From contig CM075103.1 of the NCBI GenBank assembly GCA_037576195.1, positions 744,001 through 808,000 of the forward strand: a DNA stretch of 64,000 bases, read 5' to 3'. This stretch comes from Phytoseiulus persimilis (taxonomy: Eukaryota > Arthropoda > Arachnida > Mesostigmata > Phytoseiidae). The notes below the pieces were generated by a model, which saw only the letters and a list, made by a program, of their open reading frames with translations, was not told the DNA's origin and did not search any database. The stretch's first letter is position 1; each line of letters begins with the position of its first letter. Position numbers and translations under genes: made by a program. Shown here piece after piece: positions 1-64,000 of this stretch.

Positions 1-1707
1 GACCCGGACGGCGCACGGCACCGACTTCTGGGCCTCCAGCTGCACTCCGTGGATTTTCTGTCGCTTCACGTACTCGCTGATGGAGCCGGTGTACTCGAGC
101 GAAGCGACGGATATCGCGAGGTCGACGGTTCGGGTCGCGGCGCTCAGGTTCTTGATATTGACGACGACGTCGAACGCGTCCCCGGTTTTGATCCGCTTCA
201 GCCTGATGAGCTCGTACTGGACGTCCTCGCAGCTGGCCGCCTCGCCGTGCCTGAGCAGCTGTTGGCGGGCTTCGGCGTTGTTGCACTTGTAGGTCGGCGT
301 GATGTCCATGGCGTCCTCGGCCGAGTCGTTCTGCTTCAGGACGCCGGGGAGCTTTGTCAGGACCAGCATGCCGGCCTCGCGATTGGTGAAAACCACTTTC
401 CAGCCGGACGGCTCGCTCCGATCGCGGACCCAGTCGTAGAAGAGCGCGTTGGTCTCGGCGAACACGAAGCGGGCGTCGTAGCTGACGTCCACCCGACCGG
501 CCTGGACGGCCTTGACGGGGCACGGGCCCGTCTGGAAGCGGCCCTCGCTCTTCTCCTGCGGGGTGCCGTCGAAGGCCTGCCAGCCGTCGAAGTCCGGGCC
601 GAGGTCGGGCCTCCTCATCCAGCCCTCGTTCCACAGATGGAAATTCCACGACGAGTCCTTGTTCGCCCCGTCGAGCGGCATCCCGTTCTCGTCGGAGAAC
701 GAGTCGACGTTCAGATTGCCGTCGGTGTCGTGCGCAGACTCGAAGTTCGTCACCGGCCGGCAGGGGATCCCAAGGGCGCGACAGATGGTCGTAACCACCG
801 CGGCGTACACCCAGCACTGGCCGTAGAAAACCGGGGCCCCGCCCCTCCTCATGTACATCTCTAGTATCGATGTCGTCGAGCTCCAAGTCATCGGGGAGAC
901 GCCGTCGCTGTAGTCGCCGTCCCAGCGTCCGCGGACGATTCCCTCGTCGTCGGTCTGGTCGACGAGCGCCGAGATGTGGCGAGACATGCGCACCGGCGAG
1001 CGAAGATCGCTCACCGATATCTTTCCAAGCTCGACGAGATAGCTTATCGTCGGGAGGACGATGGCGTCGAACTGGCCGAAGTGCCACACTTTGCCAATCG
1101 GGAAGTCGTGGGTTCCCTGGTAGACCTTGCCGTACTCGTTGAGGACGTACTCGGCGCGGGAGCTTTCGTCGGCCATGAAAACCGCGTCCTCCGGATGCCA
1201 GGGGTTGAAGAGGACGTACATCGACTCGGGGAGCTTGGTCTCGCGCTGCGCGTTCGTGTTGCGGTTGCTCACTCGGAAGCGGATTTTGTAGAGACCGACC
1301 GGCGCGTCGACCGCGCACTGCACCGCGATCGATAGGATGCACTCCGAGTGGTAAGTTGTGCCCACGAACCACCCGTTGTCAGCCTGCCGCTGCAGATGCT
1401 CGACATCGGTGATCTGCTGGAGCACCGGGAGAGCGAACTCGTTCTGACCCGCTCCTTGCGAGACGAAGGTGACGAGGATTTCGTCGGCGCTCCAGTCGAC
1501 GGCGCGATTGAAGTTGAAGCTGAGCTTGATCGGTTGGCCCCGGCGGACGACGAGGTTCGAGCTGTCCCCGCAGCGCGTCACGGCGAACCGATCCGTCCGG
1601 TGGTTCGAGCTGTTGTGCTTGATGTGGAGATCGATCCCGGTGAACTCCAGGGCCGCGTTTCCAGCGATACTCATGGCGTTGGCGAACCGATCGGCAACTC
1701 CTTCCAT
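1..1707 (-). CDS. Transglutaminase (protein-glutamine gamma-glutamyltransferase), 3' end beyond window
   Basis: Calcium-dependent enzyme that forms glutamyl-lysine cross-links between proteins; arthropod homologues act in clotting and cuticle or plug hardening. The minus frame is open without interruption from the ATG at 1707 to base 1, giving 569 codons and no intron. The active-site motif YGQCWV puts the catalytic Cys at residue 298. The His in WNFHLWNE is residue 357 and the Asp in GWQAFDGTPQE is residue 380. The Cys-His (59) and His-Asp (23) spacings match factor XIIIa. An N-terminal Ig-like domain comes first (about 30-150, with VVRRGQPIKLSF), then NPWHPEDAVFM at the core entry. The 3' part beyond base 1 would encode the rest of the two C-terminal beta barrels. 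The ATG in ccaagATGG is the first after an in-frame stop. Identity is secure; physiological role is not shown. Confidence 0.97.
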   Translation of the reverse strand, partial: MEGVADRFANAMSIAGNAALEFTGIDLHIKHNSSNHRTDRFAVTRCGDSSNLVVRRGQPIKLSFNFNRAVDWSADEILVTFVSQGAGQNEFALPVLQQITDVEHLQRQADNGWFVGTTYHSECILSIAVQCAVDAPVGLYKIRFRVSNRNTNAQRETKLPESMYVLFNPWHPEDAVFMADESSRAEYVLNEYGKVYQGTHDFPIGKVWHFGQFDAIVLPTISYLVELGKISVSDLRSPVRMSRHISALVDQTDDEGIVRGRWDGDYSDGVSPMTWSSTTSILEMYMRRGGAPVFYGQCWVYAAVVTTICRALGIPCRPVTNFESAHDTDGNLNVDSFSDENGMPLDGANKDSSWNFHLWNEGWMRRPDLGPDFDGWQAFDGTPQEKSEGRFQTGPCPVKAVQAGRVDVSYDARFVFAETNALFYDWVRDRSEPSGWKVVFTNREAGMLVLTKLPGVLKQNDSAEDAMDITPTYKCNNAEARQQLLRHGEAASCEDVQYELIRLKRIKTGDAFDVVVNIKNLSAATRTVDLAISVASLEYTGSISEYVKRQKIHGVQLEAQKSVPCAVRV

Positions 1708-4700
1708 CTTGGATGTCCTGTTCGGAGCGGCGGCCCTTATGAGCTGCCGCGGACACAATCGGCTCAGGCCCACAATGGAAACATGAATTCACTCTCCGAA
1801 CGGAGGGAGCGTCGCTCGTAACTCATTCGAACCCACGGGTCGTTCGCTCTCGGGACGGACGCGTTGCTCGTCATAATTGCGTTTCGTTGCTGAGAGACGG
1901 CCGGGAGCGGTTGGAAAGGATTCGACGGCTGTTAAGGATGGCTTCATTCATCCTCCGCCCGTATCGGCGACGCTCGCGCCGGATGTCGGCGAAGAATTAA
2001 CGAAATGCTCCACCAACTCAATCGAGCAGAAGGTGGCCGGCGGAGGCCTTCCGCGAGAGTGCGCTCCCGCCGTCGACCCGCCGCCGCCGCCATCCCAACC
2101 GGTGGGATACGCGGGGCTCCCACTTCGAGAATGTGTTAGTTCTCCTCAACAGAAGAATTTCGGCGCGGCCCGTAACCAAGTCGAACCAGAAATCGTTGGA
2201 GTTCGCCCTCTATTCTCGTTGTCGGAAGTTCGTTAACGCGTCATTGCCAACACGAGCACTCCGCGCTGCGTTGTTTAATCAAACCAAACGGATAGTGTCA
2301 CCCGCTGAACTCCAAGCTGGGAACGAGATCGAATGAAGACGTGTGGACTCTGGGGTCCGTGTTGTGCAACGAGAGACCTAATTCGTGAGCCCGACGCGAG
2401 GACTCCCAGAGGGTTTGAACTGTAGGTTCGTCGGGTTGCCGGCGTCGTTCTGCGCTGAAATTTCTGCCAGCTCGGTGTCGACTGCCATACTGCCCCTCAT
2501 CGTGTGACAGCTCCCACCGGGTCGTTCGCGTCAGTATCAGCTGAGGCATCTAAGTGCCAACAATCCTGTGAGCAGCCCGCCAAGCTCACTCGCAACAACA
2601 TTTCACTCTTGAAGAATCTCCGATTCGCTCGCCGCGGCACGGCTTTTCGGTAATCCGGCTTCCAGGCATGCGAGCTCGGAGAGTCGCTCCGCTCGAAACA
2701 TCCGAGAGCTCGAGGTTAAGAACCCTCAGAGGATTCACATGGAGCGCCGCGTGCACCGCTCGTTCTGTACTGGTGGAGATTACCCCGCTTGGAAAGAGAA
2801 AACAACTCGGAACGTCCGTTCCCGTCGACACCGCTACGTAGCGGAACCACCATCTCTCGCTTCGTTGTGCGTTCCGAAGGGAAGCGCGTTCCAATTTGTC
2901 TTCCGCCGACGTTTTCGTGACCGGGCTCCGCTCGTTCCAGGCTATTTGTATTGTCACTCCTGGAGCAGCGGGCAGGCGGGCGAGCGGGCGAACGAACTGT
3001 TTCCGGCCTCAAGACAGAGTCGTTCGAGCAGTGGCAGCATCTGGTGAACTCTCTCCCAGAACAAGTGATCCGGAGCGATCTTGCGGAACTCGGGGGGTTT
3101 CGTTGGAAGGGTTTGGAAGGGGAGGGGGGGAGGAGACTCGACCGCGTCCTCTCCGCGAGCCAGGCGAGGGAGCGGCTGAATGTGTTCGCGTGATGCGTCG
3201 CCAGACCTGTCGCGAGCTGACAGAGACGCCGTGCGGCGAAAACGACGACGCGACTCCCGCGGAGGGAAGGCGCGTCCGCTGTCGAAGATCTTAACGCATT
3301 CATGATGATTCATGTTCGCTCGAGCACGACCGCGAGTCCCGCTGACGTCGCGGGGTTACTGAGCCGGCTTCGCAGTTTGGGAGCGCGAGCCGAGCAGCGA
3401 CGAGCGGATACGACGTTAATGATAATTTGTTTTATGCCTTATCAAATTACTCCTCGTGTTCTGAGCTTGTGTTGAGGCTTTCCTCGTAATGGACAGAACG
3501 CATCTGCCGCTCGCTCGCTAGCTGGCAAGCAAGGCTCGTTTCTCATCTCCGTCCCCGCGCTTGGCCTGCGTGTCGGGCCGGCGAGTCGGTCGACCGGCTG
3601 CTCCGCTCACACTAGGAGAACAAAAGCCTCCTGAGACAATCTGTTCACCACCGCCAACGTTCCCCGTATTTTTAGATTGCTCATGATATACATAAAACAT
3701 GCATACCTGAACGAACGAACGAGGAAGCGGACAAATCCATCCCCAATCGAGCAGAATCTCTTTCCTCATGGGACGGTGAAAGAACGCACGGGAAACTCGT
3801 GGCTGAATAGGTTTTTATCGACGTTGTTCAAATTAGCCAACTTCTGATTCTGTCATAGCGTAGGAAGCAAAACAGGCGCGGGTCGATGCCGCACTCAATG
3901 AACCGCTGGGGAGGGGGAGATTGACAGTCTCAGCGTACGCCCCGCCGGGAGACCTCACGAAGAATTCTCTTCCTTTCAGCATCCGCCAATCTCTGCTATT
4001 TCGGATCCATGAGGAGATGGCCGATAGGCCACGGGGGCGTTCCTGATATGTGAGGAACGAGCTCCGCAGGACAACGTGATGGTGCTCTTGTCCGCCTCTT
4101 TGTCCTCAGGAAGCGATAGAGGTGTCTTGGTCTTTCTTCTCGTGCTAACAAGAACGGTCCGTGTTTTCGAATAGAGAAAGTATTGACAGCCCGCCAGTTA
4201 GGCTGCATCCCGGCGGAGCCTCCGAAAGCGAGCTGAGGTGACAAGGAAGGCATCATAATACCGGTGCAAGAGGTATCCCACGACCGCGACACCGCCACTC
4301 GACATCAGGACCCCCAAGTACCGAACATTCATCCAGCCGCGTGGGAAGCCTCGTAGTATCGCAACCCGTCGGCACCGCCGGGCTTCTGATCGAGTATTGT
4401 CACGAAGCGGTCTAGCAGCAAGCAAGACGGACGGAGAGAGAGGGGGAGGAGGGGAACGATAAATGGGGAGAGGGAGAGAGTGTGTTTTTCGGAGACTTCA
4501 TTGCCCGCTTATCGGAGAGGGAACGTTCTTAATCACATGGATCGGGAGGCATGTACTTTTCGTTATCCCTCCCGCCCGCCCCATCGCGCGTGATCGCGCC
4601 CTCGGAGCTACTCCGCGACCTTGCGTTGGCGAGGAATCCACTTCGAGTCGACATTTCAAATGCCACGATCAATGAAAACGATCCCATCTCGGTTTGAGAG

Positions 4701-7700
4701 AGAATACAAAATGATTTCCGCCAATCACCATTCGCACGACTCGACGCGGGACACTAATCAAGAGCTATTTTCAGAACATGTTCAGGTGTTGTGAATAATA
4801 GCTTGTCTCGCCGCCGCGATGCCCAAGGAATAGAGTTTCACTGCGAAAAAAAAACCGAATCCGCTTAATGAGCAAAAGCCGATGGAGCCAAGCTCTGAGA
4901 TGAACACTTCGAGCTGGTCCGAAGACTTTGCCGAGTCAGCGGATACTGGTTGAGGCTGCGGTCCCGACCGCATGCGTCGGGAGAGCATCGTTCTATTGGA
5001 ACGAGGCTCAATTCGATGCGGCAACCGTCGATTCGACGGAACGGGCGTAATCGAAGTTGCGACGGAGATCTCGAACTCGGGCCCCACAGTGTTGCCTCCA
5101 GTTTTCTACCCCAGACTCCTCCGCCTGCGAGAATTTCTCCCCAAATCCGAGGTCAAAGACCCGCGTCGAATTCGTTTTCTTCCACCCATTCCCTCATGGC
5201 TCTTAAGAGTCACCCGTCTGGCAGTTTCCCGGGATCGCATCAAGCGTACCGGAGGAGAAAACCAGAGGAGATCTGGAACGAGCTGGGGCGGTCAGATTCG
5301 ACCAGCGACGGATAGCTCATGAAGGGAGAGCGTGAACGCATGAAGTTACCACGCTGTTTGTGGTCAGCTCTTTTTGGCGGTCACCATCGAATCCCAACCT
5401 CACGCTCGTATTGCGATGGCACCATGGAATGGGCGAAACACTATCGAAGTTCTGCCAAGCCTGTCAACACCGGTCCACCTCCACGATGCGCGTGGGATTA
5501 TCGCTAGCCGTATCGGAACAAGATCGCGGGTCGAATGAGTTCCTGGGACGCGAAAGCCTCCGTCGCCTGATCGGAGGCGTTATCAGCTTCGTTGTTTGTG
5601 GAAACATCATAATCTCCCCCGCCGCTATCTCAACGTTACTGGGCCAACGGTGGCCTGTGGTTCATTGCGGCGGGGTCGATTGTTCCGAGGGATTTTGATC
5701 GTGAACTCATTTGTTCGATCTGACCTCGCCTCCGAACATTCGGACCGAGCAGAATGCTTTTTGCTCCGATGACCACCACGGAACAGCTCGAAACAACTCT
5801 GGAAGAGTTCCAGCGGGGCTCTTCAGCAGAGGCAAAACGGTTCCGCAGGCCGTGTTTGGGCCGGTCGTGAGGACCCTCCACCAGATTTCGGCGGCAGCGG
5901 TGGGAAAGTCAGAATGGCATCCTCGTTTCTCTTCCTGAACCCGCCCTTTCCCCTCCCGTTTTATCGACGTGTTCCGCTGAACATTCAGTGCGTTAACGGA
6001 GCTCGTAACTTCGCTTGATAACGCATTACCACGTGCTGCGAATTTCGAGGAGGATTTGGAGAGAATGAGCCGCTTTTACTCGACCGGTGATCCCCGTTCG
6101 AGAACGCCGACGACGTGACACATGAGACTGCACTCCCCCGAAGAATAAGCAGCGATTTCTCCATTCGATTCCGCCACGCTCGACCGCGTTCAGGTTGGGA
6201 CGATTCCCTCGTTACAGAATCGGACCGGGTTTCCTCACTGGTCTCGAGTGTGCCCGACCGCTTCCGCAGTCAGTGAGGTACGATGGAACGTGCGGTGAGC
6301 GACTTTCCAGAAGGTCGAGTCATCGCTTTCTCGACTCGGGAACTGATAATATGCGACCGTAGCGAGGATCCGGTGTGATCGGAACATGATTGGGATTTTT
6401 GTGATTTCAAGCAGGGAAAAAGTAACCCCATGCAAATTTGGCAAACCTCCGTTCGCTTTGACCTCGGAGAGTGCGCGACGCATGTTTCGATCTCCCGACC
6501 AAGTTTGAGATGATACATCCGCCGAAGGTCCGCCTTTTTCACCGACGCAGAGCTCCGCTTATCGGGTGAAGAGAACGAACGAACGAATGAATGAGTGTTT
6601 GCCACCACAATCGAGAGAAGGCGCCTTCCTGATCCAAGGGATCTGAGGTGGCTTAGAAATCTTCCTCTCGTTCCTGCTGTAAATCAAAGTGATTGATGTC
6701 CCTCGAAGTCTCACTTATCGTTAGCTCGGGATATTTCCTGCAGGAGACACTTGACATGAGGCAAGGATAAGGTTGGGATCTACCTAGAAGAGGATAACTC
6801 GTTCAGCCTTTCAGCAACACGCGGTCGATAACTCAGAGACGGAGAGCGACTCGTGCTCCCGCAGCAACGATGATCATAAATCACAGGGACACACTGACGC
6901 TCCGCTAACTTCTCATGCAGGAGTTCAAGATACCGATCCGACCCTCAGAATTCCCTACGACAGCCCCCCCCCCCCCCCCTCTTGCTTTCGATATTGCTCA
7001 ACAACCTGCGATGGATCGATACATTTATTGGCGGTCAGAGAAGCTCTCGATTTCCGTAATCGGAAGCTGCCGTAGAGGAGAACGAGATCGGACCCAATTG
7101 AAACCCAAATAATTATCACCGATTATTGACACGATCACGTGGGTCCATTTCGAAAACAGTGGACCAAGATTCGGGAGCACAACGATTCCTGAGAAGCTGT
7201 CGATTGGCTTCTGGAAAGTAAACTCCCAACTCTGTGATCGTCCGGTTTCCCGAGAACTCCCCTCGAATGGAACTGAAGTGATCGGTTGCGAAAGGCCAAA
7301 GTGGCGACACTTCGGCTTTCCGTTCGATCGGAATCTTCTCGGAAATGTGATAGGTCAGGGCCGGAGCCAACAATTCAGAGTAGTCCGTCCCTCGCAGAAG
7401 CCTTTGCAAAAGGACGAAAATGGTTCGCTTATCGACTCGATCGCGGCTTCTTCAGCCGCTTCAGAAAAGAAGTCGATTAGGCGGCCAGAGGTGAAGAAAA
7501 AGACATCGAGTGCGAGATCCGAGAGAAGAGCTCCCAGCAAATTGATCCTCTTTCCAACTTTACTGGTTCGCCCATTTGAGGAGAAATTCGCGCTTCCAAG
7601 AGGAAACTCGATTGAACGGGACCGACGAGTTGGAACGTGTCGAGCAGGTCGTTCGGAGTCGGAGAGAGTTCCACGAGGTGAGACGTCATCCCCGCTGCTT

Positions 7701-9521
7701 GAATGTCGACGGCTTGCCGAAATGTGCAGATTTCAATTCAATTCAAGGCTGATTCTCTGTATGAGACCGAGAAGGGATTCGCGTTACTTTTCGAAACCGC
7801 AAACCAGAATCGCGATTCCGATCATTCCAACTATCACCGAAGTCGTGATCTCCGACGAAGATGGCGTCGAGAATCAAACCCTTCTTACGAGCATTCGGGA
7901 ACGGCCTTCACAGCGGACTTTAGGCAGCCGAATAACGTTGAACAGCTCCAAGCAACAGCCACCAGCAAACGAGCAGTTCGAGCGAACTCCTGAGGCCTGA
8001 AACATGACTCGGAAACAAAGTTGAAAGTCAGGCTCTGGTTTCGAGGGAGAGCCTCCGGAAGCTTGAGCAGCTCCCTCATTCCTCTTCCGAGGAAGTCCAC
8101 AGCGTGCGCCGCGACTCCCGAGAGCAACCCGCCAAGTCTCACCGGGTTGCTTTGTGGATCCGTGATTACCCATGCTAAGACGAAGTCAAAGTATGATGCG
8201 CTACGATACGGATTGAAGCAGCTGTGGCGGATTAGCTGCTCGACCCCAACGGTTTTTTCGTGCCGACCCCCGAGCGCAATCTTCGCTGGGCTCGGCGTTT
8301 CCAGGGCTCGTTCATGGTGTGCGCGAGTCGAACCCCGAGGGAGTCCGACTTGCAGGAAAAGTGGAAGACTCGCGTACATCCCAGCAAGCGACGATAGCCT
8401 AAGGTTCCTGGAGGTGAAGCTCAGATGTCGACAAAGACTATCGCAGAATAGAGGGATAATCATCGTGTGCGTGGTTTGTTCGTTCTTCGATTACGACTTT
8501 TCAACCGGTGGCGTCGCGTAGATCCGCCCTGGCGAAGGGCCGAAACGTTCTTCCGTCTGCCCACCTTCAACTCATTGTGCACCGCCCGGGTGAATCCTTC
8601 CCTCTATCTTGCAAGCAAACTGAGAGAGGCTTGCAATCTCCGGGAAAGCTTTCGGGCGACAATGGCACAGGGAGTCGATCGCGTTCATCGGTTTCGCATG
8701 TCGAAAACATGAACACACTCCACTTTAACCCCCCCCCCCCCCCCCTCCCCCAGAGCCCGGCTTGTACCGCGTATTCAAGCTACAATTCAAGTCGGTCTCA
8801 TGGAGAAAGAGCTGTATGTAGTCGGGTACTGGATACTGGAGTTCCACAGCGCTCTCGTAGCGACCCTGGTGAGCCACACTCTTCAAACAGTTGGTCGGTT
8901 TTGGGAAAGTATTGCGAAGACGGAAGTACTCCTCACTGTCCGTTGGAGGGTGATTCTCTCTGAGTGGGAGCCATTCTTCCTCTGAGCAGCGGCAATCGAG
9001 CCCGGGCGCGGCGCAAACTTCTAACGTCTCCGCGGACAGCTCTTTGTCTGCATCGTCTCGGATGGATCTCATCATAGTTTCCGTGCTCTCAATCATTTCT
9101 CCGGCCTTAGGAATATCGAGAGCTTTTTCTCGAGAACGAACGAATAGGGGCGGGTGGAGAGAGTTCTGTCATGATCGATTGCAGCTTATTGGCGCCGACA
9201 TCAGACTACCCCCAATCATCGGCTATCGCATGGAACGTTGGTCGAAGAAAGAAAGGGATGCGAGGTAGCCGTGAAACCCGATGTTTCTTCGTCCGTTTCA
9301 GGAGGTTGAATTTCGCTCTATGAGAGAATTCAGTACGATCGCAAAGACAGGCGCAGGCACGGTTTAGACGGGAAAGAGAACTGGAATCTTCTTGTCAAGA
9401 ACATCAAGGCAGCTTGCGTTCAGTTGAGGGCCCTGGGGGGAAGCGTCGACTTTTTCGTTCCTCAGGTGACCGTGAATCGACAGTTTCCATTGGCGATATA
9501 TTGTATCGCCCAGTGTTGAAG
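1708..9521. other. Intergenic stretch, no recognisable gene
   Basis: No family-level similarity was recognised on either strand. Open frames exist, for example 7278-8000 (+, 240 aa), 7885-8463 (-, 192 aa) and 8725-9096 (-, 123 aa, acidic), but they overlap each other on opposite strands and contain no motif I know. A short minus ORF near 4198-4330 carries a hydrophobic stretch followed by arginines. There are poly-C runs of 16-17 bases at 6964-6979 and 8729-8745. Unrecognised small exons cannot be excluded. Confidence 0.5.
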
Positions 9522-10213
9522 TTAGAGATGCAATATCCGTTTTGAAAGCTCAACTCGGATAACTTTCACTCCGAACTTCTTGATGAGAAGTACCGATGAG
9601 TCATGAAGGCTGAGTGACAGGAGAAGAATGACGGGCAGTTTGTCATCCCGGGGCCAGTGGCGATCCGTAAATTTTCCACGTTGATAGACCCAACTCGATT
9701 CATATCGGTTCCTGAATTCGCGGCTTCTTGCGGGGCCTATCCAGAAACCGAGACTCATCATGAGCAGACACTCACAGAGGAGATCGGTGACTACAAGAAG
9801 GTGAGGCATCGAGGATCCGGCCGATGACTCTTGCCACATTTACCACCCGTGGGTTCTCGGGAAGCTGGTCGGGGAAAATCGATGCCCAGCCGCTCTTGCT
9901 GATTCGAAGTACCATTCAAATTGTCGAGGCGGTCACGTCTGGCATTTCGGTGGTGTTCCTGAGAACGAATTCAGTGACAGTTTCAAGCTTCGAGCTCGCA
10001 TGCGCTGATAATATTTCGGCCCAGTGAACACCGTACTCACCAGTTCAGTCACCGATCGAGATGAAACCTCTACAGCGTTATGGCAGCGCTACGAGGAAAC
10101 CCAGGGCGCTCCCCAGCGAACTAAATTTCCCTCCAGTCCGCTCTGCGCAGAAACCTCAGACTCACGGCACAATTCCGAAGTTCTGCCCTCCGTGCACGTG
10201 GAGGAGCGCTCAT
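9522..10213 (-). CDS. Candidate 4-exon gene, unknown product (159 aa)
   Basis: Not recognised. Four minus-strand exons, 10213-10166, 10088-10041, 9958-9844 and 9790-9522, join with compatible phases (0, 0, 1) at GT..AG sites. These include good donors (gtgagt at exons 1 and 2) and a pyrimidine-rich acceptor before exon 4 (ccttcttgtag). The product starts MSAPPRARRAEL, has an Arg- and Asn-rich middle, and ends with a segment holding two short hydrophobic stretches (LLCECLLMMSLGFWIG and KLPVILLLSLSL). Phase agreement over three junctions is partial support only, because splice sites were chosen by eye. No homologue or function is proposed; the chain may be fortuitous. Confidence 0.28.
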
Positions 10214-11496
10214 GATCGCTTCTCTCAGCGGCACGTCCGCAAACGTCTCAAGCGCATTCGCCCGGTTTACAATTCGCAGAATCGATTAGATCCCAAGGGG
10301 CGCAAAGTTGTTTCGTGCTGCCTGGCGCTCCGGCCATAAGAAGGATCAGGCGCACAACAATCCATTCGAGTCCTAAGAGTTTCATCGCCGGCGCCCCCGC
10401 CTATCTTGTTCGCGTTCGTCATCTGCTGCAAGACTGACAGAGACCTGATCAGATTCGAATAAGCCGCATGATGAGGACAAACCACTCCGAGTTCTGCTCT
10501 TCCTTTCGAGCTCGCAGGAATTTCCCCAGCTGTTCGAAGGGCGTCTTTGGCGAGAATTTCGCGCTCGATGAAACTCAACGGAAAGAAACCGTTTGGCAGT
10601 GCTTTTATATTTCTCGAAATCGTCCGCCGCGACCGGCAAGCCGAGCTGTTTCGACCGAGCTCTGCTCCTTTCGCAGTCTGACAATTCTGTTTTTTGTGCA
10701 CCGAGCGTCACTTTTACGAGCAGATCATCAGGAACTCATAGACCTCAATGATCTTCTCATGATTCAGTTGACCCTTCCCTCTTTCTCGATTCGCCTCACA
10801 ACGAAACGTCTCCGGCTTGCTCGGGCAGAACTCTGGCGTTATGTTTCCCGCCTTGCTGCCATTTTTCGCGACGGAAAAACGCGATGTTTCCAGAAACGAA
10901 ACTCAGGGCGGATTCATGCCATGTGACAAATTGTAGCCGAACGACGAATTCCTAATACCTATCTCTGCTGATGAGACCATGGGGTCCATCGTCCCGTGCT
11001 ATATCCTCACGACACGCCGGATCCACCAGATCACCAGTTCTCTAATTCAGGGGAATTATGAAGGTTTGATTTGGGTGGACGCCATGCGTAGGACCTTGAG
11101 GGTCGGTGATATTAGTGTGCTTCGGTTTCGATGAATGGGATCGGAATCCTGCGTTTTCGAACGTCCGTCTCGCAAACGCCAGCATACAGGTCATCCTACA
11201 GAGGATGAGCGGAATATCGATGAAATAGATGTGTGATTATCTTACACGGAGACCGGGCGAGCCGTCCCATAGCTCAAACTAGCTGTCCGAGCGATCCTCA
11301 TTGCTCGGAGTTTCCGACAGTCTCAACTCAGTGGACACAAACAGCGAAAATCGTTTCCTCCTCTCCAGTGAAGAGGTTGCCACCACCGGGCGAAAGCCCG
11401 ATTTTGAACAAGTTCACCGAGCGAGTTCACGGCATGAAAAACTCAATTATGAGCACTAAAGCGCCACAGCAGCCTTCGGGTACAATTTCTACTCAC

Positions 11497-11583
11497 CTCG
11501 AGTAACCGAGCTCCAGGTTTTGAATTCACGGGCACAGTTTTCTCCCCCGGCCAGGATCGCGAAGGAGAGTCTCTCCGAGATAT
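11497..11583 (-). other. Candidate isolated coding exon (28 codons)
   Basis: This minus-strand segment is bounded by a tctacag acceptor and a strong gtgagt donor. It has one open frame reading ISERLSFAILAGG then ENCAREFKTW and ending in phase 1. I could not find partner exons, and the product is unrecognised. It is listed because both splice sites are good. Confidence 0.2.
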
Positions 11584-11669
11584 CTGTAGATACGAGCTTC
11601 TGATTTTGCATAAACAGCTAGCCCGTCTCTACAGGCTATATCTGTTGACTCAGTCGTATCGGGAACCAG

Positions 11670-12165
11670 ATGAGGAAGCCGACGAGCAAGACAGCGAGAA
11701 TGTTCAACGACGTCAAGTCAAACAGTCAGAACAGACATCAGGTGCGCGGCCGTCCGATTCGAGTCGCCGATGCCAAATGAAGCCACTGATGACTCGAAGT
11801 CGTTCAGGTCGACGACGAAAACGACTTCAGTCAACAACAAAAAAGCGGCAAGAGAGTTTTGAAGAGAAAGAATCTCCTCGCGCAGAAAGTGAGCGTCAGT
11901 CTGTCCGGCCAGCCAGCCACAGGCTCAGCGAAATCGACACTAGACGTAACAGACGGACGGACAAAGACTCGCTCACACGAAATCGTACCAATACTCGCCG
12001 GCCGAGCTGCAGTATTGGTCTTTGTCATCTTTCAGCGGGATGTACAGAAGTTTTTTGAACGATCGAACGAGCTGCGATCCGACCCTTGGCGAGGAATAAT
12101 CGGGCCGGGCCCGCGTGATTTAGAGCGGAGGAGATACGTAATCGGATACAGACCGGCTGGAATCA
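11670..12165 (+). CDS. Candidate spliced ORF, unknown product, 3' end unresolved
   Basis: Not recognised. Three plus-strand segments, 11670-11741, 11808-11888 and 12036-12165, join in phase 0/0 at GT..AG sites. The third ends at a gtgagt donor in phase 1. The first starts with ATG (MRKPTSKTARMF). The second is acidic and then basic (VDDENDFSQQQ, KRVLKRKN). The third ends RRRYVIGYRPAG. Another frame through the first two segments is also open and charged, which weakens the case. The continuation downstream of 12165 is ambiguous, because both strands are open over 12250-12410. Confidence 0.23.
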
Positions 12166-15100
12166 GTGAGTAGATGGTTGCACGACAAAATCCCATGCTC
12201 CAATAGGCACGACGCACGGATTCCCAGACCAGCGAAAGAGGGGCTGTCACGAGCTATATTCTCTCAGGGCGCTCAACGGCCGGGTCTCTCCTTTGATTCG
12301 GCTCTCATCTTCGCTGTTGTATCCGAGCTTCACGATGATATAGCGGTGCTCGACTTCTCGGACCTGATTCCATCCTCGACACGATCGGTTCGACCGAATG
12401 TTGACTGAACAGAGATCGGACTTTCGCGCTGACTCTCATGGGAAGCTAGTGCATGGGACTCTGAGAGCGGAAAAGGCCCATATTCCAGAATGGGGACCGA
12501 TCGAGGGAATTCGCCTAATCGGACCACATTGGGGTGGAACCATTCTGGACCAACTCAACGGATGATCCGATCATCCAGTCTTCATTGGGCTCGACAGTCT
12601 GGAGAATATACCCTGATTCGCAGAAAAAAACCGACGAAATCGTCGGCTATGCTGTTGGTCAACTCTGTTGACATAGCCCTCCCGGCACTGGGGAGCATCG
12701 GCTGAATTCCTCGACGATAGTTCCGATGATCGCCTGGTGGATGTCGGAGTAGATTACTCGAGTCATTGTCGACTTACCTCCGGAACCTCACCAGCTCGGC
12801 AGAGTTTGGCACAGCGAAAGTGGTCGGCAGCCCCCGAAGGCGCCGACCGAACTAATGACGCCGTATACGCACATATATAAAGGTGGAGCCGTCAAGCGGA
12901 GGGGGTTATGTCTAGAGCTCAAAAGTTCAGGCTCCATTCATTATTCAACAGTGGGGCTGGGGTTTTACGCAGTATTTTCGGCAAGAGCGTCCCGGAGTGC
13001 CCACTATCGAGTCATGACATCCAGGGAGAGTACTTGCTGATACGCGGTTTCGCAAGACCCTGCGACCGATGAGGAGCGTTAAGGATTCAGAAAAACCATG
13101 CGTGTCGTGAGCGGATCGCTCCAGACGCTTTCTGACGTCCGTTAGACGCCTTCGCCGGTATCTCCTGGAATCAGTGCGAAAAATCCATGCATGTATCAGG
13201 GCTTTCCTCAAATCTTCGTGTGAGAGATATATGACGCGGAGATTTTCCGTCAGCCGTTCAAGCAAGGCCGCTGACGGATCACGGTAGGAACATGATTCTT
13301 CGGCGCCAAGGTCACTCGCGTCTGACGTTTCGAAACCATTCCAGAGCTGCCTCGTTTCCAACACTACGGCAGGTCGTGCTCCATTCCGAAGATCTCGCGA
13401 TATCGGCTCTGGGTCCTCATAAGCCCTCTAGATTGGCCGCTCGGCCCCCCGAAGCTCAACACCTTGAGTCAACGTCCCGGGGGGACCTCCGAATGAGTCA
13501 ACACCTCCGATCGGAGTATCGAACGGTTCCGTGTCAACTGTCTGGGCTGCAGCATCGGGTCAGAACCTATTGAGAAGTATTCAAGAAAGACGCGGGGACC
13601 AACTGCCGCCCGTTCGGGCTCGATTGTTCAGCTCGGAGGCATAGTGACACATGTCCTCGTCGTCTGTGCCGAATCGGTCGCCTCTGTGGGCCGTAATTCT
13701 CCCATCGCCGCGGGAGCTGCCCGCCTAATTGGAAATTGCTCGATGCGAGAAATCCACGAAATCTCTCGCTCCACTCTCTGATTCCTCAGCTGGCGCCTCC
13801 CATCCTTTCCGGCTAAAACTCTCGGCTCATTTTCCCGTAGGAATTCTTCCTACGAGAGAAGAACAAGCCCGTTCGTCGTTTCCGTGGAAAAAGCAGTTTG
13901 CGAATGATTCTCCCCCGTCATTATCTGATCGGGAAAACTTTATCGTCTGTGAGTTGCCCTCGTTCAATCGATCGCGATCCGAGTGACATCATTCTGAAGC
14001 GGAGCTCTCCGATCGAGTTGCCCCTCGTCTTCTACATCCGAACCGCTGCGTAGGGGACACCGAACCCTGTTCCTTCCTTACGGGGATTCCGAGTGGGGAC
14101 TTTTGGCTGTATTCATTCCGAAGACTCTGTAGGGAACCTTTCGGTCGTCCAAACTTCCCTCTTCCCGTTCTCATCGACAAGGGTCGTAAACGCTTCTCCC
14201 ACGATTGGCGACACGGATGAGTCCGCGATTCCCATCAAAAACTTTCGTTACGGTCCATTCCCAGAGCTGCGACTGCGTGCCCAGTTCCCCGCCGGTCCGT
14301 CCCGATGGTCTTGAACGCAGAAAACTCGAAGATCCCGCGCGAGCTTAGACGCCGGAACTCTGCTAGACTGCCTACTCCTTCGGAACTTCCGGCTCTTGAC
14401 TAGATTGCTCAATAGTGCTGATCTGAAAGGGATGGAAAATTGGAGTGCGTAGTTGTCACGAGCCGAAACCGGAACCGTGATGTAGCTTCACACTTTCTTA
14501 GCTCGAAGTGGACAGCGTATCCACTGCGTCGAACGACGAGGGATGAGTACATTCTGTCCGTTGACTGCTTTGAATGTGTCTCTCACAGATTCATCATTCT
14601 CTCGGAACCTCTTGCAGTCCGTATCTGGAGCGGATGATTGGCGTCCTTCGTTTTTCCCTGTGGATTAGAGTTCGTTCCTGTTCGGTCGCTCGGGCTCCTC
14701 CCCGAAATCCGCTCGCTAGAGTCAGTGAACCATAGTTACGCCAGGGCTGGAGGATGACGACTGTATCAGAGAGATCTGCTAAATCCTTCTCTCACGATAA
14801 TCCATCCGAGTCCTGAGAGGAATCGCCATCTAGAATCGTGTCGCGGGGGAATGGTATCGAACACAGGAATGACCGCAAGGAATAATTAGTATCAACGAGG
14901 TCAGCGAACGCGCTATAAGCGCCAGTCAGCTTGTTTGCGAACCCCGCGTGAGATTGATTCGGAATCGGACAGATTCGGCATCTCCGATCGAAGCTTATTC
15001 AGTTTTCTCGCTAATATACGCTGCACGAAGTCGCCGAGGCAGCGTCTCTTTTGGCCCACTCCCCCCGAGATCGCTCCCAAACTTCCCGTCATGCCGGATC

Positions 15101-18100
15101 ATTCCAAACCGAGCATTCGCGACCCACCGGAGCGGCCGAGTCCGACAAGCGACCAGCTATGGCCTCACGAAAGTCCTCGAACCGTCAGTCGATTTTGGCG
15201 AGAACCGGCGCCGGTTCTCGTTCTGAAGTCCGAGCCACTCAAGCTTATGTTCGAGGCATGTGCAGATGACACGGATCGAGCTCTTTATCGATGATGTGAC
15301 AACAGCGTTGTCCGGAACTGTCGGCGGCAGGTGAGATCGATAACTTTGCAGCGGCCAACCCGTAGCTGGATCTCCACTAGTCGTCAATGAACGTGGAATT
15401 ATATATTTTTCTGCTTTTCGGTCCCCAAGATTCCCACACGTCGTCGGCGAGTGTTTGTGACCGTCGGTAAATGTTCGTCCCAGCCGTTTTCCGTAGCGCC
15501 AGCGTCTAAGGCACTACCATCCTCCAGCAACAAGTAACCGCAAACGACTATCTGATGACAGAGACCTCCGGTTCTTGAGTGTCCATTCAAATTTCAAGCA
15601 AACATCTATTCATCAATCCATTCACTCACTCATCTATCCACAGACTGTTCGTCTATCCATTCATTTCATTCTGCAGCGTGGACCTGACCCGGACGAGTCG
15701 CGGGTAAGCCGGCACGCTGAACAACAAGAGCACAAAAACTTCGCCGCAAAACTCACAAACTTCGAATAACATTCCGAAGCGAGGAGCAATGTGAGTGAGG
15801 CTCTGCCCAGTCGCAGCGCACCGCTTTTTCTGTAGGGGTCGAAGCCCATGCGCGAGCAAACCACATGACGATGCTGTGTCGATGTCGGCCGGCCGGCACT
15901 TCCATTCATCTCTCCCTCCCTGACGGATTCTGTATCTGGCATGGCGTCACGACTGCCGTGCGAAACACCCGAAAATTTTCTCGTTAACTCAGGACATCCG
16001 CCGTGGGTAGCGCTATTTTCTCCCTTCTATATCGGTTTGGCCGTGTCACAGAAAGGGGTCTCGAACAAGAAGTTTCTTAACGGATCCCCTGGATTTACAC
16101 TCGTGGGCGCATCATGTCGCCAGCTGCGTGGAACTCCAGGAACGTCCAGGGCTCATTGCCGGGGCTCGGAGCGTCCTGAGCTCGTGCTGGGAACTGGAAG
16201 TATCATTCAGCTGCGAGCCCAACAATCGACTGGGAACAATTGGAGGAATGCCGCTGTAGACACCGATCGACACCCCGACCATCGAGCGGGAAGGAGTCAT
16301 CTTCTCGGCCATCCGTGGCCATTCACTCGAGCGACCAGCCGACCACCAGGTTGTCATCGCCATTCGAATCATCAGTGAGGGAGCCGCGACGAGAAAGTCC
16401 CCACGCGAGCACGATGCATGCAACGTCCAACACAGCGGCTTCCTCGGATCGAGCTGCTTTCGAGATGGAGAATGTCTGGGAATACAATCGAACGCAGCAA
16501 TAATTACGCGTCCTTGTTGAAGTCAACGGCTACTGGTTGCCACGTCGTCCCCAACTGCACTCATCGGAGGAGATCTAAGCATATCGAATCCAAGAGTCTA
16601 GACCGAACGGCGGGACAACTATTGATTCGATGCTAGATGCTCTTCTCTGAACGAAAGTCGCATCGCGTTCTCTCGCGACACGGATCGGAGTCACGAGCTC
16701 TCCGCAGCCAACTCAGGAGCTCATTCGGTGGAAATTACGGAGCGGCGTCCGGCACGTAGCTCGGAGCGACTCATGGAGTGAGAACGAAATTCCCTCGGTC
16801 GTAAAGTATTGGTTGCGGCGGGCATCCCTGGTTTCCACGGGAGTCGACGGGTCCCTCGAGGAACGGGATGTCGTAATTCTGACTTCGAAAGAAGCTACGT
16901 TCTGATGCGCCCCTGCAGGATGGAGCGCTGCGGATCCAGCGCCTCACCTTTTTCGCAAGTCACTATCGGAGGAATCGTGCAAATCGACAATTTTCGATGA
17001 GCCTACAGCACGTCGTCAAAAACTGGGTATGGGAGGCCAAACGGCTACTCTTGGGCTCCAATGCTGTCGATCCGAAACGGACTTTGCGGGGCGAGTGGCG
17101 AGTTCGGGCAGGATGGTACCGGATGGGGGCGGAGGGTTCCAGGAGGAGCGCTAACCTCCAACCACAGAGCAATCGATTTGGAGCATGCTTGCGGAGCTCA
17201 AAGGCGGCCTCTCCGGCTCCAGCGTCTCAGTGTATTCCAGATGATCGAGCGAGAAATCGTCGTTCGGCTGGCGAGAACTGGCAGTAGGCGACAAAATAAG
17301 GATGAAGAGCTCCAGCGCGATTCAGTGGGGGTCGCACGGAAATGAGCAGCTGGCATTCTCACTGCCTTCGATTTTGCCATCGCTCGATCCGCTGCTGGTT
17401 CAGTTTGACCTCCTCGACTGAAAAGACGTGGTCAAGCTCAGAGTCTACTTTATTGCCCGCCGGAGGCGGACGTCGTATTCCAGGCACGTTTTCAAGCTAT
17501 ATTGCTCTCGTTTCTCACCCATCAACGCTCCGTTGCGAGAACATCTAGCGCACCACCTTTGAATCAGCGCAACTTTCTCTCTCCGCTCTGACTGAGAGCC
17601 CGTGGACGAGATTTTTGCAACCCAGGGACTACTTTTGCGCGGATGTCCGGAGCTGGGAGTGTTACTCGAGCTGTTTCTGCACAGTTGTGAGCTTTCGCGT
17701 GCGCGCACAGAATCACCCTTAAGGTGGACGCCAGCGCTGATTGTTAGAGCGTGCAAGTTCAGCCAGTCATCATTTCAAACTTCTCATCTATACTCATGGG
17801 GAGATGGATGAATGAGTTTCTGATGGCTTAGTTCATCGATTTTCATGTTGATCATCCCTATTTCATCTATTTAGCCATGGATCCGTGGATTGATATATGA
17901 TGATTGATGAATGATGCCTGACTTCCGCAGCCCTACTGAATATAATTCTTATTTTGGGACCTACTTTCCCGAGAGTTTAATTGAACGTATCTTTGGATCT
18001 GTATCGGAATCTGTATCCGTTCGATCCCCATGAACAGTGTGTAGGGAGTGTCGAAACGAAGTTCCAATTTGCAACAATCCATTGCCTAATTCCAATTCCT

Positions 18101-20518
18101 CAACGACCCATGCGATGATTCTCGACTGGTGTGCGTTCTCTATTCGGGCTACTCTGAAGGAATACGCGTCCTTGAGGAATATGCCCGATACGTGATCCTA
18201 CCGGAATGTAGTTTTCGCATGTCACGAGGTGACCAGCTCCAAGAAGCTGCCCGCCAGACACTCGCAGATGATCAACTTCGACTGATTTGGGTCAGTTCTC
18301 GCTGAGCAGAAGGAGCGCACTTGAATGGCTCATATTGAACTGGATTTTTTCCTTGTTTTCGATTTCTCACGACATGGTCAAGCGCTGTAATCTCCAGCAC
18401 TCTAGCCAGAATTCTGTCCGAGGCACGCGTGTCTTCCTAATCGAATGGAACCATGATTCTGGCAAGGAAACCACCGTGCAAGTCATCTTCCTCTCCTAAC
18501 GAAATCTGGCACCCCATTGGGACGGAACAGAGTCTCCGAACGGCAAGCTGAAAGTGTTCGAGCGTGACTGAGCTCAGTCGCAGACTTCAGAATCTGCTGA
18601 CTAGATGAATTGTATGAGTTTCCCATCCCTCATTATTGATAAAGATGCTGATCTCAGCGGTGAACCGCTTTTCACGCAGAGTCGAACAGCTCCGAAGGAT
18701 GTCGCTTACAGAAGGCTGAGAAAGGGCAGAGGATTCGACTGCGTCCTCAGAGTGTGTTGATAAAGATCGGAAGAGCTTCGAATCGTGTGCTGTTCTGGAA
18801 AACGTTCGTCAGCTTTCCGCGAGGCGAAGTTCGTTAATCCCCTCGAGGTCAGAAACGGATAGCTTGGCCTGATCAATTGACTGCGTCGATGTGAACCATT
18901 CGCATCCATTCCGAACCAAGCCGGCAAACGGAGACCGCTCCAGGCCAGGGGATACTCGTCTCCGACTCCATTTTAATCCGCCTTCCCCATCGGAAACGTC
19001 CTGCTGATCCTGCGCTACGAATTCCATCATTGGAGCATCAACTTCCCACAACAGTGAGAGCGACCTCCCCTGGATCTTCTTCGACGCCGACGGGTGTCGC
19101 GAGCAAGATGGATCGAAAAGGGTGAGCTAATGAATGGAGGGATTCCGATCCGACGGCGAGCGATCGCAGTGTTCCTCGATGGTGGCTGGATTCCAACTGG
19201 AGCCCTGAGGTGGAAAGGTTTTTTCCTCCGATTGTCCACCACCAGCAATCGCCCGACTCTGTTCCAACAAGGGATCGGAATCAAATCAGTAGCAAACGAT
19301 CACTTCGAAACTCCGATATTTTACCGTGGAAATGGGGGCATACTGATTCCAATAAATGCCCTCAACCGCGCCGCCAGGCCAGCGGTTCCCAATCAGGGTC
19401 AGGATGAGGCCCTGAGGCTTCCCGGAGCCCCTTGGGGGTCCCTCATGGCTTGGCGAGATGATTCGTCCGCACTCGCTCCGAAACTCGTGCATGCACGAGG
19501 TGAAAACAAGGCGGACGTGAGCGCTTCCGCTCTCTCGGACCTCACGGGAGTTCTCGCTCGGACGGGTTGACTACCAGCAAGCAACAATATTCTCCTCCAT
19601 TCGGGAACGAGTTGTCAGGGCAGAGCGGAAAGGCACGTGGTCGTATTTGCGCGCCTGAACACGACGTCTCCTCGGGCTGTCTGATCAGGGAAGACATCGC
19701 GAAATGGAAGCTTGGCGTGACGGCTGTTTCGCGCCCATCCAAAAGCAACGAAGTAGCGAGAACAATATCGTTGGCTGGCTGCATTGGTATTTGTTGCCCG
19801 AGGTAGAATAGTCGAGGGGGTCGCAATCGCTCGATCACCCCCTCTGTATTCGTCGCTGCGGTCTAGATCGCGAACGTGCGAACGCAGCAACAGAAATACA
19901 AATGGGAAATCGACGATGATCTCGAGAGAGAGACAAGAAGTCTGGAGACGGTAATTGCATTACAGTCGAGTCGCAGCAGCAAGAACGAGGAGAGCAGGAT
20001 CCGAGACGGGCCGCAGCGGCGGTACTCGAGCGTTTAGCTGCGATCGAGGGAAGCTTGAGCAAAAAACGTAACGAGGACTAAGACGTTGAGCCGGAACGAG
20101 CAGACACGGACGATTGGGAGAGAATGTGAGCGTTCGCCTCTTCCGCCACCCAGAGAACCTACGATCCTGCTCATCGAGCCGAAAACTAGTTGTGTACTCG
20201 TCGTCCGCGGAATGCTTCGTCGGTCATCGCTCTGAATTTCCACGTGGGCAGGGGAATCCGTGAAAGCTTTTCGGAAATGATTACAAGAACGTTTGCCATC
20301 AGAAACTCCATTGTCAGAACTCAGAGCTCCCTCCGATCCCCGCAAGAGAAGCGCCGGGGGATAGCCCCGGACTCCGATTGTCCCGGAAGGCAGAGAGGAA
20401 TCACATCGAAGATTCCAGCGGGTTCATTCGTTCCCAAGGAGGCATCGCTCGGTGCAAGTACGGAGTTTATTCTCGATCAGTTGGGATTTCACATTGTCTG
20501 GAAAGGGTATGACTCAAA
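12166..20518. other. Intergenic stretch with degenerate simple repeats
   Basis: No gene family was recognised. 15598-15670 and 17765-17920 hold degenerate tetranucleotide tracts built from ATCC/ATTC-like and GATG/ATGA-like units. A TATA-like sequence (catatataaag) at about 12871-12882 has no identified downstream gene. Open frames such as 12945-13364 (-, 139 aa) and 15941-16378 (+, 145 aa) have no recognisable motif. Confidence 0.45.
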
Positions 20519-20780
20519 CAGTGGCGTATTCAGGGGGGGGGGGGGTCAGGGAGGCCATGCCCCCCCGAAAACTCTTCGGTAATATTGGCAAGGGTGGATT
20601 AAATTCTACTTTGATGGACGAAAACGTTCCACAAAGATTCAATCTTATCAGGAAAATTCTCACAGGTTTGAAAACCATGCTGATTGCGTCATCAGAATGT
20701 CGCGACGATGATCATCATCATCATCACATCCTCGCCCTCCCTCCCCCCCCCCCCCAAAAAAAAAGGTGGCTACACCAGTG
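20519..20780. repeat. Possible small inverted-terminal-repeat element rich in homopolymers
   Basis: The ends are imperfect inverted repeats: CAGTGGCGTA at 20519-20528, and CACTGGTGTA read on the minus strand from 20780. Inside lie a 13-base poly-G run (20533-20545), a short ATC-repeat tract (about 20708-20727), a 13-base poly-C run (20743-20755) and a 9-base poly-A run (20756-20764). A further related end (CAGTGACGTAGC) starts at 20776, overlapping the right end head to head, and runs into another poly-C tract (20820-20832). GGCGTAGCC-like ends with G-tracts occur in several DNA transposon families. No target-site duplication was identified. Confidence 0.4.
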
Positions 20781-23700
20781 ACGTAGCAAGCCTCCATGAT
20801 GCCCGGGGCGGATTCGTTTCCCCCCCCCCCCCTCTTTTTTTTGGGGTCTGAGAAGTTGAATGCTTTCGATGCATACTGAATGTATCTTTGTATGCCCTCA
20901 AACATAAAATATGATCATCTGAAACGGAGATTTTCCGAGAAATGGAGACAACTTGCGCGAGCTGACCCGAATATGGGCAACTAGAATATCATATGAGCAA
21001 CTGGATTACGTATTCTTGGAGGGTTATTTGCTTCGCTCCTGGAGCTGCGAATCTTCTATTGACTCCTCATTAGAGTTAAACTCATCCGTGATGGACATCC
21101 CGATAGATAGGACAGCGAGGTTTGTCAACTTCGTTGGCTCGATCTCTGGTCCGAGGCAGAAACAAAACGAACTCAACGTTGCCTCTCGATCAGGAAGGAG
21201 GACGAAAATTATATGGTGGTTCGTCAATAGGGTGGAAAACCAGATGCAACGAAAAAAATTTCCCGGAAGAGCTTAGAAACCCTGATGTGATAGGCATGGC
21301 GTCTCCATGATGGAGAGGCATTCTGATGCCCGGGCGGCGGGCCGCTTTCCCGATGGAATCGCGGTTCGATTCGATTTCACCGAGCTTAAGCCGGAGCGAG
21401 TCCAACACCTAGGATTGGTTTCTTGATTCGTAACAAATCATTCATCTCCGCATTCGCGAGTTTTTGGAAATGTCATAATTATTTTCGCATCAGAAATATC
21501 GAGCATTCCACCTCGCACGACCTTCGAGTTTTTCTGGGCTCAAAACGCAAGAATCCACCGGAAGCTGAGATATTTTTGACGAACAATGGATTTCCGGGAT
21601 ACCTTCCGACGAGGATCCTTAAGGATGGTTCCCATTATGAAGTGACGAAGAGCTGCAGGACAGGGACAACCTAGCCTTACGTAAAGCAGTCGGCAGAATA
21701 TTGATGAGTCGGGAAGGGGTACCCCGCTCCAGCGAAAGACCTGTCGAAGATTCCGTGCGCTTTAAACTATTCAACAAGATCTAAGCAAGCTTCGTGTTTC
21801 TAGCGTCACTATCAAACACATGGAGTAACCGTCAAGCATGTTGAAACCACAGTGAGAAAATCTGGGAATTCGCCCTTCCGGTGAAATGATTCTCTCGCTC
21901 CCAGAGGATTGTTGAAGATTCTTGTCAATGCCTGATGTTTTCCCGCTTTCTTCCCAGACACCGGCTGAGAAGGGAAACACGACTCATATGGAGCTCCTGC
22001 TCCGAGGACAGCTCTCGCTCTTCAAGACTTGTGATTCATAGGGAACCCCTACATAAGATCAGGGTAATTTTGGTTCGTGGTGCGGTATCCTGTCTCCAGG
22101 GTCTTTGGATGAACGCAGAATCTTTCCTGAGATGGAGAGCGTCAAAGTTGCGACGGTTGTCAGTTCCATCCTAGAGCTCTCCTTCCGAACTCTGATCCTC
22201 TCTGTGAACTCTGTTTCTTGCTTCTCAGGATAAATTCATTGGAGGTCAGAAGCGTCGATCCCGAGAACCGTCGTACTGAATGCTTGCCGTCGGGGCAGAT
22301 CCCGGTCATCATTATAGGTCAGCAGTCCGCCCCGTGCTCTATAAACCGCCTGATTCTTGCCATGAACACGTTCGAAACAGACTCGTCATGGCCGGTAGTG
22401 ATTCCTCCGCGGAGACGCGGGGAGTTGGTGAACTGATTCGGTGCTTCTCTACGAGGAGAAATGAGAATAAAGTGGGAGTGACGAGGAGCGATCAGATTGG
22501 CTCTATTCAGCCTCTTAAATGATTCCCCCTGGAATATGCCAGGCAGAAAGCAAGAACGATTTAGTTTGCTGTCTGTATTGAAATGCGTTGCACTAGAAAA
22601 ATACTCAAAGGGTGGCGCCATCGCCGTCTCTGGATTCAGCACTGCCACGAAGGAGTCTGGAAACTTCATTGATCTCGTGGCGATAGAGACTCTCACTTTG
22701 GAGCAACCGACCTACGATCCTTTGAATCGCCGGAGCGCAGCCGCGTCGGATCCCTCATCAGGGTCGTTATGTTCCGAGAAATCAGGGTTCCAACAGGGAT
22801 CTGAGCCCGAAGGATTCAGATTGTTCACGTTGAGCTTCATTGTCAGCACCAGAAGCCCACAGAGAGCGAAATCAAATGAGAGGCAGATTGCTCCCGCGGT
22901 GCGCTCGTAGCAGCTGATCTGAAGTCTCTTTCGTACAAGAGAAACTTGGGCAACTCGGAGGAATCACCAGTCGGGATGACCACTGGAAACTGAACCTGGT
23001 GCCACGAGGTCTGCCGATGACTCTCAGAACGCAAATGTTCTGTGGAATTTGCCTGCGCTCGACTTTCAGGGCCACAACATTGTTGACAACGCTCCAAGAC
23101 GCCTGAACGGATGCAGGATGATGTCACCTTCACTGGAGCTACTTATCTCGCTCAAATCTCAGAGATAAATTCACGAGAGGAATTTGAAAAGTTCGGACTC
23201 AAAAACTCGATGAGCTAGATCCACCGGACTGGATGCGGATTTCTGAAAGGAGAAATTCGTATGATGGGGTGTCCAGATTCGGTTGTTATTTCACCGCCAC
23301 AGCTGCCCCGAGTTTGGACATCTCAACGTTGGAGTGCTCGCAGTCTAGACCACTCAATATCAGCCCTCGAGCCGCTCGCCCTCCGAAGTGAGTTTTTTGA
23401 TACATGAGTTCCATTTCCCTCTCTACATGAAAACGGGTTCAGGCATTGTCCAGGGTGCGTTCACAACCTTTGACCAGGGACCCGGTACATGCGGACTCAC
23501 TAGATACCCTAGATGACTCCGGGTCGGCATGCCTGCAGCCCGGGATTCACTCCCATGCGGCCCATAATTCGAAAGTTTGATCATTCGACAAAATCCTCGA
23601 TATCTCGACACAGCGGCCTTATCGAGCGCAGCACGTTCGTTTCTTTCCTTGGTGTCCCGGCGAATCAAGCGGGCTCCGCGAACAGAATAGCTATGCATCA

Positions 23701-24359
23701 AAGAAATCACCATGTCTCGAAATATATGAATCATCAACTTGAGACTGAGGAACACTTGAGGGAGCCCAGACTCACTCTACCAATTTTGGGGGAAGCGAAT
23801 TCCGGTCCGATTACCGTAGTAGCACATTCACATTCAGCTCCAACAGGCTCAAGGAATAGCTCGAGAAAACCTTTGTGAGCTTGGCAGACCTGAGCCCAAA
23901 CTGGCTATTCGTAGGGCCTTGAAGTTCAGGCAATTTTCCGAAATCATTCTATCAATCGTCCCGGATTAATTGATTGCGATGAGGGGATGATTACGAAAAA
24001 TTGCCTGAACTCCCAGGTTCTAATTATTAAATAGAAATGACGACATCGTTGGAACCGCTGCCTCTTTTCCAAAATCCTCTCCGAATAGTTCCTCGTCTGC
24101 ATCATTGTCCGCAGAATTAATCCACTAGGCTTTGGGGAGAATACAAATCGAGCTAACGGAGCCGCCCGCCCTCAATCGTGATTTGAACGTTCCCCAAGTT
24201 GACACTACGAAAACATCGACATGGGTACCCGAGTGATTTACACAAATGTTCCCAGTAAGGAGGACTCCGGCTAATGATAGTTAAAAAGTGTCTTCAACCA
24301 TGAAATCGAGAGCCCGCCGATGACCCATTATACATGTTGCAGCTAATCCAGCTCAAGCG
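20781..24359. other. Intergenic stretch upstream of ninjurin, nothing recognised
   Basis: Apart from the poly-C/poly-T tract at 20820-20842 I see no repeat or gene. The longest frames, 22497-22910 (+, 137 aa) and 22319-22696 (-, 125 aa), overlap antisense to each other and have no motif. The ninjurin promoter and any 5' untranslated exon should lie near the right end. Confidence 0.4.
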
Positions 24360-25557
24360 ATGGACAACATCGATGTCATCGCCGAAACGGAGAAGTCCGT
24401 CGAGATTCGCACCCCGAGAAAGGTCGGTTGAAATTGGACAGATGCTGGCTGAAGGAGTAAGCAGCACACGTCAAACAAGTATATGTAGACGCTGAACTCG
24501 GAGGAAGCAGAATATGAAGCTTTCAATACGAAACATTCGCTAAAGGAAGACACTCGTGAACTTCTCTCGAGTTCCATCTGAGTGATCATCAACTAAAACT
24601 TCATCGGGACGCTCCAGACTACGCAGGTTTCGAATTACCGAATGTGAATAGATAAGCCGAGAAAGCTAGATTATAGAAATTCGCCATCCTGAGAACTGCT
24701 CGTGAATTTCCTCTTTTTGGACTCGCCTGCACTACTTGTCGGAATTTTTGTTTGAGATTTTGTCTTCCCAAAAAAAAACGCTCTATCTGAAGGTCCTCTA
24801 GACAGCCGTCTTCAGGAATTGAGCGGGCTGTTCGGTACTCATTCGGGAGCTAAATGAGGAGAGACAACGTTTCAGAGATGGTTCGAGTCGAGGTTCAGCC
24901 CTGAATCTGATCAGAAGATCCCCGATATCTATTTGAGTTGATTTTGATGATATCTTCAAGGTTTCAGGCAGGGGGGATCGGTTCTCGACACACATTCCGA
25001 GCGTATTTTCGATTATGATTCCAGAGAACGGACATGGACGACTCGTCTCCTCGAAAAACTCAGGCTCAGTATGACGAAATGTCACTGACTTCGAAACGGA
25101 TGATGATCGCCGGAGGCTTCCTCGACATGGCACTGTTCACGTCGAATTGCGAGCAGCTGAAGTTTGCGATCGATAGCAGGGATCTCTCAAGTCTTGGTAG
25201 ATACCACTTCGTGGTTGTCATGCTTTCGATCTCGTTGACTCTGCAGGTGGGTGGAGTCGAATCGAAGCTCTCGATCAAGGCTCGCAAGGCTTCTCTGAGT
25301 TCCTCATTTTCGGGTTTCAGGCTATGATGGCTATTTTGCTCTTCTCGAGTGGCTTTTTCGCAGAGAGCAGAACCTCACAGGGCAAGCAAAGGATCATAAA
25401 CCATGTAATCATGGTCTTGGTCGCCCTCGTGTCGTTGGTGAACATTGTTATCACGACGTTTTCTAACAAAGGGGAGATCACCAAGTTTTGCATGAGCATG
25501 AAACAGATCGCCGATGGTATCCCCGGAGAGGACGTCACAATCGGCTATGCTTCATGA
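24360..25557 (+). CDS. Ninjurin family membrane protein (173 aa)
   Basis: Small two-pass plasma-membrane protein. Vertebrate NINJ1 oligomerises to rupture membranes during lytic death, and fly ninjurins act in adhesion and stress responses. Exons are 24360-24422, 25025-25246 and 25321-25557, all phase 0, with introns of 602 and 74 bp. The conserved amphipathic region is seen as GGFLDMALFTSNCEQLKFAI, which matches the DIALLMANASQLK region of NINJ1. It is followed by TM1 (HFVVVMLSISLTLQ then AMMAILLF) and TM2 (VIMVLVALVSLVNIVITTF). The intron falls inside TM1. The N-terminal 45 residues are acidic and polar and not conserved. Exon 1 is the least certain part (donor gtcggt); without it the ATG at 25034 gives a shorter form. 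The gene is convergent with flightless-I. Confidence 0.9.
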
Positions 25558-25897
25558 TGTGGACGAATCGCGTATTGGTATAGCGAAGCTCTGAGGATTT
25601 TCGGTCAAGCTGCTTCGTGACTTGGAGAAGAATGCGCTCGGACCATCATTGGGGAGCGGTCTGGTTCACGGCTGTTTTTTCGGAGACGAAGCCGCCAACC
25701 TTCAGTGTATTAACCTCGCCTGTCGCCGTGAGGAAAAACCCTGGCTCGATTCGTCAGTCTGCTCTACGGACAAAGTTCTCTCAACGAGCGGCTTATCGTT
25801 CATATTGTTATATCGTGACATCCACTCTAACTACACGGAATGAAAAATATCTCCTGTTCCTTCCAGAATCTTGTTTAAGAGTCCTTAAATATTGCGA

Positions 25898-25903
25898 TTT
25901 ATT
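25898..25903 (-). other. Poly(A) signal AATAAA, probably flightless-I
   Basis: TTTATT on the plus strand reads AATAAA on the minus strand, about 285 bases past the flightless-I stop. It is the only canonical signal I see in its 3' flank before the ninjurin coding region. Confidence 0.5.
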
Positions 25904-25982
25904 ATTTATATAGCCACGAGCTGTGGACTATCATCCGAATCGGGTCCCTCCCTCATTGCATTTGATCACCAAGAAGGGTTGA

Positions 25983-25988
25983 AATAAA
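25983..25988 (+). other. Poly(A) signal AATAAA, probably ninjurin
   Basis: The canonical hexamer lies about 425 bases after the ninjurin stop and beyond the minus-strand signal at 25898. The two 3' ends would therefore overlap by roughly 100 bases. A second AATAAA follows at about 26116. Confidence 0.45.
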
Positions 25989-26185
25989 TAGGTTTTCCAC
26001 TCTCAAACTTCGGAGGAGTGGCCGATGGCGAAATATAAAGCTTAATGGCACGGCAGACGGGAAGCCGAATCCGACACACGTAACTTCTAGAATGGCACTA
26101 TCATTTTGTTGACTATAATAAACGTAACATCCATGATTCGATCCTGGTTCTCGGACCAAACAGGAAATCATTCAGATGAGATTCT

Positions 26186-29100
26186 TCAACCGCTCCAATC
26201 GGCAACCTGTTTGAATTTACCCCACCCATGGAAGCATTTCTTGAAGCGCCGACTCTCTTTTCCTTTCACCGTGAGCTTGAGCTTGCGAGGCTGATCGGGA
26301 TTCTTCGCGCGCATACTTTGAACATACACCTGAAGAAGGAGCGTAGGATTATGATGACGTTCAACACCACTTTCGGAGCCCAGCACCTGAACGCCGTGAA
26401 ACTAACCTGTGCACTCTTCAGAGCGAGTTTTATCTCGACCTCAGAACACTTCGAACCGACCCATATGAAAACGTCTTCGCCCTCATCAAGAATCATGATG
26501 TCATCATCGGCAAGATCGTCTTGGCAGAAATCGATGCACTTCTCCGTGACGGAGAAGTAACCCTTGTCGTTGGAGCACCGGAACAATCTCAGGAAATCCA
26601 TGAATCGGGCGTCCTGGAAAGCATTCGATGGTCAGCGAAATGTCAAGCTGCGAAGGGGTTTTGTGCGGCGATAGGAGCGACCGCGCGGAACTCGAAACGG
26701 AACTCACCTTGAAGTATTCCTTCCTGCCTCCGAGCGCGACCCAGAAAAAGTTCTCGGGCTCCTCGCCCTCGTTCAAGTGAGTTATTCCATAATTTGAGTT
26801 CCCGCAAAGCCTTGGTGCGATTTCATTGGCCACGTCGACATAATATGGCAATGCTTTACTCCCCATCCAGACGTAGATCACTCCGGAATCTTCATTGTTG
26901 AAAGGAACTCTCAGAACGTAGCAGAAAGCCGAATTCAAATTTTCAGCCGTGGCTTCGATTTGGACGCAGCGTGTGCATATTGGGGAGCCGTTGGCTCTTA
27001 TATGGTACAGTGCAGTGGTAGCCTTTGATTTGTCTTTCCGGCTGCCAACATGGATCACGAACTGTTTACGGAAATGCGCCAAGAAACGGTCGGTTTCCTG
27101 CTGCTGGTAGGTTCGTTGTACGTCCAGTTTATCACCGAAGAGTTGTTCGAAGCGACGATGCAACGAAAATGTGAAAGTGAGCCATCCCATGTTCGAGGCA
27201 TCCCTCCCCTGCCAGAAGTAAACGACACATTTGAAATCCTCTTCAACATCCTCATCACAAACGCTGTCGTGGTTGTCATCCGAGCCGGTCGCGTTCTCGT
27301 TCTCAGGCAGAACCCAGTATCGGCACATGAATACGTAACAATCCTGGGAATAGAAGTGCCCGAATTCATCTTCGGGAAGTTTGACGAATTTCTTCCCCTC
27401 CAGAACGAAACACTCCATCACATCCAGGTCATCGTTTATGGTTTCCATGAACTTTTCTGTCTCTTCTACGGTAGGTGGTGTCTGACGGGGGCTGAAGAGA
27501 GCCGCGAGATCTGCTTTCGTCTCCTGAGTTGTCATCCACTTTTTGAGGTCGGCGCCCGTTCGAGCGACTGAAGTTGCCGTCCGAGTGAAGTCGACGGCAA
27601 TCACATCATCCCAGCCGACAAACTTTGATTTGAAAACCATTGGTTCATTCCTGCGGAAAAGTGCGTTTGTTAACGCCGTGAAGCAGAAAAATCCTGGCTT
27701 GGGATCTACAGTCGATAGAATTGGATCGATTGACGAAGTGAACCGAAGCGAAAATTGCACGTTACCCTTCGAGCGTTCGCACGGGAGTGACATGTCGAGG
27801 TCGTGGCATCATCCCGAGCAATTCTTGTCCCAACTTCATTGATGCGGATTTGACCAGCTTCGTGGATCTTTTACCCCACCAAATGTACAAATCGGTGAAG
27901 CAATCCAAAATGTATACATTCTTCGTTTCGAGTAATTCTTTGACAAGTTTTCCTTCTTTCAGCTCGACCTGAGGTAGTTCGAGATAGCCTGGCCGTAAAT
28001 GGACTTGGTAGAGTCTGGGCCCTTTTGGCTTCCAATCCACCGGAACTTTGTTCTTGGCTATCACGATGTTTTTCAACTCCTCTTCATCTTTGTCAACGTT
28101 AAGCGACGACCAGAACTCGGTGGGCTCTTTGCCCTGGTACATGTCGAATATTTCTGCACTATCTTTTCTCTCAATCTTATTGATTTTTTCTGCCAGCAGG
28201 CGACCCTTTTGTGTAACAGTACATTTCGAATTGCGACCGCTCCAGACAAAAATTTTCAATCCTCCATCGAGAACGAAAACGTGATTACTATCGAGGCTAT
28301 CCAAACACGGCTCTACGTTCTCCACATGAACTGCCGCATGATTCGCGGAAATTCGATAGAGTTTGGGCGTATATTCCTGGAAGAAGAATCCGTCGTGAAC
28401 TTGAATGGAAGTCTAGTCTGAACGGAGCGATCGACTTGAAGCTACCCCGATGGCTCCGAATCGCATTATACGATGGCTATGCCTAGGCACTCACGATTTC
28501 TTCGACGGAGTATAAACCGGATTGTGTCCTCCCGCCTGGCAGGTAATCGATTCCCTCCGGGAAAAATGCCAGAAACTCATCCGATTCATCACCTTGCTCG
28601 TTGCGAACGGTTCTACAACGAGCTCCGAGGAAGTTGCGCAAGTTGACGGCATGAATGGCTGAGCACGCCTTCTTATCCAACTGCGGAAACGATCGTGTTT
28701 CAGTTTTTCGCACGGAGTCGACCCGAGTCCCCGAACGGTCTCCAAATACATTCATCCGACGAATTCCCTGATCTGAAGTGGTTCACAACTCACCGCACAC
28801 TCTTTTCCGATCCAATAATGGATTTTCCATGCTAGATTCTGAGCTTCGTCCAAATAAGTCAGCATCACGATGTAGCAATCGCCTTCGAAGAATTTGCCGA
28901 CGTAATCATCGTCCAGAGGTACAGGGAGCAAGTTGTCGATCTCCCAGACGAAAACGCCCGGCATTTGCCCGACGTCCTCTTCGAATAGCTCACTGTAATC
29001 GATAGGCGGCTTTTCCAAGGCGTCCTCCCAATTTTTCGGTCTGGAAAGGCATACGTATTATCCGCTCTCCGAGATTCAGGATTATTCAAATTGCATTTGA

Positions 29101-31718
29101 ATTTGGAGTGTCCCAGCGAGTTCATGCCCGCAAAAATACGAATAAGGAACGGAACCGATACAAAGTTGGCGAACATGAGCAAGATCATCTCAACCGCGCT
29201 ATGCACTCGTCTGCTCTATTCATGAGAACTTACTTTAACGATATGGGCGTCTCTGGAAGTGATCCATTGACATCTTTGCGACAAGCTAGTTCCTTCATTC
29301 CCTTGAGAACCTTCTCGGTATCATCGGTTTCCTCATCACCACCTCGCCGTCGTCTCAGACGCTGCTTCCGAGCGATGGGATCCTTCGTTGGAACTGTAAC
29401 ATTAGATACAATCGTCATCCTACGCTGTCGAATTCCTAGAAGATTCGATGCTCGAGGAACAATATCAGGCCCGAGGATCATTCCTGATTTTCTTCCCGAT
29501 GCTCATTCTCACCGATTGGTGGCAACTGTGCTGGGAGCTGCGCGCCTGCCAGGCGCATCTGAGTTTGTAGAGAGAAGTCGATGTTGTAGTACTCGGCAGA
29601 CCCGTTATATGTTTGCTGTGGCTTTGGTGGCATCATGAGATCCGGGTTGTTCGACAAATCAAGAACTTCGAGATCAGTGAGGAGATGAATGGCTTCAGGA
29701 ACGGTTATCAGTCTGTTGTTGGCGAGGACCAGCTTCTTCAAGCGACCACATCTGCGGAGAACACATACACTTGCTTGAGGCTGGCAGCTGATGATTGATT
29801 TATTCTATTGATGACTCCAGGATCGAGATGGCCCATCCACTAACCTCACTACTCCTTCGGGTATCATCTCCAGGTTATTGTTGGCCGCTTGGAACACCTG
29901 CAAATTGTGCAGCTTCCCGATGCCGGATGGAATCCCATCGAAATCAATAAGATTGTCATTCACGTAAAGCCGCCGCAACTGACTACACTTGCATAGGGAA
30001 CTTGGCAGAGCAACGAGCTTGTTGCGCGATATGTTGAGGGTTTCGAGCGACTTCCACGAATCTGCGGAGAAGTGGGAGCATTCTCCTTAGCCGACATCCT
30101 ACGCCTCTATCGGAAGTGCAAACACTCTCCAAACTCACCACCGACTTCTGGAGAAAGCTCCGTGATGCAATTGTCGCTGAGATTCAACCTTCGCAAAGTT
30201 TTTAGCGCGTAAAGCATATCAGGTACTCGGGGCAAGTTGTTGGACGAGAAATCGATATCTGTAGCAATGAATCGGAGAGTCGATGTTTTGAGAACTTTCG
30301 CGACGAATGTTGCGTGGCTGATTCGACTACAGTCGTTTGCTTCATAGCAGGTTCGGAACTGACCTGATAACAGGCTTGTCATGTCCAAAGCCAGTGGGGT
30401 GTTTGTCAACGTGCGAGCAGCGTTCCTGACGTGCAAAGTTCTCAACGAAGTCAAAGCATGAAGCTGTTTCAGTTGGTAATGTCCCAATTTTGGATTGTCG
30501 TTGAGGACCAGCGTTTCTAAGAAAACCAGTCTCCGCATCTGTGGTGGGAGAGTTTCTGGAAATGACGAAAAAAAAAACATGATTTAGTGCTCTTGCACGA
30601 CACCGATGACTTTGAGAGATGAGCGTTTGTGGATGGCGTGAAGCTTCGACAATGATTTCCGATCCCACCGATCTGGGACTTACCGAACTGGTTGCCGCTA
30701 ATATCGAGATAAACTAAATCGACAAGGTTCAAAAATAAGTGTTGAGGGATTGATTCTATCCTATTGTAGGAAAGATTGAGCACGGTTAAATAGACTGCTT
30801 TTTCCAAATTCTCTGGCACCTCACGGAGTTCGTTGTGACTCAAGTCCTGAAAGTGAGTTAACTTCGTAACGGATGACACCGCAGCGATAATAGGAAACAA
30901 AATCGCCTCATATCCCAATTCAACTGGGAGGTCGGAGTTGCAACACTCACGAGAACCGTCAGTTCTTCAAGGAGGCCCAAATCTGGAGGTACGGATGTCA
31001 GATTATTGTAGCGGCAGTTGAGGTATCTCAGATTTTTCAACGTTGGGATTGCTCCGAAGATGGAGCCCAGATTATTCCGCTGCAGGTGGAGACTTTCCTG
31101 GGAAACGAAATACAAATCCTGCTCAGTCTTGGGTGACTCGAAAGCCGCAAAAAGGGTAAGAGAAGTTCTCAGTCGAGAACCAATTGGAACTGGGATCACT
31201 CACCAATTTCTGCAGTCTGGACATCTCGTCCGGGAACCCATCCAAGTTTGTGCGGTCCAACCGGAGCCATCGGAGACCCACCATCTCACCCACGGTTCGA
31301 GGGAAGTTGTCCTCCTGGAAACGACCGATAGAATAAAGTGGAATCACTGACAGTTGCTGATCTCTGTCAAAGTAAGTACTTCAGTCATGCCCATCGAGCC
31401 ATCTATTCATCGAGATCTGCATTCTCCTTCGCCAGGTTCTTGAAGAAAAGCGGTTCTTCGAGAACATTCGTCTCCCGTCTCCTCTGAACTATGGCCTGGC
31501 AGCATTGTGAAGCCTTGTGTTTGTTCTGAATCACCGGCTTCCTTATAGAGTACTGTCGAAAACGCCGCGACGAGGACGTTGCTGGCTAAGCTTCTCTATG
31601 GGATACGGTCAAATATTAATTGGCAGTGGGGAACGCATTTGAGACCAACCTGCAAATCATTTCTCGCGAGATCGATTCCTCTAACGAAAGGGAGAACTCC
31701 AGTTCGTGTGGACGACAT
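26186..31718 (-). CDS. fliI: Flightless-I: leucine-rich repeat plus gelsolin-repeat actin remodeller (1251 aa)
   Basis: Flightless-I binds and severs actin through its gelsolin repeats, and its LRR half binds Ras-pathway and nuclear-receptor partners. Fifteen exons read in one consistent frame: 31718-31650, 31314-31204, 31097-30951, 30846-30684, 30555-30364, 30258-30139, 30061-29845, 29751-29513, 29393-29234, 29040-28794, 28680-28495, 28376-27766, 27650-26708, 26613-26407, 26329-26186. Residues 1 to about 400 are LRRs, starting [14 protein letters not shown] and including LPPQMRRLV and MPPKP. A basic linker follows ([10 protein letters not shown]), then six gelsolin-like domains from about 480, with landmarks [42 protein letters not shown] and [12 protein letters not shown]. 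Length matches the human protein (1269 aa). The one unsure junction is the exon 6 donor (30139, or 3 bases earlier in the transcript at 30142). Introns are 77-193 bp except the first (335 bp). Confidence 0.97.
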
Positions 31719-34170
31719 TATCGTGTTGTTCTGCGGCCCACTCTTCTTGTTGTTGTGCCGTCGATGGACAGACGGACGATGGCACGACGACGGCGGCAGC
31801 GGCCGGCCGACTGCTAGCGAAATTCGTGTCTTTGCTTCGAACAACACCAGGGACCACAGGCCTGGTTGTTCGAAGTTCTGCCATGCGATGTTTGGATCCG
31901 CTCCTCCACTCACTAGGAGCTCAACTCCATCACTCTGAGACAATAGATCGGTATACCCTCCTAATGGGTGATTGCTCCGCCGTCTGTAGCTACCGACGCG
32001 TGTTTCCGCAAACATTCATTTCCTGCCTCTCTTTGGTTCTGAATTTTCCGTGGCGTGCTCCTCAAGCAAAGAGCGCTATGGATTACCTCCCGCGCGCCAT
32101 AGAGCTGCCAGCTCAATTTTTACTGTGTAAAGGAGACTCGAAGTAACAGCTGACACCCGTCATCCTATCCTTGAATACAGTTTGAACTTGCTGCGAGCAG
32201 CGGCGGGATTCCGGGCAGTGTTGATCTGGGAGAATTTGATGGACATGAGATGTGAGGAGCAGGATCGCACTGATTCCAGGGCACTGCCTGCGTGAACCTG
32301 ATTCGAAGTCTGCTCTCTGCTGACTCAAAATATCCATAATTCGCTATGGAATCACTCTTGGATGGAGGACTCTCGTTGGCTTCGGAGATCCCGGATACCG
32401 AGAGACCCGTTTCTAGAACTCAATTCCATGATTGGTCCCGTGTATTGATTGGGATCCGATGCGTTCGCATCGATTCCCATCCACTCACTGTGTGCGGTGC
32501 AATGAATTCTCGAGAAATTCTGACGAAGAAAATCGCCGCCGAAAAGTTGAGCGTGCGCAAAAAAAACGTGAGACCGCTCGTTGCATCGCTCCCCGAGTTG
32601 AATGTGCCGAAAACGTACGAGAACTGCGAAAACATTCAAAGGTTGTACACTGACAACAGAACTGGATTTCGCCGTTAACCAGACGTGTGGCGCGTAGTTC
32701 CCTGGATTGGAGTGAATCATTTGGGCTTCCCGATCACTGACTTATGACTTCTTCATTGAGGCCAAACCTCATCATCATTTTCTACTCATTGAATTTAAAC
32801 CCTGTGTTCTTTTTCTTGAGATTCATGTTGCTGTTATTCTTTGAGAACGCAAACAAGGGGCAACACAGAGGGTGACACGCCGTTACCGAAAACATCCACT
32901 GCCTGCTCAGAGCACAGCTACATTATCGAGAGGGGCAGCGGCTGCCTGTTCGCCCGTCGAGGTGGAATCGATGACTCCGCTTTCAGGAGCACACGTTTCT
33001 CTCCGTGCCCTACTCTTCAACTGTTCCAGAAGGAAACTCCCGACCTCGCCGCTGTAGCGAGGCGCGTTGAGCTCCGTGGCGCCTTCTCTGAAACATTGTT
33101 TTCAAGCTGCCAAACAATAGCAGACGACACCTTCGGTTCGTTTGGCAGCACAACTGAAACAGATCTTTCTGAAAATAGAGTAGAAACGCCTGAACGTACG
33201 CTCCATGAAGAGAGGTTTCTCACTTGTATGTCTTCGGTTCTATTCAGCATTCATTTCAAGTGCCGTTTCCGCTGAGTGAATCTTCCCAAAACAAGCTACA
33301 CCCTACCCTCGACCAACGGAGCAGAGATCTCCGCAAGGTATTGAACTTCTCCCCCATTCCGGAAAACACTTAACTACACACATAGTCGCTGTCGGAAGAG
33401 CAAGAAATAATACGTTGTAGCTTGGCTCACAGCGGAGCTGCTCCAACCTCCACTAGTACTTATCTGGGGCTTTTTTCGCACCCTGTGTTACTCCTGTCGT
33501 CCTGGATTTCGCGGGAAGCTTCATTCTTCCGGACGATTGCAGCGCACGTTATCGTTTATTTCCCAGAGCGCAACTTCCACTCGCCTGAGTCTCCCTTGAG
33601 AAATCGATTGAGTATGTGCGCTTTGGAATTCTCGACGACCAGCTGATCGAACGAGTTTGCCGCCCATGACGGGCGATCACGGTGTGTTCTTGTGACATCC
33701 CAATGTTGAGAGCGCTAATGAAACTGATCGTTGTTTATTGCTGGTGCTTGCAAACAAACCACCATAGTCGGAGAATATTCGCCGAGGAAGTTCAGGGGTC
33801 AGCAAAGACTGGAGATTTTCGAGTGGCGTTTCCGCGGGGACGTGTAGCTGATAGGCTGAGGACTGGCAGAATGCTAGAACAGGATTCTCCAACCTACAAC
33901 CTCAGTCTCTCGCTCACACTGGCGGCACTCTTGGTGCCGCCGTGACTCCACGTCGGTTTTCATGATATCGCATACACCGGTTGTTCTTTCCATGGAGCTG
34001 TGAATATGAGGAGTCTGGGGTGAGGGCATGCTCGATCGCTCAATCGGCTCCAGTACTCAAGTTTTACGTTCTCGATTCGTTGAGTCACTCATCGAATGCG
34101 GTTGAAAAAATTGCTCGAACGCATTCCGCACGGGGAGTTCTCTCACAGATCTTGTCTTCCAGCAAATAGG
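31719..34170. other. Divergent intergenic region between flightless-I and SA
   Basis: This 2.45-kb region must hold the promoters and 5' untranslated exons of both genes. The SA start is preceded by a good acceptor (gtcttccag at about 34161), so a spliced 5' leader is likely. A lysine-rich ORF of 58 aa at 32502-32678 (+, MNSREILTKKIAAEK) and a frame at 32841-33275 (+, 144 aa) look coding-like in composition but are unrecognised and unlinked. No repeat was seen. Confidence 0.4.
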
Positions 34171-37100
34171 ATGATCCTTCGAAACGCGAACCGCGATCGC
34201 TACGCGGAGGAATCTGCTGCTACTGGAAATCAAGATCGTGAAGGTGGCTCGTTGTTGGAGGACGACTTCTTCAACGAGGAGGATTCAAACGACGACGATG
34301 TCTCTTATGGGCCAACGGTGTCGTATGGCTCCTCGCAGGGGACTGGTAGGGGACGGGGACGAGGCAGGGGTAGGGGCAGAGGCCGAGGTCGTGGGAGGGG
34401 ACGAGGACGTGGTCGTGGCAGAGGTCGTGGGCGGGGAGCAGCAACCGCTCACGCTCACATGATCGGAGAAATTCCGGTGCCTGAAGAGAGGATGGAAGAC
34501 AATTTCCCGTCGGACGTCAACCCGCGATGTATTTTCGACGTCTTGTTGAAAGGGAGAACAAACATCAGCTATATGGTCGACGAGTGGATAATAAACTATA
34601 AGACGAACAGAGAAGAAGGGATTCGAGACCTGATGCAGTTCTTCATCCAGAGCGCTGGCTGTAAAAGTCAGATAACACGTGAGTTCACCTGCCGCTATGA
34701 TTATTGATCATAGAAAGATGAAGTATGTGTATCTTGGAACGATTGAACTCCTGATCCCGTCCGATGAATCGTATCTCTGAGAACGTCGATCGAGCTGAAA
34801 TTTCTGATTGTATGCCGCAGCGGACATGCAGCGAACAATGGACCACCCCCAAATTATCCGGCGGATGACTGAGGAGTTCGATGAGGATTCAGGAGATTAT
34901 CCTCTGATCATGCCTGGCCCACAATGGAAGAAATTTCGGCATCATTTCTGTGACTTCGTCCACCAGTTGGTAAAGAGCTGCCAGTATTCGATTATATACG
35001 ACTCCTACATGATGGACAACATTATAACCCTCCTCACTGGACTCTCCGATTCCCAAGTGAGTGAATTATTGAATCAGGTTCCTGGAAAGATCGAAAATTC
35101 GGCCGCATTGGTCTCCAGTAGCTGCAGCACGCAGCGTATAGCATCAGACCCAAACTTAGCTCATATTCAGGTGCGCGCGTTCCGACACACGGCAACTTTG
35201 GCTGCCATGAAGCTGATGACTGCTCTGGTGGACGTTGCACTGAACCTTTCCATCAATCTTGACAACACGCAACGTCAGTACGATAATGAGTGGGCTCGAA
35301 CCCGCGATCACAACTCCGAGCGATTGCAAATGCTTCTCACGAGGAGGAGAGAGCTGGAGGAGAATAACGAAGACATCAAGAACATGCTGACTTACCTCTT
35401 CAAATCCGTCTTCGTTCACCGCTACAGAGATATGCTTCCCGAAATCCGATGCATCTGCATGGTGGAGATCGGAAACTGGATGAAGAAATTCCACCAACAG
35501 TTTTTGGACGACTCATACCTTAAATATCTCGGCTGGACGTTGCACGATAAAGTGGGTGAAGTTCGTCTCAAGTGCCTGCAGGCACTTCTGCCGTTGTACG
35601 CTAACAATGATCTCTGCACGAAGATGGAACTCTTCTCCACCAAGTTCAAGGAACGCATAGTGGAAATGACTCTGGACAAGGAGTTCGACGTCAGCGTTCA
35701 AGCAGTGAAATTAATCATCTATATCCATCGCTATCACGATCAGGTGAGAGACTGCGTTATGTAAATCGATCCCAAACCAATGTGAACGCGAGTCCCCCGA
35801 GAATGCATTTGGACAGCGAGAATCATTCTGTAATTCTTCTCCATCAGGTGCTGACTGATAAAGACTGCGAACACGTTTACGAGCTGGTGTACTCGTCCCA
35901 TCGAGCTGTAGCGCAAGCCGCTGGTGAGTTCTTGAATGAGCGCCTATTCCAGCCTGACGACAAGACAGTCATCAAGACCAAGCGTGGAAAAAGGATGTCC
36001 CGATATACCAGCGCCCTCCGGGACATGGTCCTGTTCTTCATCGAAAGTGAACTACATGAGCACGGTAAGCTCTGAACTAGAGTTCTAGGAATCAGGAAAA
36101 GTCAGCAAACACTGACGGGCCCCCACTGACTGTTGATCTCTTTCCTCTCGAAGGAGCCTACATCGTCGACAGTCTCATAGACAGCAATCCCATGGTAAAG
36201 GACTGGGAGTGCTACACGGATCTTTTACTCGAAGAGCCAGAAGATCCAGAAGATGCTTTCGAAGACAAACAAGAATCCACATTGATAGAGATCATGGTTT
36301 GCGCTGTCAAACAGTCGGCCACGGGTGAACCACCTGTCGGACGAGGCAGCAGCAGGCGTCAGCTCACAGCCAAAGAACTCAAACAAGTCCAGGATGATCG
36401 GACGAAGCTCACCGAACATTTCATCCAGACCCTCCCGGCCATTCTGAACAAATATGTGGCAGACGTCGACAAGGTTGCTAATCTGTTGGTGCTGCCCCAA
36501 TATTTCGACCTTGAAATCTACACGACCTCGCGTCAAGATCGCTCACTTGACCAACTGCTGAGCGTTATGAACCGTATTGTGGAGATGCACGTGCATGACG
36601 ACGTCCTGAGCGCTTGTTCGAAGACCTACGAAGCACTCTGTAATGAAACTCTTGCTATCCAATCGAAGTGCAGCGTGAGTCGAGCCACCTTGATCGATGG
36701 TCTGAGGAACAAGTGAGTACAAACGAGATGAGCCCAGTATCCTGGGACTCCATGAGGAATTGAAACGATGCGCTCGATTTCACTGTCCATCAGGAACTCT
36801 TAACGAAATTCTCAGAAATCCTGGTTTCCTTTGCAGCTATCAAATGACGCTCAACGATTTCCATGAGTACGCTGCGGATGACACACCCGACGAAGAAACG
36901 GTGTTCAGGATAAACAACGCATTGAAAAAGATCGCATTGTTCTATGAGATACACAATCTTGGTCCTTGGAACATATGGAATCTCCTGTGGGAACCATGGG
37001 TTAAAGCTTACGTCAGTCAGCAGACCCATTTGCCCGTGGACGGTGTACGTTTCGCCATATCGTCTTGCGAATCTTCGCTTTTCTGGGATCTGAAGGTGTT

Positions 37101-38237
37101 CGAAGACGGCGCAGGACACCACGGTGCAGTCACGGTTTCGAACTTGCGCGACCGCGTCCACGAATACATGGCTTGCTTATCAACCCTCCTCATGGACAGC
37201 ACCTTGACCGAGGAAGCCTTCATGCGCATCTGTGACATGCTGGTTATTTACTCGCGGGAGGCCAAAGTGATGGTGGCGTCGGAGCCCCTCTGTTACGAGC
37301 CGTCCGACATGATGATTGAGGATCTCAAAAGATTCGTGGAGAAACGGGTTTTCGTTGACGATCACGACGACGCAATGGACGAGCAGCAAAAAATCGAGAA
37401 TCTTCATAAACGACGTAAATTCCTGGCTGCCTATAGCAAGCTGAGCATCTATAACGTGATCGAAATTCCTCATCTCCAACTGGTGTTTCGCAATTACATG
37501 CGTTTCTATAACGATTATGGTGACATCATCAAAGCGACGTTAGGGAAAGCGAGAGAAATCAACAAGGTGATTTGTGCCAATACGATGGTCGAAGCTCTGT
37601 TCTCACTTTTCAAAGAACTCGATCGAGATCGCAATCACTGCATCGAGCGGAGCTCCGAACATTTCGGAAACCTAAAGGAGCTGGCGAAGCGATTCGCGCT
37701 CAGCTTTGGTCTCGACAACGTGAAAAACAGAGAAGCCATAGCGGCCTTCCATCGACGGGGAATCCAGCTGGCAGCGAATCCTCTCGAAAACGAATACAAC
37801 CAATTGACGCATCCGCCGAATCTGGCGTTCCTAGAACTGCTCATGGATTTCGTCAACAAACTTATGAAGCAAGATCGTAGGGTCGTCTGTACATATCTCG
37901 AGAAAAGTATACCCGCAAGATTACCCGTCAGCAAGTTCGATGATTGGGAACCTCACCGCCTCTACCGGTGAGTGCGACAACGATTCCCTGACATGAGACG
38001 ACGCGAGTGAGAGGAATTTTCTTATGTTTGTCTGTCACGGCTTTGCGTGAGCTTCTGAGGTTTTTTTTTCGCTCTTACAGGTCAGCGCTTCTCCAAGGTG
38101 AGGAAGCCCCACCGATGGTTGGTGGTCGCCAGCCGAGCAAGCAGTACCAGGGTCGAGGGCGAAAGAGGAATCGAGATGAGGATGAAATCACTGTAATGGA
38201 TTACGACGGTGATGACACGGAAGATACCATGATGTAA
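34171..38237 (+). CDS. SA: Cohesin subunit SA / stromalin (STAG family, 1126 aa)
   Basis: HEAT-repeat subunit of cohesin that binds the RAD21 kleisin and supports sister-chromatid cohesion and chromatin looping. Seven exons join in frame: 34171-34678, 34821-35056, 35171-35743, 35848-36064, 36154-36712, 36837-37967, 38081-38237. Landmarks shared with human STAG include [128 protein letters not shown] [25 protein letters not shown] and TYLEKSIP. The N-terminus is acidic and is followed by 15 Gly-Arg pairs (59-88). The protein ends about 100 residues earlier than human STAG2, in a short tail with [12 protein letters not shown]. The start was chosen after a spliced leader; an upstream in-frame ATG at 34096 lies before the presumed acceptor. 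Confidence 0.97.
34345..34434 (+). repeat. In-frame hexanucleotide tract encoding 15 Gly-Arg pairs
   Basis: Fifteen GGN-AGR/CGN codon pairs in SA exon 1 encode uninterrupted (GR)15. Synonymous codons vary widely (AGG, AGA, CGA, CGT and CGG for Arg), so the tract is held at protein level rather than being a fresh perfect microsatellite. Confidence 0.95.
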
Positions 38238-38577
38238 ATTGCAGCATCACTCCCTTATACTCGCCATTTGTAGATTCGAATTCTCATTTCATTCTTGAGA
38301 TAACACACAGCATCCCTGCTTCGACCCTCGAAACTACCCGGGGACCCTCTTCACACATACACATCATTAGACGTGTGGGGAGATTATTGGTTAGCACCGT
38401 CCCTGAGCTTCGGAATGAACATGGAACAATATATGAGCCCAAATCTACGTAGATTGACGTCGTTTGTAGTGTTTTTCCGACAGCAGAATTCCGTGCGCAG
38501 GGGGAGAGCACTCCGCACTTTTTTCACAAGATCTGGGTCGTTTCAACGCGAGAGTGCGAGTTGGTGTGAGACAGAGA

Positions 38578-38583
38578 AATAAA
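38578..38583 (+). other. Poly(A) signal AATAAA of SA
   Basis: The canonical hexamer lies about 340 bases after the SA stop codon, on the same strand and before the oppositely oriented GOT1-like gene. Confidence 0.6.
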
Positions 38584-38897
38584 GTTCACGTAGCTGAGTA
38601 CTGCAAGTGAGCGTGAAATCGTTTTCATGGTTATTCCACAATACTTCTTCTAACGGGTGATATATGACGTGGGCTTGGATCTCTCGCAACCAATTCCATG
38701 CCCGTTTTTGTCGTACATCTAGCGAAAGTGGGTTCTCCCCGTCAGGCATCGAAGTTTTTTCCTCTGGAGGGATCGTCGATCATATCAATGCGTCTCAACC
38801 AGAAACCAGATACAGAGAGCTACTCTTCGTCCGGACTCGTTTGAGCGAGGGAAGAAGAACGACTTCGAGGAGGTTCTTGAACAGGTGAACTCATTGA

Positions 38898-38903
38898 TTT
38901 ATT
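38898..38903 (-). other. Poly(A) signal AATAAA of the GOT1-like gene
   Basis: TTTATT on the plus strand reads AATAAA on the minus strand, about 210 bases past the GOT1-like stop. Roughly 315 bases separate it from the SA signal, so this convergent pair does not overlap. Confidence 0.55.
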
Positions 38904-39113
38904 CCTGCAGTCTCATCCTGGAATCTTTCCATTATATACAAAGGTCAAGCGCTGGCAAGTCGCGTTTGAAATTAGCGCTTCGTGGATAATATACATTGAG
39001 TTTGATTAAGATGCATCTCGAGAATCGGCAGATCTCCGAACCGCAGAGTTGAGCGCAGGCGAGGGTACGATAAGGAACTGTCGTCGCAGCACACCAACTT
39101 GCCGATATCCGAA

Positions 39114-39473
39114 TCAGGGAAAAAGCCACGTGTTCCAGAATGCCTTGAATGTTGCGAGAACTCCCGGGAACAGTCCTCGGAGAATAATGACCAATCCATA
39201 CATCTCGAAGAAGATGCCTATGATCGGCAGACCGTAGAGGACTATAACCATGCCGAACAGCAGGGAGCACGTTGCTTTCGCACGGCTCCTCTCAACGAAG
39301 TAACCTAATGAGCGACGAACTCCGACGACCAGTATCAAACCGAGTATGAGGAAGATGTTTCCGAGAGCCATGAGCCCACCATCGAATACGAGCATTACGG
39401 ACAATGCCAAGAACGTGACACCGAAAGCAAGGAAACCAATTCCCGCCTTTTGAACGTCACTAAGTTGCAGCAT
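39114..39473 (-). CDS. Vesicle transport protein, GOT1/SFT2 family (119 aa, short C-terminus)
   Basis: Got1 proteins are four-TM Golgi/ER membrane proteins that help SNARE-dependent fusion of ER-to-Golgi vesicles. The single ORF starts MLQLSDVQKAGIGFLAFG, matching the LTDTQKIGMGLTGFG start of human GOT1B. It keeps four hydrophobic segments, the central VERSRAKAT loop (KHKMKAT in human), LPIIGIFFEMYG (WPLIGMIFEIYG) and the ILRGLFPGV end of TM4. After FPGV it reads ATFKAFWNTWLFP and stops, whereas the family continues with a conserved RVPVLGSLL-type tail of about 20-25 residues. Two other frames stay open to 38972 and 38932, but neither restores that tail and no strong intron joins them. It could be a divergent functional paralogue, a truncated allele, or a gene with an unseen terminal exon. 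Confidence 0.82.
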   Translation of the reverse strand: MLQLSDVQKAGIGFLAFGVTFLALSVMLVFDGGLMALGNIFLILGLILVVGVRRSLGYFVERSRAKATCSLLFGMVIVLYGLPIIGIFFEMYGLVIILRGLFPGVLATFKAFWNTWLFP

Positions 39474-42400
39474 TGCGACAGCTAGAAGGTCTGTTCAGGA
39501 GTTTCAAATAGAAGCGAGAAGCGACGTGCCCCGGTGATGACACGCTCCCGATGATAAGAGGACTTCCAGCGTGGCTTTCTCCTCCACACTGTACGTCAGC
39601 AGGGATGTATTCTCGAACGGTGTTTGTGATCGCCGGATCCTGCACTTCCCATCAACTTTGAACACACGGAACTTCACCCGACGGAATAGCCGTGGCGGTT
39701 GCTAAGGACTCATAGTCGACAAGCTCGATAGCAAGTCAGACTCTATTCTCAGTGGTTTGACGTTCTGTTTTCGCAGATTCAAGCACACTCTCCCAATCGG
39801 ACCGCTATTTCTGCTTGCCGCGGCGAACCGGGCGCGAAGCACAGGCATCGGATGGAGCAGCGACAGCTGCGGGCGCCAACTGACTCGAAATGATCTCCAA
39901 CGGGGAAACGACCTTCTTCCTGAAAGGAAGAGCATAGGCTTCACCTGCTTTTCAGGAACAAGTCCCTCCATGGGAAAACTCCCTCAAAGGAGGAAAGGTG
40001 TAACGAAATTTCGATTAAATCGCTAAGACGTTGAGTTACTGATGATAGTGATCTCTGCTCAATCATAATCGAGCCTCGGCTGTTTCGCCGGACTCCAGCC
40101 ATGAACATGAAAGTCTTTCAAATTCCTACAACTTCACGCTCATCGCTCGGCGGACAACGTCTACTCCTCATCAGCGTGGACGCTGATTCCGCGTCCCAAG
40201 GAGACGGAACTCTTGAATATAGAGGCATTCACCAATGAGGGCTTTTCGCCGGGTTCGGCGGAACATCCGAAGACTTCGATTAGTCATCAGATCGATGATT
40301 TTTACGAGTGATTCTCGAGATGAGTCTCAGCAGTGCGACGGATGCTTATGTGTCTTCCGAGTAAAGTCTGAGGAGGAGATGGTGCGCTCAAGATCCATGC
40401 AGCTGAATGAGCGGAAGATTCAGTTTCCCAAAACCACCAAGATCCGCTTTCCTCGGCGGAGCAGTGCTGAAATTTCTATGTTCCATGAATGGGGGAGACT
40501 TTATGTATGAGCTCCGGAAACCGATGTCAGACTCTTGCTTCCGGTCAGCTTCACGGCCGCTCACCGTGGGAGAAATTTCTCCAGCCGGAGATTGATCAGG
40601 AATGATCCGCGATCACCTACAGTCATACAGGGTCGTCATCGTGAGTTGGGAACTTCCTCACCCTCCCTCCCTTTGCTCATCACTCGTTGAAAAATGATCG
40701 GCGCATTTTGTCGAAGGGCCAGCTCTTGGCGTCGAGGTGGGAACGATCGTTCGCCCTTCTTATAGTGCCTGAGCTTCAAATCTGGACTTCACGGCCGTTT
40801 GAGCAGCATCCCATACCCCGTCGAGCCCGACACTTCCGAATTCGGTCGGTTGACTTTGGAAGTTTCTCCCTGAGTTTTTGGGAAAAAATCATAAAAAAAA
40901 ACGCATTGCATCAAACCGATGCGATCAATGTGAATGAAGATGAAACGATGCTTCAACCTCTCGGCTATCGATCGCAAAAAAATCTATCTAGAATCGGATC
41001 CTATTTCGTCGCGTGAAGAGCAAAAAGTCAGCTCAGGTTCACGAACTTCGCTATCTTATTAATCTAGAATGAAGTTACGGATGGGTCCGAACTTGATGGC
41101 ACGATCGGTGGAATGGTGTCCCTGCAATCTCAAAAATCTCGGTTCGAGTTGGTCTGTATGCTGGAGCTGGACTGTGTGCTTGAGCTTGATGTGAAGATCC
41201 AAGAAAAGTTGCGGAAGAAATTTCGAGTAACAAAGTTGTGTTCCACCGGTTGTGAGATGAATCAAGGAACTAAGTTAGATTTCAACGGATCAGATCAAGG
41301 AGGCCATTACATCTTTGCTTTCTCCTGGCCGAACCGCATAGCCGCAGAAATGGGGGGTAGGCATAAGATGCTCGTGACTTCGTCTTCTACCAGCATTCGT
41401 GTGTTTCCATGGGCAGTGCAATGGCGATAACGAAGCCTCAGAATCATTCGTAAACTCCAAGTCATTTCCTTTAGCATTGAGGTCCCTGAAACCTTAGTAC
41501 TTTTCCGGAGTATAATCGTCACACGGAATCGGTGGCGAGCAGAGGAGCTTTCTCGGGTTCCGCCCGAGCCGACAGCTAGCCTGAACACGGTGGTGGATCG
41601 CTCCACTAATCACGTGACGTGGTTCCGGTCTTACTAACGCGATGGGGGTATCCATACTCACACCAAGCGTGGGGTATCTGATTGTTTTCCGATCCTGTTT
41701 CCGACCTGATGGGTGAACAAGAAGGATTCCTGCTTTTTCGAAATTGATCTAGCTCCCGCCTCAACTCAAAGTAATCTCATGAACAGACCACGCGACCGTA
41801 ATTTTTTCTTTCGACGAATTTGTTCTGTCCGTCGAGGGTTGCTCCGTCAACGAGTTAAATCATGGACTGCCTGTTAGGTTTCCGAAACCGTTCACGGAAA
41901 TCCCATCACCAATCACGGTGAACGCGAATTTTTCGAGCCTCAATACTGCTGACTCGGCGATACGAGCTTGAAATCGCTCCCCAGAGTGATTCGAATTTTA
42001 CCCATCAATAGGAAGTAAGAGAGCCAACATGAGGTGTTGATGGGTTCGAGAAGCAAGTAAGGGAGCCCAATAACTTCTGACGCTCGGAGTCTCTGACGGA
42101 ACTAGGCTCTGCGAGAGAGCCGGCCCAGGATCGAGCCAGCGCGGTCGCGGATAAAGTAGCCCGGCAGCATCGCGGCGCAGTCAGCATTGTACAAAGGGTG
42201 TCAAACACGTTCGCGGAGGAAGTCATCCTCTCGCCGTATCATCATTGCCTCCGCCCATTGGAGCTTCCCCTCTTTCGACAACAGCCCGGAATACGAATTC
42301 AAGAAAGTTATGCTCCTCCTGCTGAGCTCATGACAGAGAAAATTTTTGCATCCGTACTTTTTGGTTCATGTCGAGTGCTTGCTATACTAGAAATTTCCTT

Positions 42401-45400
42401 GTTCCCGCAGATCGTAATGCAGATCCATATCCTGTGACTCGACGCTAGCACAGGAAGTCAAGTAGCCTACCTGCCACCACAAGTGATCGAAGACATCCTA
42501 AAGCAACTCAAATACCCCGAAACTCATTTCGCAACGGAATGTCCCAAAATCTGACAGAAAGAGCGAAAAATGGAAGGAACTCGGCCGAATCAACATACAC
42601 TTCCTGACCCGGACCTCGTGCGATGTACGACGGGAATGGAAAGACGGTTCCTCGTATAGCGAGTCTTGCGCATGAAGAACCACTCGTATGGGCCGATCGT
42701 CTGAACTACCTCTCTGGAGATGAGGGGGTTCTTTGAGCGAGAAGTTTGTTGAGAGAGGGTTTCTTAACAAGCGAGGTTCGTCATACTGTCATTGAGCCAT
42801 AGGAAGTTACACGCGATCAGTGTACTCCAAAGACGACCACACCTGGAATGGGAGTTAGATTGTAATCGGTAGCGAGAAGGCAGTCAGAGGAGACCACATG
42901 TGTGTCACGTGCAAACGGCTCTGTGAGCAAGACGTGTGGAGAACGATAATATTGCGTAGAGAGAAAGACCTCGTGAGAGAGAACGGATGAAAAGAGACGA
43001 CAAGAGAAATTCTATCTGGGCCGAATTGTGTTGTCCCCTTGTGGCCGTCACAGCAGCCCCAGCAGTCCCTTCGCTTTCCCCACATACGATACTTGACAGA
43101 CAGTAGAGGCATCCCTACAACACGACAGATCTTCGTACGGAGGCTCATTATCAAAGGCGAGAACTCAAGGTCATTTCGAACCGAAATGAATCAGAATCCG
43201 GGTCTCAGCTCCTCTTCAAGGTAAATACTCGGTCCCACTTCAGGTAAGCTGCTGCTTACTATCCCAGAAGAACGGGGACTCTTCGAAAGAAGCGCAGAGA
43301 GTCCTACGAATTCGAATCAGGAGAAGCTACAGAAGTGCCCCACGGGCGAAAATGAGGTCCGACTATCCCATGGCGATAACGAGAAGAAATCAGCAGCGTG
43401 GATTCGATGCTAAGTAGCTATATCGAGTGCCTACTGATCAGAAGCTCTTATCCGGTGACGGTGCTCGCGGGAAACTCTCCAGGTCGTAGCCTCGTTGAAT
43501 TTGAGCGAACAGTTGTTCCGCAAGTACCCCTGCAGCAGTTCGTGAGCGCAACGTCAACGGAAATCTGTGAATATTTCGACCTTGCGAAGCCTACTCAACA
43601 GATCTCCATCGATAACGGGGAACCGGTTGAAGCCCACAACAACAGGAACAATGTTTAGCTCAGGGAACGAAATCGACGGGCGTCGCCTGCGTAAAACAGC
43701 CGGGTACGAGGACGGAGCGTAACTCTGAGGAGCTCCCCTGACCATGGGCGGGGAGACGTCAAGCTCGACCTGCAGGAATTCTGTTCTTCGATGACGAATT
43801 CACAATTTCGTTTCCGAGAGGGGGCGGGGGCGAGACTATTTGAGTTCTTTCGGTATGGTTTTCTTGCAGTTCTCATTGACCTATATCCGCGCTTCTCAAG
43901 GATTGGTGGACTACTCACGCCTCGAGAAGCCTCCATATGCTCTCGACTCTGGAGTGACCTTTGTCCCTTGTTCTCCTGAGATTTTCATAAACGATATCCA
44001 CGGAAAAGGCGAAGTAATTTACTCAGAACAAGCATCTGAAGCGGTTTCGGTTCACGCCCCCAGCCCCTGCGCCTCCCTTAGCCCTTATGGGCTCTCGGCA
44101 AACACAGTCACCGATCAACTTTGACGCGCTCCATGTCCCATGGGAGCCGAAAAGACTACGTTTTTCCGCTCAAAAGTAGTGCCACTCAAGACGGTTTCGA
44201 GCCTGTGCGCCAAGCCAACAGCCTCCTAAGGACCTCCCGGTCATCGGATGCCGTTCCTCTTACCCAATGTTTACATAATTCAGTCTCTGTCGGTCGGGGA
44301 ATGTTTATCGAATAGTAAATTTATTCGCCATTTATGCTGCGGCCTCCCTCAGTCGGACAAGTTGCTGCTGCAGACGAGTAGAGCATGGAGGATGTGGGCA
44401 AGCCGATGCACTTGTTGTAAGAGCAGCCTTCCCGCTCGTACTCAAATCTTTACGTCGAGAGGTGCAGTCCGCTCGAGTGAATGAAGTGCCACCGTGATGC
44501 GCGCTCCTGTCTTCGTTGAAATCTAAGAACTCCAGATCGGGCACGGGAGGTTCACGTGTTTGTCAGAGTCGGGAAGTAATCAGATGCCCTTGGATCAAAG
44601 AGATCCACTGAAGACCTGTGCAGCAGAAGTCATGAGGTGTGAGTGGCGCGCGTTCCATGGAAGGACCCGAGCAATTCGAATGGAATGTGAGCCATGGAAG
44701 CTTTTTTCATGGAGGCGGAAATGAGCCTCTTCAGAACCTCTCGCGGAGAATTCGGAGCATGAACGTTGGCTGGGCGTAGTGATCCCCGGTGGATTCATCA
44801 GTGGTCACTGTCAAAATTCGATTAGAGAGATATCTGGAGATAAGCGGCAAGCAGTTCCAAGTGTGCTCTGCTCAGACCGGGTTTTCACTTCCGCATGGGC
44901 GTCCTCGTGATCGTCCTAATCCGATCTTCCCAGCTGTATCGTCTGATCCGTCTCTTTTCGCCAGTCAGATGAGGTTGTGGAGAGTCCTCTTGTTTCTACT
45001 CGCGTGGATTCGGTCTGATCTCCATACTATCAGAGAGACCGCGAAAGCGCGTTTTGCATATATGCCAAGTTTCCTCAGCGACGGTAGCCTTGAAGAATTC
45101 CATCTTTAGGTATGCTGAGCTGTCTTCAGCTCAGTGATACTTGGAATGAGTTCTGGCAGCCCTCATTCAATTACGACGCCCGGTTTTTCAGGACGCACAG
45201 CGAAAAAGGTAACGCAACGTCTCTCCCAAACATCACAGAGAGAACGTCGGCTAGACAGGCACCAAGCACACATCAGTGGCTAGTTGGATGAAATATGCTC
45301 GCTCTAGGACATCACAATGCATATTATCTTGGCGGCACAGTAGCCGCGGGGAGTGGTATCGAAACTCGGGAACAATCGCCCTGATGAGACCTTATGTTAC

Positions 45401-46986
45401 GTTGAAGGTTCCTGAGTGAAACTTTGTCGTGAACGAATCCAGCTCTGAAGAACAGACGGCGAATAATGTGTCTGGTTCACAATGGGAGTGTATTCTGAGC
45501 GCGGAACCAACGTGAGAGAAGCATTCTGAAGCAGAAAGAGAGAGAGGGGGAGAGTGAGATAGGACATGGATCGTTGCCAATCATGGTTGAACATCGACTG
45601 TGAACTAGGGCTCTTCGAACTAACAAGGAATTTCTTTTCCAGAAGAATTTGGGTCGCCGGCGTCCGAGAGTACTCTATCGCATCGCCAGTCAACTGGCGA
45701 ATCTATTTAGTTCCTATTGCAAGCATAACTTAGATGTGTGTCTCCCTACTCAATAAATGCACTTGCATAACACTAACTCAATTGAGCCAAGCAACGGACA
45801 GCTTGAAACCTCATTACCCGATCGTCCAACCACGGTTGAGAGTTTTCTCCAGACGTTCTGAAGTTTTCATTACGTTATTTCAAGCTCAACGCGTTCGATC
45901 TCTATTACAGGTTTCAAGATGCAAGTTCACCGAGCAGACACCCGCTCGTCAAGATCTGGTAAAGTTGGCGGATCCGGGAAAGCATTGTACAGGTGAGCGG
46001 ATCACACCTCTAGTGAAGTCTCGCTCGCTTTCAAGGGTGCGAGAGGCTTGCGACCTCAACCCAGCTTCCGCTACAATCGAGGAGCTATATTTTCCCCACG
46101 ACTTCGAGAACGGAGCCAAGGGGGACTGTATCGGCTCGCGAAACTGCCCCCCGTTACGGTTTGACCACCCTGATCGGTCAAAGTTCTTCCGAAAACGCTG
46201 GCTGCTTGCTGGCGGCTGCTTTTTCCCAGCCGGAGAGGGACCTCATGTGAACGGTCTGGTCTCGGTTGGGGAGCACCGACAAACCTCACGATCGGCGTGT
46301 TCGCGTACCCTCCCGAAAAGGTTTATTGAAGCTGCGGTTTAGTGATTTCCAACGAACAGGCGCCCTGGCGAAAAGTTATATATCGCTTGTTCCATTCGGA
46401 GCGTTGTTAAGACTGCTGTGTAAACACTTCCGATCAGATTCCCTCTCTCGTCAGTCAGTCATTCTGCCATCCAGCCAGTCGAACAGTCGAGCCACATTTG
46501 GTTGATTAGAGATGCAAATCAAATGCATCGTTGCGATTCCATCGGCATATTTCTGCCGTTGAAAACCTTCGACTCAGTATTCTCTCCAACGACAGCTTCG
46601 TCAACAACTTATTTCGTATCTTCGTATCCTCCTGAGAGCTCTCCGACCTCTCTGTCGGAGAGTTCAATGCCCTCAGCAACTCTTGGAAGAACTCCAGCGA
46701 ACACTTGCGACCGATCTCCAGGTTCCGATCAGCGGGAAAGTATCTTCCTGTTCTCGCAAAACGCTGTGGTGGAGTAGTGCAACTCCTGACCATCCGTAAG
46801 CTCAGTCGAATCAGATTTTGTTCAATAGACTCCGAGACCAGCTCTCGATGGGGCGGGTTGGCCTTGGCCTACCTTCCTTGGTTGCCTACCGTTGTTCAGA
46901 TGCGATCCTTCGCCGTTGTTCTCCGCTCGATGGACCGCAGTGTTCGGGTTCTCATTATTCATAACGTACTGAGACTCTCGTTTCAG
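39474..46986. other. Long stretch without a recognised gene
   Basis: The 7.5 kb upstream of the zinc-finger exons probably holds its 5' exons, but none shows a zinc finger. Candidates are a short exon at 43186-43220 (ATG..gtaaat donor, MNQNPGLSSSS), a 202-aa frame at 45734-46342 (+), and a frame that would end at a gtaagc donor at 46795 in the phase needed by the first finger exon. None is recognised. A copy of a dispersed repeat lies at about 40697-40870. Confidence 0.4.
40697..40870 (+). repeat. Dispersed repeat, copy 1
   Basis: Aligns by eye, in inverted orientation, with about 62700-62872. Shared blocks include CCAGCTCTTGGCGTCGAGG (CAGCTCTTGACGTCGAGG in the other copy), TGCCTGAG, GTTTGAGCAGCATCC and CGTCGAGCC. 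Rough identity is 65-75%. Both copies keep a similar open frame, so the ancestor may have been coding or the frame may be chance. Family unknown. Confidence 0.6.
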
Positions 46987-47461
46987 ATGTGATCAGTGTG
47001 ATTACACAACTTCCTGGCCGTCTTGGCTGAAGACGCACATGAGAGTCCATACTGGAGAGAGACCTTTCAAGTGCAATATGTGCGATTACACTTCATCGCA
47101 GAGTTCTAATTTGCAGCAGCATCTCAAAAGACATTCGGATGAGCGACCTTTCAAATGCGACCTATGTGACTACAGGTGAGAGGGAGATTCCCTATTCTTT
47201 GACTTCTAAAATTTTTCCCGACGTGCTGGAGGCGTCAATCGCGTGAACATTGCTCGATGAATACCCGGAACATTGTTGAAAACCGTTTGATATCTTCGTT
47301 CTAGCTGCAAGCGAGGACATCAATTGATAACCCACAAACGCTGTCACTTCAACAAGTTGCGAGCAGCTGGAGTTCTCGATTTCATTGAGACTATCGAAAC
47401 AACTTTACCTCCGTTTATGGCATTGCCGAATTCTTTTCCCCCCCAATCACCGGATTCGTAG
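46987..47461 (+). CDS. C2H2 zinc-finger protein, last two coding exons (three fingers)
   Basis: Likely nuclear DNA-binding protein. Exon 46987-47175 (after acceptor tcgtttcag) and exon 47305-47461 join in phase 2. They encode three C2H2 fingers: CDQCDYTTSWPSWLKTHMRV-H, CNMCDYTSSQSSNLQQHLKR-H and CDLCDYSCKRGHQLITHKRC-H. The first two are joined by the TGERPF linker and the next two by SDERPF. The third finger is split by the intron at Tyr-Ser. A 32-residue tail follows, hydrophobic at first and ending FPPQSPDS. The CDY repeats after the second Cys suggest the REST/ZNF64-like polydactyl class, but orthology is not assigned. The exon begins in phase 2, so at least one more coding exon lies upstream; 46796-46986 would be a good intron (gtaagc..tttcag), but the exon before it was not recognised. 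Confidence 0.9.
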
Positions 47462-48539
47462 GCTTACCTAGAGTCTCCGATCAACTATACTTAACGAGAA
47501 GCAACAACGCCGAGGGCATTATAATTTTTCCATCGCTCGTTCCAAAGATCGCCAGTTGAACTACTTTCGAGAAAGCTTCTTCGAGGATCGATTTTGTAGA
47601 TTTGTACCACGGGAAATTTCACGGATGACGACGCTACGTATTTCGGATAAATAACTGGCACGCAACGAGGCATGGAAAAAAACGGTGTGGTGGAGGAAAG
47701 CAAAAGACATTCAAAGCGATGGTGGAGAATATTTATTTTGGCGAGTGAACGTGCAATACCGCAGATGATTCCAATCTCGCCGCTGGAAAGTTTTGAATCG
47801 ATCCTGTGCGAGCGCCGAGATGGAAAAGTCGTACGATTTTCCCTTGAAACAACCTCGGAAATTTGTTGCTGGACAGTTTGTTCCTATATTTATATACATG
47901 AACACTTCCGCCGATATATAGGTTTGAATCATGTATTTGCTGTCATCACGATGAGTTATATGTATTCGCAAAAAGCTAATCCAGTGTATATAACGCTTTT
48001 TAACTGAGTCCTGAGATGGTGCTCGTTTTCCCGGCGTATCTCTATCCTGTCGGTGTTAAAGTGAGAATACGACCGGACGCTACACGCTTTCAATATCCAG
48101 GCTCAGGTGATATAAGATTAACCAAAGGATAAAGTTCGCTTATTGCCGAGGGACCTATCTGAGACCGAATGAATGGGTGAATATGAATGGATATGATCAC
48201 TTTTACCTGTTAAATCACCGGTGACTTGATCCCGTTGTTCAGTTTGAGTTTGACTTCATCGGGATAGAAATACCGCACCAACTAGTCTTGAGCAAGTTTG
48301 ATTGTTTCCAATAAATACCTAATGTCAGCAAAACGCCTTCCTCGTGTCTGGTGTATTTTCAGGATAGATTCATCCGTGAAGCTCACCAGGAGCCTTACGG
48401 GAGCGGGAAGAGAGCATATGGAATGACCTCTCGGCTACCTGGCCATTCCATCATAAATATGAAAACCCATCATCGCCGGACAGACCATGATGACATATTC
48501 AGGCGTTCGTTTCTTCCTCTTCTTTGCATAGTCTTCACA
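47462..48539. other. 3' flank of the zinc-finger gene
   Basis: Probably 3' untranslated sequence, then spacer. A 111-aa frame at 47672-48007 has no motif. An AATAAA occurs near 48311, about 850 bases after the stop, and could be a distal poly(A) signal. The right end carries the 9-bp GTCTTCACA (48531-48539) duplicated by the adjoining transposon. Confidence 0.35.
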
Positions 48540-49521
48540 CGGACCCGGACATTTTGGCGCAGACATTTTGGCGCAAGACATTTTGGCGCAGGACGTCTTG
48601 GCGCAGGAACTTTGGGTGCAGATTCAGGTGGAGCTCCCATGAGTAATTCAATCAATCGCGACAGTATTGTTCTGTGGCTATCGATGCTTTTTTGCGATGT
48701 ATAAGACCATCAGAACTTTTATCTATACTCCATCGTAAACGGTCTTGTGGACTCTCGACGATGGTCTCGTGGGCCCTCGAAACGGTGTCGTAGGCTCTCG
48801 TAGGCACTCGTAGACTTTTTTTTAGAGGCGTCGCCCACAGTTTTCTGATGACGCAAACTCAGTCCGCGTCCTGATGTACATCCATCCTCATTTCTTCAGA
48901 TTCAATAACGCTCAGCTAATAAATATGTTTGATGATTCATGATTTCATCTACCGAAGTGTAAGGTCGTTGAATTGTGCTCCACAATTTCCGCTCGCGGTT
49001 GAAACTATTCATAGAAGATATCGAACCACTTTGAGAGACAGCGATGTCAGTACTTTTCATGAGGGGTCAATAAGATGTGGACAGCTTTCGGGCGGTCACC
49101 AATGAAAGTGGGCTGTGGGACCACGAGTCCGTCGCCTAGATAGACAAGTGATAGTTGTGGACATCTTGAAATTCGTTGCGACCGAGTCCCACAGCGTGTT
49201 CTCCCAGCGTACGTCGACATTCCGATCGGGAGCCCATGCTGACATGCGTTCTTCAACCGAGGATCACTGCCGAGTCTGCATCGACGGCGCCGGTGCATTT
49301 CAGAGCGAGTAACTCTCCGAGTGAGCGATTCGAGCGAACCTTTTCGTGCAAGTGGGAATGGGGACGATTGATGAAAGCTCCGGTGGTCATATTCGCCACA
49401 TGAAAGCATCGATAGCCACTGAACAATACTGTTTTGGTTGCTTCATCTGAATCTGCGCCAAAACGTCCTGCGCCAAAATGTGCGTTGCGCCAAAATGTCT
49501 GCGCCAAAATGTCCTAGACCG
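48540..49521. mobile_element. Foldback-type non-autonomous DNA transposon, 982 bp, with 9-bp TSD
   Basis: The two ends are long inverted repeats: 48540-48690 and the complement of 49402-49521. The outer parts are built from tandem units of the type ATTTTGGCGCAG, four to five copies each side. The inner parts share CAGTATTGTTC(T/A)GTGGCTATCGATGCTTT. The left terminus is CGGACCCGGACATTTTGG and the right one, on the minus strand, is CGGTCTAGGACATTTTGG. The element is flanked directly by GTCTTCACA at 48531-48539 and 49522-49530, a perfect 9-bp target-site duplication. Tandem-repeat termini with a 9-bp duplication fit foldback/Mutator-like elements. The interior has no transposase ORF, so it depends on a transposase encoded elsewhere. 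The perfect duplication suggests a fairly recent insertion. Confidence 0.9.
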
Positions 49522-51162
49522 GTCTTCACAAGCTGTGCCTCCGCGAGCAAAACGTTACCTGTAGTCCCTCGCTTCAAGGGGGCTGGTCTAGCAAAAGAAT
49601 AGGACTGTGATTTACGCTCACTACAACGCTGCGGTGCTACCCGACCGAATGTTGGCGGGACCTCCTTCTGGGAGGACTCTATCTGGCGAAAGCTATCTGC
49701 CAGAAAAATTGAGGGCCAACTTCGTTCTCTTCGAATGGACAGGAAGGGTCTCGATTTTGTGCCTCGACCACGATTCCTGCCCACCAGGTTGACTCAAGAG
49801 GATTAATCTTCCAAGAGTTCTTGCTGTTCGTTGCCTCTCAAATCTGAACCACAGAGGTCGCGATCGGCTGACAAGAAAAATTTCGAATTCGATTTTTCGA
49901 AGAGAAGAAACTTCTTCATCATCGGCTTGCTCGAGGAAGGCAAAGCTGGTTCTCGTGGCCGTAGTTCATTCTCATGACACATGCCTCAGCTACAGAACAA
50001 AGAAAATATTACTCGATTCCTAGAAACTGGTGGGCAGGAATTAGGAGTGTATCTTCTATTCTTTCGAAATTCTCCGAATTTCAATCTTTCCCTCTTCATA
50101 TTCCGGGACATTCAAGTTGTTCCCCCAGACTTGCATTCGAGCTCTGACATCCGGTTGATCACCTTTGACGTTTTTCTCCGTGTTCTTCTCGAGCAGAATA
50201 CACGCTTCAACTATAGGCTTCCCTTGATTCGAGAGCTGCCCAGCTTTCCGTCCAAGAACTAAAGGTCTGTCAGATTATCAAACGTCGAAGTTCTGACGTT
50301 GGGTCAATACAAAATGAAGGATCGAGGATTCTTCACGATATATCATGTCCCCATGTGGTGCGACATTGGAGGCCGGCCGTCGTTACGGCCATTTGTAAGC
50401 TATTCTTCTTGCTGATTATGATACCAGACATGGCTGCTAGAATTTTCGTGCTCCTAGAATCGTTGATCGTATACCTCGGCCTTGGTCGCATATCAAGTCG
50501 GTTCTGAATGTAAGCACTTTCGGCCAGCGTTCCTCAAAGGGGCGCGGTTCCACTAATGAAATTGAGTTTTGATAAGTCGAGTTCAAGGCGCAGCTCATCA
50601 TGCCACAAGGCCTTCAGCCTGGGCTAACAGATTTTCAACCAAAAATATGAAGGAGCTTCCCCCGCCGGAAACTGACCGTTACCACCCAGGGAGTGGGCGA
50701 CATCGGCTCGCTTGCATATCTGTCTTCTGATGAACCGATCCCGAGAAGTATCTCCTCAATCCACACACCGATGCGATCCCCCAGATGGCGAACATCACAG
50801 AAACACGCCCACATCTTTGACATTGAAGTTTCGGAAAACGAGACGCCCTCTACGCTCGGGAAGCAGATCTACCTCGAGACAGATACTTTGTCGAGGAAGA
50901 AACCATTATGCGAAGGATTCAATCCTCACTTTAATCCGTCTCGGTCTCATATCTATAGAGGACGAATCGGATCCTCTCCCCGACTCTGTCAGTACTATCC
51001 GCGAACGCATCGGAAGTATACTCTCGTCAATGGTTGAACAGTCAAGTCAGCAATGGAGATGAAGGGCGTTCAAGTGGAAGTGAAGCTTTCCTCGGGCCAT
51101 TCGAGATCGAGGTCGAACATGGCGGAGTGTGGTGATAAACCTGGGTTCCCATCAGGTATGAC
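49522..51162. other. Spacer between two transposons
   Basis: Begins with the right GTCTTCACA duplication and ends with GGTATGAC (51155-51162), the left duplication of the next element. No gene was recognised; a 93-aa frame at 49981-50262 and overlapping frames at 50693-51062 have no motif. Confidence 0.4.
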
Positions 51163-52701
51163 TAGGGACGCCATAAGAGCGGACATTTCTCCGCAAAGAG
51201 CGGACACGTGTCCGGCGGACATTCCAGGCAAAAACGGACATTGGAAGCGGACATCCGTTATGTTCGCGATTTGAGCATGCCCTTTCAGTACACGATGAGT
51301 TTTACTGGCTGGAATTCCGGGCAGTGGTATATGTATTGAAGCAAGGCGATTCCGTTGTCATACAGACAGAGCTGCTGATGGAGCGATCGATGAATATTCT
51401 CCATTGTTTCAAGTTATCGACAAGGAAACAGCGAAGCATTATATTGGACTCCCGTCCAGGCGACAGTGACACCGTGAAGCGAGAATCTCTTCACGGATGA
51501 TGTTCTTTCCCTGATTTCGATTAGTAAATGTTACCTCGCCATCATGCTGATCTGAAGAGGAGGTCAGATTATTCGTGGGGAGGTTTTTCAAGGGAGTAAA
51601 ATCTCTCGACTTCGGCATTGCGGGAGAGTGCACAATGGAAGAGTTGAGAGTCACGTGGAATCGGGGCTATTCGAGAAAATTTGTTCCAATCAGGCGGGGA
51701 GGTCTGCCCTCATTTGGCTCTTGATCGAAAGTAAGATGGATAGCCGCTCATCCATGGATATCGACCGTGAATCAAGCCACGATGAATTCCAGGAACTCTA
51801 AAATTACCGAAACTGCTTTGAATTGATTTTGGAGCTCTGCATCTTGAGCAGGAGTCCTTAAAGCCAATATTTCGGCCGCTCTGCCTTCGAAACGAGACAC
51901 GAAGATCTCGACTTTCTCGAGATTCTTGAAATGAAGGAAGGCAGCATTGAGGGATTCCCCCACGCGCAGCCAGTGGCGCGTGGGGCAGCGGCCCGTGCCC
52001 GATAAATGTTCGGCAAGATCCACTAATGCTCACGAACCGTCTCGCAGAGCAGGCGGAAAACATGTGTCGAGCATGTGAATTCAGGTGAATTACAGTTGGA
52101 GCTCGTCGATTCTTTTCGACTCAGGGGAGAGCAATGATCAGAGGTGAGAACCTGGCGAACCGAGCAACGAGTTTCAAAACATAGAGATTTGATTCCGCAC
52201 CGATTTTCGAGTGAGCGTTCTTCTGCTCGTTTCCGCGGAATCACCATTTCATTACCAGACCTTCCCGAGATCGAGAGCTCCCGACGGCACATTTCGCTTC
52301 CCAACAGGAAGCACAAAGTCGAAGATGTATGAAGCCTCCCTTTCCAGAACCCATAGTTTCTCAACCGAGTCCTGGTCATTCCCATCCACTTATCGATGCA
52401 TCCAACCCGTCAACTCAATACCCCTCCATTTGATCCGAGGTCCCGGAGGGAAACATAAGAGTTTGTTCCTTACTACGGAAATATTATCTTTATATTATGA
52501 AGCGCAGTTGACGAACGGCTAAACTGTCTCTCTGGCTGAATCAACACCCCTCGGGATTCGGAACCGTGCTCTCTTTCCCATGAAGTGCCTGCGAACTCAA
52601 CGATTACTGTCGATCGCGAAGGAAACGGACATTTGCCCTGAAAAGCTCAAAAGCGGGCAAAGCGGACGGACAAGGACATGTCCGCTCATATGGCGTCTCT
52701 G
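51163..52701. mobile_element. hAT-like non-autonomous DNA transposon, 1,539 bp, 8-bp TSD
   Basis: The termini are inverted repeats: left TAGGGACGCCATAAGAGCGG and right (minus strand) CAGAGACGCCATATGAGCGG, 16 of 20 matching, followed by ACAT on the two sides. Both fit the YARNG terminal pattern of hAT transposons. The flanks are GGTATGAC (51155-51162) and GTTATGAC (52702-52709), an 8-bp duplication with one mismatch, the length expected for hAT. Subterminal GCGGACA-type motifs recur five times within 110 bp of the left end, and GTCCG/GCGGAC motifs recur near the right end, as expected for transposase-binding sites. The interior holds no hAT transposase ORF. Confidence 0.88.
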
Positions 52702-55519
52702 GTTATGACCCATGATTCACCCATGGTAATACGTTGAAGTTTCTTCCTTACGAGGCGATTGGAGCGGGGAGTAGTTCTCGAACCTGCTTGCCCGTCGGAG
52801 ACTCTACGCATCTTCTCTTGTGACGCGATTGCCCTGGAGTCATCTCCTGAATGAGAAAACATCTCGCAGGAGAGAATAACTAGCTCCTATCGAGGTAGAT
52901 TTCGGTGCCAGGGCTCGGAAGAGGGGATTTGAGCGACTCTTCCTTCTCAAGAATACATCTTCAGATCTCAAACGAGCATATGAATGGATCGGAGGTTTAG
53001 CGCCCTGTTGGAGCGACACCGAGCCCCCTCGAAGTAAATCCAGTGTCAGACGATGGAATTTCTCAGAACCTGTGAAGCTCTTCTAGACTTTTCATAGCTT
53101 CATTCCCGATTTATGTTCATGGACCCGAATAAGTAGAATCTATTGAGCTGGAAAACAACTGCAGGAGGATTCTCAGAAAACCGGCCTAAGGGGCTCCACA
53201 ATTTTTAGAGGCTAGCCTCGTGAGTTTTGAGAATCAGGAGGCCTTACCTCGGCAGGCAGATGCTGAATACGTTGGTATTCGAACTGAGTGACACCCAATG
53301 GTTGGCGGATGTAAGCCGAGTCACCGAGTCCGGCCATTCCGGCGCCAAGAACACCCGGGCCCGGGACATCCGGGTCGTCGCTCGTCACACGCTTCGATAA
53401 CGAAGCGCGACGATTCCCCCAATCAGGTGTTGCCTGTCATACCTTTCGTTTTCCAACGTTTTTTCAAGGTTTTTTGAAGGTTTGCTCGCTGCGTAGGCGT
53501 CTCAAAGTTTCCCAACACAGACTTTCTCAACGATTCGAGTCGATCATCCAATCCTGCGACGATGAATTTAGATGAGTTCCGCGGGTCGAGACTGGGAATC
53601 GCAAAGCGGATCGAGCCGTGATTCGAAAACTGCGGAGCGCAGAGCAGGGTGTATCGTGCATAGCCAGAGATGCCTGCTGTGGGCCGGTTGACCCTGATGC
53701 AAAATTTGCAGACCGATTTGACGGCTTGTCTCCGAATTACTCAGGGGCTATCAGAAACTGGCTTCGGTTGATCGAGATCTCAGAACGCTCCTGAAAAGTG
53801 AAGATTCCTAACCGTAGGAAGTCTGTGATGACAGCACCGAGCCACTTCGGCTTACTATGGAGACTCCCAAGGGAACATTCTCTTATTGCATCCAATACGA
53901 CCGATAGTCCGGACGTTGATACGGCTCGATCTCAGTGCCCTTTCCCGAAATAATTTGCCGAGATCGATTGAGACGTTCTGATCCGAGAGCTCTCCCGAGC
54001 GAGGCGTCGAGATTGGTGTGTTTGTTCGCTTCCTACAAACCAGCCGCCTGGAACAGCTCGGAACCATGGAGTTTCACAGATGAAGGTCTCAACCTCCGCT
54101 TCCAGAAGCACCAGTGTTTCCGAGAAATCACCCACAGGGAGCCGAGGTGAATACTTCGGAAGTCGGGGTGAAGTTTCTGATTTCAAGTTGCACGTTTCAA
54201 GTATGAGGAAGGCTTCATTCAATCTTGGAACGCGTCAGGCTTTCCGCGATGTCTCCCAGATCTAGGCGGCGAGCATTCCCGTGCCGCCGAGCTGGGGGCC
54301 GCGCGGCACTCGATCTTCTATGGTAGAACTGCTGCTTCGCTGTCGCTGAGTGTCATAAATGTCCCGTCAAACCCCTATCTTCTTCGGCGCTGCGGTGGCG
54401 CAATCAGAATATCCCGTTAGGTCCGCCATGAGCACATCTGTAGCAGTCCTAGCATGAGCCTGCTCGCGTCAGTGGTGTGTGTAGGCGCATAGTGTACGAA
54501 TGGTTCGTGAACAGGCCCAGATACCGATGTTTCCTCACGAATGGCGAAAAAAAACAATCCAGAAGAACACAGTTTTCCATGACGCACTGAGATCGATTCC
54601 TCCCGTGGCACAGCATACACATTACCATCGATTGTCGAGGTTGCAGCAGTCTGCCGATGGTGAACTCACATGGTAGAAGAGGTTTACTCGAGCATGCTCA
54701 CGAAAACAGGGGGTATGTGATGCCCTTAACAATCTGATCCCTTTCCTCGGGAGCTCGGCCAAGGTTTTGAATGGTACGTTGAGGCATTCAGTTGATATTC
54801 CATAATCTTCTGAGCCGCTCTCTGCGGGAAATGAGTTGTCCTGTGGAGTTCTACTGCCTGCGCAACAGAAAACTACCATCTGGCCCCGGAGCTCAGTACA
54901 TAATTCGGAGGAGTCTTGCGGCGCTGTCGTGGCAATCATAATTCAAAGAGCTTCTGCAGTGCATAGACCTTATCGAGCTCGCCCCCTTGCCCCGGAAGCT
55001 CAGCCTGCTAGTCGCTTGCTCGTTTCGCACTTTTTCGCATTATTCAGATCAGAGAGCGCATTCGCACTCATCTTGAGCTCATCGGAGGATCCTGAAAACA
55101 CGTATAAGGATACCTAGCAGCGACAGACGACAACTCTATTAGAGGAACCCTTTTATTCCATATTAACGTACAATAAAAAACTCCAGTGACACAGCTAACT
55201 TCATTGACTCCAGATCCACTACTTCAAACAGCATTGTCTCGCATGGATATTTACATCATGACGAATGATGAGTAGACCAAACATTGGTTTCTTCCCATAG
55301 AATCACATCCCCGACGATGATGAACAGCTCATGTCGGTTATGATTTCTTCTCGAATCACCGCATTGTAGCTAAAGCAGTATCGCACTTATGTTCGTAGTG
55401 AAACAGGGCTCCACTCCAATCAATTGAGTAGTATGATAACTTCCTGCGTATCGAACGCACTTGTTGAAATAATCGAAACTTCAATCATCCCATGTGGGGG
55501 CGGGTTTCGATGTTGTTTT
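52702..55519. other. Intergenic stretch, nothing recognised
   Basis: Contains GC-rich palindromic stretches at about 53351-53400 (CCCGGGCCCGGG, and CGCTTCGATAACGAAGCG) and about 54266-54287 (GCGGCGAGC..GTGCCGC). No gene or recognised repeat. An AATAAA on the plus strand near 55171 has no assigned gene. Confidence 0.4.
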
Positions 55520-55525
55520 TTTATT
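55520..55525 (-). other. Poly(A) signal AATAAA of the OSER1-like gene
   Basis: Minus-strand AATAAA about 53 bases after the OSER1-like stop codon, the first such signal downstream. Confidence 0.6.
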
Positions 55526-55577
55526 ACTGATTTTGACTTGAGCTCCACTCTGAGCTTTTTTTTTAGCGCGGTTCCGG

Positions 55578-56457
<880 letters not shown>

Positions 56458-56539
56458 GGCTTGGTTCAGTTTTGTCGGAGTGGCCTCGGCGTCTGCCCAA
56501 GAAAAACATTGACAGTAACGTATCCTTGGATTGAAAATG

Positions 56540-56545
56540 TTTATT
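56540..56545 (-). other. Poly(A) signal AATAAA of LIN-9
   Basis: Minus-strand AATAAA about 43 bases after the LIN-9 stop and 83 bases before the OSER1-like ATG. This implies a very short 3' UTR and a compact intergenic gap. Confidence 0.65.
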
Positions 56546-56587
56546 ATTCGAAATATTGATTGACGTGGGTTTATATGAAATTGGTAC

Positions 56588-58186
56588 CTATTTCTTCTCT
56601 TCGGTAACATTTTCCATCCGTGTTCTAAGATTTTCTTCGGCTTTTTCTGTTAACAGTTGTTGTATGTGCAGCAGATGAACTTCGACTTCGTTTTCGTACA
56701 CGATCATCGAACTAGGACAAACTTTGTTCTGTAGCTCTTTGATGGCCTCTTGGAGAGACCGCAATTCGAACGTAGCCTGTTTCTTCTCTGTTGCCATTTT
56801 GACCTGCAGGAGAATGATCATCAGGTTCTGAATGAGGTCCAAGTGAGCTTCATTCGCAACCATCGGTGGGTCCCCGTTGTTGAGCGCCACAATGTTTTTC
56901 GCTTCGCTTGTGGCGCGTGCCTTCAGTGCAAGTGGATGCGAGAGCATAGAATGGTCCTGGTCCGGTTGCATATCCTCACAATATTTGTGTATGCCCTCGA
57001 GGCACTCTTCCAGATCGTGATTTAGTTGGGAGAGATCCAGAAGAATCATGGCGTATCTCTTCTTGAAAGGTACGGAGACGAGTTTCGTATTGAGGACGCT
57101 CCGCTCGGCCAAATAGTTCATTTCTTTGAGCTTTTCAATTTTACGCTTCTTGTCGCTCAGAACCCGCGTCAGTGTCACTACGAGTGACAGGAACTCGAGC
57201 GGGAAGCCGCTTCCGAAGCGGGCATCGCTTATTGACGACGACAGAAGAGGATCTCCATCATTCTTCAGGGAAGACGGGAAGAAAGTTCGTGGAGCTGGTT
57301 GCATGCGAGGTCTCTGGATGAAATACTCGATGGGCATTCGCTCCACGCGTTGGAGACTGAGTACCTCGTAATCTGGACAGGTTACGATTCCCACTTCTGG
57401 TCTATCGAAAGAAATACGATAGGTGGCGCTCTGCGTATCAACGGCGTCAATCGTTCCAACAAAGAGCCCATCCTTCTCATGTACATAAGCCATGACTTTG
57501 GTTCCAATGACCAGAGATAGGGGAATTTCCGGAGGTAGGTGCTCCACATGCTCCAGCTTGTCGATGAGCCGTTGCTGGAGATTTCTTATGAGCTCCCTCT
57601 TCTCGTGAAGGGCGCGAACTTCCTCGTCAAAAAACGCAGCGGAACACCGCCGCGGCTTCCCCATGAAACGTCGTATACGTGACCATTCGGTGCGTGTGAG
57701 GTTCCTCGTTTTCAGGAACGGGAAACTCTGTTTGAGATAGCTGCTGAACTCATTTTCTTGATTGAACAGACAATCATCAATGTTACTGTAGAAGAACTCG
57801 TAGGTCACCCATTTGTGTGCCTTTGGTAACTTGAGGAAATTCTTCAACTTCGTACTGGCCGCGCTCAGCACTGTTCTGTCCGGACCTCGGAGAGAACTGA
57901 TACGCTGTTTTGTCTTGACCAAGGGACCTGCCGGCGGCAGATGTCCGATGTTCTTCTCGTGAACCGAGAGTTTTTCGTCACGCTGCTTCGTGGAATGCGA
58001 GTGGTACTTTGGTGTTCCAGGCGGTGTTACCACGAATTGAGAACCTCTTTTCCGGGGCGACCGATTCATCCAAGAGGTGTCCTCATCGTCATTGAAGAAG
58101 CGCGAATTCCGCTTGCGGTTCCGCGTGGGCCGCTCACTCACGTTCAGAATCGGCAACGATTTCCGTGGACTCTCCTCGTCTTCCAT
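56588..58186 (-). CDS. lin-9: LIN-9 homologue (DREAM/Myb-MuvB subunit, 532 aa, single exon)
   Basis: LIN-9 (Mip130/Aly in fly) is a core MuvB subunit that, with E2F-Rb or Myb, represses or activates cell-cycle genes. One uninterrupted minus ORF contains the DIRP domain at about 118-220 (KLKNFLKLPKAHKWVTYEFF, LFNQENEF, LTRTEWSRIRRFMGKPRRCS). A Tudor-like segment follows at about 225-275 (IGTKVMAYVHEKDGLFVGTI). A coiled-coil C-terminal region contains KKRKIEKLKEMN and ends in charged helices. The N-terminus is basic and proline-rich (PRKRGSQ, TPPGTPK). The ATG at 58186 (MEDEESPRKS) was preferred over the frame's first ATG at 58360, because the intervening 58 codons are Cys- and Tyr-rich and unlike the family. 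Length is near human LIN9 (about 540 aa). It is divergent from the C18orf21-like gene. Confidence 0.95.
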   Translation of the reverse strand: MEDEESPRKSLPILNVSERPTRNRKRNSRFFNDDEDTSWMNRSPRKRGSQFVVTPPGTPKYHSHSTKQRDEKLSVHEKNIGHLPPAGPLVKTKQRISSLRGPDRTVLSAASTKLKNFLKLPKAHKWVTYEFFYSNIDDCLFNQENEFSSYLKQSFPFLKTRNLTRTEWSRIRRFMGKPRRCSAAFFDEEVRALHEKRELIRNLQQRLIDKLEHVEHLPPEIPLSLVIGTKVMAYVHEKDGLFVGTIDAVDTQSATYRISFDRPEVGIVTCPDYEVLSLQRVERMPIEYFIQRPRMQPAPRTFFPSSLKNDGDPLLSSSISDARFGSGFPLEFLSLVVTLTRVLSDKKRKIEKLKEMNYLAERSVLNTKLVSVPFKKRYAMILLDLSQLNHDLEECLEGIHKYCEDMQPDQDHSMLSHPLALKARATSEAKNIVALNNGDPPMVANEAHLDLIQNLMIILLQVKMATEKKQATFELRSLQEAIKELQNKVCPSSMIVYENEVEVHLLHIQQLLTEKAEENLRTRMENVTEEKK

Positions 58187-58710
58187 CGAGGCAAGACTTC
58201 GAAGTTTTTCAAATTTCCACGCCAAGTTGCTGACAACACAACAACAACAACTTCGATACAGATGGAACAGCTTCTCACTGTAACGCCTCAGTTGACCGCC
58301 AGAACGTGGTACCACAACGTACCACAGCGGATCGTCCCGGACAGATACTTCATGCAGCAATAACCTCCGATATCAGGAGCGAACTATTGAGGGCAGATTC
58401 GCCGCGAGACGATTGATCTCCACGGAGGTGACAGTAAGAGGCAATCGATTCGGAGACGCCAGGAACAGAGGATGTCGTTTGTGGTTCATTCTGAGGAGCT
58501 TCCAAAGCCTCGCTGCGTGATACGCTCAATGTTGTGTCGGCGGGAGATGGGAGAGTGAATTGTAAACAAAGAATCGAAGATTTCTGGGCAGATCGGATCA
58601 AATGCCGAAAAGTATACAGCCGAAACCACTACGCAAACACATAGAAGAACTGCGGTGTCCAAGTCCAGATCTCGACTGTCCACAGACCGAGAGGTCGAAC
58701 AGAGAATTTC
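58187..58710. promoter_or_regulatory. Divergent promoter region between LIN-9 and the C18orf21-like gene
   Basis: The 524 bases between two oppositely transcribed starts must contain both promoters and 5' UTRs. No TATA box or E2F/CHR motif was identified with confidence. Open frames on both strands here overlap and are probably leader sequence. Confidence 0.45.
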
Positions 58711-59629
58711 ATGGACGTGCTGAATGTCCGCGATCAGAAGCTTTACGCGAAGCTAGAGAGGGACCAATGCGTCGAAGCCAGAACAAAGTATCTGGCACGA
58801 ATAGCCTCGGAAATTCGCTTAATCAGCAGCGCCACGGCTTCAACATACTTGAGAGAGGCCAACATGATCAGGCACACGGAATACGGTGAGAAATCTCGTG
58901 CAGCGAAGTCGATCCTTGCGGGTCCTATTCAAACCACCCTACGATTGCGATCTGACGGCAGAGCATCATTCCTTCCAGGTGTTTCTGGGAGCATGTTTTC
59001 TAAGAGCACAATCTGTGAGCGCTGTGGGACGTTTTGGACCCCGCAAGAGGTTGCCGTGAGGACGGCACGTCGCAAACTAATTTCGAAGGGGAGACTCGCG
59101 AGACTTCGGCGTAAGCAGAGCATACGACCGTGGATGCTCACCAGGTATACGATTTGCGCTGACAGATACGCATCGAGTTCGTCCTTGAATAACGAACCGT
59201 TTGAATCGAGACCTTCCATATCAGGTTCCAGAGACGTCAACTCAAACAGCAGGAGAGATATACGAAGAGCCCAACAAGACTCGAGTTTACATGCAGAATC
59301 TGCAATCATGTCGTGCATTTCGAAGTGATCTCACAAAGTTCGTCGGAGGCTGCACCGCATACGCCTCAAGGTTGGACTCCTTCTGGATGGCGCTAAGAGA
59401 GCTAGACAAAGATCCTCGAGCTTATACCGCCTTCCGAGCTAAGGAGATAATCGAGGCAAACGCACAAATAAATTATCAACCCTTTTCAGAAACGGACCAA
59501 TCAGCTGCAATAGCTGTGAGTGCGAACTCGAAACGGAAACGGAAGAGAAAGCTCTTACAGCTAGTTGACGATATCAAGGACACACCGAAATCGGATTCAA
59601 CCCTCCAATCGTTTTTATCCACTCTCTGA
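58711..59629 (+). CDS. C18orf21-like protein (putative RNase MRP subunit RMP24 family, 208 aa)
   Basis: Human C18orf21 has been reported as an RNase MRP-associated protein (RMP24); that link is from memory. Four exons join in phase: 58711-58885, 58979-59144, 59225-59370, 59490-59629. The N-terminal helix contains CVEARTKYLARIAS (QARYLLWA in human). A split zinc-binding pair follows: CERCGTFWTP in exon 2 and FTCRICNHVVHFE in exon 3 (human ETCPYCFQLL and ITCKTCNRTVKHHG). Between them lies a basic segment (ARRKLISKGRLARLRRKQ). The C-terminus has KRKRKRKLLQ and ends TLQSFLSTL, like the human DFRNFLSSL motif. Both Cys pairs appear in one protein only with this exon structure. Rpp21/Snm1 relatives share the same C-x2-C..C-x2-C layout and are the main alternative. 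The exon 3 donor (gttgga) is weak. Confidence 0.78.
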
Positions 59630-59856
59630 TTTTTCTGAAAGCTGTGCCGCGAGGAGACTCTCGGGGCGAGACATGTGTATAAATTCTTGTGTGCTATGAA
59701 GATCAACGTTCAGTCTTCTCAAATCCGAATCGCGGTGCCGCGCTCAGAAGTAACTTGTTGTGGCTTCCTCTTCGAGAGCGCGAGTGACGTAGGCGAAAGT
59801 AGGAGCAATCTTTTTTCGGAAAGGAAGGAACCCTCGGGAATCGAAATACAACTCAC

Positions 59857-60164
59857 CTGACAGCGTTCACTCGCAGTTTCTTGACACCCAGCTCGATATG
59901 ATCCACGCTGGAAAAAGAAAAAACATTCAATTGACACCTCAACAGCACTGCGAGATGATGCCGACATTACATTAAAACTTTCATGCGTTGGTAATCAAAT
60001 AATTCGACCATCGATTACCCTGGAGTCTGGCCCATGAGGGACTTCTTTTTCAACCACATATACTCAGAATCCACAGTCATCGATGGAATTTTCAAGTTGC
60101 GACATTTTCCCGTTGTAGACGGAACGTTCTTGCATCGTACAGAATCATCGGGAATCACATGCAT
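59857..60164 (-). CDS. Candidate spliced ORF, unknown product, 3' exon unresolved
   Basis: Not recognised. Exon 60164-60019 starts with ATG and encodes 48 residues with two cysteines (VRCKNVPSTTGKCRNLK), ending MWLKKKSLMGQTP. Exon 59907-59857 has a very strong acceptor (ttttttctttttccag) and a strong gtgagt donor, and reads VDHIELGVKKLRVNAV. The junction is phase-compatible (2/1). A third exon could start near 59800, but two frames remain possible. It would be convergent with, and close to, the C18orf21-like gene. Confidence 0.33.
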
Positions 60165-60378
60165 GTACACCAGCAAAAGTTCCAGTGATATTCCCAGTCA
60201 AACAAGTACTCCCTCATACTCCAGACTTCGCTTCAGGGAGAACATCGTGTGCTTCATAGTTGAGTCGCTGATATCACTTTCTCTGGTATTTCTATGTGAT
60301 ACAAACTCCTTCTTCTACCTTGAGCGATTTATGGGGACCTTGCTATATGCGAAGTGAGGGTTTGATGAGGTAAAACGC

Positions 60379-60641
60379 TTATAATTCAGCCAGTTTGAGT
60401 CCCATGCGAAGAAACGCCCTCCTGAACCTCTCAGATCTGATAGTTATCCACACAGAGGCTGTATCCAACCCCAGTTGGAGCTGGCAGATAACATATCCAA
60501 GAAAGAGTCGATATTCGATGTAGTCATAACAGCCTGATTCGTTCCCTCGTTTCTGAAGAATTTCCGACTCAAAGGCGCGTAAAAGACCGAGTCTCAAAAC
60601 GGGAACGCACGAATGCACATCATCTTCCGGAACACCACATA
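60379..60641 (-). other. Candidate terminal coding exon, unknown product
   Basis: An open minus frame of 86 codons follows a good acceptor (cactgcctccag) and ends in a stop. It reads CGVPEDDVHSCVPVLRLG, then a hydrophobic stretch (YRLFLGYVICQLQLGLDTAS) and an Arg-rich end (IRSERFRRAFLRMGLKL). The end resembles the TM7/helix-8 region of some receptors, but there is no NPxxY motif, so this is not called a GPCR. Upstream exons were not found. Confidence 0.2.
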
Positions 60642-60837
60642 CTGGAGGCAGTGGAGAACGGAACGGTCAAAGGGCTCCCAAGACACTACTCAGTATAAAA
60701 TCGGCATGGGTTCTGATTCGTTATCTGCTCAATGCATACATCGTTACTCGCGATTAGCGGTCGAGTCAAATCCTGGTCGCGAGGAGAGGTAAGAGTCCAC
60801 CCGGCGGAGTTCGCTCGAATTGGATAGACAAAGATGA

Positions 60838-61080
60838 ATGAGCCATGTTCGGGTTTTTCCTCCGAGCGATTATTCTCCTGAATCACAAGTTGCCTGGAAT
60901 CCTACTCCAGCGACAAATGAGCATACGAATCACGCTCAGAGAAATTCCGAATCAAATACTGGCACGCAGGGATATAGTGTGGGATCAACGGCGAGTGGTT
61001 CATATACGAGTATGTCGGAGCCATCGGATGCGAGACGAAGGATCCAGAATATTCTCCGCGACTCCATGAGTGATTCATAG
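60838..61080 (+). other. Ambiguous coding-like ORF, open on both strands
   Basis: The plus frame encodes 80 residues rich in Ser, Thr, Asn and Pro, ending SDARRRIQNILRDSMSDS. The same DNA is open on the minus strand (60902-61237, 111 aa, containing FREEMRKNRADS). At most one is likely real. No homologue was recognised and no splice partner is assigned. Confidence 0.2.
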
Positions 61081-64000
61081 AACCAGATCCAAAGCTATCA
61101 TCGTCAGATAGTCCTTTCTCGATTTTCAACGGTCCGTCCACTTCGTCGATAGGGGTTGAGTTTAGAAGCTGAGAATCTGCTCTGTTTTTCCTCATCTCCT
61201 CTCTAAACTCGATGTAACCCATTTGCGAGACGAACACATAGCATAGGAGAAAGAGTGGGGGGGGGGGGGTTCGATATCACCTCAAATCCCCAGATCAGAT
61301 ATAATCCAACGATGTCTTTAGTTGTCCTTGTACGTTTTAGACTCCAAAATGTCGGTGGCTACAGCGTGTAATGATGAGGCAATACCATCAGCTGCTTGTT
61401 GTTGTACACAGAGCAGCACGCGATGGAGTTAAGCCTAACGGTGTTCGAACTCGTCTTATTCAACTCAGTAGGCTGATAATAAGAGCTGATTGAAGCTGTC
61501 GGCAACCTATTCGGCGATTAGCACGTTGGGGACCGAGAGTAGAGACGTTTCTGATCACTTCCGTCTTCGCAGACAGTTGCTTCAGTGCCCCAGTTTGAGC
61601 TGCGCTCCACAGACAAGCAGGGTAAACTCACCTTTCAGCCATTATTCTTCGTCGATCTTGCTGAATAGTCTTGATTTCGATCTTGCACCGTATTCACCCA
61701 AGCAGCATAACGAGAGTGACCCGAGAGGACTTCGCCACACACCTGGATCTCCACTTGGTTCACTGCGCTGCGTTATTTTGACACTCCACAGCCATTGCAA
61801 TAGCGGACATCGTCTCAAGCCGACAGCGCGTTAGCAGCTAGCCCTCCGATTCGTTTCGGGATAAGCGCGGCAACTCGCTGAGGTGTTTCCGCCAAACTAA
61901 CAGCTAGAGTCGGAACGCAATGGAACAGTGAATCCTATTCCGGTCATTCATCGGAGTTTCAGCCACCCTTAGGGCTACGCAATAATGATGATCATCATTG
62001 TCTGTCAGCCCCCTTATATGGTTTCCAAATGACCTCGCATTCCTACTACTCGGAGGCTTGGTCGATCCTCGATCCTTTGCGCAGCTCAATATTGCACTTC
62101 GAGAAGAATATCGATTTCGCGCCTTGATTGGCGCCGGATGGCTGTAGTGAGCTGGGGTAGGGAGTATCTGGGAACGAGATGAGTGGATTCGGAACGTTGA
62201 AAATCAGTGAAAACTAGTAACATCCATCGTATCATTCCTCTACCCACTCAATGAGCGTTCCGGCCGATATGACATTTGCGTCCAGATGCGGAGGGTACGG
62301 TTCAGCTGGATTCCGTTGTGATTCGCGGCGCCTTGGACACGCTCACTTAGACCGGTTCAAGAGCGGTATTCGTAGTTGCCCAGCAGGTGTTGTCGAGGGA
62401 AAACTGATTGGCAGAATCATTGCAATCTCGTGGCTGTTACCTGTTGCTAGGAGGCGGCGGAGAAGGAAGCTGAAAAGGTCGGAAATTCGTTAGTACGGAC
62501 TCCGGGCACTCCATGCCGTGGGCGAGGACGACTGCGGGTCCACGGCGTGCTTCAGTTGACGGATTCACACGATTTCGCGCGGCGGTCTGGCCACTGCCCG
62601 AACTGGGACACTTTTTTGGTCTAGCGAGGATGTATCTGTGGTTCTCGAAGTGTGGAGCCGGGTCACGTTGGTGAAGCCGGGGGGTTTTCTCGGTAGGGCC
62701 CGTGATCTTTGGAAATTTCTCGGAAAAAGTGCGAGGCTCGACGCGGGATAGGATGCTGCTCAAACGCCCGGCAACTCCAGATTCTATCTCAGGCTCTTTG
62801 AGAAGGACAAAAGATCGTTTCAACCTCGACGTCAAGAGCTGACCACTTGACAAGACGCGTCCTCGATGCATTCGCCCCTTATCCCACAAGGGAAGCCGGA
62901 TTCGAAGAGTTTCCCGGTAGCGAAAAGTTCTCAGATTGGTTCAAACTACCCAGCTTGGGAGCTGCTGGGTCAATCCGGCCACTTTATCTTTCATCCGAAA
63001 ATCGGGCTCCTCCACCTCTTCGTCCTGGAGAGAAAAACTGAATGAGCTCGATTTTCGGGCGGAGAAAGAAGCGATCGCAAGAAGAATTTCAAGATTCTCA
63101 TCATTTTTCACGGACTTATGAGCAAAAGAAGAGAAGGTAGGAAAGTTCCTGACTTACGATGACCTCCCCATAGTTCTCGAAAATCTAGATAGAATATGGG
63201 CCCAAATCCCGTGAACACTCGGCACGATTTTCCTCATTCCGACCTTACGATGTTTGGAAGGAGATCCTAAATGCCCCCGACATAATCTGATTCGGCAAGA
63301 TCGGAGCTGCTGATAGCAAACGAGGTGAGTGATGAACACGCAACACGATCCAGCAAGTTCCGTCTGACGAAATCGAGGCTCAGTTGCCCGGCTGACTTGG
63401 TCTAACCTTGGTGAATATTGTCGTATGTGACGATCAATACCTTGGCACCAGCTGTCGGTGAGCAAACATTTGATGATCAACAGGCGCCTCCTGTTTCGCT
63501 TGCAAACAATGATCAAGAGTTGGACATGAATGCAAGAAGCGGTGCAACAGAGCATATACCTCGTCGAGCTCATTCGAGTCCCTCCGACTAGCAGTCGGAC
63601 TCCCGAACCGGTGGGAGGACTCCGATTTATAATCCGAAGACATCGGGGGACTACTTCAACGATGTTATATGAACACAGGGTTGCCCATGCATGATTCGGG
63701 AGAATGGTGGCTCGCAGGTATTCATCGCGGTTCTGCAGTTTGGGACCTGGCCCCATGATGCATAGTCCGCAAGGGGCATCCCGCGAACAATGCCTCCAAA
63801 CACCAATCCGGGAACGACTGCAGGAATGGATTGAAAATTCGAGTTTGCTTCCCGTCGACATTTTATGAAGATGCGTGTCTCCACGGGAGCCTGGTTGCTC
63901 GATGTCTTTACCCAATCTGGTTCATCGATCTGGCAATCATGGCTCATCTGGTCCTATGCTCGACATAAGGATCTCATGCGATACACTCACATCTCAATGG
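61081..64000. other. Right-hand end, no recognised gene
   Basis: Includes a 13-base poly-G run at 61257-61269, a minus-strand gtgagt donor near 61630 that could end a short first exon (MAE..), and dispersed-repeat copy 2. The 253-aa minus frame (63154-63915) and the overlapping 98-aa frame (63651-63947) conflict with each other and have no motif. Confidence 0.4.
62700..62872 (-). repeat. Dispersed repeat, copy 2
   Basis: Inverted counterpart of about 40697-40870. Read on the minus strand it shares CAGCTCTTGACGTCGAGG, GCCTGAG, CGTTTGAGCAGCATCC and CGCGTCGAGCC with copy 1. No terminal repeats or duplications were found, so the ends are approximate. Confidence 0.6.

Follow-up and report, generated by a model that had tools for sequence, protein, structure and literature searches.

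The locus described here raises the question of what kind of element a 982-bp foldback structure in the genome of Phytoseiulus persimilis is, and whether it has moved. The source genome comprises 181 Mb; among its 127 contigs, the four listed first measure 28-55 Mb. Six contig ends were checked for telomere repeats and gave none, one of the six consisting of N throughout. The window, that is, the whole 64-kb stretch of DNA that was analysed, corresponds to C3:744001-808000, and the element occupies positions 48540-49521 of it on the plus strand, as delimited by its ends, its arms and the copies of its family. A sequence-only reading had described these ends together with a perfect 9-bp target-site duplication (TSD). 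Both were confirmed, and GTCTTCACA was found on the left (48531-48539) and on the right (49522-49530) with a perfect match over 9 bp.

The left terminus carries the motif CGGACCC (48540-48546, plus strand; A1-like), and it is followed by a tandem array of about 4.2 units of 15 bp (48547-48608, plus strand). The right terminus, read inward, carries CGGTCTA (49515-49521, minus strand; A2-like) next to an array of about 4.1 units of 14-15 bp (49453-49515, minus strand). Both arrays were defined with Tandem Repeats Finder and by comparing the arms. As had been claimed, the arms were inverted and built of GACATTTTGGCGCA-like units; about four were present per side, at a spacing of 14-17 bp. The outer arms were 92% complementary over 37 nt, and one arm stretch reached 97% over 29 nt. 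The inner end of the left arm (48593-48639, plus strand) was 79% complementary to 49435-49481. An inner unique block had also been said to be shared by both arms. It was present over 82 nt on the left (48650-48731, plus strand) and on the right (49362-49443, minus strand), with 630 nt between the two blocks, but they matched at only 76%. The middle between the arms (48732-49361) gave no Rfam match up to E 1, for example to a captured RNA or a histone-hairpin-like motif.

The arm units were specific to the element within the window. With at most one mismatch, GGACATTTTGGC occurred seven times in the 64 kb, always in the element arms, against 0.28 expected, and none of 100 shuffles reached seven. 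The single-strand fold of the element was computed at -210.6 kcal/mol, compared with -138.0 (sd 4.6) for 20 shuffles. By this computation, the single-stranded arms can fold back strongly. A search with a 13-base seed found four inverted pairs of at least 30 nt in the 64 kb, two of which belonged to this element. Elsewhere in the window, a 57-nt inverted pair (40779-40835 and 62727-62783; 82% complementary, 22 kb apart) possibly represents two copies of another dispersed repeat, and the open frame at 36706-37971 matched the HEAT repeats of cohesin SCC3/SA (PF24571).

A genome search with the element, which the sequence-only reading had proposed, showed the family to be dispersed, with copies on each of the four large contigs. 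Of 119 candidates, 40 were scored, and the copy counts from this search are lower bounds. Twenty stretches around the best-matching copies were examined, and later ones were chosen mainly by MULE frames and by terminal or arm matches. Among 38 locus rows with an element match, both ends were called in 27 and not in 11. Since L023 and L042 are one place seen twice, the 27 rows represent 26 distinct places. Read inward, the left end was CGGACCC in 15 of the 27 rows and CGAACCC in five, and seven other forms were each seen once. The right end was CGGTCTA in 24 rows and CGGTCCA in two, the remaining row being the miscalled L017. The two end types were swapped in none of the 27 rows, with orientation taken from the element alignment. 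The left end followed by GGCGC was found at 35 genome places with at most one mismatch (12 exact), and the reversed pattern at none. When a less strict pattern of 18 bases was used for the end, allowing two mismatches, 617 places were obtained, about 100 of them listed, versus 79 for its reverse. The number of arm units differed among copies and between arms; of the loci compared for units, L021 had the highest number of matches, 24. L021 (C2:42337370) and L061 (C2:42353578) lie 16 kb apart with flanks about 95% similar and near-identical duplications, and this pair is probably a segmental duplication that carried the insertion along.

We then compared the flanks of the copies. Perfect 9-bp duplications were found in 10 of the 26 distinct places, and duplications with at most one mismatch in 17, at a length within the 8-11 bp of the MULE superfamily. 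When flanks were taken from different copies as a control, none of the 650 pairs matched over 9 bp with at most one mismatch, and two of them did so when two mismatches were allowed. L021 also had a perfect duplication, although it is among the 11 rows without both ends called. The other nine places had no TSD within one mismatch at the called ends. Two of these had duplications with two mismatches (L019, L028), two looked by eye like exact 8-bp duplications (L013, L052), and five were unexplained or unclear. L012 had three mismatches (one inserted base, by eye), the only match at L015 was partial and shifted, and the called ends of L022 and L062 had no duplication. In L017, an internal unit had been called as the end, and its outer ends had no duplication either. 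The sequence-only reading had expected all copies to share the ends and the flanking duplication. This expectation failed at the nine places and held at the other 17, and the family as a whole survives the comparison.

Empty sites were examined with the copy at C1:18135877-18137988, which sits inside a repeat of another family and itself carries an insertion. Its flanks were joined and compared with the other loci examined. Among the eight relatives listed, seven were uninterrupted with a single ATCCGGGTG at the junction (L043, L044, two in L049, L051, L053 and L065), and the eighth, L064, had a deletion at the junction. In the filled copy, the right duplication was exactly ATCCGGGTG, and the left one agreed at 7 of 9 positions, two being different. 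For two further copies, L009 and L018, diverged relatives spanned the junction at 76-78%. For the window copy, no paralogous empty site was found: its left 300 bp matched itself only, and its right 300 bp matched six diverged relatives, the longest of which started at base 51-56. Because TSDs occur together with uninterrupted related sites that carry the 9-bp target only once, the 982-bp family transposes, or did so in the past. Past mobility, fixed ends and a 9-bp TSD are therefore properties of this family.

Tandem arrays can arise by slippage, and those in the arms could have been made in this way. The structure might then be an inverted repeat formed by chance or recombination, or a satellite seed, with no transposon involved. 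The fixed ends, the TSDs and the empty sites in the same genome argue against this origin, which we regard as extremely unlikely.

The element was also compared with the MULE-encoding elements of the same genome. PF10551 (MULE) was scored at 150 places of 220 candidates. Transposase-bearing elements of 3.4-3.9 kb were identified that encoded MULE proteins and had 9-bp TSDs, and their arms were built of GACATTTTGGC-like units. L040 (1658-5171), L039 (3122-6533) and L048 (about 2953-6240) represent one family, with a length of about 3.4-3.5 kb. It has a 496-aa frame, counted from stop to stop, which was open in L039 and L040 and split in L048; in the two loci with the open frame, a CGGTCTAGGACATTTTGGC end was located about 1 kb away from it. 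The L040 protein (2728-4215) matched FLYWCH (PF04500, E 9.9e-11) and MULE (PF10551, E 7.1e-11), and it was 97% identical to that of L039. Three other MULE frames examined, partly incomplete, had the MULE domain only. No PHD finger was matched at E 0.001 in the L040 protein or in these three partly incomplete frames. FLYWCH, a mark of the Phantom/Muta group, was thus found in the linked 496-aa family and not in the 982-bp element itself. L039 had a perfect 9-bp duplication, and the duplication of L040 was offset by one base at one end (by eye).

The two families shared an end and units but not the middle. The 19 terminal bases, CGGTCTAGGACATTTTGGC, were identical between one end of the 496-aa family and the right end of the 982-bp family, so that the CGGTCTA motif also occurs in a transposase-bearing family. 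The counterpart of the left end differed, being CGGAGCCGGTC in the 496-aa family versus CGGACCC followed by GGCGC. The arms of L039 and L040 had related units with a longer composite period of 32 bp, and their other end was CGGAGCCGGTCATYTTGGC. A derivation of the 982-bp middle from the compared transposase elements was considered and rejected, since no convincing similarity between the middles was seen. In L039-L065, 19 end pairs had a TSD within one mismatch, compared with 0 of 6648 shifted controls, these pairs having been selected for a TSD. Ten of the 19 belonged to the 496-aa family and measured 481 bp to 3.4 kb. In each of the ten, CGGAGCC stood at one end and CGGTCTA at the other, the latter reading AGGTCTA in a single case. 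Short derivatives of this family kept its arms and part of its middle, and by this comparison they show the way in which small foldback forms arise. At L049, two adjacent short derivatives (500-1260 and 1415-2177) lie in opposite orientation, each with a perfect 9-bp duplication; the same spacing of ends recurs about 31 kb away, which suggests a local duplication. A further MULE family had CATTTCGGC-like arm units and 9-bp duplications (L045, 2155-6070; L046, about 2408-6190). Its proteins were 53-62% identical to the 496-aa protein, and its duplication was perfect in L045 and 8/9 in L046 (by eye).

We conclude, with a probability of roughly 0.87, that the 982-bp element is a non-autonomous cut-and-paste transposon of the MULE superfamily, of the Phantom/Muta/Tm1 type with foldback-like arms. 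The Foldback or Mutator-like origin proposed by the sequence-only reading is in agreement with the family-wide 9-bp TSDs and with the local MULE elements that have the same right end and TSD length and a similar unit motif. Foldback-like arms are also known in unrelated superfamilies (PMC3169594; PMC3688188), and no transposase was found inside any copy, so the element could belong to another superfamily, for example a P-type one like Galileo, with arms that converged on those of the local MULEs. However, a 19-base terminal identity, a unit motif and a 9-bp TSD all in common with local MULEs are hard to obtain by convergence, and we consider this origin very improbable.

A transposase-bearing partner of the MULE-type element was sought by comparing the end patterns with the 150 scored MULE places by eye and by inspecting three half-element loci. 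The sequence-only reading had proposed to look for MULE-encoding relatives, and elements sharing the right end and the units were indeed present, but none with both ends of the 982-bp family was found by end patterns among the 150 places. The left end followed by GGCGC was seen in a delimited MULE element at 0 of its 35 places, as compared by eye with the same 150. Two of the 35 lay within 6 kb of a scored MULE place (by eye). At C1:53120692, the MULE frame falls outside a delimited copy, and C3:34144696 has half of the element only, with no second end found. On the element side of the half copies, no second arm was found within 3.8 kb (L059, L060) or 8.2 kb (L041). L060 had three near or exact matches to the flanking 9-mer, and no end-like sequence came after any of them. 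In L041, the half copy and a MULE frame are about 3 kb apart, and there was no second end and no TSD.

The age of the family was estimated from 17 copies, namely the window copy and those among L009-L028 with a long match. K2P distances over the core were 0.025-0.070 (median 0.048). The tree was star-like, and the terminal branch of the window copy was 0.017. Outside this set there are more diverged relatives, which match part of the element at 80-85% identity. The family had been called young; the star-like tree fits this description, but the median divergence of 4.8% and the lack of any two among the 17 copies closer than 2.5% do not. From these distances, the family looks like the product of a past burst rather than one plainly active today. 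The element may thus derive from a lost or unassembled MULE with GGCGCA-type arms and now be immobile after its burst, which is an extinct-helper version of the MULE reading. The star-like tree, the median K2P of 0.048 without near-identical pairs and the lack of a transposase-bearing element with both ends at the 150 places are consistent with it. On the other hand, perfect TSDs persist in 10 of 26 places, and the open 496-aa MULE frames of L039 and L040 suggest that a candidate helper may still exist. We give the loss of the helper somewhat less than even odds.

For a non-autonomous MULE-type element, mobility would proceed as follows. A MULE transposase encoded at another locus would act on it in trans, by analogy with Muta1 (PMC5225508). 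The transposase would bind the repeated arm units, as suggested by analogy with Galileo (PMC3688188), pair the two unlike ends and excise the element. Insertion at a staggered cut would then produce the 9-bp duplication. Two MULE families with unrelated middles have one end, CGGTCTAGGACATTTTGGC, in common, and the second end is family-specific (CGGACCC or CGGAGCC). One transposase might conceivably serve both families, with CGGTCTAGGACATTTTGGC as the common recognition end and the other end as a family label, but we consider this doubtful. If it were true, the two families would be a natural system for studying how unlike end pairs are read and how a helper comes to serve a non-autonomous family. 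In either case, a well-delimited family, its empty sites and candidate helper elements are available in one genome.

The architecture of the family resembles several known systems. Tm1 of Meloidogyne (Mutator/Foldback) includes non-autonomous elements about 1 kb long. Its arms are composite, with units that vary in number and are mostly of 14 bp, and with a GA-rich motif D at the inner end; its unlike 7-bp end motifs are followed by GGA, and its TSDs are mostly of 9 bp. Motif A1 of Tm1 starts with CGG, and the autonomous form encodes a FLYWCH-MULE transposase of 496 aa (PMC3169594). Likewise, the 982-bp family has the unlike, unswapped ends CGGACCC and CGGTCTA with GGA next, and its arm units, about 14 bp long, vary in number. 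The unit here is GACATTTTGGCGCA whereas motif C of Tm1 is CGATTCAGTATCGC, which was absent from the arms of the 982-bp element when the arm sequence was read. The end motifs differ too, and the 982-bp element lacks an Rfam match such as one to a histone hairpin. The equal length of 496 aa of the Tm1 transposase and the local frame is probably a coincidence because the local frame was counted from stop to stop.

MULEs of Aedes aegypti have 8-9-bp TSDs and many non-autonomous derivatives with heterogeneous middles, and in 10 of 12 families with long terminal inverted repeats (TIRs), tandem repeats of 9-15 bp lie in a subterminal position (PMC5225508). Among these MULEs, Muta1 encodes a transposase of 504 aa, and in yeast its transposase moved natural non-autonomous elements that differed in TIR length and internal sequence (PMC5225508). 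The TSD size, the tandem-unit arms and the similar-sized transposase of the local MULEs agree with this system. The sequences are different, and the activity of Muta1 comes from a yeast experiment, whereas the local family is known from sequence alone.

Rehavkus is described with 9-bp TSDs, with a PHD finger and with a minisatellite located before the 3' TIR (PMC6446971). The local elements resemble it in TSD length and in carrying a minisatellite; in contrast, both arms are arrays here and the 496-aa protein has FLYWCH and MULE domains. For Phantom, the same MULE survey gives a TSD length of 8-10 bp or none at all, the latter where it is not indicated, and FLYWCH, SWIM or no additional domain (PMC6446971). 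Galileo of Drosophila also has foldback-like arms with tandem units, which contain transposase binding sites, but unlike the local MULE proteins its transposase belongs to the P superfamily and has a THAP domain (PMC3688188).

The sequence-only reading had not recognised the family as described. A full-text search by words, not sequences, found no paper naming it, and words starting with mite, Acari, FLYWCH or foldback are absent from the main text of a 2026 arthropod survey (PMC13359780). The sequence family may therefore be undescribed, but its architecture is known from Tm1 (PMC3169594) and Muta1 (PMC5225508). The general picture of Mutator-type transposons is unchanged by it. As far as can be told, the 982-bp family represents a sequence family that is new within a known kind of transposon, and it adds one more case of Mutator-type elements with tandem-unit arms, as in Aedes and Meloidogyne.
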